From Candidatus Parcubacteria bacterium (lineage in GTDB: Bacteria; Patescibacteriota; Patescibacteriia; CAIXNZ01), in contig JAPLYG010000013.1 of NCBI GenBank assembly GCA_026395685.1, forward strand, positions 64,387 to 107,088: a stretch of 42,702 nt of DNA, in the 5' to 3' direction. Made by a program: the position numbers and the translations under genes. Every line of letters starts with the position of its first letter. The stretch's first letter is position 1. Under the pieces are notes generated by a model. It did no database searches. It was given only the letters and a program-made list of their open reading frames with translations, and was not told the origin of the DNA. This document shows positions 1-42,702 of the stretch, in pieces.

Positions 1-74
1 TCACATTTATGCAAAAGTAAAGCAATAGACAAAACCTGACAATAATTGACAACCTCTCGGTTAAAGGGTTAAAC

Positions 75-80
75 TATAAT
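75..80 (+). promoter_or_regulatory. Possible -10 box upstream of the first operon
   Basis: A perfect TATAAT lies 30 nt before the first start codon. A TTGACA at 46-51 is 23 bases away, too far for a normal spacer, so the -35 element is uncertain. The start codon itself has no Shine-Dalgarno sequence. Confidence 0.4.
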
Positions 81-109
81 AAATATTAAAAGTTAAAAAC
101 TCATATATT

Positions 110-3100
110 ATGAAGGATTTTATCGTTTTTGACCTTGAAACAATTGGTCTTAAACCAGAGAATGGAAAAATCATTGAAATAGCGGCACTGAAAATTAAAG
201 ATTGGCAGATTGTCGATGAATACGATCAATTGATTAATCCCGAGATGAAGGTACCCGCAGTGACCACAAATTTAACTGGAATTAAGAACACTGATTTAAC
301 TAATAAGCCAAAGATACAGGAGATACTCCCTGAATTTTTAGAATTTATCGGAGACATGGATTTAGTTGGGCATAATGCAACCTCCTTCGATAAAGTTTTT
401 ATAGATTATAATTTAAAAAAGTACAATATTATTTCAGAAGGAATTAAAAATAAATGTCTTGACTCATTGGAACTGGCCATCTTTTTGAAGCCTGAATTTC
501 CCAAACATAAACTGGAATATTTACATCAACAATTGGTTGGGAAAAAAATAAAACAAACGCATCGGGCAATAGATGATTGTAAGGTATTGCTTGAGGTACT
601 GGAAAAACTAAAAGAAAAAAGGGATACAGATTGGGATAAAAGTTGGCTAGATCATGTTGGGGAAATTTCAAAAAGTCAAAATTGGCCATGGGCAAGTTTT
701 ATTCTTGAAAATAATGCTCAGAAATTATCAAAAGTCAATGAACTACTAGATGTTAAAAGCTATATACCAGCAATCGCAAGAAAACAAGAAAATAAGAATG
801 ATTATGCGGAGCAGGATGATAATATTAGCTCTGTAAATAAAGAAGATATTAAGAAATTTTTTCGAGAAAATGGTTTATTGAAAAAACATTTGAAAAAATA
901 TGAACATCGCCAACAACAAGAAGACTTATCATTAAAAATAACGGATGCAATTAATAATAGAAATTCATTGGTTGCCGAAGCTCCGACTGGTTGTGGTAAG
1001 TCATTGTCCTACCTAATACCAGCAGCCTTTTGGTCAATTAAAAATAATCAACCAGTTGTGTGTTCTACCTATACAAATCAATTGCAAGATCAGCTAGTAG
1101 ATAAAGAAGTTAGGTTGCTAAAAAATATTGATATTTTTAAAGACTTAAAGGTTACGGTGGTAAAAGGTAGAGAACATTATATTTGCCTTAGAAAGTTACG
1201 TGACTTTTTTGATGAAGTTGTTAGCGTTAATGCTGGCCCTGGTTTTTTTGAAGATAAATTCAGAATCCCTGATAAAATGTTTGCGGTTTTTTTAGCCAAC
1301 TGGGTTATAAAAAATCAAAAAAAACATGCTGATTATGATAAATTTAATTATTGGTTAAAAAAGAAAACAAGGGTATTAAGCAATCAAATTTGTAGTGATC
1401 GTGAATCTTGCATGAATCAATACTGCGAATATTACAATAAATGTTTTTTGAATAAATTAAAGAGCGATGCCAAAGAATCAAATATCACAATAGCCAACCA
1501 TTCTCTGGTATTTTTAGATAAGCTTAAAAGAAACAATACGCTTTTACCCGATTATAAGCTCCTCATTATTGATGAGGCTATAAATATCGAATCCGCAGTA
1601 ACTGATGCCAGTACTAAATCTTTTAATTTTAAAGAGGTACTATGGAATATGAATTCTTTATTTAACCCAGCGAAGATATCAGCTGGGTTACTATACCAGA
1701 TCCAAAATTTTTTAAAGAAAAATGATCAATCCTTAATGAGTGAAATCGAAAAAGCATCTAATAGTATAGTAAAAATCGTGACTGAAGCGGAAATCATCGC
1801 AAATAATATTAGGAAAAGGCATTCAGGAGAAAAAGATCTGAAGTATTCTGTAAGAAAAGATATTGATAAAATTTTTGTTGATTCCATCCGTCCTCAAATC
1901 GAAAATATTAATATCAATTTAAACAATATATCCTCCTTCTTTAATAAATTTATCGAAAAACATAAGGAAGAAAATACTAAAAATTTAAACAAAAAGATTG
2001 AACTAAGTATATTCATGTTAAATGATTATCAACAAATTCTGGACCAATTAATTTTACTGGACAAAAATAGCAACATTATTTTTTATGAAGCCCCTATTTC
2101 GCTTGATGATTTTTCGTTAAATATTTGTCAGAAAAATGTGGGAAAATACTTAGCTGATAAATTATATAATGATACCAATTTGACTGTAATATTCACATCG
2201 GCGACTTTAACCTATAATGATAATTTTGATTTTGTAAGAAAAATTTGGGGATTAGACGCAATTAAAAATATCGAATATCTAAAACTCGATTATTATTTCG
2301 ATTACAAAAGCCAGTCAGCATTACTCGTTTTTAATGATATCCCACAAAAAAAAATCGGCGAAAGTAATTTTGATTATTATTCAGAAGTATCCAAATTGGC
2401 AGAGGGCTTAATAATAAATAATTACGGATCTTCCATGATAATACTAACGAATAACCATGATGTTATTAAGATTGGCAATCTATTATCTGATGAATTAGAT
2501 AAAAAGAATATCCCGCTATTCTCATTAGTGAATCTGGATAACCTTAAAGCCTTTACGGGAAACAAATCAAATATAATTGAAGACTTTAAGGAAAATATTG
2601 AATCTTGTATTATTGGCTCGGCTGGTCTAAGGGATGGCGTAGATGTGCCTGGAAAATCCCTAGATATGGTAATAATAATTAGATTTCCATTTAGATTTCC
2701 TGACGACCCAATAGTAAAAGAACGTAGTAAAATATACGGTGGGTTTTCTGGGTACAGCTTGCCTTTATGTGTATTTGAGATTAAACAGGCATTCGGTCGA
2801 TTAATTAGAACTAAAAATGACAACGGATTTGTTTGTCTGTTAGATTCAAGGGCGGGCTTAGATAAGTCAACATACTTTAAAGATATAATTAATAATCTTC
2901 CCCCTGATTTAAATATTATTGCGGTAAATAATACAGGCCATGAAAAGGTATTTAATTTATTGGTTACTACAAAATACAGCAAAAATAGAATGGAAGATTT
3001 TTTGGCGAATATTATAGATAGTGAAAGTGATGAGAAAGCTGAAGACACCAATGCAACAGATATAGCCAATAATGATATAATTAATCATGAAGATGATATT

Positions 3101-3313
3101 GAGGCGGAGGATATAGATGACGATGAAGATAACGGTTATGATGACTATTATGAAGAATTTTTGGCGAATGATGCCAATTCAGATTTGGAAGATTATGACG
3201 AAGATGGGGTTAATGTTGGAGAAATTGAAAGAATGGAAGAAGCTGAAAGAGAAGATTTAAGAGAACAGATCGAAGACTATTATAATACTGATAGTAATGA
3301 TGAAGATTATTAA
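110..3313 (+). CDS. DnaQ-like 3'-5' exonuclease fused to DinG-type helicase
   Basis: A 1067-residue protein. The N-terminus is a DEDD exonuclease, with DLE at residues 8-10, a GHNATSFD stretch near 87-94 and HRAIDD near 151. It is followed by an XPD/DinG superfamily 2 helicase, with Walker A APTGCGKS near 290-297 and a DEAI Walker B box at 488-491. A cysteine cluster between about residues 360 and 450 (HYICL, then CSDRESC, CEYYNKC) fits the 4Fe-4S domain of DinG. Family knowledge suggests 5'-3' unwinding of branched DNA or R-loops. The last roughly 90 residues are almost wholly Asp/Glu-rich, an acidic tail that DinG proteins do not usually have. The gene leads a co-directional cluster, with 24 nt to the next gene. 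The exonuclease-helicase fusion is common in Gram-positive bacteria, so housekeeping repair is an alternative to defence. Confidence 0.9.
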   Translation: MKDFIVFDLETIGLKPENGKIIEIAALKIKDWQIVDEYDQLINPEMKVPAVTTNLTGIKNTDLTNKPKIQEILPEFLEFIGDMDLVGHNATSFDKVFIDYNLKKYNIISEGIKNKCLDSLELAIFLKPEFPKHKLEYLHQQLVGKKIKQTHRAIDDCKVLLEVLEKLKEKRDTDWDKSWLDHVGEISKSQNWPWASFILENNAQKLSKVNELLDVKSYIPAIARKQENKNDYAEQDDNISSVNKEDIKKFFRENGLLKKHLKKYEHRQQQEDLSLKITDAINNRNSLVAEAPTGCGKSLSYLIPAAFWSIKNNQPVVCSTYTNQLQDQLVDKEVRLLKNIDIFKDLKVTVVKGREHYICLRKLRDFFDEVVSVNAGPGFFEDKFRIPDKMFAVFLANWVIKNQKKHADYDKFNYWLKKKTRVLSNQICSDRESCMNQYCEYYNKCFLNKLKSDAKESNITIANHSLVFLDKLKRNNTLLPDYKLLIIDEAINIESAVTDASTKSFNFKEVLWNMNSLFNPAKISAGLLYQIQNFLKKNDQSLMSEIEKASNSIVKIVTEAEIIANNIRKRHSGEKDLKYSVRKDIDKIFVDSIRPQIENININLNNISSFFNKFIEKHKEENTKNLNKKIELSIFMLNDYQQILDQLILLDKNSNIIFYEAPISLDDFSLNICQKNVGKYLADKLYNDTNLTVIFTSATLTYNDNFDFVRKIWGLDAIKNIEYLKLDYYFDYKSQSALLVFNDIPQKKIGESNFDYYSEVSKLAEGLIINNYGSSMIILTNNHDVIKIGNLLSDELDKKNIPLFSLVNLDNLKAFTGNKSNIIEDFKENIESCIIGSAGLRDGVDVPGKSLDMVIIIRFPFRFPDDPIVKERSKIYGGFSGYSLPLCVFEIKQAFGRLIRTKNDNGFVCLLDSRAGLDKSTYFKDIINNLPPDLNIIAVNNTGHEKVFNLLVTTKYSKNRMEDFLANIIDSESDEKAEDTNATDIANNDIINHEDDIEAEDIDDDEDNGYDDYYEEFLANDANSDLEDYDEDGVNVGEIERMEEAEREDLREQIEDYYNTDSNDEDY

Positions 3314-3337
3314 AAAATAATAGATAATAATACTTAC

Positions 3338-3511
3338 ATGTCTAATGAAAAATTTTTAACAATCAAGGAAGTAGCTGACATTTTGCGGGTCAGCGAACGT
3401 TCGATTATGCGCTATATTGATTCCGGACGGCTTATTGCCTCAAAAATTGGGCAGTGGCGTATTAACCAAACCGACTTGGATAATTTTATTAAAAAAAGCC
3501 AGAATTTTTAA
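3338..3511 (+). CDS. Small excisionase/MerR-type HTH DNA-binding protein
   Basis: A 57-residue protein beginning MSNEKFLTIKEVADILRVSE and running through a winged helix-turn-helix typical of excisionases and HTH_17 regulators: TIKEVADILRVSERSIMRYI, a short wing (SGRLIASKIG) and a final DLDNFI helix. It would bind DNA as a regulator or directionality factor. It sits 24 nt after the helicase gene and 8 nt before the SMC-like ATPase gene, so it is probably co-transcribed. Its codons look richer in G and C than those of the genes on either side, suggesting a different origin. The most likely role is autoregulation of the cluster; the target is not visible. Confidence 0.85.
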   Translation: MSNEKFLTIKEVADILRVSERSIMRYIDSGRLIASKIGQWRINQTDLDNFIKKSQNF

Positions 3512-3519
3512 TTTTTCAT

Positions 3520-6300
3520 ATGAACGGTGAAAAAACAATATTACGACAATTTTTTCAAAATTTTCTCGCTCAAGAAAAAAAGAAGGAGGATATCAGCGAG
3601 GAATATTTGAGTTTTTTAAAAATTTTATGGAGTGGTTTCGATGATATTATCTCAAGAAATAAGAATCAAAGGAAGGTTTATATAATCGAGCAGATTGAAA
3701 GATTCTTAAACGATGATAAATTTAAACAAAAAGTGAATACTATAGAATTGCCAGAGCACAATGAAGTCGCCCTTTTAGAAGGAATAGGTACACCAAGAAT
3801 TAAATTAAATAATATACAGCTTGTAAATTTTAGAGGTTTTCAGGCCAATAAAGACGGCAAGGGACGTCTAATTGAATTTAATGAAAAGGCAACTCTTATT
3901 TTTGCTCCAAATGGAGGCGGAAAAACAAGTCTTTGCGAGGCTTTAGAATGGACACTAACTGGTGATTCATCAGAACGTGAAGAGAGAAAAGCAGATCCTG
4001 TTGGTATGTATTTTCAGAATAATTACCAGGAAAGTCCAAAGTATAATACGACTAAATTGTCTATAAATGGGGATTCTACTTTGATTCCTAGTCAAATATT
4101 TGATAGATGCTTTTTAGAAAAAAATCGAATTGAAAAATTCGCAAAATTAGCAATTCAACCCAGTGCTGAAATTCAGGAAGTACTAGGAGAACTCTTTGGG
4201 TTTTCTGATATTGTAAATTTTTTCAAAGAATTTGGCCAAGACATATCTCCTACTGATAAAGAAAAGAATCAGCCTGAACGAGAAAATTGGAGAATTTGGT
4301 TAAACTGGAATACGAAAAAAATTGATCTTGAAAAATCTATAGAGGAAGCTAAGAAAGAAGAAGTAGATGCTATTAATGAACTTAACAAATTAATTGGGGA
4401 TAAAAGTTATGAAGATAAAAAAAACGAGATAGAAGAAAGTGGGAAAAAGCTCAAGGAAGAGCTTAATGCACTGGGAAAAGATTTTAGTATTACTTTTTCA
4501 GCTAAAGACTTTGTCGAAAAAGTAAAATCTTTTCTAAATAAAATAGCAGAATGGAAAAAATTAAATAAAAATATAAACGAAAATGCTCAAAAACTAGATT
4601 TTGAAAACCTTTTTCAGTCTGCAAATATTATCTTTAAATCCTATAAAGACAATAAATGCCCACTCTGTGATACTCCATTTGATCAAAGTGGAGGAATATT
4701 CAAGCGATCCGGCGTTGTGATCGATCCTCGTAAGAAGACCAGCAGTGAATTAAAAAAACTCAAACAATTATCCGACTGGAAAAATGAAATAGCAAAATTA
4801 GAAGGAGATTTAAAAGGGTTTAGTTTTAGATCAATTAGAGACGATTGGCAGAAAATTCAGCTTAATCTATTAGATGACAACTGGCAGGGTATTGCTGGGA
4901 ATAAAGAAGAGAAAATAATATTACCCGTTATAGACTTTAATACTCTCGAATTAAAAATTGACAATAAGATAAGTAGCTACCTTGATGAGTGTGAAAAAAT
5001 TTTTTCCAATGATTTTTCCGCCCTATCTAATTTAGAAAAGATTATTTTAGATTATCAAAAAAATAAACAGGAAGTTCTTAAATTAAAGCCAGAAAAGGAA
5101 TTAAAAATCAATAAACTTCGAGAGGAATTAAGAAAACTATTAGATCAAAATAATAATCTCACGATTAAGCAAAAAATCAGAAAAGATAATGAAATAAAAT
5201 TGCAAAAAATTTTAGAACAAACTAATAATGCAAAGAGTTTTGTAAATTTAATAAATATTTATTCTTCTGACTTTTATTTATCAATTCAACTATTTCAATC
5301 GAGTTCGCTTTTAAAAGAAGGAGTCGATATAGACGAATATTTAACTGGATTTTATAAAGCGCTAAATCTCTATGATCAAGACAAAGAAAAGGTAAAGGAA
5401 ATTCATTTCCCAAAGAGTACTCAAGATCAATTTTGTGTTGTTTATCTCGATGACGAAAATAAAAATTGTAATGCCTTACACAGATTAAGCGAAGGGCATT
5501 TAAAAACCTTGGGATTGGCTGCCCTTTTAGCGCGAGCGATTAAATACTCATCCCCTATATTGATATTTGACGATGCTATTAATGCAATAGATTCAGATCA
5601 CCGAGATAATATAGCATTCCTACTATCAAATAATTTTTCTAATGAAAATGGGATAGAGGCATTTGGGGATAAATGGGATAAGGTTAAAAATTACTTAAAT
5701 GAGTGTCAATTTATTATTACATCTCATGATAGATTTTTTGATGAAAAAATTGCCAATTTGTTTAATAAAGAAAATCAGAAACGGTATGTTTTGTACTCCG
5801 GTAAAAATGGAGTGGATTTTTGTGAAAAAGGAAATCCCGCAAATTTTGAAGGAAAAATTGAGTATTTTCTAAGGCCAGAAATTCAAGACATACGGTCAGC
5901 TATTTTTTATTGCCGTATTTGGTTAGAAGAACTATTATTAAATATTGCTATAAACTTTAGAAAACCAACCAATAATAAACAAATTGAATTTGAGAATATT
6001 ATAGATAAGAAAACAAGGCAATTAAAAAATCCGGAATTAATTACAATAATTGACCGATTGATATCAAACCTTAATAAGCCCGATACTCAGCCTGATCAAA
6101 AGAAGATAGCAAATTTATTGGAAGAAATTGGCAAGGAAAAGGAAGGTAAATATATATGGCTCTTTGAAATATTAAATCAAGAAAGCCATTATCGAAGATT
6201 CGATCATGTAAATATTTCGAATGCACCTACAAGCAAAGAGGTTGAGAATATATTTAATATAATCCAAAAAATAGAAAGTCTAAGTAATATTATAAAATAA
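3520..6300 (+). CDS. Rad50/SMC-like AAA ATPase with a zinc-hook-like CxxC
   Basis: A 926-residue ABC-type ATPase of the RecF/Rad50/SMC kind. After a roughly 100-residue N-terminal extension comes Walker A PNGGGKTS (130-137). A charged helical arm follows, then a single CPLC hook motif (380-383), a second helical arm, the ABC signature LSEG (656-659) and Walker B ILIFDD (680-685). SHDRFFDE, near 733, fits the H-loop. The roughly 140-residue C-terminal extension is helical and contains NQESHYRRFDH, which recalls degenerate HEPN-like ends of other SMC-type defence ATPases; this is a weak resemblance. Such ATPases load on DNA ends or unusual DNA and drive an effector. The DUF262/HNH/HEPN gene immediately downstream is the obvious partner, an arrangement comparable to Lamassu (SMC plus nuclease effector). 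Confidence 0.85.
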   Translation: MNGEKTILRQFFQNFLAQEKKKEDISEEYLSFLKILWSGFDDIISRNKNQRKVYIIEQIERFLNDDKFKQKVNTIELPEHNEVALLEGIGTPRIKLNNIQLVNFRGFQANKDGKGRLIEFNEKATLIFAPNGGGKTSLCEALEWTLTGDSSEREERKADPVGMYFQNNYQESPKYNTTKLSINGDSTLIPSQIFDRCFLEKNRIEKFAKLAIQPSAEIQEVLGELFGFSDIVNFFKEFGQDISPTDKEKNQPERENWRIWLNWNTKKIDLEKSIEEAKKEEVDAINELNKLIGDKSYEDKKNEIEESGKKLKEELNALGKDFSITFSAKDFVEKVKSFLNKIAEWKKLNKNINENAQKLDFENLFQSANIIFKSYKDNKCPLCDTPFDQSGGIFKRSGVVIDPRKKTSSELKKLKQLSDWKNEIAKLEGDLKGFSFRSIRDDWQKIQLNLLDDNWQGIAGNKEEKIILPVIDFNTLELKIDNKISSYLDECEKIFSNDFSALSNLEKIILDYQKNKQEVLKLKPEKELKINKLREELRKLLDQNNNLTIKQKIRKDNEIKLQKILEQTNNAKSFVNLINIYSSDFYLSIQLFQSSSLLKEGVDIDEYLTGFYKALNLYDQDKEKVKEIHFPKSTQDQFCVVYLDDENKNCNALHRLSEGHLKTLGLAALLARAIKYSSPILIFDDAINAIDSDHRDNIAFLLSNNFSNENGIEAFGDKWDKVKNYLNECQFIITSHDRFFDEKIANLFNKENQKRYVLYSGKNGVDFCEKGNPANFEGKIEYFLRPEIQDIRSAIFYCRIWLEELLLNIAINFRKPTNNKQIEFENIIDKKTRQLKNPELITIIDRLISNLNKPDTQPDQKKIANLLEEIGKEKEGKYIWLFEILNQESHYRRFDHVNISNAPTSKEVENIFNIIQKIESLSNIIK

Positions 6301-6336
6301 AATTTTAAAAATTATTATTAATAAATAGATTAAATT

Positions 6337-7491
6337 ATGCTTACCTCGAAAATCAAAGTTTTAAACGAAGAAAAAATCGCCAATATTATTTTAGATTTAG
6401 AACGCGGGAAATTAAAAATCCCCAGATTTCAGCGTCAATTCGTTTGGGAGCGGTCAAAAATTATTAAACTTTTAGATAGCATCTATCAGGAGTTTCCGAT
6501 CGGCAGTTTTTTTATTTGGGAAGCTGATCGGCAATATAGCAAATTTTTTAAGGATATTGCGGAGCTGGAATTACCCAAACCACAAAAATATTCAATGCTA
6601 GACTTTATCCTTGATGGACAGCAAAGAGTTACATCTCTATATGTGGTCATGAAAGGCAAGAAAGTTGGTAATATAGATTATAAACAAATTTGTTTTGATA
6701 TTCAGTTAGAGAAGTTTGTAATACGCAGAAGAAAGTTTAAATTGGGCGATTCTATAATTCCAGTATATGAAATGTTCGGCGACGATCATTTATCGATTTT
6801 TGCCAGCTTAGATTCGGAGAAACAAAAAGTATTTAATAAATGCGTCAATACTTTTACTAATTATCCCTTATCTATTATTAAAGTTACTGAAAAAGAGCTA
6901 AGCGATGCGATTGAAATATTTGAAAGAATTAATCAGGGCGGTAAAAGGCTTGGGATTTTTGACTTGGTAGTTGCTAGTACCTGGGGAGATGATTTTGATT
7001 TAAGACAAAAATATGAAGAGTTGGAAGGATTTTTAATTGAAAAGGGGTTTGGCAGAATTACTCCTGAGGTAGTATTGCACGCCGCCTCATTAATTATTAA
7101 GAATTATTGCCGTAAACAATATTTACTACAATTAACAAGGGATGACTTGAAAGATACTTGGCCAGACATAGAAGATGCCTTTAAACTAGCGGTAGATTAT
7201 TTATCAGCCAATTTAGGTGTAAAAATTTATGATTTCGCACCCTATCCCGCGATGATCTCATTATTAACTTATCTATTCTATAAAATCAAAGGCCATTCTA
7301 TCAATAGTAAAAACGCAGAATTAGTTCACCAATGGTTTTGGCAGTCAGCATTAGGCGAAAGATATACTAGATCTAGAGAAACAACAATGGAAGAAGACAG
7401 AAAGAAGTTTTTTGATAAATTATTGGCCGGTGAAGAAGTTAGAATCAAATATCCCATTGATTTATCAATTGAGAGATTAAAAAAGAGTTAA
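6337..7491 (+). CDS. DUF262 (GmrS/ParB-like NTPase) protein, first half of a split GmrSD-like gene
   Basis: A 384-residue DUF262 domain protein. IPRFQRQFVW (near 28-37) and FPIGSFFIWE lead to the invariant DGQQR (93-97), and FERINQGGKRLGIFDLV marks the C-terminal half of the domain. DUF262 is the NTP-binding subunit of the type IV restriction enzyme GmrSD and of BrxU. The frame stops at 7489-7491, just before the HNH part of the family, which continues in the -1 frame. The heptamer A_AAA_AAG occupies 7479-7485 in the correct phase. A tandem -1 slip there would give a fusion of about 670 residues. The gene follows the SMC-like ATPase by 36 nt. The break may be programmed, a mutation in the A6 run, or a sequencing error. 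Confidence 0.88.
   Translation: MLTSKIKVLNEEKIANIILDLERGKLKIPRFQRQFVWERSKIIKLLDSIYQEFPIGSFFIWEADRQYSKFFKDIAELELPKPQKYSMLDFILDGQQRVTSLYVVMKGKKVGNIDYKQICFDIQLEKFVIRRRKFKLGDSIIPVYEMFGDDHLSIFASLDSEKQKVFNKCVNTFTNYPLSIIKVTEKELSDAIEIFERINQGGKRLGIFDLVVASTWGDDFDLRQKYEELEGFLIEKGFGRITPEVVLHAASLIIKNYCRKQYLLQLTRDDLKDTWPDIEDAFKLAVDYLSANLGVKIYDFAPYPAMISLLTYLFYKIKGHSINSKNAELVHQWFWQSALGERYTRSRETTMEEDRKKFFDKLLAGEEVRIKYPIDLSIERLKKS
7479..7485 (+). other. Candidate -1 ribosomal frameshift heptamer A_AAA_AAG
   Basis: In the frame of the DUF262 gene the bases read TTA AAA AAG AGT TAA, so the third base of TTA plus the next two codons form A_AAA_AAG, the heptamer used in E. coli dnaX. The -1 frame is blocked upstream by TGA at 7470-7472, and the zero frame ends at 7489-7491, so any fusing shift must happen between 7473 and 7491. 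A GAGAG at 7471-7475 could act as an internal Shine-Dalgarno element, but it is closer than the usual ~10 nt. I found no strong stem-loop directly downstream. Confidence 0.5.
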
Positions 7492-7532
7492 GCGTAGGAA
7501 CTAAATCAGCTATTCGTAATGCGTTTTTTTGC

Positions 7533-8348
7533 ATGCTAGCCATTAGACAACCAAAACATTTCAAAAATAATAATAATATTGTTTTGGATTACAAGCTTTG
7601 CTCTGATTTTAACAATAAGGAACTGCATCATATTTTCCCCAAAGCATTTCTAAGACAAAATAAAGTGGCAAAAGCGAGTCGTAATGCCTTGATGAATTTT
7701 TGTTTTATTCCAGCTGAATTAAATAAAGAAATTTCCAAATCCAGCCCAGCTGATTACTTTAAGGAATTTAGCCAAATAAATCCAGAATTCAAAGATACAT
7801 TAAAGTCACATTTAATACCTACTGGAAGTTTTATTGATAATAATGATTATGATCAGTTTATTGAGACTAGAGCCAATTCAGTGCTGTCAGAATTTGAAAA
7901 TCTATGCAATACAAAAATAGCAAGACTGATGAGTAATGATAATAATAAAGCTGTTGATAAAATTGAGGACAAAATAAGGGAGATAATAGACCATGTATTA
8001 TCAAAAAAAGAAGGGTCAGATTATTGGAATAAATTTATACCGAGAGATATTATTGATGTTGTTAATAAAAAAGTTGACGGTTATTTAAGGAAGAACCCCG
8101 ATGTTTCCCCAACCGCTTTGAATGGTCGGAAGTTGTTAGACTTCTGCGATGTCATGGATTATTGCAAAATGATTTTGGTGAACTGGGATTTGTTTGAAAA
8201 ACATTTCGGAGCCAAATCAGAGATTGAAAAGAAATTTGTTAATTTGAAAGAGTATAGGAACGCAATTAAGCATAACCGAGAGATGGACTCTGTTTTGCGC
8301 AAAGAAGGCGAAGCCGCTGTTGAATGGTTTGATAAAACTATAAAATAA
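7533..8348 (+). CDS. HNH nuclease plus Swt1-type HEPN RNase domain, second half of the split gene
   Basis: This 271-residue reading frame starts with the ATG at 7533. The frame is open upstream to 7473 and encodes family-like sequence there (VGTKSAIRNAFF before the ATG), so the real N-terminus probably comes from frameshift fusion with the preceding gene. ELHHIFPK (residues 30-37) with the later NALMNFCFIP and N64 is the HNH-type nuclease core found at the C-terminus of DUF262/GmrD proteins. The C-terminal roughly 100 residues resemble the Swt1 HEPN domain and keep the catalytic RNxxxH motif (R242, N243, H247). The polypeptide could therefore cut DNA (HNH) and RNA (HEPN). The gene ends just before a strong terminator. 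Confidence 0.85.
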   Translation: MLAIRQPKHFKNNNNIVLDYKLCSDFNNKELHHIFPKAFLRQNKVAKASRNALMNFCFIPAELNKEISKSSPADYFKEFSQINPEFKDTLKSHLIPTGSFIDNNDYDQFIETRANSVLSEFENLCNTKIARLMSNDNNKAVDKIEDKIREIIDHVLSKKEGSDYWNKFIPRDIIDVVNKKVDGYLRKNPDVSPTALNGRKLLDFCDVMDYCKMILVNWDLFEKHFGAKSEIEKKFVNLKEYRNAIKHNREMDSVLRKEGEAAVEWFDKTIK

Positions 8349-8360
8349 TAAATACAGTAT

Positions 8361-8390
8361 CAAAAAATCCTACTTTTGTAGGATTTTTTG
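8361..8390. terminator. Bidirectional rho-independent terminator
   Basis: A perfect 13-bp stem (first arm CAAAAAATCCTAC) with a TTTT loop has A and T runs on its two sides. It can terminate the plus-strand defence cluster and the minus-strand DUF2779 gene that converges on it. Confidence 0.9.
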
Positions 8391-8402
8391 TTTGAGTATG
8401 AT

Positions 8403-9863
8403 TTATATCTTTTGTAAAAATTTAAGTATTTCCACCATGGCCATTGTATCCAAACCGCAATAATCAGTCATGTCCTTGTAAAGTTTATCTTTCTCTTTTT
8501 TATCAATATCGGGATCAATTAAAGTTTTCCAGCTGTCAGAAGCAGTTCCGCCTTCCTGAATATTTAAATTCTTGTACGATAATTTAGGAATAAGTACTGG
8601 CAAAACTTTTTTAATTGAAGCGCTCCCGTGGAAATTCTTATGGACATAATAGCCTTTGCGGAAAATGAGCATCAGATCGTACATTGAATCGTTGACTGAT
8701 TTTAAGAAGCTGGCATATTGAGGAGCCCGTTTGGCCATTTCACTGTTACAGCCTTTTTCAAACATGGCATTCCATGAAATGGCAGTGCCTTTCTTGGATA
8801 TAAATTTTCTAAGAGCTTTTAATAAATCTTCCGTAGGATCTTTAAAGTCTTTGGCCAGAAATTCATAATGATTCAGCTTTCCGCCCGGCTGTTCCTGCAC
8901 ATGCAAGGAAAACTGGAAGACAATGCGCTGGTAAGGCTTGTAGCCGTCAAAAAGCGGGATAGCAGGGCTGAATGTCTCGTAATCAAGAAAATAGAGCGGA
9001 TATTTGAGATTGTTTAGGTCTTCTTTGATTTTATCAGGCTCAATATGGACTTTGTTATGCTTTACCACATGTCGGTGCATTAAAGCTCGGTCTCTGGTCA
9101 AAAAGTCCTCTGGAATATCCTTAATTTCTAAAATATCTTGATCTAGGAGCTCATTTAGCTTTTTTTCGCTTAAACCGCAGGCAATGCTGTAAATTGAGTG
9201 GTCTGGCACGTCTTTCCAGCAATAATCAATGAATGGGCATTCGTAGGGGCTGCTACACTGCTTTAGGATCCTTATTTGGGGTTCTTTGGGTGACTTAATC
9301 AGTTTGAGAGCGGATTCAATGTTTAGCTTGATTTCGCTGATCAAATTTCTGACATCAGATGAAATATCTTCAATCTTTAATAACTCTTTAGGATCAATTT
9401 TGCCTTTTCTGACATAGCTAGTATTGATTACAACCAAATGAGTCTTGCCGATTTTATAGCCGGCTGATTCAAAACAGATTTTCTGAAAGGACAAGTCAAT
9501 GACATGGATATCTTTAACTTGGGTAGAACTTTTAACTTCGTAAATATCCCACTTATCGCCGTTCTTAACAAAAATATCAGCCATAGCGTAAAGGCTGTTA
9601 GCCATGGCTGTAGCTTGAAAAATAACCTTATTGCCGTCTTTAATCAGCTTATCAGTATTTTTCTTGGCGGTTTCATAAAGCCCCTCTGCTTTAACGCCTT
9701 TGGGAAACAGTTTTCTGGCATAATCTTCAACTTCATAACCTTCGTCAAAGATTCTTTGCAAGGATTCGTCTGTTTCTTCAGGCAACAAATCACGGCGGAA
9801 TTTATACAGCCAAAGGTATTTGTAGCACTGAATATATTTTAGGAATTGAGATTTGGATAACAT
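8403..9863 (-). CDS. DUF2779 protein: Cas4-like PD-(D/E)XK nuclease fused to DEDDy exonuclease
   Basis: A 486-residue two-domain protein. Residues 1-220 look like a Cas4/RecB-type nuclease: D97, then E109-V-K111, framed by one N-terminal cysteine (C13) and three later ones (C203, C209, C215), the usual layout of a 4Fe-4S cluster closing a RecB-like fold. Residues 290-486 carry an RNase H-fold exonuclease with D294-Y-E296 and the terminal Y468xxxD472 pair of the DEDDy class. DUF2779 proteins have no settled role; repair or defence processing of DNA ends is plausible. The gene lies 15 nt downstream of another nuclease gene on the same strand, implying a shared transcript starting near 11,140. 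Confidence 0.85.
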   Translation of the reverse strand: MLSKSQFLKYIQCYKYLWLYKFRRDLLPEETDESLQRIFDEGYEVEDYARKLFPKGVKAEGLYETAKKNTDKLIKDGNKVIFQATAMANSLYAMADIFVKNGDKWDIYEVKSSTQVKDIHVIDLSFQKICFESAGYKIGKTHLVVINTSYVRKGKIDPKELLKIEDISSDVRNLISEIKLNIESALKLIKSPKEPQIRILKQCSSPYECPFIDYCWKDVPDHSIYSIACGLSEKKLNELLDQDILEIKDIPEDFLTRDRALMHRHVVKHNKVHIEPDKIKEDLNNLKYPLYFLDYETFSPAIPLFDGYKPYQRIVFQFSLHVQEQPGGKLNHYEFLAKDFKDPTEDLLKALRKFISKKGTAISWNAMFEKGCNSEMAKRAPQYASFLKSVNDSMYDLMLIFRKGYYVHKNFHGSASIKKVLPVLIPKLSYKNLNIQEGGTASDSWKTLIDPDIDKKEKDKLYKDMTDYCGLDTMAMVEILKFLQKI

Positions 9864-9878
9864 AAGCTTGTTTATATA

Positions 9879-10952
9879 TTAACGCAGTTTCTTCAAAACA
9901 TCCATAACCCCCGACTTCTCTAATTCAAGCAGAGAGTTATAGATATATGTAATCGCCTGTTTATCACCCAACTTTATAAATATTGAGAATTTAAACCTTT
10001 TTAATAATGACCAGCCTGGCTCCTTGTCTTTCTCGAAATATTTATTATTTATTTTTATATTCTTGATTGGCTTTCTGATTTTTTCATAATTAGCCTTGGG
10101 ATATGTGAATATTCCCTGATAATAAGCCAATCCTTCTCCAAAGCTTTCAAATTCTCCCTTCCGCCAAAGTTCAAATCCAAAATATAATTGTTTACTCCAT
10201 CGCCATTCAGGCCTGCCAAGAATTAAGTAAAATACCTTATTACGATGATCATACTTGGGAGTATTAAACATTGGACTCAATTTATGTTTTTTACAAAATG
10301 AGATGATCCGCTTATCACGATTAACTTCTTTTAAAAAATCCAGTAGTTTATCAAAAAAATCTAAAAAGTTAGTTTTAGAAAGAGCAATGTCTTTATTATT
10401 AAAGCCCTGAAACGGTTGCATATCTAAATTTTTCATAAATTTTAAAAAGTTAGAGATTAAATAGGTTTTAGTTTTGTCAATTTTAGTATTATCTAAATAA
10501 TTATTAATTATCCTATAAATTTCAAACCATTCAAACTGCCCTAAAAAATTATTCTTGTGGCTTTTAACTTGTATATTGCATTGATCTTTAGTAATAAAAC
10601 AAACATAGCCATTATTCATTCGTAAATATTTTTCAACTTGTCCGAAGTCATCCTCGGTATCATCATCAAGATAGCGATTCTCGTGAGCATTGACCTTAAC
10701 CTCAATAAAAATTTTCTTATAATTTTTATCGGTAATTTGTAGGTCAATAATTGAATTGCCGTACCTCACTTGGCTTTCTAAAATAAAAGGAGCTCTAAAT
10801 ATTAGATCTCCACTGATATATTTTACGAATTTATTTAATAGTTCAGAATCAGAAGACAAAACAATTTTTAAACTTTCTGTAAAAAAATTCTCCGCAGGAG
10901 TTATTTCCGGTTGAGGCTTGTATTTATATAAAGTAGTGAAAATATTCTCCAT
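9879..10952 (-). CDS. PD-(D/E)XK nuclease superfamily protein
   Basis: A 357-residue protein, taking the ATG at 10950-10952. The frame stays open further upstream, but that part translates the structured leader RNA and is not protein-like. The N-terminal 115 residues show a textbook restriction-fold core: E59, D70 in NSIIDLQI, E84-V-K86 in FIEVKV, and Q105 in DFGQVEKYL. The opening ITPAENFFTESL is common in this nuclease group. The C-terminal 240 residues contain Trp- and Lys-rich segments of unknown function, possibly target recognition. It is the first gene of a two-nuclease operon, and its start lies about 24 nt after a candidate attenuator. It could be a lone restriction-type defence nuclease; the substrate is unknown. 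Confidence 0.75.
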   Translation of the reverse strand: MENIFTTLYKYKPQPEITPAENFFTESLKIVLSSDSELLNKFVKYISGDLIFRAPFILESQVRYGNSIIDLQITDKNYKKIFIEVKVNAHENRYLDDDTEDDFGQVEKYLRMNNGYVCFITKDQCNIQVKSHKNNFLGQFEWFEIYRIINNYLDNTKIDKTKTYLISNFLKFMKNLDMQPFQGFNNKDIALSKTNFLDFFDKLLDFLKEVNRDKRIISFCKKHKLSPMFNTPKYDHRNKVFYLILGRPEWRWSKQLYFGFELWRKGEFESFGEGLAYYQGIFTYPKANYEKIRKPIKNIKINNKYFEKDKEPGWSLLKRFKFSIFIKLGDKQAITYIYNSLLELEKSGVMDVLKKLR

Positions 10953-10971
10953 ATAATATGAAAATTTTTGG

Positions 10972-11140
10972 AAAACAAAAAGGGTCCCACGTCGGTGGCA
11001 CCCTTTCGGGCGCCCAACATCCTTTCGGATATTGACCATTCGCATAGTGCCGATCATGAGACCGTCTTTATGCGAATGGATTTGAGCGACCATGCCCCAA
11101 GGACGAATCCTCGAGGTTTAGGTCTAAATTGTATGAAATT
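10972..11140 (-). ncRNA. Candidate riboswitch/attenuator leader of the nuclease operon
   Basis: This is a GC-rich block in AT-rich surroundings. Read on the minus strand it folds into consecutive hairpins: 9 bp with a UUCG loop (11116-11095), an 11-bp stem with a long inner part (11079-11036), 7 bp with a GAAA loop (11033-11016), and 7 bp with a GAAA loop (11014-10997). The 3' arm of the last hairpin is also the 5' arm of a terminator (11004-10981: 10-bp stem with one G-G mismatch, CGAC loop) followed by TTTTTGTTTT. The two pairings exclude each other, as in transcription-attenuating riboswitches. The nuclease gene starts just downstream. I do not recognise a known riboswitch class. Confidence 0.6.
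10976..11004 (-). terminator. Intrinsic terminator within the leader RNA
   Basis: The arms AGGGUGCCAC and GUGGGACCCU enclose a CGAC loop with one internal G-G mismatch, and a U-rich tract follows on the minus strand. It overlaps the preceding GAAA hairpin, so only one of the two can form. Confidence 0.75.
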
Positions 11141-11146
11141 ACTGAT

Positions 11147-11175
11147 ATTATAGCTTAGAAACCTTAATAAGTAAA
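11147..11175 (-). promoter_or_regulatory. Promoter for the leader RNA and nuclease operon
   Basis: On the minus strand, TTTACT (11175-11170), a 17-bp spacer and a perfect TATAAT (11152-11147) predict a transcription start near 11,140, directly upstream of the folded leader. Confidence 0.6.
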
Positions 11176-11343
11176 GCGATTTGCCAACAAGTTATCTACT
11201 CCAAGGCCAAGAAAAGTTATCCACAGCTAACGAAGCAAAATGACAAAATTACAACATAATAACATGAAAAAATAGATATTTTGACTAAAATTAGGCAAAA
11301 ATTATGGGCTTCTTAACGCTTTTTGGCGCTTTGCCCGCAATTC

Positions 11344-11372
11344 TTGACAAATACGAAAATAGCTAGCATAAT
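11344..11372 (+). promoter_or_regulatory. Strong sigma70-type promoter
   Basis: TTGACA (11344-11349), a 17-bp spacer and CATAAT (11367-11372). It faces the phage-like module. Transcription would begin near 11,380 and cross about 300 non-coding bases before the first methyltransferase gene. Confidence 0.7.
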
Positions 11373-11379
11373 TAATTAA

Positions 11380-11699
11380 GAGAATGTTCTTTCAACAATT
11401 GAATATTTAGCCACCAAAACAAAAAGAAAAGAAGTCTGCATCAAAGAGATCGCGGGCGAAGAGTTAAAATGAGATTAAAATTTATGACTAATTAACTAAA
11501 AGTAACAGTAAAAGTATTAGTATTAGCCGTTCGATATTTTGGCAAAATATCGAATCAATAAAATTATAATTTTTTTATTATAATTTTAGAATTTTAATCA
11601 TCCGAATTAGGTTTTAACTATTCGCTTGCGATTTTTTTATTATATCAAAAGCGTCATCCTAATTTAGATGACGCTTTTAATTTAATAACCTCTAAATCT
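11380..11699 (+). other. Non-coding leader region with hairpins before the phage-like module
   Basis: I see no convincing gene here. Downstream of the promoter, an open stretch ending at the TGA of a CGAAGAGTTAAAATGA segment encodes about 29 protein-like residues but has no usual start codon, so it may be a gene remnant. Two further elements follow: a perfect 10-bp inverted repeat with a GGC loop (about 11530-11552), and an AT-only repeat around 11567-11590. The region ends in a terminator-like hairpin (11647-11678). It could be a small RNA or a long regulatory leader. Confidence 0.4.
11647..11678 (+). terminator. Terminator-like hairpin before the methyltransferase gene
   Basis: A perfect 12-bp stem (AAAAGCGTCATC and its complement) with an 8-nt loop ends in TTTT. 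It lies 22 nt before the start codon, so it would act as an attenuator or end a short RNA from the promoter at 11,344. Confidence 0.65.
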
Positions 11700-12986
11700 A
11701 TGTTAGAAAAAGACCTCCAAAAACAAAAAATCAAAATCGATTATGTACCGATTGAAAAGATCAATCCTTCGGCATATAACCCAAGAAAGATTTCTTCTAA
11801 ACAAGAAGAAGATCTTACAATAAGTATCCAAAAGTTTAATTTAGTCGACCCCTTTATAGTAAACGGCCACAAAGGCAGAGAGTTCAATCTTGTAGGCGGA
11901 CACCAGCGTTATAAAATTTGCCAGAAGCTGGGATATAAGGAAGTGCCTGTTGTGTGGGTTGATTTGAACGAGGCAAAGGAAAGAGAGCTCAACTTGAGGC
12001 TAAATGCCAATACAGGCGAATGGGATTTTGAAATGCTTAAGGATTTTAAAGTTGAACTGCTTTTGGATGTCGGTTTTACTGATACCGAACTTTCAGATAT
12101 CTGGGATGATGTCTTGGGCGTGGACAATGATGATTTTGATATTGAAAAAAATCTCAAAGAAGCCGAAAAAACCCAGATTAAAACTGGAGATCTGTTTAAG
12201 CTTGGTGACCATTACCTGCTCTGCCAAGATTCCACTTATTCAGACAACGTCCAAAAGCTGGTTGGCAATAATAAGATGGACATGATTGATGTGGATTGTC
12301 CATATAATATAGGACTTGATTACAATAAAGGAATCGGTGGAAAGAATAATTACGGCGGTGAAGTTAATGACAAAAAATCAAAGGAAGAATACAAGGAATT
12401 TGTCTGGCAACTCATCAATCGCGGCTTATCCGCAGGGAAAAAAGACCTGCATGTTTTCTTCTGGTGTGATGAGAAATATGTTGGCATGCTTCAGGAACTG
12501 TATGAACTGGCGGGTATCAAAGAAAAAAGAACCTGCCTGTGGATTAAGGATAATCAAAATCCGACACCCCAAATTGCCTTTTCCAAGGTGACGGAATTTT
12601 GTCTTTATGGTTCAGTCGGTAATCCGTACTTATCCGATAAGATTAAAAATCTAAATGAAGTACTCAATAAGGAAGTTGCAACGGGCAATCGGTTACAAGA
12701 CGACATCTTGGATTTATTAAATATATGGCTTGTAAAGAGACTTCCTGCCACCGAATATTTTCATCCAACCAGCAAACCGCCAGCACTTTATGAAAAAGCA
12801 TTAAGGCGTTGCACCAAGCCAGGCGATGCAGTACTGGATTTATGCGCGGGTTCGGGAAGTATATTAATAGCGTGCGAACAACTTAAGCGTCGAGCTTTCC
12901 TTTGCGAAATCTCACCAGTTTTTACTCAACTAATAATAAATCGATATGAGAAATTTTCAAACAACAAAGCACAAAAAATCAATTAA
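11700..12986 (+). CDS. ParB-domain DNA methyltransferase (phage-type, beta class)
   Basis: A 428-residue fusion. Residues 1-110 form a ParB/Sulfiredoxin-like domain (INPSAYNPR, then GGHQRY at 66-71). The rest is an N4/N6 DNA methyltransferase with catalytic motif IV DCPY (199-202), and SAM-binding motif I LDLCAGSGS comes after it near 379-387, the order of beta-class enzymes. Such ParB-methylase proteins are typical of prophages, next to the terminase genes, where they modify phage DNA. Its end overlaps the next methyltransferase by 41 nt, indicating translational coupling. DCPY instead of DPPY is an allowed variant. Target sequence unknown. Confidence 0.88.
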   Translation: MLEKDLQKQKIKIDYVPIEKINPSAYNPRKISSKQEEDLTISIQKFNLVDPFIVNGHKGREFNLVGGHQRYKICQKLGYKEVPVVWVDLNEAKERELNLRLNANTGEWDFEMLKDFKVELLLDVGFTDTELSDIWDDVLGVDNDDFDIEKNLKEAEKTQIKTGDLFKLGDHYLLCQDSTYSDNVQKLVGNNKMDMIDVDCPYNIGLDYNKGIGGKNNYGGEVNDKKSKEEYKEFVWQLINRGLSAGKKDLHVFFWCDEKYVGMLQELYELAGIKEKRTCLWIKDNQNPTPQIAFSKVTEFCLYGSVGNPYLSDKIKNLNEVLNKEVATGNRLQDDILDLLNIWLVKRLPATEYFHPTSKPPALYEKALRRCTKPGDAVLDLCAGSGSILIACEQLKRRAFLCEISPVFTQLIINRYEKFSNNKAQKIN

Positions 12987-13707
12987 GTACGGCGACATTA
13001 TAACCTTAGGTCGGCATAAATTGCTTTGTGGTGATGCCTGCGACAAGGATTTAATTGCTAAGTTCTTAAAAGGTGTCAAAATTAATCAGGTGCTGTGCGA
13101 TGTGCCATATGCTGTGGAGGCGGTTGAATCCAAAAAAAGTTTTAAGTCCAAACTGGGCAATAATAAGATAATCGCCAATGATCAGTATCAGTCTGACGAG
13201 GAGTATGCCAATTTCACCCAAAAGTGGCTTGATGCAGTGAAACCGTACTTAGCGACTAAAAACACGGCTTACATTTTCAACTCAGATAAAATGATATTCG
13301 CTTTAAGACAAGGGGTGCTAAATGCTGGCTTTCATTTTTCTCAGCTTTTAGTTTGGGTTAAATCACAACCTGTGATTGGAAGATTGGACTATCAGCCTCA
13401 GCATGAATTGATTGCATATTGCTGGTTTGGCAGACACCAATTTTTAAAGTCTAAGGATAAAAGCGTTATTTTTTACCCTAAGCCGTCAAAAAGCCTTTTA
13501 CACCCGACCATGAAACCAGTTGGTCTATTAAGGAGACTTATTCTTAATAACACCAAAATCGGAGATATTGTTTATGATTGTTTTTCTGGCAGCGGTAGTA
13601 CTTTAATCGCGACCGAACAGACAAAAAGGATCTGTTATGCTGTGGAATTGGACACCGAATATTGTCAGACAATAGTTGATAGATATAATTCACTAACCAA
13701 AAAATAA
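12946..13707 (+). CDS. Second DNA methyltransferase (beta class), overlapping the first
   Basis: A 253-residue stand-alone N4/N6 methyltransferase. Motif IV is DVPY (52-55) and motif I is DCFSGSGST (211-219), again in beta-class order; HPTMKPVGLLRRLI before motif I is the usual helix of this family. It begins inside the end of the ParB-methyltransferase gene, in another frame, and stops 3 nt before the terminase small subunit gene. It has no ParB domain and no paired restriction gene next to it, so it is more likely an anti-restriction or packaging-related modification enzyme than part of a restriction system. Confidence 0.87.
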   Translation: MRNFQTTKHKKSIKYGDIITLGRHKLLCGDACDKDLIAKFLKGVKINQVLCDVPYAVEAVESKKSFKSKLGNNKIIANDQYQSDEEYANFTQKWLDAVKPYLATKNTAYIFNSDKMIFALRQGVLNAGFHFSQLLVWVKSQPVIGRLDYQPQHELIAYCWFGRHQFLKSKDKSVIFYPKPSKSLLHPTMKPVGLLRRLILNNTKIGDIVYDCFSGSGSTLIATEQTKRICYAVELDTEYCQTIVDRYNSLTKK

Positions 13708-13710
13708 CAT

Positions 13711-14133
13711 ATGTCTAAGAAAATTGATTTGCGTCAAAGCAAACTAAAAGAACTGCTCATTGAACAACTTAAAAGAACTCCAATTATACAGTTAGCCTGT
13801 GAGAAAATCACTATATCTCGGGCTACTTTTTACCGCTGGTGCGAAAAGGATAAAAAGTTCGCTGATGCCGTTGCGGAAGCTATCAAAGAGGGCGGTAATT
13901 TGGTATCGGATCTAGCGGAAAGCCAATTGATGTCCGCGATTCGCGACGGCAATTTAAGTGCAGTCGTTTTCTGGCTGAAGACACATAAAACTGAATACAA
14001 CAGTAAGTTGGAAATCAGCGGTAAAATTAAAGCCGAGCTGGAAACTTTCACTCCTGAACAAGAGGAGCTGATTAAAAAGGCTCTTGATTACAGTCTTCTT
14101 GATGAAGACGAAGTATCTAATAAATTAATTTAA
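13711..14133 (+). CDS. Terminase small subunit-like HTH protein
   Basis: A 140-residue protein. It contains a helix-turn-helix (VIQ-like lead, then CEKITISRATFYRWCEKDKK) followed by AVAEAIKEGGNLVSDLAESQL and AVVFWLKTHKTEYNSK, the pattern of small terminase or phBC6A51-type phage proteins that bind the packaging site. It is encoded 3 nt after the second methyltransferase and 7 nt before the large terminase gene. The position agrees with the fold prediction. The acidic C-terminus could contact the large subunit. A general phage regulator is the alternative. Confidence 0.75.
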   Translation: MSKKIDLRQSKLKELLIEQLKRTPIIQLACEKITISRATFYRWCEKDKKFADAVAEAIKEGGNLVSDLAESQLMSAIRDGNLSAVVFWLKTHKTEYNSKLEISGKIKAELETFTPEQEELIKKALDYSLLDEDEVSNKLI

Positions 14134-14140
14134 CAATTCT

Positions 14141-15691
14141 ATGCAAAAAATTACACAAACTGAACTAAGTAAAATTTTGAAAGACAAAGTGTTGCGAGGG
14201 GCTATCGCCCAAAAATCTTTCTGGTGGTTTCTTAACATGTACTTCATGCATTATCTGGGCTATGGCATGGCTCCATTCCATAAAAAGATAATCAGCTGGG
14301 TGGAAGAAAATAACAATGATGCCATAGCAATGATGGGTTTTAGAAATTGCGGAAAGTCCACTCTGTTAACGACTCTTTATCCCATTTGGGCTATCCTCGG
14401 GAAGAAACAGCTTAAGTTCGTGGTGATTATGAGTCAAACGCAATCTTTAGTCAGACAGCACATCAATAATATTTTAAAAGAAATTGAAAGCAATGAAAGA
14501 TTAAAACAGGATCTCGGTCCATTTGAATTTGAAGAAGACGGCAAAGGTATTTATTACCTAACACTGAAAAAATTTAATGCCCGCATAGTCGGCTGCTCAA
14601 TGGAGCAGTCAATCCGTGGACTGCGTCATGGAGCATATAGGCCGCAGCTACTTATACTTGATGACATAGAAGATCTGGCATCGGTAAAATCACGTGAGAT
14701 GCGTGACAAAGCTTGGGAAAAAGTTACTGGTGAAATTATCCCAGCGGGATCATCAGATACCAAACTTGTCGCCCTGGGCAGTAAACTGCATCAGGATTCA
14801 GTGATGATGAAGTTAAAAGGATTGATTGATATGGGAGCATTGCCCGGCCATGCTCTTGAGGTTCCCATTATTGACGAGGAAGGAAAAATCGCCTGGCCTC
14901 AACGATTCCCGACAATGAAGGATATTGAAGCCCTTAAGAAAAAAGTCGCCAATGACATTGCATGGATGCGTGAATACTGCTTAAAAATAATTTCCAGCGA
15001 TTTTCAGATTATCGATCCTAAGTGGATACAATATTACGATCACATCCCCGCAAGAAACTCTAAAAATAATTACAGGCTAAGCGCTACGGGAATTGATCCA
15101 GCCATTTCTTTAAGTACTTCCGCTGATTATACTGCTATGGTCTCCGCCGACTTATTTGGTTATGAGAAAGATATTAAAATATATATTCATCCCTTTCCCG
15201 TCAATCAAAGATGTGATTTTGACGGTTTGCTGAAAACGGCAATGAGAATAGCGGACGATTTGATTATAGGTACGACATCCAAGTCCTATGTTGAAGATAA
15301 CGCCTATCAAAAAGGAGTAGTCCAAGAGCTGGAACGGTATGGCTATCCAGTTGAAGGCGTCACCTCATTAGAAAAAAAAGAAGACCGTTTAGCGGCCATA
15401 AGTCATCTAATTAAAACTGGGGTAATTTTATTTCCTAAAGAAGGTGCTGAACAATTGATAGAACAAATAATTTTTTTGGGCAGTGAAAAACACGATGATC
15501 TCGCCGATGCGTTTTCATTGCTTGCCAGAAGTATAGTCAATTGGAGTAAAAATCACAAAGGTTCTCTTATGGTCACCAATTTACCAACTTCACCGGAAGG
15601 CGTTATTGAATATTATAGAAATTCTAAGAATAAAGTGGAAACATATAGGTTCCTTGAAAGTTTGAATAAGCGAGGGTTTTTCTTAAGATAA
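14141..15691 (+). CDS. Phage terminase large subunit (TerL)
   Basis: A 516-residue packaging motor. The N-terminal ATPase carries Walker A GFRNCGKS (66-73) and Walker B LLILDDIED (D174, D175), with a VALGSKLH coupling segment after it. The C-terminal RNase H-fold nuclease shows GIDPAISLSTSADYTAM, VEDNAYQKG and HDDLADAFSLL, supplying the expected acidic residues. Length and motifs are full, so it is probably active. TerL pumps DNA into proheads and cuts concatemers. No portal, protease, capsid or tail genes follow; the next gene is a serine recombinase. It may therefore package this element into a helper phage capsid, or be a prophage remnant kept under selection. Confidence 0.92.
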   Translation: MQKITQTELSKILKDKVLRGAIAQKSFWWFLNMYFMHYLGYGMAPFHKKIISWVEENNNDAIAMMGFRNCGKSTLLTTLYPIWAILGKKQLKFVVIMSQTQSLVRQHINNILKEIESNERLKQDLGPFEFEEDGKGIYYLTLKKFNARIVGCSMEQSIRGLRHGAYRPQLLILDDIEDLASVKSREMRDKAWEKVTGEIIPAGSSDTKLVALGSKLHQDSVMMKLKGLIDMGALPGHALEVPIIDEEGKIAWPQRFPTMKDIEALKKKVANDIAWMREYCLKIISSDFQIIDPKWIQYYDHIPARNSKNNYRLSATGIDPAISLSTSADYTAMVSADLFGYEKDIKIYIHPFPVNQRCDFDGLLKTAMRIADDLIIGTTSKSYVEDNAYQKGVVQELERYGYPVEGVTSLEKKEDRLAAISHLIKTGVILFPKEGAEQLIEQIIFLGSEKHDDLADAFSLLARSIVNWSKNHKGSLMVTNLPTSPEGVIEYYRNSKNKVETYRFLESLNKRGFFLR

Positions 15692-15776
15692 AAGTTATCA
15701 ACAGTAGCCAGCCTGGACTCACTGGAAGGATTGCGTCATTACTTGTCTTAGGTAATAACTATTAACCAAAAGTCCT
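15692..15776. other. Short intergenic region next to the recombinase, possible attachment site
   Basis: An 85-bp gap between the terminase and the large serine recombinase. Attachment sites of large serine integrases often lie beside the integrase gene, and AGCCTGGACTCACTGGAAGG is an imperfectly symmetrical stretch here. No matching copy was recognised elsewhere in the window, so this is only positional inference. Confidence 0.2.
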
Positions 15777-17132
15777 ATGGAACAAGGATTAACGCAAATT
15801 CAGGGCAATTTAGGGGCTTCCAGCAATCATCAAGGGGTTTTGAAGCCTAAGCTAACCTATTGCCTTTATGCTCGAAAATCAACGGAACAAGAGGAGCGCC
15901 AGGCTCTTTCCATTGATTCACAGATCAAGGAGATGCTTAAAATAGCTGAAAGGGACAATTTGGAGATAATTGATATCAGGCGTGAAAGCCATTCAGCCAA
16001 AGCTTCGGGAGCTCGACCGATTTTTAAAGGAATGATTGATGACATTAACTTAGGCAAATTCAATGGTATCTTAACCTGGGCGCCTGACAGGTTAAGTCGT
16101 AATGCAGGCGATCTGGGCGAATTGGTGGATTTAATGGATCATCAGCAATTGATTGAAATTAAGACCTTTAGCCAAAGATTCACTAATTCGCCCAATGAGA
16201 AATTCCTTTTAATGATTTTAGGCAGTCAGGCTAAGTTGGAAAACGACAATCGTGGCATTAATGTTAAAAGAGGTTTAAGAACCAGAGTTGAAATGGGCTT
16301 ATGGCCACACACAGCACCGACAGGTTATCTTAATGAAAAACGAACTGACCGCAAATGCCAGATATTAGTAGATCCCGAGCGTGGTTCAATAATTAAAAAA
16401 ATATTTGAAATGGTAGGAAATGAAAAATGGAGCGGACGCAGAATTTACAAATGGCTTACTGAGATAAACTTTAAAACTATAAACAATAAGCCTTTAGCCC
16501 TTAGCAATGTTTATAGAATATTAGTAACGCCATTTTATTACGGAGTCTTTGAATATCCGAGTAACAGCGGTAATTGGTACACTGGCAAACATTCACCCTT
16601 AATATCCAAGGAGTTATTTGATAAGGTACAAGAGCAACTAACCAGAGACAATATTGTTAAGCAATACGGCAAGGAATTCTCCTTCACGAAAGTCATGCAG
16701 TGCGGTTTGTGCGGATCGGGCATCACAGCACAGGAAAAATTTAAAAAACAAAAAAACGGCAATGTCCATCATTATATCTATTATGGATGCACTAGAAGCA
16801 AGGACAAAAACTGTAAATGCGGATATATCAGAGAGGATGAGTTAATACGGCAACTAGCCAAACTAATGGATGAAATAGATTTTGACAAGATAACATTAAA
16901 GCATAAGTTTGAGATGGAAATGGAAAGGTTTAGCAAGTTTCAAAGGTCAATACTTGGGCTAAAAGAGGATAATAAGAAGACTAAGAAGCTTGATCTTAAG
17001 GATTATGCCAAGTACATACTGACTGACGGCACAAAGATTGAGCAAAGAGAACTACTAATGTGCCTGAGAAGCAAAATTACGCTAAAAAATAAGATAATAT
17101 CTCTAAACTCAGAGGCTTTAATTACCATGTAA
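15777..17132 (+). CDS. Large serine recombinase (integrase/resolvase family)
   Basis: A 451-residue recombinase. The resolvase domain contains YARKST with catalytic S35, the SIDSQ helix and GILTWAPDRLSRNAGD. The Recombinase domain follows (APTGYLNEK, then NPVYRIL-like NVYRILVTPFYYGVF). A zinc beta-ribbon has C309 and C312 in CGLCGSG and more cysteines near 338-350. A short C-terminal helical part completes it. Such enzymes integrate and excise phages and mobile elements. It is the last gene of the module and overlaps no other; the methyltransferase downstream starts 13 nt later. It supports a mobile origin for the 11.7-17.1 kb block. Confidence 0.92.
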   Translation: MEQGLTQIQGNLGASSNHQGVLKPKLTYCLYARKSTEQEERQALSIDSQIKEMLKIAERDNLEIIDIRRESHSAKASGARPIFKGMIDDINLGKFNGILTWAPDRLSRNAGDLGELVDLMDHQQLIEIKTFSQRFTNSPNEKFLLMILGSQAKLENDNRGINVKRGLRTRVEMGLWPHTAPTGYLNEKRTDRKCQILVDPERGSIIKKIFEMVGNEKWSGRRIYKWLTEINFKTINNKPLALSNVYRILVTPFYYGVFEYPSNSGNWYTGKHSPLISKELFDKVQEQLTRDNIVKQYGKEFSFTKVMQCGLCGSGITAQEKFKKQKNGNVHHYIYYGCTRSKDKNCKCGYIREDELIRQLAKLMDEIDFDKITLKHKFEMEMERFSKFQRSILGLKEDNKKTKKLDLKDYAKYILTDGTKIEQRELLMCLRSKITLKNKIISLNSEALITM

Positions 17133-17145
17133 ATTGTGATAAACT

Positions 17146-19014
17146 ATGAGTGATATGAAAGCGAAAAAATTCATCAAAGATGCCTTAATTAGCCATGAGA
17201 TCAATGATATTGAAAATGCATTGATAGCTTTTTATGTAGATTCAAACAATATAAAAGTTGAAAATAACAAGTTTATTAAAGAGGTAATAAAGGGTCAAAA
17301 TAGTCATTCTAATTTAATAAAGCAAGGGTTTGCAAAAACAAAAGAGAAAATAGATATATATGATTTAGTGAACTATTTTGAAATCCTAGTGCCCAAAAGT
17401 GACAAAAAAATTAATGGAGCGTTTTTCACGCCAGAACTGATTACCAAATTTATTATTAGAGAGGTTTTGAGGGATAAAAATAATGTAGATAATTTAAGGG
17501 TGTGTGATCCAAGTTGCGGTTGCGGTGCATTTCTAATCGAATATGCTAAGATTTTGAAAAAGAATTTTAACCAAAGCGTTATTAGCACCATAGAAAATAA
17601 CTTATTTGGTGTTGATATTGCCGAATATAGTATACGCCGCGCAAAGATATTATTAACGCTATTAGCTTTGGATTTTGGCGAGGATAAAAATGATATCAAA
17701 TTCAATTTGGCTACTGGTGATAGCCTAAATAGCGATTGGAGTAATTTGTTCAATAACAATAAAGGATTTGATTTTGTAATCAGTAACCCCCCTTATGTAA
17801 AATTTCAAGATCTTGATAAAAAAACTCGGGAGGAATTATTTAATAACTGGGAGACACTAAAAACTGGAAATTATAATCTATATTTCGCATTTTTCGAACT
17901 AGGGATGCGATTAATTAATGAGAACGGATTATTGGGATATATTACGCCAAACAATTATTTCACATCACTGGCTGGCATTAAATTAAGAGAATATTTGCAT
18001 AGCAATAAATTTATACAAAAAATTATTGACTTTGACCATTTAAAAATATTTGAAGCACAGACTTATACATGCATAACTTTTTTAGCGAAGCAAAAGCAAG
18101 AGTCTTTTAAGTATGAAAGGATCGATAGTTACGAAAATTTAAAAAAATTAGACAATATTAACTTTTCCGAAGTTAAATATAGCGATCTCAATAATAGAAA
18201 ATGGAGATTACTAAAAGAGATAGATTCTAATAACATTAGAAATATAGAAAAATTAAGAAAGCTTAAAGATCTTGTTGATATTAGAGTGGGTATAGCAACA
18301 TGTAAGGATGAATTATATTTTATAGATGGTAACACCAATGAGAACGGTTATTATAGGAAAAATTATAATAATTCTACTTATTTGATTGAAGAAAATATAG
18401 TTAAGCCGATAATTAAAATCTCTGACTTTAAAAATCAGGAACAAATGGATGGAAATCAAAGAAAAATCATCTTTCCATATATAAAAACAGCTGATAAAGT
18501 CGGGATAATATCGCAAGAAAAACTAAAGAAGGACTTTCCTAACTGTTATAACTATTTCGTTGCAATTAAAGATGAACTACAAACAAGGGATAAGGGCACG
18601 GTGGAATATCCCGAATGGTATGCATATGCGAGGACTCAGGGGCTTAATTTCTATGGAGAAAAGCTCACGACCCCGACATTCAGCTCGACGCCACGATTTT
18701 TATATGTAAAAGCCCCAGATACATTATTCTGTAATGGTTATGCTGTATATCTCAAGAAAAAACAAGATTTATTCACACCGAATGCAATATCACTAAAAGT
18801 ATTGGCAAAAATATTGAATTCCAAGGTAATGGACTATTATATAAAAAAAACCAGCGTCTCGATTGAGGGTGGTTATCCTTGTTACCAAAAGAATTTTATT
18901 GAATTGTTTGGAGTGCCTAATTTATCAGAATCTGACATTAAATTTTTGGAGCAGGAAACTAATAGTGAAAAGATAAATTCTTTCTTAGAAGATAAATATA
19001 ATATCAAACTTTAA
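17146..19014 (+). CDS. Gamma-class N6-adenine DNA methyltransferase (Eco57I/TaqI-like)
   Basis: A 622-residue modification enzyme. It has motif X NGAFFTPELITKFII (near 89-103), motif I CDPSCGCGAFL and motif IV NPPY (214-217), the order of gamma-class N6-adenine methyltransferases. The C-terminal 300 residues resemble the TaqI-like target-recognition domain (GYYRKNYNNSTYLIE, YPEWYAYARTQG, FSSTPRFLY). No PD-(D/E)XK nuclease precedes the methylase domain, so it is not a single-chain type IIG enzyme. The gene on the opposite strand overlaps its stop by 4 nt and is the likely partner restriction enzyme. The recognition sequence cannot be read from the protein. Confidence 0.88.
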   Translation: MSDMKAKKFIKDALISHEINDIENALIAFYVDSNNIKVENNKFIKEVIKGQNSHSNLIKQGFAKTKEKIDIYDLVNYFEILVPKSDKKINGAFFTPELITKFIIREVLRDKNNVDNLRVCDPSCGCGAFLIEYAKILKKNFNQSVISTIENNLFGVDIAEYSIRRAKILLTLLALDFGEDKNDIKFNLATGDSLNSDWSNLFNNNKGFDFVISNPPYVKFQDLDKKTREELFNNWETLKTGNYNLYFAFFELGMRLINENGLLGYITPNNYFTSLAGIKLREYLHSNKFIQKIIDFDHLKIFEAQTYTCITFLAKQKQESFKYERIDSYENLKKLDNINFSEVKYSDLNNRKWRLLKEIDSNNIRNIEKLRKLKDLVDIRVGIATCKDELYFIDGNTNENGYYRKNYNNSTYLIEENIVKPIIKISDFKNQEQMDGNQRKIIFPYIKTADKVGIISQEKLKKDFPNCYNYFVAIKDELQTRDKGTVEYPEWYAYARTQGLNFYGEKLTTPTFSSTPRFLYVKAPDTLFCNGYAVYLKKKQDLFTPNAISLKVLAKILNSKVMDYYIKKTSVSIEGGYPCYQKNFIELFGVPNLSESDIKFLEQETNSEKINSFLEDKYNIKL

Positions 19015-19808
19015 ATTCCATTTCCGAATCTTTTCTTGTAAATTTCTAATAAATCCTTGGCAAAATTATTAATACTTAATTCTGCTAAGTCAAAATCAAA
19101 GTCATCTCTAACGAGGTGATCTTTTTTTAAATCCTCAGTTGTGGAATATAGCTTTGGTTTTTGTTTCCTAAAATCAGCAATTAAAAGACAAACGCGTTCG
19201 TACTTGTATTCGTCACCATGATCAGTGTTACGATTATTTATTGCCTGAAACATTTTTATAAAATCTTCAATTTTCGATTGTGGCTTAAAGGCTACTTTGT
19301 TCCTCAGCATTTCCTTGTCAGAATATTCATGTGTTGGAATTAAATAAACTTCACCGAGACACTGTCTTGGGTGCAGTAAATGTAAATTTAAAGCTTCGGC
19401 AAAGGTTCTTTCATATAGGGTATCGATATTCTTCTGTAAGCTGCTTAATTGGCTTCTAATATTTACCGTAATAATACGTTCGGCTTTGGGATCCCCAGAC
19501 AAAGAGTGTTCTAAATAATCGGGTGACGGCAGTATTGAAACATCTTGATTCTTTGATTTTAAAAATCCTTTTATCTTCAATTCGGGATTACTCTTGTTTA
19601 AGGGAGGATAAATTTTATTCTTTTTTACTCCATTATTAACAAAATCGGACTTTACGTATTCATGTATATAGTTAATTATTTTCTGAGACCGAATTAATGC
19701 CTCTTTCGCTTTATTGCCATTAGAATATCTACTGCCATTAAATGTGGCAGTTTTTATAGAGTGGTCAAACTCTTTTTTAATTTTCTTTAATATAATCTCA
19801 ATATCCAT
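19011..19808 (-). CDS. Probable type II restriction endonuclease
   Basis: A 265-residue protein encoded tail-to-tail with the gamma-class methyltransferase, the stop codons overlapping by 4 nt. This arrangement is common for type II restriction-modification pairs. It has no clear textbook motif. PELKIKGFLKSKNQDVSIL, with nearby acidic residues, could be a diverged PD-(D/E)XK core, and RSQLSSLQKNIDTLYERTFA followed by NLHLLHPRQCLGEVYLIP resembles conserved stretches I associate with restriction enzymes. The call rests mainly on context. If correct, it would cut unmodified DNA at the partner's target site. Confidence 0.6.
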   Translation of the reverse strand: MDIEIILKKIKKEFDHSIKTATFNGSRYSNGNKAKEALIRSQKIINYIHEYVKSDFVNNGVKKNKIYPPLNKSNPELKIKGFLKSKNQDVSILPSPDYLEHSLSGDPKAERIITVNIRSQLSSLQKNIDTLYERTFAEALNLHLLHPRQCLGEVYLIPTHEYSDKEMLRNKVAFKPQSKIEDFIKMFQAINNRNTDHGDEYKYERVCLLIADFRKQKPKLYSTTEDLKKDHLVRDDFDFDLAELSINNFAKDLLEIYKKRFGNGI

Positions 19809-19822
19809 AAATTAGATACTCA

Positions 19823-20248
19823 TTATTCTTGCGTGATTCCAATCTCGACTCCCTCTGGTAGGGTTTTAAACTCAGCGTCGGTGATAGTTTTTACATCGGC
19901 ATAAGAAAAGCCTAAACTATTTAATGTTTCAGGATCTTTTATCCAATGTTTGAGCCCACTTTTTGTGTCATATAAAAATATCCAGCCGTGATTTCCAGAG
20001 CTTTGAATTATTTCAAAGTCTTTTCCTAATTTGTTCCTGGGATATTTTTTACGCTGTCCGCTTATGTATCTTATATGTTTCATTTTTTTATCGCGCCAAT
20101 CTAAAAATGCTGTCAGGCCACCAAGCCCGCCAAAAAAAGCTCCAAATCCAATACCTAGTGACTGGGCTATACTAGCTGATTTATCAATTCCAATTATCCA
20201 CGAAAGGATGATAAATCCTATTAAAAAGATGATGGCGATATATATCAT
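19823..20248 (-). CDS. Small two-helix membrane protein of unknown function
   Basis: A 141-residue protein. It has a hydrophobic N-terminal segment (IAIIFLIGFIILSWIIG, residues 4-20), a second glycine-rich segment (LGIGFGAFFGGLGGLTAF, about 31-48) and a cytosolic or extracellular soluble part. I do not recognise the family. It lies 14 nt upstream of the putative restriction gene on the same strand and may be co-transcribed with it. It is the last gene of the accessory island before the tRNA. Confidence 0.65.
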   Translation of the reverse strand: MIYIAIIFLIGFIILSWIIGIDKSASIAQSLGIGFGAFFGGLGGLTAFLDWRDKKMKHIRYISGQRKKYPRNKLGKDFEIIQSSGNHGWIFLYDTKSGLKHWIKDPETLNSLGFSYADVKTITDAEFKTLPEGVEIGITQE

Positions 20249-20287
20249 AGTTTAGAGGCACTCGGGTCTCTCGATAAAAAAGTCTTG

Positions 20288-20362
20288 TGGCTGGGGAGGA
20301 AGGATTCGAACCCTCGAATGCTGGGACCAGAACCCAGTGCCTTACCACTTGGCGACTCCCCA
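20288..20362 (-). tRNA. tRNA-Gln (anticodon CUG), CCA encoded
   Basis: The minus strand gives a full cloverleaf. The acceptor TGGGGAG pairs with CTCCCCA, the anticodon arm CTGGG/CCCAG encloses TTCTGGT (anticodon CTG), and the T arm contains GAGGGTTCGAATCCTTC. A discriminator G and an encoded CCA (20288-20290) follow. It reads CAG codons. It marks the border between the accessory island and the core genome; its 3' end faces the island. Confidence 0.93.
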
Positions 20363-20541
20363 AAATTTTATTTTACTTTGACCACTTGCGTAGCGAGTAC
20401 AAAGTACGAGCGAAGCCCCGTACCTAAGCGTAGCGCATGGTACGGGGGCGACTCCCCAAAATTTTAATTTACTTTGACCACTTGCGTAGCGAGTACAAAG
20501 TACGAGCGAAGCCCCGTACCTACCTAAGCGTAGCGGGAAGC
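20351..20541. repeat. 96-bp tandem duplication including the tRNA-Gln 5' end
   Basis: The 96-bp segment starting at 20351 is repeated at 20447 with one mismatch in the first ~75 bases and a small 4-bp duplication later. Each copy starts with the complement of the first 12 tRNA bases (GGCGACTCCCCA) and contains short palindromes such as GCGTAGC/GCTACGC and a CCCCGTACC...GGTACGGGG hairpin. The tRNA gene itself is intact. The array may come from slippage or an insertion beside the tRNA. Confidence 0.85.
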
Positions 20542-20560
20542 CGCTTCGCGGCTCAGACTT

Positions 20561-22276
20561 CTATTCAACGATCTTGCCGTTAAATGTTTTAACCAGCGTA
20601 TCAATCAAAGCCTGCTGATCTAAAGCATTTTCCTGAGAAATTTCAGACACCAATTCCACTTCATCCTTTTTTGTTTCTTTTTCAATCACCTCGCTCACAT
20701 AATCACTGGCCAACCGGCAGGTTTCAATATAAAGCTCCTGCTGAAAACATTCCTGCAAAATCAGTTCCACTGCTTCCTGAACTTTAGCCTGCCTGACTCT
20801 TTGTTCATGAAAAGGATATTTAAATCCAATTTTCAAAACATTAGCGTTTAATTCCAGGGGCTCGGCAACTTTTAAAATAAAAACCAAAGACGCATTGCTG
20901 TCCTGCAGCTTTATTAAAAAATTATGCCAGTTTGCTTTGATTTCGTCAAGAGTTAAGTTTATTTGCCTGATATTTCTGGCCTTGGGGCTGAAATTTTCAT
21001 TTTTTAAAGTGGCGCTGGTTGCGTCACTTTCCTTGGCTCGGGTCAGCTTGTCGGCTATAGAGTTAAGCGGTGGCAAAGAACTTTTTGTTTCGCTATTAGT
21101 CGCTATTTTTCGATAGCCAGCTCCCCCGCTGCCAATAGCCGGTCCCTGTCCTGAACCAAAATTATTAAAATTGGTTGGATTTTTTTGACTGCAATATTCA
21201 ATAATCGCAATTTCTAAAGGCAGCTGGGCCAGCACTGCTGATTTTATTTCCTGCCTGCTTTTGGCAAATAAATTAATCAGCCGGACCAATTCTTCATTTG
21301 AAAATAAAGCAGCCTTGGCCAGAATATTTTTTTCAGTGGCCTCATCAAAATCAAAAGCAAAATCTTTCAATCCCCCGCTGATTTTGCCTAAAAGCATTTT
21401 ACGTAAAAGCTCAATCATATCTTCGCTGAATTTGACCAAATCAATGCCTTCATTAGCCAGCTTATTGACCAAAAGAATAGAAGCTTCCATATTTTTCAGG
21501 GATAGATTTTCAATCAGCTCCAAAACCAGATTAAAATTGGAATGAGGCAAAACCAGGCTGGCTTCCTGAGCGCTGATTTCCTTTTCACCCAAAGCCAAAA
21601 TCTGGCCTAACAAGCTTTCCGCATCGCGTAAACAGCCTTCGCTATAGCGGGAAACTTCCGCCAAAACATCCTGACTTACTTTGATATTTTCCTGCTGGCA
21701 AATCCAATTCAAGCGCTTAAGCAGATCATCGGCATTAACCTTACGATAATCAAAACGCTGGCAGCGGGAAATAATTGTGGCGGGTACTTTATGGATTTCT
21801 GTAGTCGCTAAAATAAAAATGGCATGAGCAGGCGGCTCTTCCAGTATTTTCAAAAGGGCATTGAACGCCTGAATTGAAAGCATGTGCACTTCATCAATGA
21901 TAAAAACCTTATATTTTCTTTTGACCGGCGTAAAGCGCGCATTGGCAATAATATTTTCCCGTACATTATCAACTCCGGTATGGGATGCGGCATCTACTTC
22001 CAAAATATCCAGATCATTTCCCAGCGTTAATTCTTTGCAGGAATCACAAACACCGCACGGTTCACTCGTGCCTTCCTTACGCTGTTCACAATTAATTGAC
22101 TTGGCCAAAAGTCGGGCAGTTGTGGTTTTGCCGACACCGCGGGGGCCGGTAAAAAGATAAGCATGGCTAACCTTGCCTGATTCAATCTCATGCTGCAAAG
22201 TAACTTTGATATGATTCTGGCCAGTCAGATCCTCCCACTTCTGCGGCCGATATTTTCGGTATAAAGCTAAACTCAT
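20561..22276 (-). CDS. dnaX: DNA polymerase III subunit gamma/tau
   Basis: A 571-residue clamp-loader ATPase. SLALYRKYRPQKWEDLTGQ opens the AAA+ domain, with Walker A GPRGVGKT (44-51). The zinc-binding cysteine cluster follows (CEQRKEGTSEPCGVCDSC), then the DEVHMLS Walker B and LEEPP sensor region. Domain III and a tau-like C-terminal extension complete the protein. It loads the sliding clamp at the replication fork. In the tail, A_AAA_AAG (20672-20666 on the minus strand) sits in phase, and a -1 slip would add one glycine and stop at TGA. This copies the logic of E. coli dnaX but would remove only about 33 residues. No Shine-Dalgarno sequence is visible. Confidence 0.96.
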   Translation of the reverse strand: MSLALYRKYRPQKWEDLTGQNHIKVTLQHEIESGKVSHAYLFTGPRGVGKTTTARLLAKSINCEQRKEGTSEPCGVCDSCKELTLGNDLDILEVDAASHTGVDNVRENIIANARFTPVKRKYKVFIIDEVHMLSIQAFNALLKILEEPPAHAIFILATTEIHKVPATIISRCQRFDYRKVNADDLLKRLNWICQQENIKVSQDVLAEVSRYSEGCLRDAESLLGQILALGEKEISAQEASLVLPHSNFNLVLELIENLSLKNMEASILLVNKLANEGIDLVKFSEDMIELLRKMLLGKISGGLKDFAFDFDEATEKNILAKAALFSNEELVRLINLFAKSRQEIKSAVLAQLPLEIAIIEYCSQKNPTNFNNFGSGQGPAIGSGGAGYRKIATNSETKSSLPPLNSIADKLTRAKESDATSATLKNENFSPKARNIRQINLTLDEIKANWHNFLIKLQDSNASLVFILKVAEPLELNANVLKIGFKYPFHEQRVRQAKVQEAVELILQECFQQELYIETCRLASDYVSEVIEKETKKDEVELVSEISQENALDQQALIDTLVKTFNGKIVE

Positions 22277-22316
22277 ATAGGTACATTTTAAGCTAATTTC
22301 ATTTAGAAATCAAGTC

Positions 22317-22754
22317 GGGGGTATCACCGAATTTATTCGGTGATCCGTCCGTGCGCATACAACCCCGAATGAATTCTGGGTTACCCTGAAGAAGTTGTTC
22401 CAAGCAAACGCGCAGTCTCGGGGTATCACCGAATTTATTCGGTGATTTGTCCTTGCCCATACAACCCCGAATGAATTCGGGGTTACCCCGGGGAAGTTGT
22501 TCCAAGCAAACGCGCAGTCTCGGGGTATCACCGAATTTATTCGGTGATCCGTCCGGTGTCCATACAACCCCGAATGAATTCGGGGTTACCCTGCGGAAGT
22601 TGTTCCAATCAAATGCGCAGTCTCGGGGTATCACCTAATTTATTCGGTGATCAGTCCGTGCGCATACAACCCCGAATGAATTCTGGGTTACCCTGAAGAA
22701 GTTGTTCCAAGCAAACGCGCAGTCTCGGGGTATCACCGAATTTATTCGGTGATA
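22317..22754. repeat. 102-bp tandem repeat array with two hairpins per unit
   Basis: Four units of 102-103 bp and a partial fifth start near 22317, 22419, 22521, 22624 and 22726. Each carries a perfect inverted repeat ATCACCGAA/TTCGGTGAT with a TTTA spacer and a second one AACCCCGAAT/ATTCGGGGTT with a GA spacer (mismatched in some copies). The array lies between the hypothetical gene at 22835 and dnaX, both read leftward. It is too large and too palindromic for a CRISPR. It may act as a multi-hairpin transcription barrier or a protein-binding array. Confidence 0.93.
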
Positions 22755-22834
22755 CTTAAATATATATTTTTCCTAACTTCAAACTTCATCCTTCGGCCTT
22801 CGTACTTCAATACCCAATACCTAATACCTAATCC

Positions 22835-23419
22835 CTACTTCTTAACCACATTCTCCACCGCCGCCCATTTACTGACTGAATCTTGCGGTACTAAAATCAC
22901 CACCTCATCCCCTGGCTGACCTTTAAAATAAGTGACGCTGGCAGAAATGACTTTCCATTTCTTTTTGTCAGCAGAGACAAAATAATCGCCGCTTTTATCA
23001 ATACCTAATTTCCCAACGATTTTCTGGCGTTCGACCGGACCGATCTGCTTGTATAAAAAATCGCCGCGGGAATTTATAGTCAGCTTCAAGATATCGCCTT
23101 CGACTAATTTTGATTTGGAAGCATAATTTGACGGAATGCTGTATTCCTGGCCGTCATTAGCAATCATTTTCTCGCCGTCAAAAACCCCTTCAATTACCCG
23201 CTCATCCCCCACCAATTCTAATTCCCTGCTTGCCGCTCCCAATGACTGCGACACGCCGATCATCATATCATCAAAATCACTTATTTCCTCGGGACCGGAA
23301 TCCAAAAGCTGAATTACCTTACCCAGATTTTCATGGACATTTTGTAAAATTTTGCGTAACAATAAAAATTTGCTTTTAGAGATGTAAATAGACTCGGTAT
23401 CTTGGTTTTTGTTCTTCAT
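22835..23419 (-). CDS. Conserved hypothetical protein, possibly a nucleic-acid-associated beta-barrel protein
   Basis: A 194-residue soluble protein of unknown function. The first 60 residues are helical (SKSKFLLLRKILQNVHENLGKVIQLLDSG). The rest is rich in beta strands (VIEGVFDGEKMIANDGQEYSIPSNYASKSKLVEGDILKL is one region). A KYPVP-like loop and two similar strand-turn blocks suggest a small barrel. I associate this kind of protein with CPR genomes but cannot name it. It is read in the direction of dnaX, separated from it by the tandem hairpin array. Confidence 0.7.
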   Translation of the reverse strand: MKNKNQDTESIYISKSKFLLLRKILQNVHENLGKVIQLLDSGPEEISDFDDMMIGVSQSLGAASRELELVGDERVIEGVFDGEKMIANDGQEYSIPSNYASKSKLVEGDILKLTINSRGDFLYKQIGPVERQKIVGKLGIDKSGDYFVSADKKKWKVISASVTYFKGQPGDEVVILVPQDSVSKWAAVENVVKK

Positions 23420-23519
23420 AATATAAACTATAGTATTTTAGTGTTTTAGATTTTAGGTTATTGTTTAATGTTTAGTGCATTGATTAAGGTTAATTTGCTA
23501 CTAATATATTAATTAATTG

Positions 23520-23612
23520 CTAATCTACTAATTTTCCAACACTAATTATTTTTTAGTATATCTGCCTGCCGAAACATCAGCGAAAGTTGCCTTACAGATT
23601 AGTAGATTCGTA
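23520..23612. repeat. Imperfect inverted repeat in a 214-bp intergenic gap
   Basis: GCTAATCTACTAAT (about 23519-23532) is mirrored by ATTAGTAGATTCGTAGC (about 23597-23613), and a related TAGATTAGTAA follows. The rest of the gap shows no gene. Confidence 0.5.
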
Positions 23613-23633
23613 GCCAATTTGTAGATTAGTAAC

Positions 23634-26219
23634 CTATGCGAAGAAATCCTCTTCATCTGCTTCAGCAGCATCTTCAGCAGGAGCAATAGTTGCAGTTCTG
23701 GTCCTTTCAATGATTTCCGCTTCTACAATATTGCGGTCACGGCCGTATTTAAGGCGCGATAATTCTCTGATGGCGGCTGCCAGCTCAGGATTCGGGATCG
23801 GTCGTTTTTCAAAAGGCGTTATATGAAAGCTGAAAGGATCAACGGTTTTACCGCCGATCAACGGCTTAATAAAGCCGTTTAAATTAGGGACATTCATCAC
23901 GTCAAACTGATTAAAAACCGGCGCAAATTCTTTGGCAAAAATTTCCGCATCTTCTACACCGACGCGAAAAGCAACTTTGCTGCCCACATTGCCAAAAATT
24001 GCGTCTTTAAATTTGGTATCATTATTTTTTACCAATTGGCCGATAAACTGATGGGCAATAGTCAGGCAGAGGCGATATTTTCGGGCTTCAGATAAAATTA
24101 CCTGAATGCCTTCAGTTAAAAAGTTCTGAAATTCGTCAATATATAAATAAAAATCTTTTCTTTGATTTTCCGGCTGATCAACGCGCGATAAAGCAGCCAG
24201 CAAGATCTTGCCGACAATAACCATGCCAAGCAGGTTGGCATTTATTTCGCCGATCAAACCTTTTGATAATTTAACTAAAATAATTTTATTGCCATCCATG
24301 GCCTCGCGAAAACTAAAAGCGCTTTTTTGCTGGGAGACAATCGGCCTCATAATATCATTGGCAATAAAGGAGGTCAGCTTGGAAGTGATATACGGCACCA
24401 TATTGGCCAAAGACGCTTCCCCTCCGGCTTTTTCCGCTTCTTTTATCCAAAAGTCTTTAACCACCTGAGTTCTTGATTTTGATAATTTATATTTTCTAAA
24501 ATCAGGGTCGGATAGGACTTTGGAAATCTCCAAAAGAGTGGAACCGGATTCCGGATCATCCATCATCAAAAGCATGGTATTTCTCATGTACTGTTCAAAA
24601 ATAGGACCGCCGGTTGCTTTCAAATCATACAATTTATCAAAGACATTCATCATTTCATTAATCACCAAAGTTTTTTGTTCCGGACGCTCAAACTCCATCA
24701 TATTCAAAGCCACCGGACGATCAGTATCGGAGGGATCAAAAATTATCACATCTTCTGCCCGTTCTTTGGGAATAAACTGCATAATCGTATCAATTGTATC
24801 GCCATGAGGATCAATAAAACATAAGCCTTTACCTTTCATAATATCCTGAATAACCATATTAATCTGCAGCTGAGATTTACCGGTACCGGTTTGACCGATA
24901 ATATAGACGTGACGGCGCCGGTCATCATCAGTCAGATAAATATCCTTATAGATATTACGGAAATCATTATAACCGATTAAACAGCCTTCCTGCGGCAAGG
25001 CAGTCGGCGGAGCTGCTTTTTTCGACTGCAGCCAGACAATATTAGGAGTTTCCGTATGCGCCATTGGGAAATGAAAAAGAGAAGTCATTTCCTCGGTATT
25101 CATAATCATCTTTCCTTTTTCATCAAATTCCCGGAAAATAAAGTCCTGCAGCAATTTATTTTTATTGGGAGAATAGAGCTTAAAAGCATTGCCATATTCA
25201 TAAATATTAAATTGCGCGAAACTGTTTATTATATTATCCAAATCTGATTGAGCCTGGACATCATTTGTACCGGAGACCACAACTCTGATATTGACATCAA
25301 GCCCGCCTTTGGCAGCCTTTTCTTCAATCCCCTTAATAATTTCCTGCTCAAATTGAGAAAGCTGATAATGTTTTTCAGCCTCAGGCTGATTGCCCGTAAC
25401 CTGCTTGGCGCCGAGGAAGCCCCATTCTTTAAGATATTTATTTATTTTATATATACTAAAACCTTTTTTTTCTTCCCAGATAGCTTCCTTGAGCTTCTTG
25501 CCCTGATGAGCGGCCGAGGCAGTTTTTTGTCCCCACTTATGCCACTCGCCCCGAGCCGAACGGATTACATACTGGATTGAAACTCCCGAATTCTTGTCCA
25601 GCTTGCTTAAGGCATTGGTTAAGGTATTCAAAGAATCATTTTCCAGCTTGCGGTATGTTTTAATGGGATAAATATATTCTTTTTTAAAAATAAGCATTGC
25701 GCCTTTAATCGCGCAATTAGGCGTAAAAATATTATAATCTTCGACTTCTTCAACCTGGGCATCGGGAAACTGTGCCGTAATTTGCTGTTCAATATATTCC
25801 CGCAAGGTTGTGGGCGTCACCACATAAAAATAAATCAAGCCGTTTTTCAAAACAATTTCAAAAGAAAAATGATCTGTGCGGCCCGTAAATTCATATTTAA
25901 TGCCCCGCTGCGCGCGTAAGCCCGCAATATTGGCAAAGAAGGTTTCCATCTTGGCAATTTTTTCCGCCAGCTCCTGCTGAGTTTTTATCTCCTGCATTTT
26001 ATTGCCCTGCTCAACAATGTCATATTTTGGCACTGTCACTAAAAGCACCACCTGTTTAAAAGTTGTGAGCCGGCGGTAGAGCTTGCGGGTAAATGATTTC
26101 AACAGAACATAAATCAGACCAAATATAAAAAGGCCTAAAACTAAAATCAGGCCTAAGATGATGTAAATCTGTTCACCTTCTATTCCAAATAAAGTAAATT
26201 GTATTGATAGATCTTCCAT
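23634..26219 (-). CDS. VirD4/TraG/HerA-like membrane-anchored DNA-pumping ATPase
   Basis: An 861-residue protein. One N-terminal membrane helix (IILGLILVLGLFIFGLIYVLL, about 20-40) is followed by a roughly 390-residue domain with no motif I can name. The ATPase core has Walker A IIGQTGTGKSQ near 438-448 and the strand LCFIDPHGDT. Walker B FYLYIDEFQNF lies near 690, followed by LTIAHQFIGQL. This is the FtsK/HerA/VirD4 coupling-protein fold, and close relatives occur throughout CPR genomes, often annotated as type IV secretion DNA-binding proteins. A role in DNA transfer or uptake is plausible. No VirB or pilus genes are nearby; only the small proline-rich protein encoded 43 nt upstream accompanies it. 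Confidence 0.88.
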   Translation of the reverse strand: MEDLSIQFTLFGIEGEQIYIILGLILVLGLFIFGLIYVLLKSFTRKLYRRLTTFKQVVLLVTVPKYDIVEQGNKMQEIKTQQELAEKIAKMETFFANIAGLRAQRGIKYEFTGRTDHFSFEIVLKNGLIYFYVVTPTTLREYIEQQITAQFPDAQVEEVEDYNIFTPNCAIKGAMLIFKKEYIYPIKTYRKLENDSLNTLTNALSKLDKNSGVSIQYVIRSARGEWHKWGQKTASAAHQGKKLKEAIWEEKKGFSIYKINKYLKEWGFLGAKQVTGNQPEAEKHYQLSQFEQEIIKGIEEKAAKGGLDVNIRVVVSGTNDVQAQSDLDNIINSFAQFNIYEYGNAFKLYSPNKNKLLQDFIFREFDEKGKMIMNTEEMTSLFHFPMAHTETPNIVWLQSKKAAPPTALPQEGCLIGYNDFRNIYKDIYLTDDDRRRHVYIIGQTGTGKSQLQINMVIQDIMKGKGLCFIDPHGDTIDTIMQFIPKERAEDVIIFDPSDTDRPVALNMMEFERPEQKTLVINEMMNVFDKLYDLKATGGPIFEQYMRNTMLLMMDDPESGSTLLEISKVLSDPDFRKYKLSKSRTQVVKDFWIKEAEKAGGEASLANMVPYITSKLTSFIANDIMRPIVSQQKSAFSFREAMDGNKIILVKLSKGLIGEINANLLGMVIVGKILLAALSRVDQPENQRKDFYLYIDEFQNFLTEGIQVILSEARKYRLCLTIAHQFIGQLVKNNDTKFKDAIFGNVGSKVAFRVGVEDAEIFAKEFAPVFNQFDVMNVPNLNGFIKPLIGGKTVDPFSFHITPFEKRPIPNPELAAAIRELSRLKYGRDRNIVEAEIIERTRTATIAPAEDAAEADEEDFFA

Positions 26220-26262
26220 TTTGTTTTTATTTCGATTTTTTAAACACGAAGCAAAAGCAGGT

Positions 26263-26802
26263 TTATTTTATCCTATTTTTATCATTGACGGGCTTGTCTT
26301 GCTGATCCTGACGAAGCTTGAGCAGTTCATCTGTTTTTATTTTTGCTTCCTGCTCTAGAAAGAATTTATTAATTCCCGGTATTATTTTCAGCCAGCGGAT
26401 GATTAATTCCAGAATCTTTTTGACATTGATCTTTACGCCCATCATCAGTGTTTCAATCCTGCTTGCTGTTTCCTGGCCGACCTCGCGGAATTCCGACTGT
26501 TTTTGCGCCGGCATCTGAAAATAAATCTGCTCCAAATCTTCTTCTAAAATGTCTTCGATTTTTTCCAAAGTCGGACTTTTCTGAGGAGCTGCCGGTGCAG
26601 GCGCAGCGCCATATTCTGGCATTGCCTCTGCCGGTCCTTTAACTTCTTCAACCGGGCCCGGCATAGCCGGCAGTTGTTCCAGTCCGGCTTTTGGCGCAGT
26701 CTCAACCTGAATAGGAGCCTCTTCAATTTGGGGCTCTGGTTTTATTTCCGGTCCTTGCGGCTTTTCATTCCTTTTAGTAATATCTTGCATTTTTTGCGGC
26801 AT
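26263..26802 (-). CDS. Proline/glutamate-rich hypothetical protein partnered with the VirD4-like ATPase
   Basis: A 179-residue protein. Residues 1-75 are low-complexity Pro/Glu/Ala (for example PEIKPEPQIEEAPIQVE). Residues 76-140 form helices with an amphipathic part, and IIRWLKIIPGINKFFLEQEAKIKTDELLKLR is near the C-terminus. There is no recognised domain. It precedes the ATPase gene by 43 nt on the same strand and is probably co-transcribed with it, so it may be an accessory subunit at the membrane. Confidence 0.65.
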   Translation of the reverse strand: MPQKMQDITKRNEKPQGPEIKPEPQIEEAPIQVETAPKAGLEQLPAMPGPVEEVKGPAEAMPEYGAAPAPAAPQKSPTLEKIEDILEEDLEQIYFQMPAQKQSEFREVGQETASRIETLMMGVKINVKKILELIIRWLKIIPGINKFFLEQEAKIKTDELLKLRQDQQDKPVNDKNRIK

Positions 26803-27070
26803 ATACCAAAAAATATAGCTTGAAACAAGCTTTAACTTAAGCTTTAATGTACTTTAAATATAACATAAAAGCGAAAAAGTTGCCAAATACTTAAAGAGGA
26901 TAAATTAGGAAGAATAGGAGGCATACGATAAAAGGAGATTAATTACACCCATTCCTATAATCCTATACTTCCTATTCTTCCACTACACCCGCAAAGTAAC
27001 CTTATAAAACCTAATATAACCTCATATAACTTCATAAAACTTACATATACTCAATTCTCATTTTATCCAT
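26803..27070. repeat. Intergenic region with an inverted repeat and short AT-rich repeats
   Basis: Two imperfect arms (26908-26925 and 26964-26981) form a long hairpin. The 20-base stretch at 26961-26980 occurs unchanged at 39996-40015. A run of similar short units (ATAAAACCTAATATAACCTC and variants) follows to 27050. No gene is visible. Confidence 0.6.
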
Positions 27071-27077
27071 AATATGC

Positions 27078-27083
27078 TATACT
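27078..27083 (+). promoter_or_regulatory. Extended -10 box of the corA promoter
   Basis: TGCTATACT provides an extended TG plus TATACT, with the -35 region weak. Transcription would start near 27,090. The upstream in-frame ATG at 27,074 lies inside this box, which supports using the later ATG at 27,113 as the start. Confidence 0.55.
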
Positions 27084-27112
27084 ATATTCAAACAAAAACT
27101 AACCAAATTACC

Positions 27113-28045
27113 ATGTCTCAAACAAAAATTATAAAGACCTCCGAGCTTTCCTGGCTGGATATTAGCTTTGCTTCGGAAAAAGAGCTGGATTATTTAAGAA
27201 AAAAATTTAAATTTGACGATGCTGACCTGGCTGATTCACTGGCGCATAGACATGCCCAGCGGCCGAAAATCCTCATCCGACCTAATTATATTTTCATGGT
27301 TATAATTTTTCCGATTTATAACCGTAAAACCAGAGAAATTACTCCGACTGAAATTGACCTTTTTATCACTAGCGATCATTTAATTAGCATCCATTATAAC
27401 CAAATCAAGCCTCTGATTGATTTTTTTGAAATCTGTGCTGAAAGCAAAACGGAAAGAGAATCGTATCTCAGCGACACCTCAATCATGCTTTTGTATGAAA
27501 TTCTGAATCGCGTTTATTTGACTTTATTTCCCATGCTTGATCATTTGAGCCTGGACATTAATAATATTGAAAGAAATATTTTCGCCCACAAGGAAAGAGA
27601 AATGGTTCAGGAAATATTGGTTATCAAACGGAATATTGTCTATTTCCGTAAAATCATGCAAAGCCATCGGATGATTTTGTCCAAATTGATCAGACAAAGA
27701 TTAAACTTTATCAGGGAAGACGCCGAAACTGACATTTTACTTCATAATCTGCCGGAAACTGTTCAGGATATCTGGGAAACTCTGGATATCTACCAAAAAA
27801 CAATAGATGCCCTGGAAGATACCAATAACGCGCTTGTTTCTTTTAAATTAAACGATATTATGCGCACCCTGACTATTTTCTCAGTAATTTGTTTCCCCTT
27901 GACCTTAATGGCAGCTGTTTTTGGCATGAATGTTGTGCAAATGCCTTTTATTAATAATACCCTGGGATTTTGGGAAATACTGGGACTAATGGCTATGGCT
28001 TCGGTAAGCATGTATCTTTATTTCCGCTATAAAAAATGGATTTAA
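27113..28045 (+). CDS. corA: CorA-family magnesium/divalent cation channel
   Basis: A 310-residue protein. I use the ATG at 27,113 because the in-frame ATG at 27,074 falls within the promoter. The large cytosolic domain with long helices (IMLLYEILNRVYLTLFPMLDHL, then the stalk helix) leads to two C-terminal membrane helices. The first is followed by the family signature GMN in FGMNVVQMP, and the protein ends with the basic RYKKWI. CorA forms pentameric channels for Mg2+ or Co2+. The next gene begins 25 nt later and may be co-transcribed. Confidence 0.93.
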   Translation: MSQTKIIKTSELSWLDISFASEKELDYLRKKFKFDDADLADSLAHRHAQRPKILIRPNYIFMVIIFPIYNRKTREITPTEIDLFITSDHLISIHYNQIKPLIDFFEICAESKTERESYLSDTSIMLLYEILNRVYLTLFPMLDHLSLDINNIERNIFAHKEREMVQEILVIKRNIVYFRKIMQSHRMILSKLIRQRLNFIREDAETDILLHNLPETVQDIWETLDIYQKTIDALEDTNNALVSFKLNDIMRTLTIFSVICFPLTLMAAVFGMNVVQMPFINNTLGFWEILGLMAMASVSMYLYFRYKKWI

Positions 28046-28069
28046 GCTGGAAAATTACAAATAATAAAC

Positions 28070-28717
28070 ATGCTACAAAAAAATACTGTCAATAAAATAA
28101 TTAGAACACTGATCATCTCAGATTTTTTTTTATTTTTTGCCGTAGGACTTCTGGCGCCTATTTTTGCGGTTTTCATTATTGAAAACATTACCGATAAAAT
28201 AGAAGTGATTGGTTATGCCGTATTTTGCTACTGGGCTACCAGAGTAATTATGGTAATTCCGCTTAGCCGGCTGATGGATAAATTAAAAGGCGAATACGAT
28301 GAATACTATTTTATGATCGGAGGCACTTTCTTGATTTCAGTTATTCCCCTGTTCTACATTATTTCTTCAGAACCTTGGCATATCTATTTACTGCAGATTT
28401 TAGACGGGATTGCCTATACAATGGCTGCTCCGGCTTGGCGTATAATCTTTACGAATCATATTGACAGACATATTGTCGGATTTGAATGGTCTTTGGAAGA
28501 TGTCGGCATTGGCATTGCCACGGCATTCAGTGCCGCCATAGGCGCACAAATTGCAGACAAGTTTGGATTTAATATGCTTTTTGGGCTGATCTTCTTTTTT
28601 GGGATAATCGGTACCCTTATTCTTTTAACACTAAATAGCGGCAAAAAATCTATATTAAAGGGACTGCTTTATACTCGAGCCAATATAGCACCTGTAAAAA
28701 TAGATACTCTCAAATAA
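28070..28717 (+). CDS. Half-size major facilitator-like membrane protein
   Basis: A 215-residue protein with about six hydrophobic segments. RLMDKLKGEYDEYY, after the second or third helix, resembles MFS motif A. The length is half that of an ordinary 12-helix transporter. The frame ends at TAA overlapping a terminator, and nothing downstream continues the family. It may therefore work as a homodimer or be a stable truncation. Its substrate cannot be inferred. It follows corA closely on the same strand. Confidence 0.75.
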   Translation: MLQKNTVNKIIRTLIISDFFLFFAVGLLAPIFAVFIIENITDKIEVIGYAVFCYWATRVIMVIPLSRLMDKLKGEYDEYYFMIGGTFLISVIPLFYIISSEPWHIYLLQILDGIAYTMAAPAWRIIFTNHIDRHIVGFEWSLEDVGIGIATAFSAAIGAQIADKFGFNMLFGLIFFFGIIGTLILLTLNSGKKSILKGLLYTRANIAPVKIDTLK

Positions 28718-28772
28718 AAAAAGCCTGACTTTCGTCCGGTTGCTGTCATCAATGATAAAAGTCAGGCTTTTT
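28718..28772. terminator. Bidirectional terminator between convergent genes
   Basis: The arms AAAAAGCCTGACTTT (28718-28732) and its exact complement (28758-28772) enclose a 25-nt loop. The structure overlaps the ends of both converging genes (MFS-like and dihydrouridine synthase). Confidence 0.9.
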
Positions 28773-29715
28773 ATTTTTCCAAAATTTCCTTTATATCTTT
28801 CATCGTCTCCACCTGCACCAATTTTTTCCTCAATTCTGAAGCTCCCTCAAATCCCTTGAAATACCAAGCCAAGTGCTTGCGCATTTCCAGGATGCCGGTC
28901 TTGCCTTTTAATTTGTAATTCAAAGCCGCATGTTCTAAAGCGACTTTTTTTATTTGAGATAAATTGTATTCCTTATATTTTCCTGATTTCAAATAATCTT
29001 TAACCTGCTTAAACAGCCATGGCTTGCCCAAAACTCCCTGCGCTAATCCGATTCCGTCAGCTTTAGTTTGCACCAGCATATCATTAGCCTGCTCAGGGGT
29101 ATATATTCCCCCATTACCCAAAACTATCCCTCCAAAGGCCTTTTTTATGCTTTTAATAGCCTCCAAATCAGCCTCGCCTCTGAAAGCCTGCTCAAAACTC
29201 CTAGCGTGCACCATAATAGCGCTAAGCGGCAAATCTTTGACCCTATTTACCAAATCCAAGCCTGTCACTTTGCCAATCCCTGTTCTGATTTTTATGGAAA
29301 CCGGAATTTTCACAGCCTCACAAGTCGCCTTTACAATTTCATAACACAAATCCAAATCACGCATTAATCTGACACCGCCCATAATTTTGTAAATCTTGGG
29401 CGCCGGGCAGCCAAAATTAATATCAACACCATCTGCTCCTATTTTTTCTACTTCCTGCGCTGCCTTGGCAAAAAGCTCGGGCTTACAGCCAAAAAGCTGA
29501 ACAACATAAGGCTTTTCTTCCTTCTTAAATTTCATCAATTCAAAAGTCTTAACCGAATTATAAAACAGTCCATCCACGCTGACCATTTCTGAGTATACTA
29601 CATCCGCGCCATACTTTTTGCATAGCTGCCGAAAAGCCATATCATTAATCCCCGCCATCGGCGCCAACGCAATAATCGGCTTCTTCAATTTTGTCCAGAA
29701 ATCCTTCTTATCCAT
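28771..29715 (-). CDS. dus: tRNA-dihydrouridine synthase
   Basis: A 314-residue FMN-dependent TIM-barrel enzyme that reduces uridine to dihydrouridine in tRNA D loops. It shows LAPMAGINDMAFR at the start, the substrate and cofactor loops VQLFGCKPE and GADGVDINFGCPAPK (the cysteine is the catalytic acid), IKIRTGIG, VHARSFEQAF and GNGGIYTPEQA. The C-terminal helical domain includes RKHLAWYFKGF. Length and motifs are normal. Which uridines it modifies cannot be told from sequence. It ends in the shared terminator. Confidence 0.95.
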   Translation of the reverse strand: MDKKDFWTKLKKPIIALAPMAGINDMAFRQLCKKYGADVVYSEMVSVDGLFYNSVKTFELMKFKKEEKPYVVQLFGCKPELFAKAAQEVEKIGADGVDINFGCPAPKIYKIMGGVRLMRDLDLCYEIVKATCEAVKIPVSIKIRTGIGKVTGLDLVNRVKDLPLSAIMVHARSFEQAFRGEADLEAIKSIKKAFGGIVLGNGGIYTPEQANDMLVQTKADGIGLAQGVLGKPWLFKQVKDYLKSGKYKEYNLSQIKKVALEHAALNYKLKGKTGILEMRKHLAWYFKGFEGASELRKKLVQVETMKDIKEILEK

Positions 29716-29781
29716 AGCTTCTTTATTATTTTAACCAGCCCAGAACCCAAACAAAGTTTGTGGCGTTGGGCCAAAAGTTTT

Positions 29782-30336
29782 TCATTTATTTATATTAATG
29801 GGATTATTCTCATCCTTCTGCCAATTAATCGGATTATATGCAATATATTCTTTTATCCTGGAGTAATCATTGTCACCGGTAATAATGTGCTCATAATAGC
29901 GCGCTTGCCAGGCAAAAGACAAATTATTTTTATTGCATTCACGTTTAACAGCTGACTTAAAAGCATGAATAACGGATGATAATGATTTTGGCTTCAAGGG
30001 GCCGAACTTATTTACGGTAGAGACGCGAGATCTCGCGTCTCTACAATTACAAGAACCAAAATCATTTTCCTTAAATATAAGAATCCCATGCAAATGATTC
30101 GGCATAATTATCCAATCATCCAACTCAATAAATTCAAAATGCTTAGGAATATCAAACCAACATTCAAATGTAATTTCTCCTACCTTCGATAAATACACTT
30201 GTCCATCTCTAATCTCACTCAAACAACATTCGCGTTTTTTGGTACAAACGGTTAAATAATAAAAACCTGACAATGAATAATCCCAATGCTGCAATCTCGT
30301 CGTAGGTACGCGATACTTATTTCTAAAATATTCCAT
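29782..30336 (-). CDS. REP-associated tyrosine transposase (RAYT, Y1/IS200-like)
   Basis: A 184-residue HUH-type transposase. YRVPTTRLQHWDYSLSGFYYLTVC opens the domain, PNHLHG supplies the HUH histidines, and the catalytic tyrosine lies in YYEHIITG, before the C-terminal IKEYIAYNP. RAYT proteins act on REP-type palindromes as single-copy domesticated transposases. A perfect 28-bp palindrome (30017-30044) sits in frame in the middle of the gene and encodes CRDARSRV, probably a REP-like insertion that kept the frame. It is the only gene in the window ending in TGA, in keeping with acquisition from elsewhere. Confidence 0.9.
   Translation of the reverse strand: MEYFRNKYRVPTTRLQHWDYSLSGFYYLTVCTKKRECCLSEIRDGQVYLSKVGEITFECWFDIPKHFEFIELDDWIIMPNHLHGILIFKENDFGSCNCRDARSRVSTVNKFGPLKPKSLSSVIHAFKSAVKRECNKNNLSFAWQARYYEHIITGDNDYSRIKEYIAYNPINWQKDENNPININK
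30017..30044. repeat. 28-bp perfect palindrome inside the transposase gene
   Basis: The half-site GTAGAGACGCGAGA is followed directly by its reverse complement. It lies between the HUH motif and the tyrosine region in the coding sequence, in a spot where relatives are likely shorter. It resembles the short palindromes such transposases mobilise. Confidence 0.85.
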
Positions 30337-30454
30337 AGACTCAATGTCACCCCCGCATAATAACTTTACTAACTATACTAACTATTTTTTACGATTGAGT
30401 TCTCAAGCGCATTCCTAAAAGAATACTTCGGGTTCAATTCCCATAAGTTATCGT

Positions 30455-31384
30455 TTATCTGTTAACAAAAAATTCTACTAAAATAAATATTAACCATATT
30501 ACAAACAGAATCCTGCTTTCTTTTTTTGATAAAAATCTACCGGTACTCATAAAATATAAAAGTATGCCTGCGGCTAATACCATAAAAACTCCGGTTACAT
30601 AGATTATTTTAATTGGGAAAGCAAAGGGATTAATCAAGGCAATCAATCCGACTAAAATTGTGGCATCAGCCAAAACAGTGCCCAGAATATCGCCGACTGC
30701 CAATGAATCATCGCGTCTTTTAATGGCTTTTAAAGAAAAAAATAACTCAGGCATGGTCGTACCCAAGCCGACGATTAACATGCCTATTAAAATCGAGCTG
30801 ATACCCAGATTATTGGCTAAATCAGCGGCTGAAGTAACCGTATAATGAGAACCTGCTAAAAGAATAACCATGCTAAAAATTAATAAGCCTAGATTTTTCC
30901 AGCCGTCCTTATTTTCAATTTCAGGCGCAACCTTCCTAACGCTGTTTCTGAAAGCTAAATAATAAAAAATTAAACCTATTATAATCAGGGCCAGACCTTC
31001 AGCCCGAGAATAATACCCGTCAATTCCCAGAATAAGCGGTAAAAGTAACAAAAAAGGATAAACGCTGTTATTTTTTAATATTTTACTTTCAATCTTTACT
31101 CCCCGACCAGCCAAGGCAACAATGACCGCGAATACGAAAGTCAAATCCGAAACATTAGAACCGAATAATGTACCCAAACCAAATGCGGGTATACCAGTAA
31201 TAGCGGAATTAATACCGATGAAAGCTTCAGGCAGGATTGAAATTATGGAAATAATAATAAAGCCCACCACATATTTGGACAAATTAAAACTTTCCGCCAA
31301 ACGAGCAGCGTATTTTGTCGCTAACGTGGCGCCCTTAACAACTAAAAAAAGCGAGACCGCCAAGAAAAATATGTTTTGAAGCAT
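30455..31384 (-). CDS. Sodium/calcium exchanger (CaCA superfamily)
   Basis: A 309-residue membrane protein with about ten helices arranged as two inverted repeats. The two alpha-repeat signatures are SILPEAFIGINSAITG in the first half and GLGTTMPELFFSLKA in the second, whose acidic residues bind the cation. Family members exchange Ca2+ for Na+ or H+ and often keep cytosolic Ca2+ low. The size matches bacterial YrbG-type proteins. The gene lies 24 nt downstream of cysS on the same strand and may be read from it. Confidence 0.92.
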   Translation of the reverse strand: MLQNIFFLAVSLFLVVKGATLATKYAARLAESFNLSKYVVGFIIISIISILPEAFIGINSAITGIPAFGLGTLFGSNVSDLTFVFAVIVALAGRGVKIESKILKNNSVYPFLLLLPLILGIDGYYSRAEGLALIIIGLIFYYLAFRNSVRKVAPEIENKDGWKNLGLLIFSMVILLAGSHYTVTSAADLANNLGISSILIGMLIVGLGTTMPELFFSLKAIKRRDDSLAVGDILGTVLADATILVGLIALINPFAFPIKIIYVTGVFMVLAAGILLYFMSTGRFLSKKESRILFVIWLIFILVEFFVNR

Positions 31385-31408
31385 AATAATCTTTTATTTT
31401 GCCGGTTA

Positions 31409-32788
31409 TTAAGACTTTTTAATAACCGTTTTATCAGGAGTATCTTCAATAAGATAACCCAATTTCCAAATCTTATCCCTTAATTCATCCGACTTTCCCC
31501 AGTCCTTATTTTTCCTCGCCTCTTCCCGCTCCTTGACCAATTCCTGTACTTCTTTAGGTATCTCAATCTGTTCCTTTTTAACTTTATCTAAACCTAACCC
31601 CAGCACCTTGTCAAAATCCAAAATCGTGGCCAGTTTATCAGCATCGCTTAAATCTGATTTTAACATTTTCTGAACCACGGCAATTGCCTGTGGCATGTTT
31701 AAATCATCATTTAGAACTTCAAGAAACTTATTTTTATAATCAATATTTATTTCCCCCACTTTTTTACCCAGACCAATCACCTGCTTAATCAAATTACCCA
31801 TAGCATTCAAAGCCGCCTGAACGCCCTCTTCATTATATTCCATGGGCTTGCGGTAATGGGTTAAAAATGAAGCATAGCGATACGCCAGGGGATTTATTCC
31901 CTGCTTTATAAAAACATTCTCCAAGGTCAAAAAATTATCAGCGCTTTTAGCCATTTTCTTGCCGCCGGCAATATTTAAAAACTCTCCATGAATCCAATAA
32001 TTAAAAAACTTTTTACCTGTTGCGGCTTCTGACTGCGCAATTTCATTGGTATGGTGAACAGCAATGTGATCAACTCCGCCGCAATGAATATCCAGCTCTC
32101 TGCCTAAGAATTTCATGCTCATAGCTGAACATTCAATATGCCAGCCGGGAAAACCGATTCCCCAGGGCGAATCCCACTCCATCTGCCTTTTAGCGTCCTT
32201 GGGCGAAAATTTCCACAACGCAAAATCAGTGGGATTTCTTTTTTCCTCATTCACTTCAACGCGGGCGCCTTCCTGCAAATCAGCCAATTTTTGGTGAGAT
32301 AATTTGGTATAATCCTGAAATTTGGAGGTATCAAAATATATACCGTCGCTGATTTTATAAGTATATCCCTTGGCTTCAAGCTTTTCGATTAAATCAATCT
32401 GCTCCGGGATATTATCAGTCGCCTTGCACCAGATATCAGGTTCAATAATATTTAAATCAGCCAAATCTTTTTTAAAAGCTTGCGTATAAAAATCAGCAAT
32501 TTCCCAGGCAGTCTTACCCTCTTTTTGGGCGGCTTTTTCCTGTTTATCCTCACCCATATCGCGGTCGCCGGTTAAATGGCCGACGTCCGTAATATTCATC
32601 ACATGCTTAACTTTATAGCCATTATACTGCAGGACTCTTTTTAAAATATCCTCGAAGATATAGGTACGCAAATTACCAATATGGGCAAAATTATAAACTG
32701 TCGGTCCGCAGGTATAGAGACCGACTTTCTTGTCCTTGATTGGCTTAAATTCTTCAATTGTCCTCGTCAAAGTATTATATAATTTCAT
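31409..32788 (-). CDS. cysS: Cysteinyl-tRNA synthetase
   Basis: A 459-residue class I synthetase. [17 protein letters not shown] contains the first zinc ligand and the HIGH motif, GWHIECSAM and [12 protein letters not shown] complete the active site and zinc site, and KKMAKS is a KMSKS variant with Ala for Ser. The anticodon-binding helices end in [13 protein letters not shown]. The length is typical. It charges tRNA-Cys. Its start codon lies 6 nt after a TAAAAT -10 box, implying a leaderless message. Confidence 0.97.
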
Positions 32789-32794
32789 ATACTA

Positions 32795-32823
32795 ATTTTA
32801 GCGTATATCTCATAAAAAATCAA
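32795..32823 (-). promoter_or_regulatory. Promoter of cysS, predicting a leaderless mRNA
   Basis: On the minus strand, TTGATT (32823-32818), a 17-bp spacer and TAAAAT (32800-32795) end 6 nt before the ATG, so transcription should start at or next to the start codon. It abuts the terminator of the upstream gene. Confidence 0.6.
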
Positions 32824-32844
32824 AAACCCGCAGTTAGCGGGTTT
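32824..32844 (-). terminator. Terminator after the membrane protein gene
   Basis: The arms AAACCCGC and GCGGGTTT with a 5-nt loop are followed by T-rich sequence on the minus strand, just downstream of the stop codon at 32867. Confidence 0.85.
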
Positions 32845-32866
32845 GTAACTTATAAAAAATAAAAAT

Positions 32867-33394
32867 TTATGCGATCGGCGCCGGCTTTTTAGGCTTCCTA
32901 ATCAAGACCATGGTCGCAATCGGCGCTACCAGCCAGAAAAACTTAGCCGGATCAGAAATAAATAAGTTGCGCATGCCTTCAGATACATTACCTACAAATT
33001 CCTTAGGTAAATAAGCCATGACAATGCTGATCATCAAACCAACATGAAAAAAACTAAAAACGATCGATTGCCACCAGCGTCCCGGGCTGTCAGAAGCCGC
33101 TATGGTGTTTAATAAGGCGCTGCGCGACAGCAAAAAGAACAGCACAATGAATAAACCCAAAAAAATAGTAACTTTAAAAATAGATGAATTGTTAAAACTG
33201 ATTTCCGCGCTAAAATTATTCAGATATGGCGCGGTGTTTACAATTGCTAAACCCATGTATAAGCTGACCAAAATCACAATGATGCGGTCGCGTCCCAAAG
33301 ATAAGCCGTATAAAAAAGCAGCCACCACAAAAAATAAAACAATAAACAAATCCCAGCTGGGCACGCCCCAATTTATGTTTGGTAAAAAATTCAT
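32867..33394 (-). CDS. Five-helix membrane protein of unknown function
   Basis: A 175-residue protein with about five membrane helices (for example LFIVLFFVVAAFLYGLSL, IIVILVSLYMGLAIV, VTIFLGLFIVLFFLL and FSFFHVGLMISIVMAYL) and a basic C-terminal end RKPKKPAPIA. I recognise no named family; the topology is somewhat like CvpA-type proteins, which is a weak guess. It stands between terminators, so it is a separate transcription unit between the ribosomal operon and cysS. Confidence 0.75.
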   Translation of the reverse strand: MNFLPNINWGVPSWDLFIVLFFVVAAFLYGLSLGRDRIIVILVSLYMGLAIVNTAPYLNNFSAEISFNNSSIFKVTIFLGLFIVLFFLLSRSALLNTIAASDSPGRWWQSIVFSFFHVGLMISIVMAYLPKEFVGNVSEGMRNLFISDPAKFFWLVAPIATMVLIRKPKKPAPIA

Positions 33395-33457
33395 ATTATT
33401 ATGGATTACTTAATATATTATATAGAACTTATTATACCACAAATCAGCAGAAATAAC

Positions 33458-33481
33458 AAAAACCGCCTGGTGGCGGCTTTT
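33458..33481 (-). terminator. Terminator of the ribosomal protein operon
   Basis: The stem AAAACCGCC/GGCGGCTTTT has a TGGT loop, and a T-rich run follows on the minus strand just after rpsI. Confidence 0.85.
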
Positions 33482-33503
33482 GTATATTTGAATAGATAAA
33501 TTT

Positions 33504-33926
33504 TTAACGTTTTGCCCACTGTGGAGCACGGCGAGCACGTCGTAAACCTGGTTTTTTTCTTTCTTTGACACGGGCATCTCTTTTTAAAAATCCAGCGACT
33601 TTCAGAGTTTTGCGCAATTCTGTATCCATAATCTGTAAAGCTCGGGAAATGCCATGTCTTACTGCTTCAGCCTGTCCTGTTTTTCCGCCCCCTATAACCT
33701 TGACTGTAATATCCAATTTACCGTCCAAACCAACCAACTTTAAAGGTTCATTTATTTTTTCCTGCAATAAAGCTTCATTGAAATAATCAACAAATTTCTT
33801 TTTATTAACCTCGATATTGCCCGTGCCTTTGGGAAAAATTCGCACCTGGGCAATTGCTGATTTGCGTCTGCCGACAGCGGAAAAATATTTATTTTCTTTA
33901 GTTTTTGCTACAATTTTATCAGTCAT
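33504..33926 (-). CDS. rpsI: 30S ribosomal protein S9
   Basis: A 140-residue protein, last gene of the operon. It shows AVGRRKSAIAQVRIFPKGTG, then IKVIGGGKTGQAEAVRHGISRAL, and the conserved basic tail GLRRARRAPQWAKR, which reaches the P-site tRNA in the 30S subunit. The tail ends WAKR rather than the usual FSKR. It starts 2 nt after the rplM stop, a common pairing of these genes. Confidence 0.97.
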   Translation of the reverse strand: MTDKIVAKTKENKYFSAVGRRKSAIAQVRIFPKGTGNIEVNKKKFVDYFNEALLQEKINEPLKLVGLDGKLDITVKVIGGGKTGQAEAVRHGISRALQIMDTELRKTLKVAGFLKRDARVKERKKPGLRRARRAPQWAKR

Positions 33927-33928
33927 AT

Positions 33929-34306
33929 TTATTTCTTAAAAAGAATTCTTTTTAGCCTTTTGTCTCTGAACTTATTTTTAGGCAGCATTTTAGTTACTGT
34001 TTTTCTGATAACATCTGCCGGGTTATCCTGATATAATTTAGATAATTTTTTAATTTTTAAACCGCCCGGATAGCCAGAGTGGGAATAAAGCTTTTTCTGC
34101 ATTAACTTTTTCCCCTTAAAAAGCATTTTGTCCACATTAGCAACTAAAACAAAATCACCATTATCAATCTGGGGGGAATAATTGATCTTACCCTTGCCGG
34201 TTAAAAGACCGGCGATTTTTGTAGCCAGTCTGCCGACCACTTGATCAGTGGCATCAATCTGATGGTGCTTCCTCTCAACTTTAATGTTTACGTTTGTTTT
34301 AGTCAT
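33929..34306 (-). CDS. rplM: 50S ribosomal protein L13
   Basis: A 125-residue protein, taking the ATG at 34306. A TTG start at 34324 would overlap rplQ and add an atypical MNLSKF. Motifs include DATDQVVGRLATKIAGLLTGK, QIDNGDFVLVANVDK and HSGYPGGLK. The common TVVRKAVxGMLPKN segment is present as VIRKTVTKMLPKN. It is somewhat shorter than E. coli L13 at the C-terminus. It starts 4 nt after rplQ ends. Confidence 0.96.
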   Translation of the reverse strand: MTKTNVNIKVERKHHQIDATDQVVGRLATKIAGLLTGKGKINYSPQIDNGDFVLVANVDKMLFKGKKLMQKKLYSHSGYPGGLKIKKLSKLYQDNPADVIRKTVTKMLPKNKFRDKRLKRILFKK

Positions 34307-34310
34307 AAAT

Positions 34311-34661
34311 TTAGACAAATTCAATCTGCACTATTTTGGCAGCATCACCGCTGCGGGCAGAAATTTTAATAATTCTGGTATAACCTCCCTTGCGATCTTT
34401 ATAGCGGGGCGCTAATTCTTCCAATACTTTTTTAACCGCATTTTCTCCATATAAGTGTGCCAATAAATAACGCCTTGAGGCTAAGTTATTAACCTTGCCT
34501 TTGGTAATTAGACGTTCCACGATTGGCTTGATTGTTGCTGCTTTACCGTCAGTAGTTTTTATTTTTTCATACAAAACTAAACTGGTTGCTAAGCTGCGCA
34601 ACAAGGCTTCTCTAGGACCCTTTTTACGATCTAATATTTTATTTACATTACGGTGTCTCAT
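34311..34661 (-). CDS. rplQ: 50S ribosomal protein L17
   Basis: A 116-residue protein starting MRHRNVNKILDRKKGPREAL, then LVLYEKIKTTDGKAATIKP and LAPRYKDRKGGYTRIIKIS, all standard L17 segments at the tunnel exit side of the 50S subunit. It begins 3 nt after rpoA ends, the usual rpoA-rplQ order. Confidence 0.97.
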   Translation of the reverse strand: MRHRNVNKILDRKKGPREALLRSLATSLVLYEKIKTTDGKAATIKPIVERLITKGKVNNLASRRYLLAHLYGENAVKKVLEELAPRYKDRKGGYTRIIKISARSGDAAKIVQIEFV

Positions 34662-34664
34662 AGC

Positions 34665-35447
34665 TTATTTTTTTGATTTTTTACTTGCTTTCTTTGCTTT
34701 AGTTTCTTTCTTTGCCTCTTCTGGCTCTTCATTTTCTGTTTTTACAGGGGCAGAAGATAATTCCCCTTTATAAAGCAAATTGAAATGATCAAGCAATATC
34801 TTTACTGCATAATTAATAGCGTATTCCGGAGTAATCGTACCGTCAGTTTTTACAATCAGTACTAATTTGTCAAAATTGGTAATCTGGCCGACACGAGTGT
34901 TTTCTACTTTAAAACCAACGTCAACAATGGGAGTATAAATCGCGTCAATGGCAATCATTCCGACTGGCAAATCACTTTTATTGCGATTTTCTGTCGGCTC
35001 ATAACCCATGCCTTTTTCCACGACAATCTCCATATTTAATTCAGCATTTTTTTCTGTAATGGTAGCAATTTTTAAATCCTTATTGATAATTTCCACATTT
35101 GCATCTTTAGCAATATCTTTGGCATAAACCTCACCTTCACCTTTTTTTACCAGCTTTAATACAACCGGTTCATCTGAAAAAACTTTTAAGCGCAGACCTT
35201 TTAAATTAAGAACGATTTCTAAAATATCCTCATAAATTCCTTTTATGGTTGAAAATTCATGCTGCGTGCCTTTAATTTTGAAAGAGGTAACTGCAGCACC
35301 GGGCAATGACGATAAAATAACGCGTCTTAAAGCATTTCCGATAGTCGTGCCATAACCATGAAAAAGAGGTTCAATCACCAAAATTCCTTCGTTTTTTGCC
35401 TCGCCTTCTTTTAATTCAATTTTTGATGGTAAAAATAAATTTTCCAT
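34665..35447 (-). CDS. rpoA: RNA polymerase alpha subunit lacking the C-terminal domain
   Basis: A 260-residue protein. The N-terminal assembly domain is complete: FHGYGTTIGNALRRVILSSLPGAAVTSFKIKG, GIYEDILEIVLNLK and the VENTRVGQITNFDKL segment, ending with ALNYAVKIL-like AINYAVKILLDHF. After residue ~232 there is only a charged Lys/Glu tail (EPEEAKKETKAKKASKKSKK). The alpha-CTD, which binds UP elements and activators, is absent; E. coli alpha has 329 residues. The gene lies in its normal place between rpsD and rplQ, and the frame ends cleanly, so I see no sign of a frameshift. Confidence 0.96.
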   Translation of the reverse strand: MENLFLPSKIELKEGEAKNEGILVIEPLFHGYGTTIGNALRRVILSSLPGAAVTSFKIKGTQHEFSTIKGIYEDILEIVLNLKGLRLKVFSDEPVVLKLVKKGEGEVYAKDIAKDANVEIINKDLKIATITEKNAELNMEIVVEKGMGYEPTENRNKSDLPVGMIAIDAIYTPIVDVGFKVENTRVGQITNFDKLVLIVKTDGTITPEYAINYAVKILLDHFNLLYKGELSSAPVKTENEEPEEAKKETKAKKASKKSKK

Positions 35448-35487
35448 ATTAATTTGTTAATTGAAGGTTCCCCCTCACTAATTAATA

Positions 35488-36117
35488 TTATTTAGAATAA
35501 AATTCAATAACCAATTTCAGGTCAAATTCTGCTTTATTTTCAGCCAAAGTCGGCTTGCCGGTAACTTTTATTTCCAGTTTATCAGGATCTAAATGCAGCC
35601 AGGATAAAGACTCTTTATTTTTTATTTGTTCTTTCAGATTGGAAAACAACTTCTTTTTGCCTGCATCTGCTCCCAGACTAATAATATCTCCGACTCTCAA
35701 CTGATATGAGGGGATATTAACTTTCTTATTATTTACAAAAATATGATTATGGGAAATTATTTGTCTGCTTAAATCTCTTGATTTGGCAAAGCCCATGCGA
35801 TAAAAAACATTATCCAAGCGCATTTCCAAAAGCTGCAATAATGCCTCCTCGGTATTGGCCTTAGATTTGCTGGCTTTGAGAAAATAGTTTGCCAAGGGTG
35901 TTTCTAAAATACGGTAAACTCTTTTAACTTTCTGTTTCTCGCGCAACTGCTGGCCATAACCGCTTAATCTGGGGTAACCTTTGGCGCCATGCGCTCCCGG
36001 CGGAAAATTTCTTTTTACCATTGCGCATTTCGGAGAATTACAACGTTCAGCTTTTAAAAAAAGCTTCTGGCCTTCACGGCGACATTGTTTGCATTTTGCA
36101 CTTAACATTCTTCCCAT
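35488..36117 (-). CDS. rpsD: 30S ribosomal protein S4 (zinc-binding form)
   Basis: A 209-residue protein, using the ATG at 36117 (MGRMLSAKCKQCRREG). The longer frame from 36165 would overlap rpsK and adds an unrelated 16 residues. The N-terminus keeps a four-cysteine zinc motif (CKQC, then CNSPKC), FPPGAHGAKG follows, and the S4 domain includes RLDNVFYRMGFAKSRDLSRQ. It binds 16S rRNA early in assembly and in many bacteria represses its own operon. Confidence 0.96.
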   Translation of the reverse strand: MGRMLSAKCKQCRREGQKLFLKAERCNSPKCAMVKRNFPPGAHGAKGYPRLSGYGQQLREKQKVKRVYRILETPLANYFLKASKSKANTEEALLQLLEMRLDNVFYRMGFAKSRDLSRQIISHNHIFVNNKKVNIPSYQLRVGDIISLGADAGKKKLFSNLKEQIKNKESLSWLHLDPDKLEIKVTGKPTLAENKAEFDLKLVIEFYSK

Positions 36118-36134
36118 ATTGAAAATATTATAAA

Positions 36135-36590
36135 TTAAACACGACGTGGTCTTTTGCGTCGGCACCCATTATGTGGAATAGGAGTAATATCTTTAATTGA
36201 AACTATATTTAGACCATAAGTATTCAAAGCTCTAATTGCTGATTCACGGCCAGAACCGACACCTCTGACAAAAACATTAACGTTTTTTAAGCCATAAGCT
36301 TTGGCTTTTTCAGTTGCATCCTTTACAATCACGCTGGCAGCATAAGGAGTCGCCTTTTTTGCACCTTTAAAATTATTTTGCCCGGCGCTAGACCAGCTCA
36401 AAACATTACCATTCAAATCAGTTAGCGTCACAATGGTATTATTATATGTTGCTTGGACATAAGCGCGACCGTGCGAAATCTGACGCAGCTGTTTTTTCTT
36501 TTTGCCAGCCACCTTTTTGTCATCTGCCGCAGAATCTGAACCTGTTTCAGCTGCGACTTCTTCAATTTTATCTTGAATTTCTTCAATCAT
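36135..36590 (-). CDS. rpsK: 30S ribosomal protein S11
   Basis: A 151-residue protein. An acidic then lysine-rich N-terminal extension of about 35 residues precedes the core: HGRAYVQATYNNTIVTLTD, SSAGQNNFKGAKKATPYAA, VRGVGSGRESAIRAL and the end HNGCRRKRPRRV. S11 lines the mRNA exit platform. The extension is longer than in most bacteria. Confidence 0.96.
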   Translation of the reverse strand: MIEEIQDKIEEVAAETGSDSAADDKKVAGKKKKQLRQISHGRAYVQATYNNTIVTLTDLNGNVLSWSSAGQNNFKGAKKATPYAASVIVKDATEKAKAYGLKNVNVFVRGVGSGRESAIRALNTYGLNIVSIKDITPIPHNGCRRKRPRRV

Positions 36591-36639
36591 AGTAATTATT
36601 TGGTAATTGAAACTTGAAATTTAGTAGCTTATTAAAACT

Positions 36640-37032
36640 TTAAGTCTTTTGATTTGACGATTTTCTGCCGCTCATCAAAGTCTTTCTCACATTTCCTCGT
36701 ACCGTGCGGGAATTGGTCTTTGTTCTTTGGCCGCGTCCGGGCAAATTTTTGGCATGACGGCTGCCACGATAGCATTTTATTTCTTTTAAGCGTTTGATGT
36801 TTCCCAGAACTTCTCTTTTTAAATCACCTTCAATCTTATAATTGGCCTTTATAAATTCTCTGATCTTGGCTTCATCTGCCTCGCTCAAACTTTTCGCTCT
36901 GATATCAGGACTTATTTTTACTGATTTTAAAATCTTCTCACTAGTAGTCCTGCCTATACCATAAATATAAGTTAAAGCAATTACTATTCTTTTGTCTTGG
37001 GGGATGGTTACACCACCGATTCTAATTGGCAT
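36640..37032 (-). CDS. rpsM: 30S ribosomal protein S13
   Basis: A 130-residue protein beginning [20 protein letters not shown]. It has the [17 protein letters not shown] helix-hairpin-helix, [19 protein letters not shown], and the basic tail [15 protein letters not shown], which contacts the A- and P-site tRNAs. Normal length and place in the operon. Confidence 0.97.
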
Positions 37033-37080
37033 ATTTTATTATCTCTAAATTATTTTTGTAAAATTAAAAATACTAGAAGC

Positions 37081-37197
37081 TTAACCTTGCCTCTGTTTGT
37101 GCTTTGCGTTTTTTTTGCAAATAACCCAGACTCTTTTTTTGCGTCTGATGACTTTGCAGTCGCGACACATTGGCCTAACTGATGACCTTACTTTCAT
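37081..37197 (-). CDS. rpmJ: 50S ribosomal protein L36
   Basis: A 38-residue protein starting [20 protein letters not shown]. The zinc ligands are two cysteines in CRDC, one in VICKKN and the histidine in AKHKQRQG, the classical zinc-ribbon L36. It lies 19 nt downstream of infA and 48 nt upstream of rpsM, the usual position. Confidence 0.95.
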
Positions 37198-37216
37198 AAA
37201 TATGAATCTAACTAAT

Positions 37217-37456
37217 TTAAAATCTATAAGTTATCCGGCCCTTTGTTAAATCATAGGGAGTTAATTCCATCCTGACTTCATCACCGGGCAGTAAGCGAAT
37301 TTTATTCATTCTCATTTTCCCGGACAAAAAACCCAGGATCTCCTGGCCATTTTCCAGCCTAATTTTAAAACTGCCGGCTGGTAGCAATTCAACTACAACG
37401 CCCCTGACTTCAATGAAATCTTTTGATTTAACTGAACTATTTTCCTTATCTGCCAT
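37217..37456 (-). CDS. infA: Translation initiation factor IF-1
   Basis: A 79-residue OB-fold protein, with [34 protein letters not shown] split over its first strands and [22 protein letters not shown] at the end. It occupies the 30S A site during initiation. The N-terminus is a few residues longer than in E. coli. It is the first gene of the ribosomal operon, about 238 nt downstream of the promoter. Confidence 0.96.
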
Positions 37457-37521
37457 AATTTAATGGTATTTGTGAAGCTCCGCCAACAAGAATCAGAAGC
37501 CTCTTTTAATTACGGTGCGAA

Positions 37522-37599
37522 ACCCTGCATCGAAAGCCGATTAAATCGGCTTTGCACCTTTATCTTCAGATTAAAGTCTGAAGCTTTCTGGTGCAGGGT
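37522..37599 (-). promoter_or_regulatory. Structured 5' leader element of the infA-ribosomal operon
   Basis: On the minus strand, an outer stem ACCCUGCA/UGCAGGGU encloses two hairpins: CUUCAGA/UCUGAAG and AAAGCCGAU/AUCGGCUUU. The UGCA in the left arm can also pair in a different stem, UGCACC/GGUGCA, so two folds compete. The element lies in the ~238-nt leader before infA and may be an autoregulatory site for a ribosomal protein such as S4; that role is inferred. Confidence 0.55.
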
Positions 37600-37700
37600 A
37601 ATGTTAACTAAAAAATTGATTCCTTGCAAGAACCTAAATGCAAAAAACCAATTGTGGTTTAGTAATCTGATAAATTATAGGTTAATTTATAGATAATCTC

Positions 37701-37728
37701 ATTATATCTAATCACCAGAAATTGTCAA
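37701..37728 (-). promoter_or_regulatory. Consensus promoter of the infA-rpsI ribosomal operon
   Basis: On the minus strand, a perfect TTGACA (37728-37723), a 16-bp spacer and a perfect TATAAT (37706-37701). The predicted start is near 37,694, immediately downstream of the alaS stop codon. Confidence 0.85.
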
Positions 37729-37733
37729 GCAAA

Positions 37734-39488
37734 TTACTCTAATATTGCCTTTATGCGCCTTACCCCTGCGCTTGAACTCTCTTCTTTTTGGATCTTAAAA
37801 TGACCTAAAACTTCGATATTGTCAACATGAGGTCCACCGCAAATTTCCTTAGAAAAATCACCGATTGTATAGACTTTAACCTTATCACCGTATTTATGTT
37901 CAAAAACTCCCATTGCACCTTGTTTTTTCGCTTCCTCAAAATCAATTTCTTGGCTAATTACAGGTATTTTTTTACTAATTTGTTCATTAACAATATCTTC
38001 TACCTTTTTCAGCTGTTCAGGGGTCATTTTCTGGCCATAACTAAAGTCGAAACGCAGTCTGTCAGCCGTGATATTACTACCCTTTTGATAAACATCCGGA
38101 CCTAAAACCTGCCTCAAAGCAGCCAGCATTAAATGGGCGGCTGTATGTAATTTTGTAGTCTGTTCTGAATTATCTGCTAACCCGCCTTTAAACATCCCGG
38201 CTGATGCGGTGCGGGAAAGATCTTGATGCTTAGTAAACTCAATCTTAAATTCTTCCTCGTCAATTTCATAACCTTTTTCTTTGGCAATTTCCTTGGTCAT
38301 TTCCAGCGGAAAACCATAAGTGGAAAAAAGGACAAAAGCATCCTGGCCGGAAATTTTCTTTTTGGCTGACATCTTTTCCAGTTCTTTCAAGCCCTGCTCA
38401 ATAGTTTTATTAAATTTTTCTTCTTCCAATATCAGCTGATTAATCACAAATTCTTTATTCTTTTTTATTTCCGGATAAATATCCTGATACATAACAATTA
38501 CTAATTCTGCGATTTTGAAAGTAAAAATTTGATTGATGCCAATTAATTTAGCGTATCGGACAGCGCGGCGAATTAAACGTCGCAAAACATAGCCGGCTCC
38601 GACATTTGCTGGCATTATCCCCTTTTCATCGCCTAAAATCATAGTCGCAGCTTTTAGATGATCGGCAATAATTCTAAAAGATTTTTGATTTTTTGAATAT
38701 TCTTGACCGCTTAGTTCCTCAATTAGATTTATAAGGGGCTTAAACAATTCAGTTTCATAATTGTCGTCAAATCCATTAACAGCCGATAAAATTCTTTCTA
38801 TTCCCATCCCAGTATCAACATTCCTTTGCTTTAACGGTTCGTATTCTCCAGCAGCGATTTTATTATATTGCATAAAAACATTATTCCAAATTTCTACCCA
38901 CAACTCATTGTCGTCATTAAAGCTTTCAGGAACCTGACTGGGATTACCTGCCCAATAAAATATTTCAGTATCCGGGCCACAGGGGCCGGTTTCCATCCCC
39001 CACCAGTTATTTTCTTTCGGAAGTTTGGCAATTTTCTCTTTGGGGATGCCTAAATTTACCCAAACATTATAAGCTTCTTCATCAAATGGCGAATTATCAT
39101 TACCTTTAAAAACTGAAACTGCTATCCTGTTAGCATCAAGTCTCAGTCCTTTGGCTGAAGTCAAGAATTCCCAGCTCATTTTAATTGAATCCTCTTTGAA
39201 GTAATCCCCTAAAGACCAATTACCCAGCATTTCAAAAAAAGTATGATGCGTGGCATCTCCGACTTCGTCAATATCCGAGGTGCGGATGCATTTTTGGACA
39301 TCTACAATTCGATTGCCGGCAGGATGCTTCTCTCCCATTAAAAAAGGCACCAGAGGCTGCATGCCGGCCGTGGTAAATAAGGAGCTGGGGTCATTTTCCG
39401 GAATTAAAGAAGCGCTGGGTATAATGCTATGCCCCTTGGATTTGAAAAATTCTAAGTATTTTTGGCGTAGTTCGTTTGCTGTTAACAT
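37734..39488 (-). CDS. alaS: Alanyl-tRNA synthetase, short form without C-Ala domain
   Basis: A 584-residue class II synthetase, against about 870 in E. coli. The catalytic domain (HSIIPSASLIPENDPSSLFTTAGM at the start, RIVDVQKCIRTSDIDEVGD) and the tRNA-recognition helices are present. The editing domain keeps its zinc-site histidines (HTAAHLM) and the CGGPHVDN segment. The protein ends right after SSSAGVRRIKAILE, so the DHHA1/C-Ala oligomerisation part is missing. Short AlaRS forms occur in several reduced bacteria. Its own promoter puts the -10 box 6 nt before the ATG, predicting a leaderless mRNA. Confidence 0.96.
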   Translation of the reverse strand: MLTANELRQKYLEFFKSKGHSIIPSASLIPENDPSSLFTTAGMQPLVPFLMGEKHPAGNRIVDVQKCIRTSDIDEVGDATHHTFFEMLGNWSLGDYFKEDSIKMSWEFLTSAKGLRLDANRIAVSVFKGNDNSPFDEEAYNVWVNLGIPKEKIAKLPKENNWWGMETGPCGPDTEIFYWAGNPSQVPESFNDDNELWVEIWNNVFMQYNKIAAGEYEPLKQRNVDTGMGIERILSAVNGFDDNYETELFKPLINLIEELSGQEYSKNQKSFRIIADHLKAATMILGDEKGIMPANVGAGYVLRRLIRRAVRYAKLIGINQIFTFKIAELVIVMYQDIYPEIKKNKEFVINQLILEEEKFNKTIEQGLKELEKMSAKKKISGQDAFVLFSTYGFPLEMTKEIAKEKGYEIDEEEFKIEFTKHQDLSRTASAGMFKGGLADNSEQTTKLHTAAHLMLAALRQVLGPDVYQKGSNITADRLRFDFSYGQKMTPEQLKKVEDIVNEQISKKIPVISQEIDFEEAKKQGAMGVFEHKYGDKVKVYTIGDFSKEICGGPHVDNIEVLGHFKIQKEESSSAGVRRIKAILE

Positions 39489-39494
39489 AAAACA

Positions 39495-39523
39495 ATTATA
39501 TAAAAAAACAATGCAATTGACAA
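39495..39523 (-). promoter_or_regulatory. Promoter of alaS, predicting a leaderless mRNA
   Basis: On the minus strand, TTGTCA (39523-39518), a 17-bp spacer and a perfect TATAAT (39500-39495), with 6 nt to the ATG. It lies downstream of the small-RNA terminator, so alaS does not depend on that transcript. Confidence 0.75.
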
Positions 39524-39543
39524 GATGTACTTATTCTAAAATG

Positions 39544-39569
39544 AAAACTCCACGGCATGCCGTGGAGCT
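39544..39569 (-). terminator. Terminator of the candidate small RNA
   Basis: A perfect palindrome with an 8-bp stem and CATG loop (39548-39567), followed on the minus strand by TTTTCATTTT. Confidence 0.8.
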
Positions 39570-39740
39570 TGTAAAGAAAAAAGGGGGGGTTAAAGAGCGG
39601 TAACCGCTAATTTATTTGGAAAGTCATTTCCAAAATAATTACTAGTTGATCCGCTGTTTTGTTCTATTCCCGCCGGACACGTTTGAAGCGTCCGCTCCAA
39701 ACCGCCTTTGTTCGATAGAACTTTGCTAAATATTAAGCGA
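39544..39740 (-). ncRNA. Candidate free-standing ~195-nt structured RNA
   Basis: Transcription from the consensus promoter at 39746-39774 would run to a terminator at 39567-39544 (stem CTCCACGG/CCGTGGAG, CATG loop, then TTTTCATTTT), with no open frame of note. Predicted elements in 5' to 3' order are: GUUCUAU/AUAGAAC closing an inner 9-bp hairpin (GUUUGGAGC, GGAC loop, GCUUCAAAC); a GUCC that could pair with that loop; a long AU-rich hairpin around GGAAA/UUUCC; and AGCGG/CCGCU. I do not find the signatures of SRP RNA, tmRNA, RNase P RNA or a T-box. A 6S-like RNA is possible. Confidence 0.6.
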
Positions 39741-39745
39741 TTCCA

Positions 39746-39774
39746 TTATAGCATCTAAAAAGCTAATTGTCAAG
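39746..39774 (-). promoter_or_regulatory. Perfect consensus promoter of the candidate small RNA
   Basis: On the minus strand, TTGACA (39774-39769), exactly 17 bp, then TATAAT (39751-39746) preceded by TGC. This is the strongest promoter in the window, as expected for an abundant RNA. Confidence 0.88.
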
Positions 39775-39894
39775 ACTTCTGCCAAAGTGCAGAGGGGGCG
39801 TGAAATTTGACAAATATGGCTTAGTAAGTTCAACCATTTTTTCAAATGCAGATATTTCCCCTGATTTTGGCGTTTCCATTTTTATATTAAGAGG

Positions 39895-40020
39895 AATTTA
39901 TAGGAAGTAGAAGAAGAATATGATGAGAGGAATAGATGAATAAAGGATTAAAGGAATGGAATTCATCTTATCATATAATCCTATTTTCCTCCTTCTCCTA
40001 TACTTCCTATTCTTCATCTA
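39895..40020. repeat. Imperfect inverted repeat sharing a 20-mer with another intergenic region
   Basis: A purine-rich left arm (about 39901-39950) and a pyrimidine-rich right arm (about 39966-40020) could form a long interrupted hairpin after the MFS transporter gene. The 20 bases at 39996-40015 are identical to 26961-26980. No gene is present. Confidence 0.6.
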
Positions 40021-40050
40021 ATTTCCTCTTAAGGCTCAAAGCCCAATCCC

Positions 40051-41223
40051 CTATTTCGTATCTTTGAGCGTTAGTATCGGCCACAACCCCAAGAACATAA
40101 TAACTCCCAAAGCTACAAAAATATAATTGAATTGGTAATAATATAAGATTATAACTGCCATAATTGGAGCGAGTAAATAAGCCAAGGGAATAGTTGAGCG
40201 GAAAGTATTAATAATATCAATATCAGCGACGTCAACTTTTTTGAAAAAATAAGTTTCTCTCATAATTTCCACGAGGCTGGCGCCGATTCTGCTGATGAAC
40301 AAAATAATCGCCCAGATCAATAAACTTTGACCGGTTATTAATCCCATAATAACAGAAGTAACTGACATTAATAACATACCGACAAAAAGCATTTCTTTTT
40401 CACCAAAATATTTATCTGCCAAAACGCCGGCCGGATATTGAATTAAAACAAAAGGAATTAACATAAAGGTAAAGACAATACCAATTTGCTGCCAATCCAA
40501 ACCAACAGATTGGTTCAAGTATATTGGGGCATAAACAACCTCAATCGCATAAAAGAATTGGAGCAAGGCTGACACTATAAATATCTTGCGCAAGTCAGGA
40601 GCTTTTAAAATTTTAATTAAAGTGCCGATAAATTTAAATTTTTTGCCCACATAATGGTTCTCTGTCTTACGGAATTTAAAATACAAAATCAGCGCCACCG
40701 GTAAATTTAGCAGCAAGGAAACAGTGAAAAGCAAGCCATAGCTATAATAATTTAAAATCAAGCCGGCCAATAGCGGAGAGACCAGCCAGCCCAGATTATA
40801 AATCGTAAAATAAAGCCCTCTGGTTTTGCCTGTTGTTTCATTACGGCTGAAAGCTTCCAGAAAAATATCCATATTAGTAAATGTCAAAACCAGGGACAGG
40901 ACGAAAAATAAAAAAGTAACGACAATCAGCCAGGTATTGGCGAAAAAAATAAAAATCAACAGACAGGCCAAACGCAAAAAAATGCTGGCCAGGGCCATTT
41001 TAAGATTGTTAAAACGCGCAATCAGCCTGGGATAAAAATTTATGACAAAAAAAGTAAGCAGATAGGCACAAAAGAAAACTACACCGACCAGCTGCAAACT
41101 GACATACTGATTCAGATAGGTTGACTGCGCATAGGCAAAAAGAGCATCACAAACCGCATACAAAAAAATAGCCAAATAAAGATAATGGAATTTTTCCTGC
41201 CTAATATTTTCTTTGATTATCAT
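40051..41223 (-). CDS. Major facilitator superfamily transporter
   Basis: A 390-residue protein with about twelve membrane helices. The central loop between helices 6 and 7 is KFRKTENHYVGKKFKFIG. GVLADKYFGEKEML, after helix 8, matches the MFS motif A copy of the second half, and RFNNLKMALASIF takes its place in the first half. The substrate is unknown; efflux is a common role of such proteins. It is transcribed toward alaS and lies 80 nt downstream of mnmA. Confidence 0.9.
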   Translation of the reverse strand: MIIKENIRQEKFHYLYLAIFLYAVCDALFAYAQSTYLNQYVSLQLVGVVFFCAYLLTFFVINFYPRLIARFNNLKMALASIFLRLACLLIFIFFANTWLIVVTFLFFVLSLVLTFTNMDIFLEAFSRNETTGKTRGLYFTIYNLGWLVSPLLAGLILNYYSYGLLFTVSLLLNLPVALILYFKFRKTENHYVGKKFKFIGTLIKILKAPDLRKIFIVSALLQFFYAIEVVYAPIYLNQSVGLDWQQIGIVFTFMLIPFVLIQYPAGVLADKYFGEKEMLFVGMLLMSVTSVIMGLITGQSLLIWAIILFISRIGASLVEIMRETYFFKKVDVADIDIINTFRSTIPLAYLLAPIMAVIILYYYQFNYIFVALGVIMFLGLWPILTLKDTK

Positions 41224-41235
41224 CTTGTTTAATTA

Positions 41236-41290
41236 AGTACGAAGGCCAAAGGCCGACCTTCGGTCGGCGTAGGCCGAAGTACGAAGAATT
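41236..41290. repeat. REP-like palindromic intergenic element
   Basis: A perfect GCCGACC/GGTCGGC hairpin with a TTC loop lies between flanking copies of GTACGAAG and GGCC, in the gap between mnmA and the MFS gene. A related CTTCGGCCTTCGTACTTC string occurs near 22,792. Confidence 0.6.
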
Positions 41291-41303
41291 ATTTAAATAA
41301 TTA

Positions 41304-42386
41304 TTACATTTCAGACAACTTTTTTATAATCAAACCGCCTCCCAAAACTTCACCATCTTTATAAAATACTGCCGACTGGCCGGGCGTGATGGCGCGTTGT
41401 TTAGATTCAAATTTAACCTCGTAAAGTCCGGTTTTAAGCTCTTTAATCTCCCCTAAATTGCCTTTGTGCAGATACCTGATCCTGACTTCCAATTTAGCGG
41501 GCAATTTTACTTTCTGCAGCCAATTAACATCCTTTACATACATTATATCATTAAAAAGCGCTGGATGCTCATTGCTGTCTGCCACAATCACCAAATTATT
41601 CTTAAAATTCAAATCTACCACGTACCAAGGACCGCCTGACATTTCCAAACCCTTGCGCTGGCCAATTGTGTATAAGGCAATTCCCTCATGCTGACCGATT
41701 ATTTTACCTTCAGTCGTAACAATCGCCCCCGGTTTGAGCTTTAAATACCTTTTTAAAAATTCTTCGGGTGTTTTTTCCGGCACAAAACAAATTTCTTGGG
41801 AATCGCGTTTAGCAAAAACCGGCAGATCTAATTTTTCAGCCATTTTTCTGACTTGATCTTTTTTATACTCGCCGATGGGAAATAAACAATGCTTTAAAAT
41901 TTCCGGAGTCAGACGATGCAAAAAATAAGTCTGGTCCTTATCCTTATCTTCTGCTTCAAACAAATGGCCATCTTTAACTCTGACATAATGGCCAGTGGCT
42001 ATAAAATCACAGCCCAAAGACTGTGCCTTTTCCCAAAATTTGCCGAATTTAATGAACTGGTTACAGCGCACGCAGGGATTGGGAGTCAGCCCCTGCTTAT
42101 ATTGATCCAAAAAGTTATTCACAATATATTCCTTGAAATCCTGATCAAGATTTAAAGTATAAAGCGGAATCCCCAGTTTTTCAGCCACGCGCCGCGCATC
42201 TACCTTGGCATCAACGGAACAGCATTTATTGGCAATGGTCTGTTTTTCAGCATAATGCGGGTCAGTCCAAAAATGCATAAAAATACCAATGACATCATAG
42301 CCTTGGTCTTTTAATAATGCGGCGGCAACTGAGGAATCCACGCCGCCTGACATGCCGACAGCGACCTTGAACTTCTTGCTAGACAT
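41304..42386 (-). CDS. mnmA: tRNA-specific 2-thiouridylase MnmA
   Basis: A 360-residue enzyme that thiolates U34 of tRNA-Lys, -Glu and -Gln. It has the ATP PP-loop GMSGGVDSSVAAALL, the catalytic cysteine in NPCVRCN, the second active-site cysteine in SQEICFVPE, and the C-terminal GQRKGLEMSGGPWYVV and GQSAVFYKDGEVLGGGLI segments. Length and residues are complete. Sulfur delivery partners are not in the window. No Shine-Dalgarno sequence precedes the ATG. Confidence 0.97.
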   Translation of the reverse strand: MSSKKFKVAVGMSGGVDSSVAAALLKDQGYDVIGIFMHFWTDPHYAEKQTIANKCCSVDAKVDARRVAEKLGIPLYTLNLDQDFKEYIVNNFLDQYKQGLTPNPCVRCNQFIKFGKFWEKAQSLGCDFIATGHYVRVKDGHLFEAEDKDKDQTYFLHRLTPEILKHCLFPIGEYKKDQVRKMAEKLDLPVFAKRDSQEICFVPEKTPEEFLKRYLKLKPGAIVTTEGKIIGQHEGIALYTIGQRKGLEMSGGPWYVVDLNFKNNLVIVADSNEHPALFNDIMYVKDVNWLQKVKLPAKLEVRIRYLHKGNLGEIKELKTGLYEVKFESKQRAITPGQSAVFYKDGEVLGGGLIIKKLSEM

Positions 42387-42584
42387 AAAAAATAATCAAT
42401 AATCAAACTTCAATAATCAAACAAATCCAAAATCCAAATATCTAATTACCAATATAATTTAGAATTTATATATTTATTATTGTTTGATGATTGATTATTG
42501 ATGATTGGTGATTAAGCTATATTAATTCTATCTTTTTTTCTCAATTTAGGCAAAAATTTCCAATAAAATGACGTCCTCCCCGCA
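42387..42584. repeat. AT-rich intergenic region with an inverted repeat
   Basis: ATAATCAATAATCAAAC (about 42391-42407 region) and GTTTGATGATTGATTAT (about 42482-42498) form an imperfect hairpin upstream of mnmA, with several near-copies of AATAATCAA between them. No gene is visible. Confidence 0.5.
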
Positions 42585-42587
42585 CTC

Positions 42588-42618
42588 AAAAAACCGCCCC
42601 TAACGGGTCGGTTTTTTT
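42588..42618 (-). terminator. Terminator downstream of a truncated gene
   Basis: AAAAAACCG pairs with CGGTTTTTT around a CCCCTAACGGG centre, giving an A/T-flanked hairpin that works on either strand. Confidence 0.75.
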
Positions 42619-42641
42619 CATACGGGGTTTCCTTTGCTCCG

Positions 42642-42702
42642 CTACTCATGAGAATTCAGCGACGATATTTCAGCCGTAACATCAACACCTCTGTCATAAT
42701 TC
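42642..42702 (-). CDS. C-terminal end of a gene cut by the window edge
   Basis: The minus strand is open from the window end to TAG at 42644-42642, encoding YDRGVDVTAEISSLNSHE as its last residues. The terminator just downstream supports a real gene end. Nothing can be said about function. Confidence 0.4.
   Translation of the reverse strand, partial: NYDRGVDVTAEISSLNSHE

Follow-up and report, generated by a model that had tools for sequence, protein, structure and literature searches.

Comparative analysis of the LOOT RNA suggests an mRNA leader with two mutually exclusive folds in tiny uncultured bacteria of the Patescibacteriota

The window, a stretch of 42,702 nucleotides (nt) from contig JAPLYG010000013.1 of a Candidatus Parcubacteria bacterium (GCA_026395685.1), carries on its minus strand a promoter-like sequence, a leader composed of consecutive hairpins and, just downstream (ATG at 10952), a gene for a PD-(D/E)XK-like nuclease. 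These elements, together with the UUCG loop of hairpin P2 and the GAAA loops of hairpins P4 and P5, had been proposed in an initial annotation of the sequence, and all were found among the features listed here in the direction of transcription.

11147 to 11175, minus strand: promoter-like TTTACT-17-TATAAT (10/12 consensus matches).
11125 to 11132, minus strand: ACAATTTA, the window's form of the ACAAY motif, conserved just upstream of LOOT.
10997 to 11124, minus strand: LOOT RNA (RF03000), helices P1 to P5, a full-length Rfam match.
11117 to 11122, minus strand: CCUAAA, 5' strand of an 11-nt-type GAAA tetraloop receptor in P1/P2 (type compared with the receptors in the available part of PMC11381326).
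11095 to 11116, minus strand: P2 hairpin with UUCG loop (folding, alignment).
11090 to 11094, minus strand: CAUGG, receptor 3' strand (sequence, alignment).
11036 to 11079, minus strand: P3, a long hairpin with an internal loop (folding).
11049 to 11072, minus strand: P3 side of the alternative helix P6 (duplex with 10974-10996, -24.9 kcal/mol; family-wide covariation).
11015 to 11034, minus strand: P4 hairpin, GAAA loop at 11023-11026 (folding, alignment).
10997 to 11014, minus strand: P5 hairpin, with a GAAA loop in the window and a variable loop family-wide; its 3' strand is common to the local terminator.
10975 to 11006, minus strand: local intrinsic-terminator-like hairpin of the P5 3' strand and segment D.
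10974 to 10996, minus strand: segment D, the 3' partner of P6, with a U-tract at its end, beyond Rfam's LOOT model.
9879 to 10952, minus strand: gene 1, PD-(D/E)XK-like nuclease, 357 amino acids.
8403 to 9863, minus strand: gene 2, DUF2779 (PF11074, 7.2e-42) with an N-terminal Cas4/RecB-like nuclease domain (PF01930, 6.9e-5).

The 128-nt leader RNA folds at -66.7 kcal/mol (z = -7.6), and none of 200 shuffled sequences was equally stable. A mechanically called open reading frame (ORF; 9879-11093) starts at 11093, inside the LOOT RNA, and the true start of gene 1 is likely 10952 instead. The product of this gene has only weak Pfam matches (SfsA, 0.013) and a predicted structure of low confidence (pLDDT 42), while residues D70, E84, K86, Q105 and Y109 are invariant in three homologues and are taken by us to be the PD-(D/E)XK motif. 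With the DUF2779 and Cas4-like domains of gene 2, the two-nuclease operon of the initial annotation is therefore plausible. Around this operon (3520-13707) lie genes for an AAA ATPase, a GmrSD_N protein, an HEPN_Swt1-like protein (a match below its curated cut-off) and two DNA methylases; considering the GmrSD_N, HEPN_Swt1 and methylase neighbors, the locus looks like a defence island.

A covariance search against Rfam, which the initial annotation had recommended, assigned the leader to a known family, LOOT (RF03000), at 79.3 bits against a cut-off of 46.4 (E value of 1.8e-13 in the whole window; model positions 1-121 of 121). No other family exceeded its cut-off at the leader, including the validated riboswitch and T-box families in Rfam, and one further match, a tRNA, was located elsewhere in the window. 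The earlier statement that the leader matches no known riboswitch class thus holds, but the RNA itself had already been described, in a family without established function. Reportedly, the original description of LOOT is that of Weinberg and colleagues in 2017. Rfam classifies the family as 'Gene; sRNA'. In the available portions of three papers, LOOT is credited with about 43 base pairs in six helices and 28 'cross-covariations' (PMC7657543), serves as an example of a metagenomic family (PMC7779021) and is listed with two extra covarying pairs (PMC11701678); the passages of these portions that mention LOOT or RF03000 give no function.

Results revealed a LOOT match in 83 of 379 genomes of the window's phylum, 81 of them above the cut-off, compared with none above the cut-off in 14 control genomes. 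These 83 genomes harbored 127 copies, with up to seven per genome. Within the window's own family, LOOT occurred in 5 of 9 genomes, and the window's genome (1.24 Mb, 23 contigs) contained a second copy, located before a gene with a 67% identical product. In a species-representative collection, the conserved 3'-segment pattern was found in 26 stretches, whose titles named Patescibacteria lineages (21), only 'bacterium' (4) or Bathyarchaeota (1). The last contig is probably misbinned, because the upstream flank of its LOOT (L153:2333-2444) is almost identical to that of copy G136.

Flanking sequence was available for 124 of the 127 copies (all except G201, G115 and G170_C61), and 121 remained after three more could not be parsed. 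An alignment (A1) was built with MAFFT from 44 of the 124 copies, picked among the 60 best-scoring and each extended by 32 nt downstream. Covariation among homologues, the absence of which would have spoken against the initial annotation, was present: for P1, P2, P4 and P5 together with P6, 95.5% of 1347 alignment cells were paired, a level reached in 0 of 500 shuffles. P3 was misaligned by MAFFT in A1 and was checked via the RF03000 alignment and folding. Upstream of LOOT, a -10-like hexamer was detected at a distance of 13-50 nt in 80 of 121 copies (0.38 in shuffles). Within 30 nt upstream, 87 of 121 copies also had the ACAAY motif (0.10 in shuffles), which is absent from Rfam's LOOT model and whose first base is usually 7-16 nt from LOOT. 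This motif probably lies at the 5' end of the RNA, and some copies have a small extra hairpin in the interval before LOOT.

The most conserved residues point to a tertiary clamp. P1/P2 carries CCUAA(A/C)...(C/U)A(U/C)GG, which by its sequence is an 11-nt-type tetraloop receptor, and P4 carries GAAA, found in 121/121 copies, a count that is partly circular since P4 was located by its GAAA. In the 44 sequences of A1, two A residues of the P4 GAAA are invariant and the other two columns are conserved at ≥90%; invariant columns comprise receptor residues, these two adenines and one position at the base of P2, and at the 90% level these are joined by closing pairs, D and a single linker A. In contrast to P4, the loop of P5 varies (GAAA 41, GCAA 31, GTAA 14 and TTCG 8 of 121). 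The arrangement resembles the GAAA tetraloop/11-nt receptor module, and docking of the P4 loop in the LOOT receptor would follow by analogy. The reference receptor has G-U at positions 6/7, whereas LOOT mostly has A/C or C/U; nine copies have C/C there, as in CCUAAC_CAUGG, a variant that was measured as a working receptor according to the available part of PMC11381326. The conserved columns of A1 contain no obvious ligand pocket, a weak argument given that MAFFT misaligns part of P3.

LOOT occupies a regular position relative to genes. For 120 copies, 300 nt of room was available; 104 of these had on the same strand an ORF of ≥60 codons whose ATG lay 5-100 nt past LOOT (45-65 nt being typical), compared with 63 of 334 (19%) random intergenic points in the same loci. 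Divergent starts within 100 nt upstream showed no enrichment (22/121). At the level of sequence, this comparison places LOOT right before same-strand genes across the phylum, and the copies behave as putative cis-acting leaders. The counts disagree with a trans-acting sRNA, Rfam's type for LOOT, which would be expected to have no fixed link to the downstream gene.

The genes that follow are diverse, mostly encoding membrane or secreted proteins, along with methylases and nucleases. The Pfam scan, covering 107 of 111 downstream proteins (first genes only), returned 89 families, led by Glucodextran_B, N6_N4_Mtase, SNase and zinc ribbons. Methyltransferases were also prominent according to PADLOC, and membrane-like segments, by a simple hydrophobicity count on proteins of ≥150 amino acids, were enriched (48/79 versus 118/543). 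In the window's family, one LOOT whose P3 is nearly the same stands before the gene of what we read as a zinc-ribbon protein, and a different LOOT stands before a gene presumably GmrSD-like. This diversity indicates a module placed before many genes rather than a nuclease-specific sensor, for which the initial annotation had argued too narrowly; homologues do lie away from this operon, which it would have counted against its reading, yet they still precede same-strand genes.

RNAalifold on A1 predicted a helix, termed P6, that joins the P3 apex with segment D, a stretch of 20-25 nt just 3' of LOOT and directly after P5. Across 121 copies, the P3:D duplex averaged -27.3 kcal/mol for a copy's own D, compared with -17.9 kcal/mol when D was swapped with that of other genomes (0/5000 permutations), and the difference persisted with one copy per family (-28.8 versus -18.8; 0/10000; n = 47). 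On A1, which was not fitted to structure, the 12 pairs of P6 were formed in 94.7% of 524 cells; 11 of the 12 showed two-sided changes, and covariation was 0.603, compared with at most 0.171 when the strands were slid. The pairing belongs to the sense RNA, because G-U cells (114) far exceed A-C cells (7 of 524). Control duplexes were null for P1/P2:D (1778/3000) and P4:D (1694/3000) and nearly so for P3 with the sequence 100-130 nt downstream (290/3000), and the 30 nt upstream of LOOT showed no pairing signal with D, P3 or the post-D region, in a comparison whose mean energies were skewed by failed duplexes to the same extent for own and permuted sequences. Moreover, a copy's own D was the best partner of its P3 in 54 of 64 copies from multi-copy genomes (ties counted), and P6 was kept in the subgroup where D replaces the model's P5. 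A U-tract (at least 5 U in 8 nt) ended D in 119 of 121 copies (background, 0.52), and a subset of copies supported a separate hairpin in which D pairs with the stretch that follows (0/5000).

The apical stem of P3 was itself supported (0/5000), with the stem chosen by folding, a choice that favors it. On average, 84% of its pairs share a base with P6, and the two are therefore mutually exclusive; comparison of the copies thus demonstrates two conserved, exclusive predicted structures, the P3 apical stem and P6. In pseudoknot-free folding of the window sequence, P3 stayed at every transcript length examined, which speaks against a switch to P6.

In a part of the family, the P3 strand recurs at the start codon. 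In 30 of 120 copies, a stretch of ≥9 nt from the 5' half of P3 was found again after D, compared with 1.6% after swapping, and the summed repeat lengths were reached in 0 of 10000 permutations. Since most of these repeats stop just a few nucleotides short of the ATG, the start region is a potential partner of the P3 3' strand; this pairing averaged -10.3 kcal/mol for a copy's own sequences and -7.9 kcal/mol for swapped ones (0/5000), with 32 of 120 copies in the best 5%. The signal was absent from coding and upstream controls and from the copies outside this 32/120 subset (4066/5000), and the repeat was thus rejected as a universal feature. The window's LOOT is without it. What is known is the LOOT family RF03000, whereas D with P6, the start-region repeat and the leader position lie beyond its Rfam model, which stops at P5 and cannot contain P6. 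The three are likewise absent where RF03000 is mentioned in the available portions of PMC7657543, PMC7779021 and PMC11701678.

The initial annotation had instead centered on the P5 3' strand GGGUGCC, shared between P5 and a terminator; it overlooked the RF03000 match and the stronger alternative pairing of the P3 apex with D. In the window, this exclusion is real: the strand can form AAAGGGUGCCACCGACGUGGGACCCUUUUUGU (-16.8 kcal/mol; 27-nt terminator core, -15.0 kcal/mol, z = -3.7), and the P5/D terminator is part of the leader's minimum-free-energy fold once D is transcribed. A simple terminator scan of the window's leader found none and left this hairpin unflagged. Family-wide, the same exclusion is weak. 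A strong local P5/D hairpin occurred in 16 of 115 copies and is thus a feature added locally, not the mechanism of the family as a whole; the P5:D duplex was -5.87 kcal/mol for own and -5.50 kcal/mol for swapped sequences, with 78 of 5000 permutations reaching the former, and in some copies D directly follows P4 without a separate P5. As a family-wide switch between the P5 3' strand and the terminator, the candidate was rejected; energies were no better than swapped (66/200) and pairs slightly better (1/200), in a comparison that left out eight copies without a detected T-run or flank.

These comparisons suggest that LOOT sits at the front of mRNAs and may adopt two exclusive folds, which most likely switch the following gene on or off; the claim of the initial annotation for a riboswitch-like leader that acts in cis and has structures excluding each other is supported to this extent. 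We consider it probable that LOOT is a bistable mRNA leader acting in cis, with P3 as the ON and P6 as the OFF state and the choice biased by the P4 clamp, and the best reading is that such a leader controls transcription and sometimes translation. With P3 kept, RNA polymerase would read through and the start region would stay free. Should D invade P3, P6 would act as a long-range terminator at the U-tract of D and, in copies with the repeat, the freed P3 3' strand would cover the start region. The GAAA loop of P4, docked in the P1/P2 receptor, may clamp the base of P3 and bias the outcome. In the window, where the start-region repeat is missing and D and P5 can make a strong local terminator, control is therefore probably of transcription. 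It is uncertain what the OFF structure really looks like, as a full P6 of about 20 bp would be geometrically incompatible with an intact P3.

Like riboswitch and attenuator leaders, LOOT is a 5' leader of same-strand genes with a covarying fold, exclusive pairings and a U-tract. It differs in that its switch strand lies in a middle hairpin, P3, and recurs in part at the start codon of about one copy in four, and in that its most conserved residues form a putative tertiary clamp with no evident pocket. Cyclic di-AMP and cyclic di-GMP were rejected as ligands, since LOOT presence was not associated with the synthase genes (DAC, GGDEF; 8 versus 12.3 and 28 versus 29.1 expected). Neither gene was found in the window's genome by these searches.

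The main rival keeps both structures and reverses their logic, with P6 as the ON state that masks D and the local P5/D terminator as the OFF state. The window fits this well, given the strength of its terminator and the place of that hairpin in the minimum-free-energy fold. Across the family, however, just 16 of 115 copies have such a hairpin, P5 and D coevolve weakly, copies with D directly after P4 would have no separate P5 to use, and wherever the start-region repeat exists, P6 would favor covering of the start codon; we therefore regard the reversed logic as unlikely. Less likely still is a stand-alone sRNA that has a promoter and terminator to itself and lies before a gene by chance. It agrees with the Rfam type and with the promoter-like sequence and U-tract, since termination would yield a discrete RNA of about 165 nt, but it leaves unexplained the excess of same-strand start codons 5-100 nt downstream (104/120 versus 19% of control points), the P3-strand repeat that ties LOOT to the start site and the copy-specific P3:D pairing within genomes.

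The patchy, multi-copy distribution, the occurrence on viral contigs and the presence of near-identical P3 before unrelated genes within one family would also suit a DNA-level site formed by LOOT and D, either a folded recombination site or an RNA-guided target, that spreads genes. Against this, P6 is rich in G-U on the sense strand (114/524) and nearly devoid of A-C (7), as is the case for a sense RNA, and the 25 Pfam families matched most often in the 107 downstream first-gene proteins included neither a recombinase nor a transposase, making such a site highly improbable. The bistable cis-acting leader, with P3 as ON and P6 as OFF, accordingly remains our preferred reading.

How genes are regulated in the Candidate Phyla Radiation has hardly been studied, and LOOT is present in about a fifth of the sampled genomes of the window's phylum. 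The orphan family thereby receives a proposed, testable function, that of a leader with a long alternative helix missing from the reference model and with a repeat of one of its strands at the start codon. Surface and nuclease genes may form a regulon marked by LOOT, and the proposal can be tested in vitro with no need for host culture. A bolder and rather doubtful version would make LOOT a widespread Candidate Phyla Radiation switch without a metabolite pocket, in which Mg2+- or temperature-dependent GAAA docking picks P3 or P6 and thereby sets termination and, via the P3 copy at the start codon, translation of an envelope-protein, methylase and nuclease regulon.

LOOT was also present on several IMG/VR contigs, one with a terminase gene. 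On viral contig L185 (2916-7071), a terminase and a reverse transcriptase (phrog_1423) accompany a LOOT copy before a nuclease-like gene, and the reverse transcriptase locus is possibly a diversity-generating system. In genome G096, contigs L087, L088 and L135 end exactly within LOOT copies, one of them at both ends, which suggests that assembly breaks where LOOT repeats are nearly identical.
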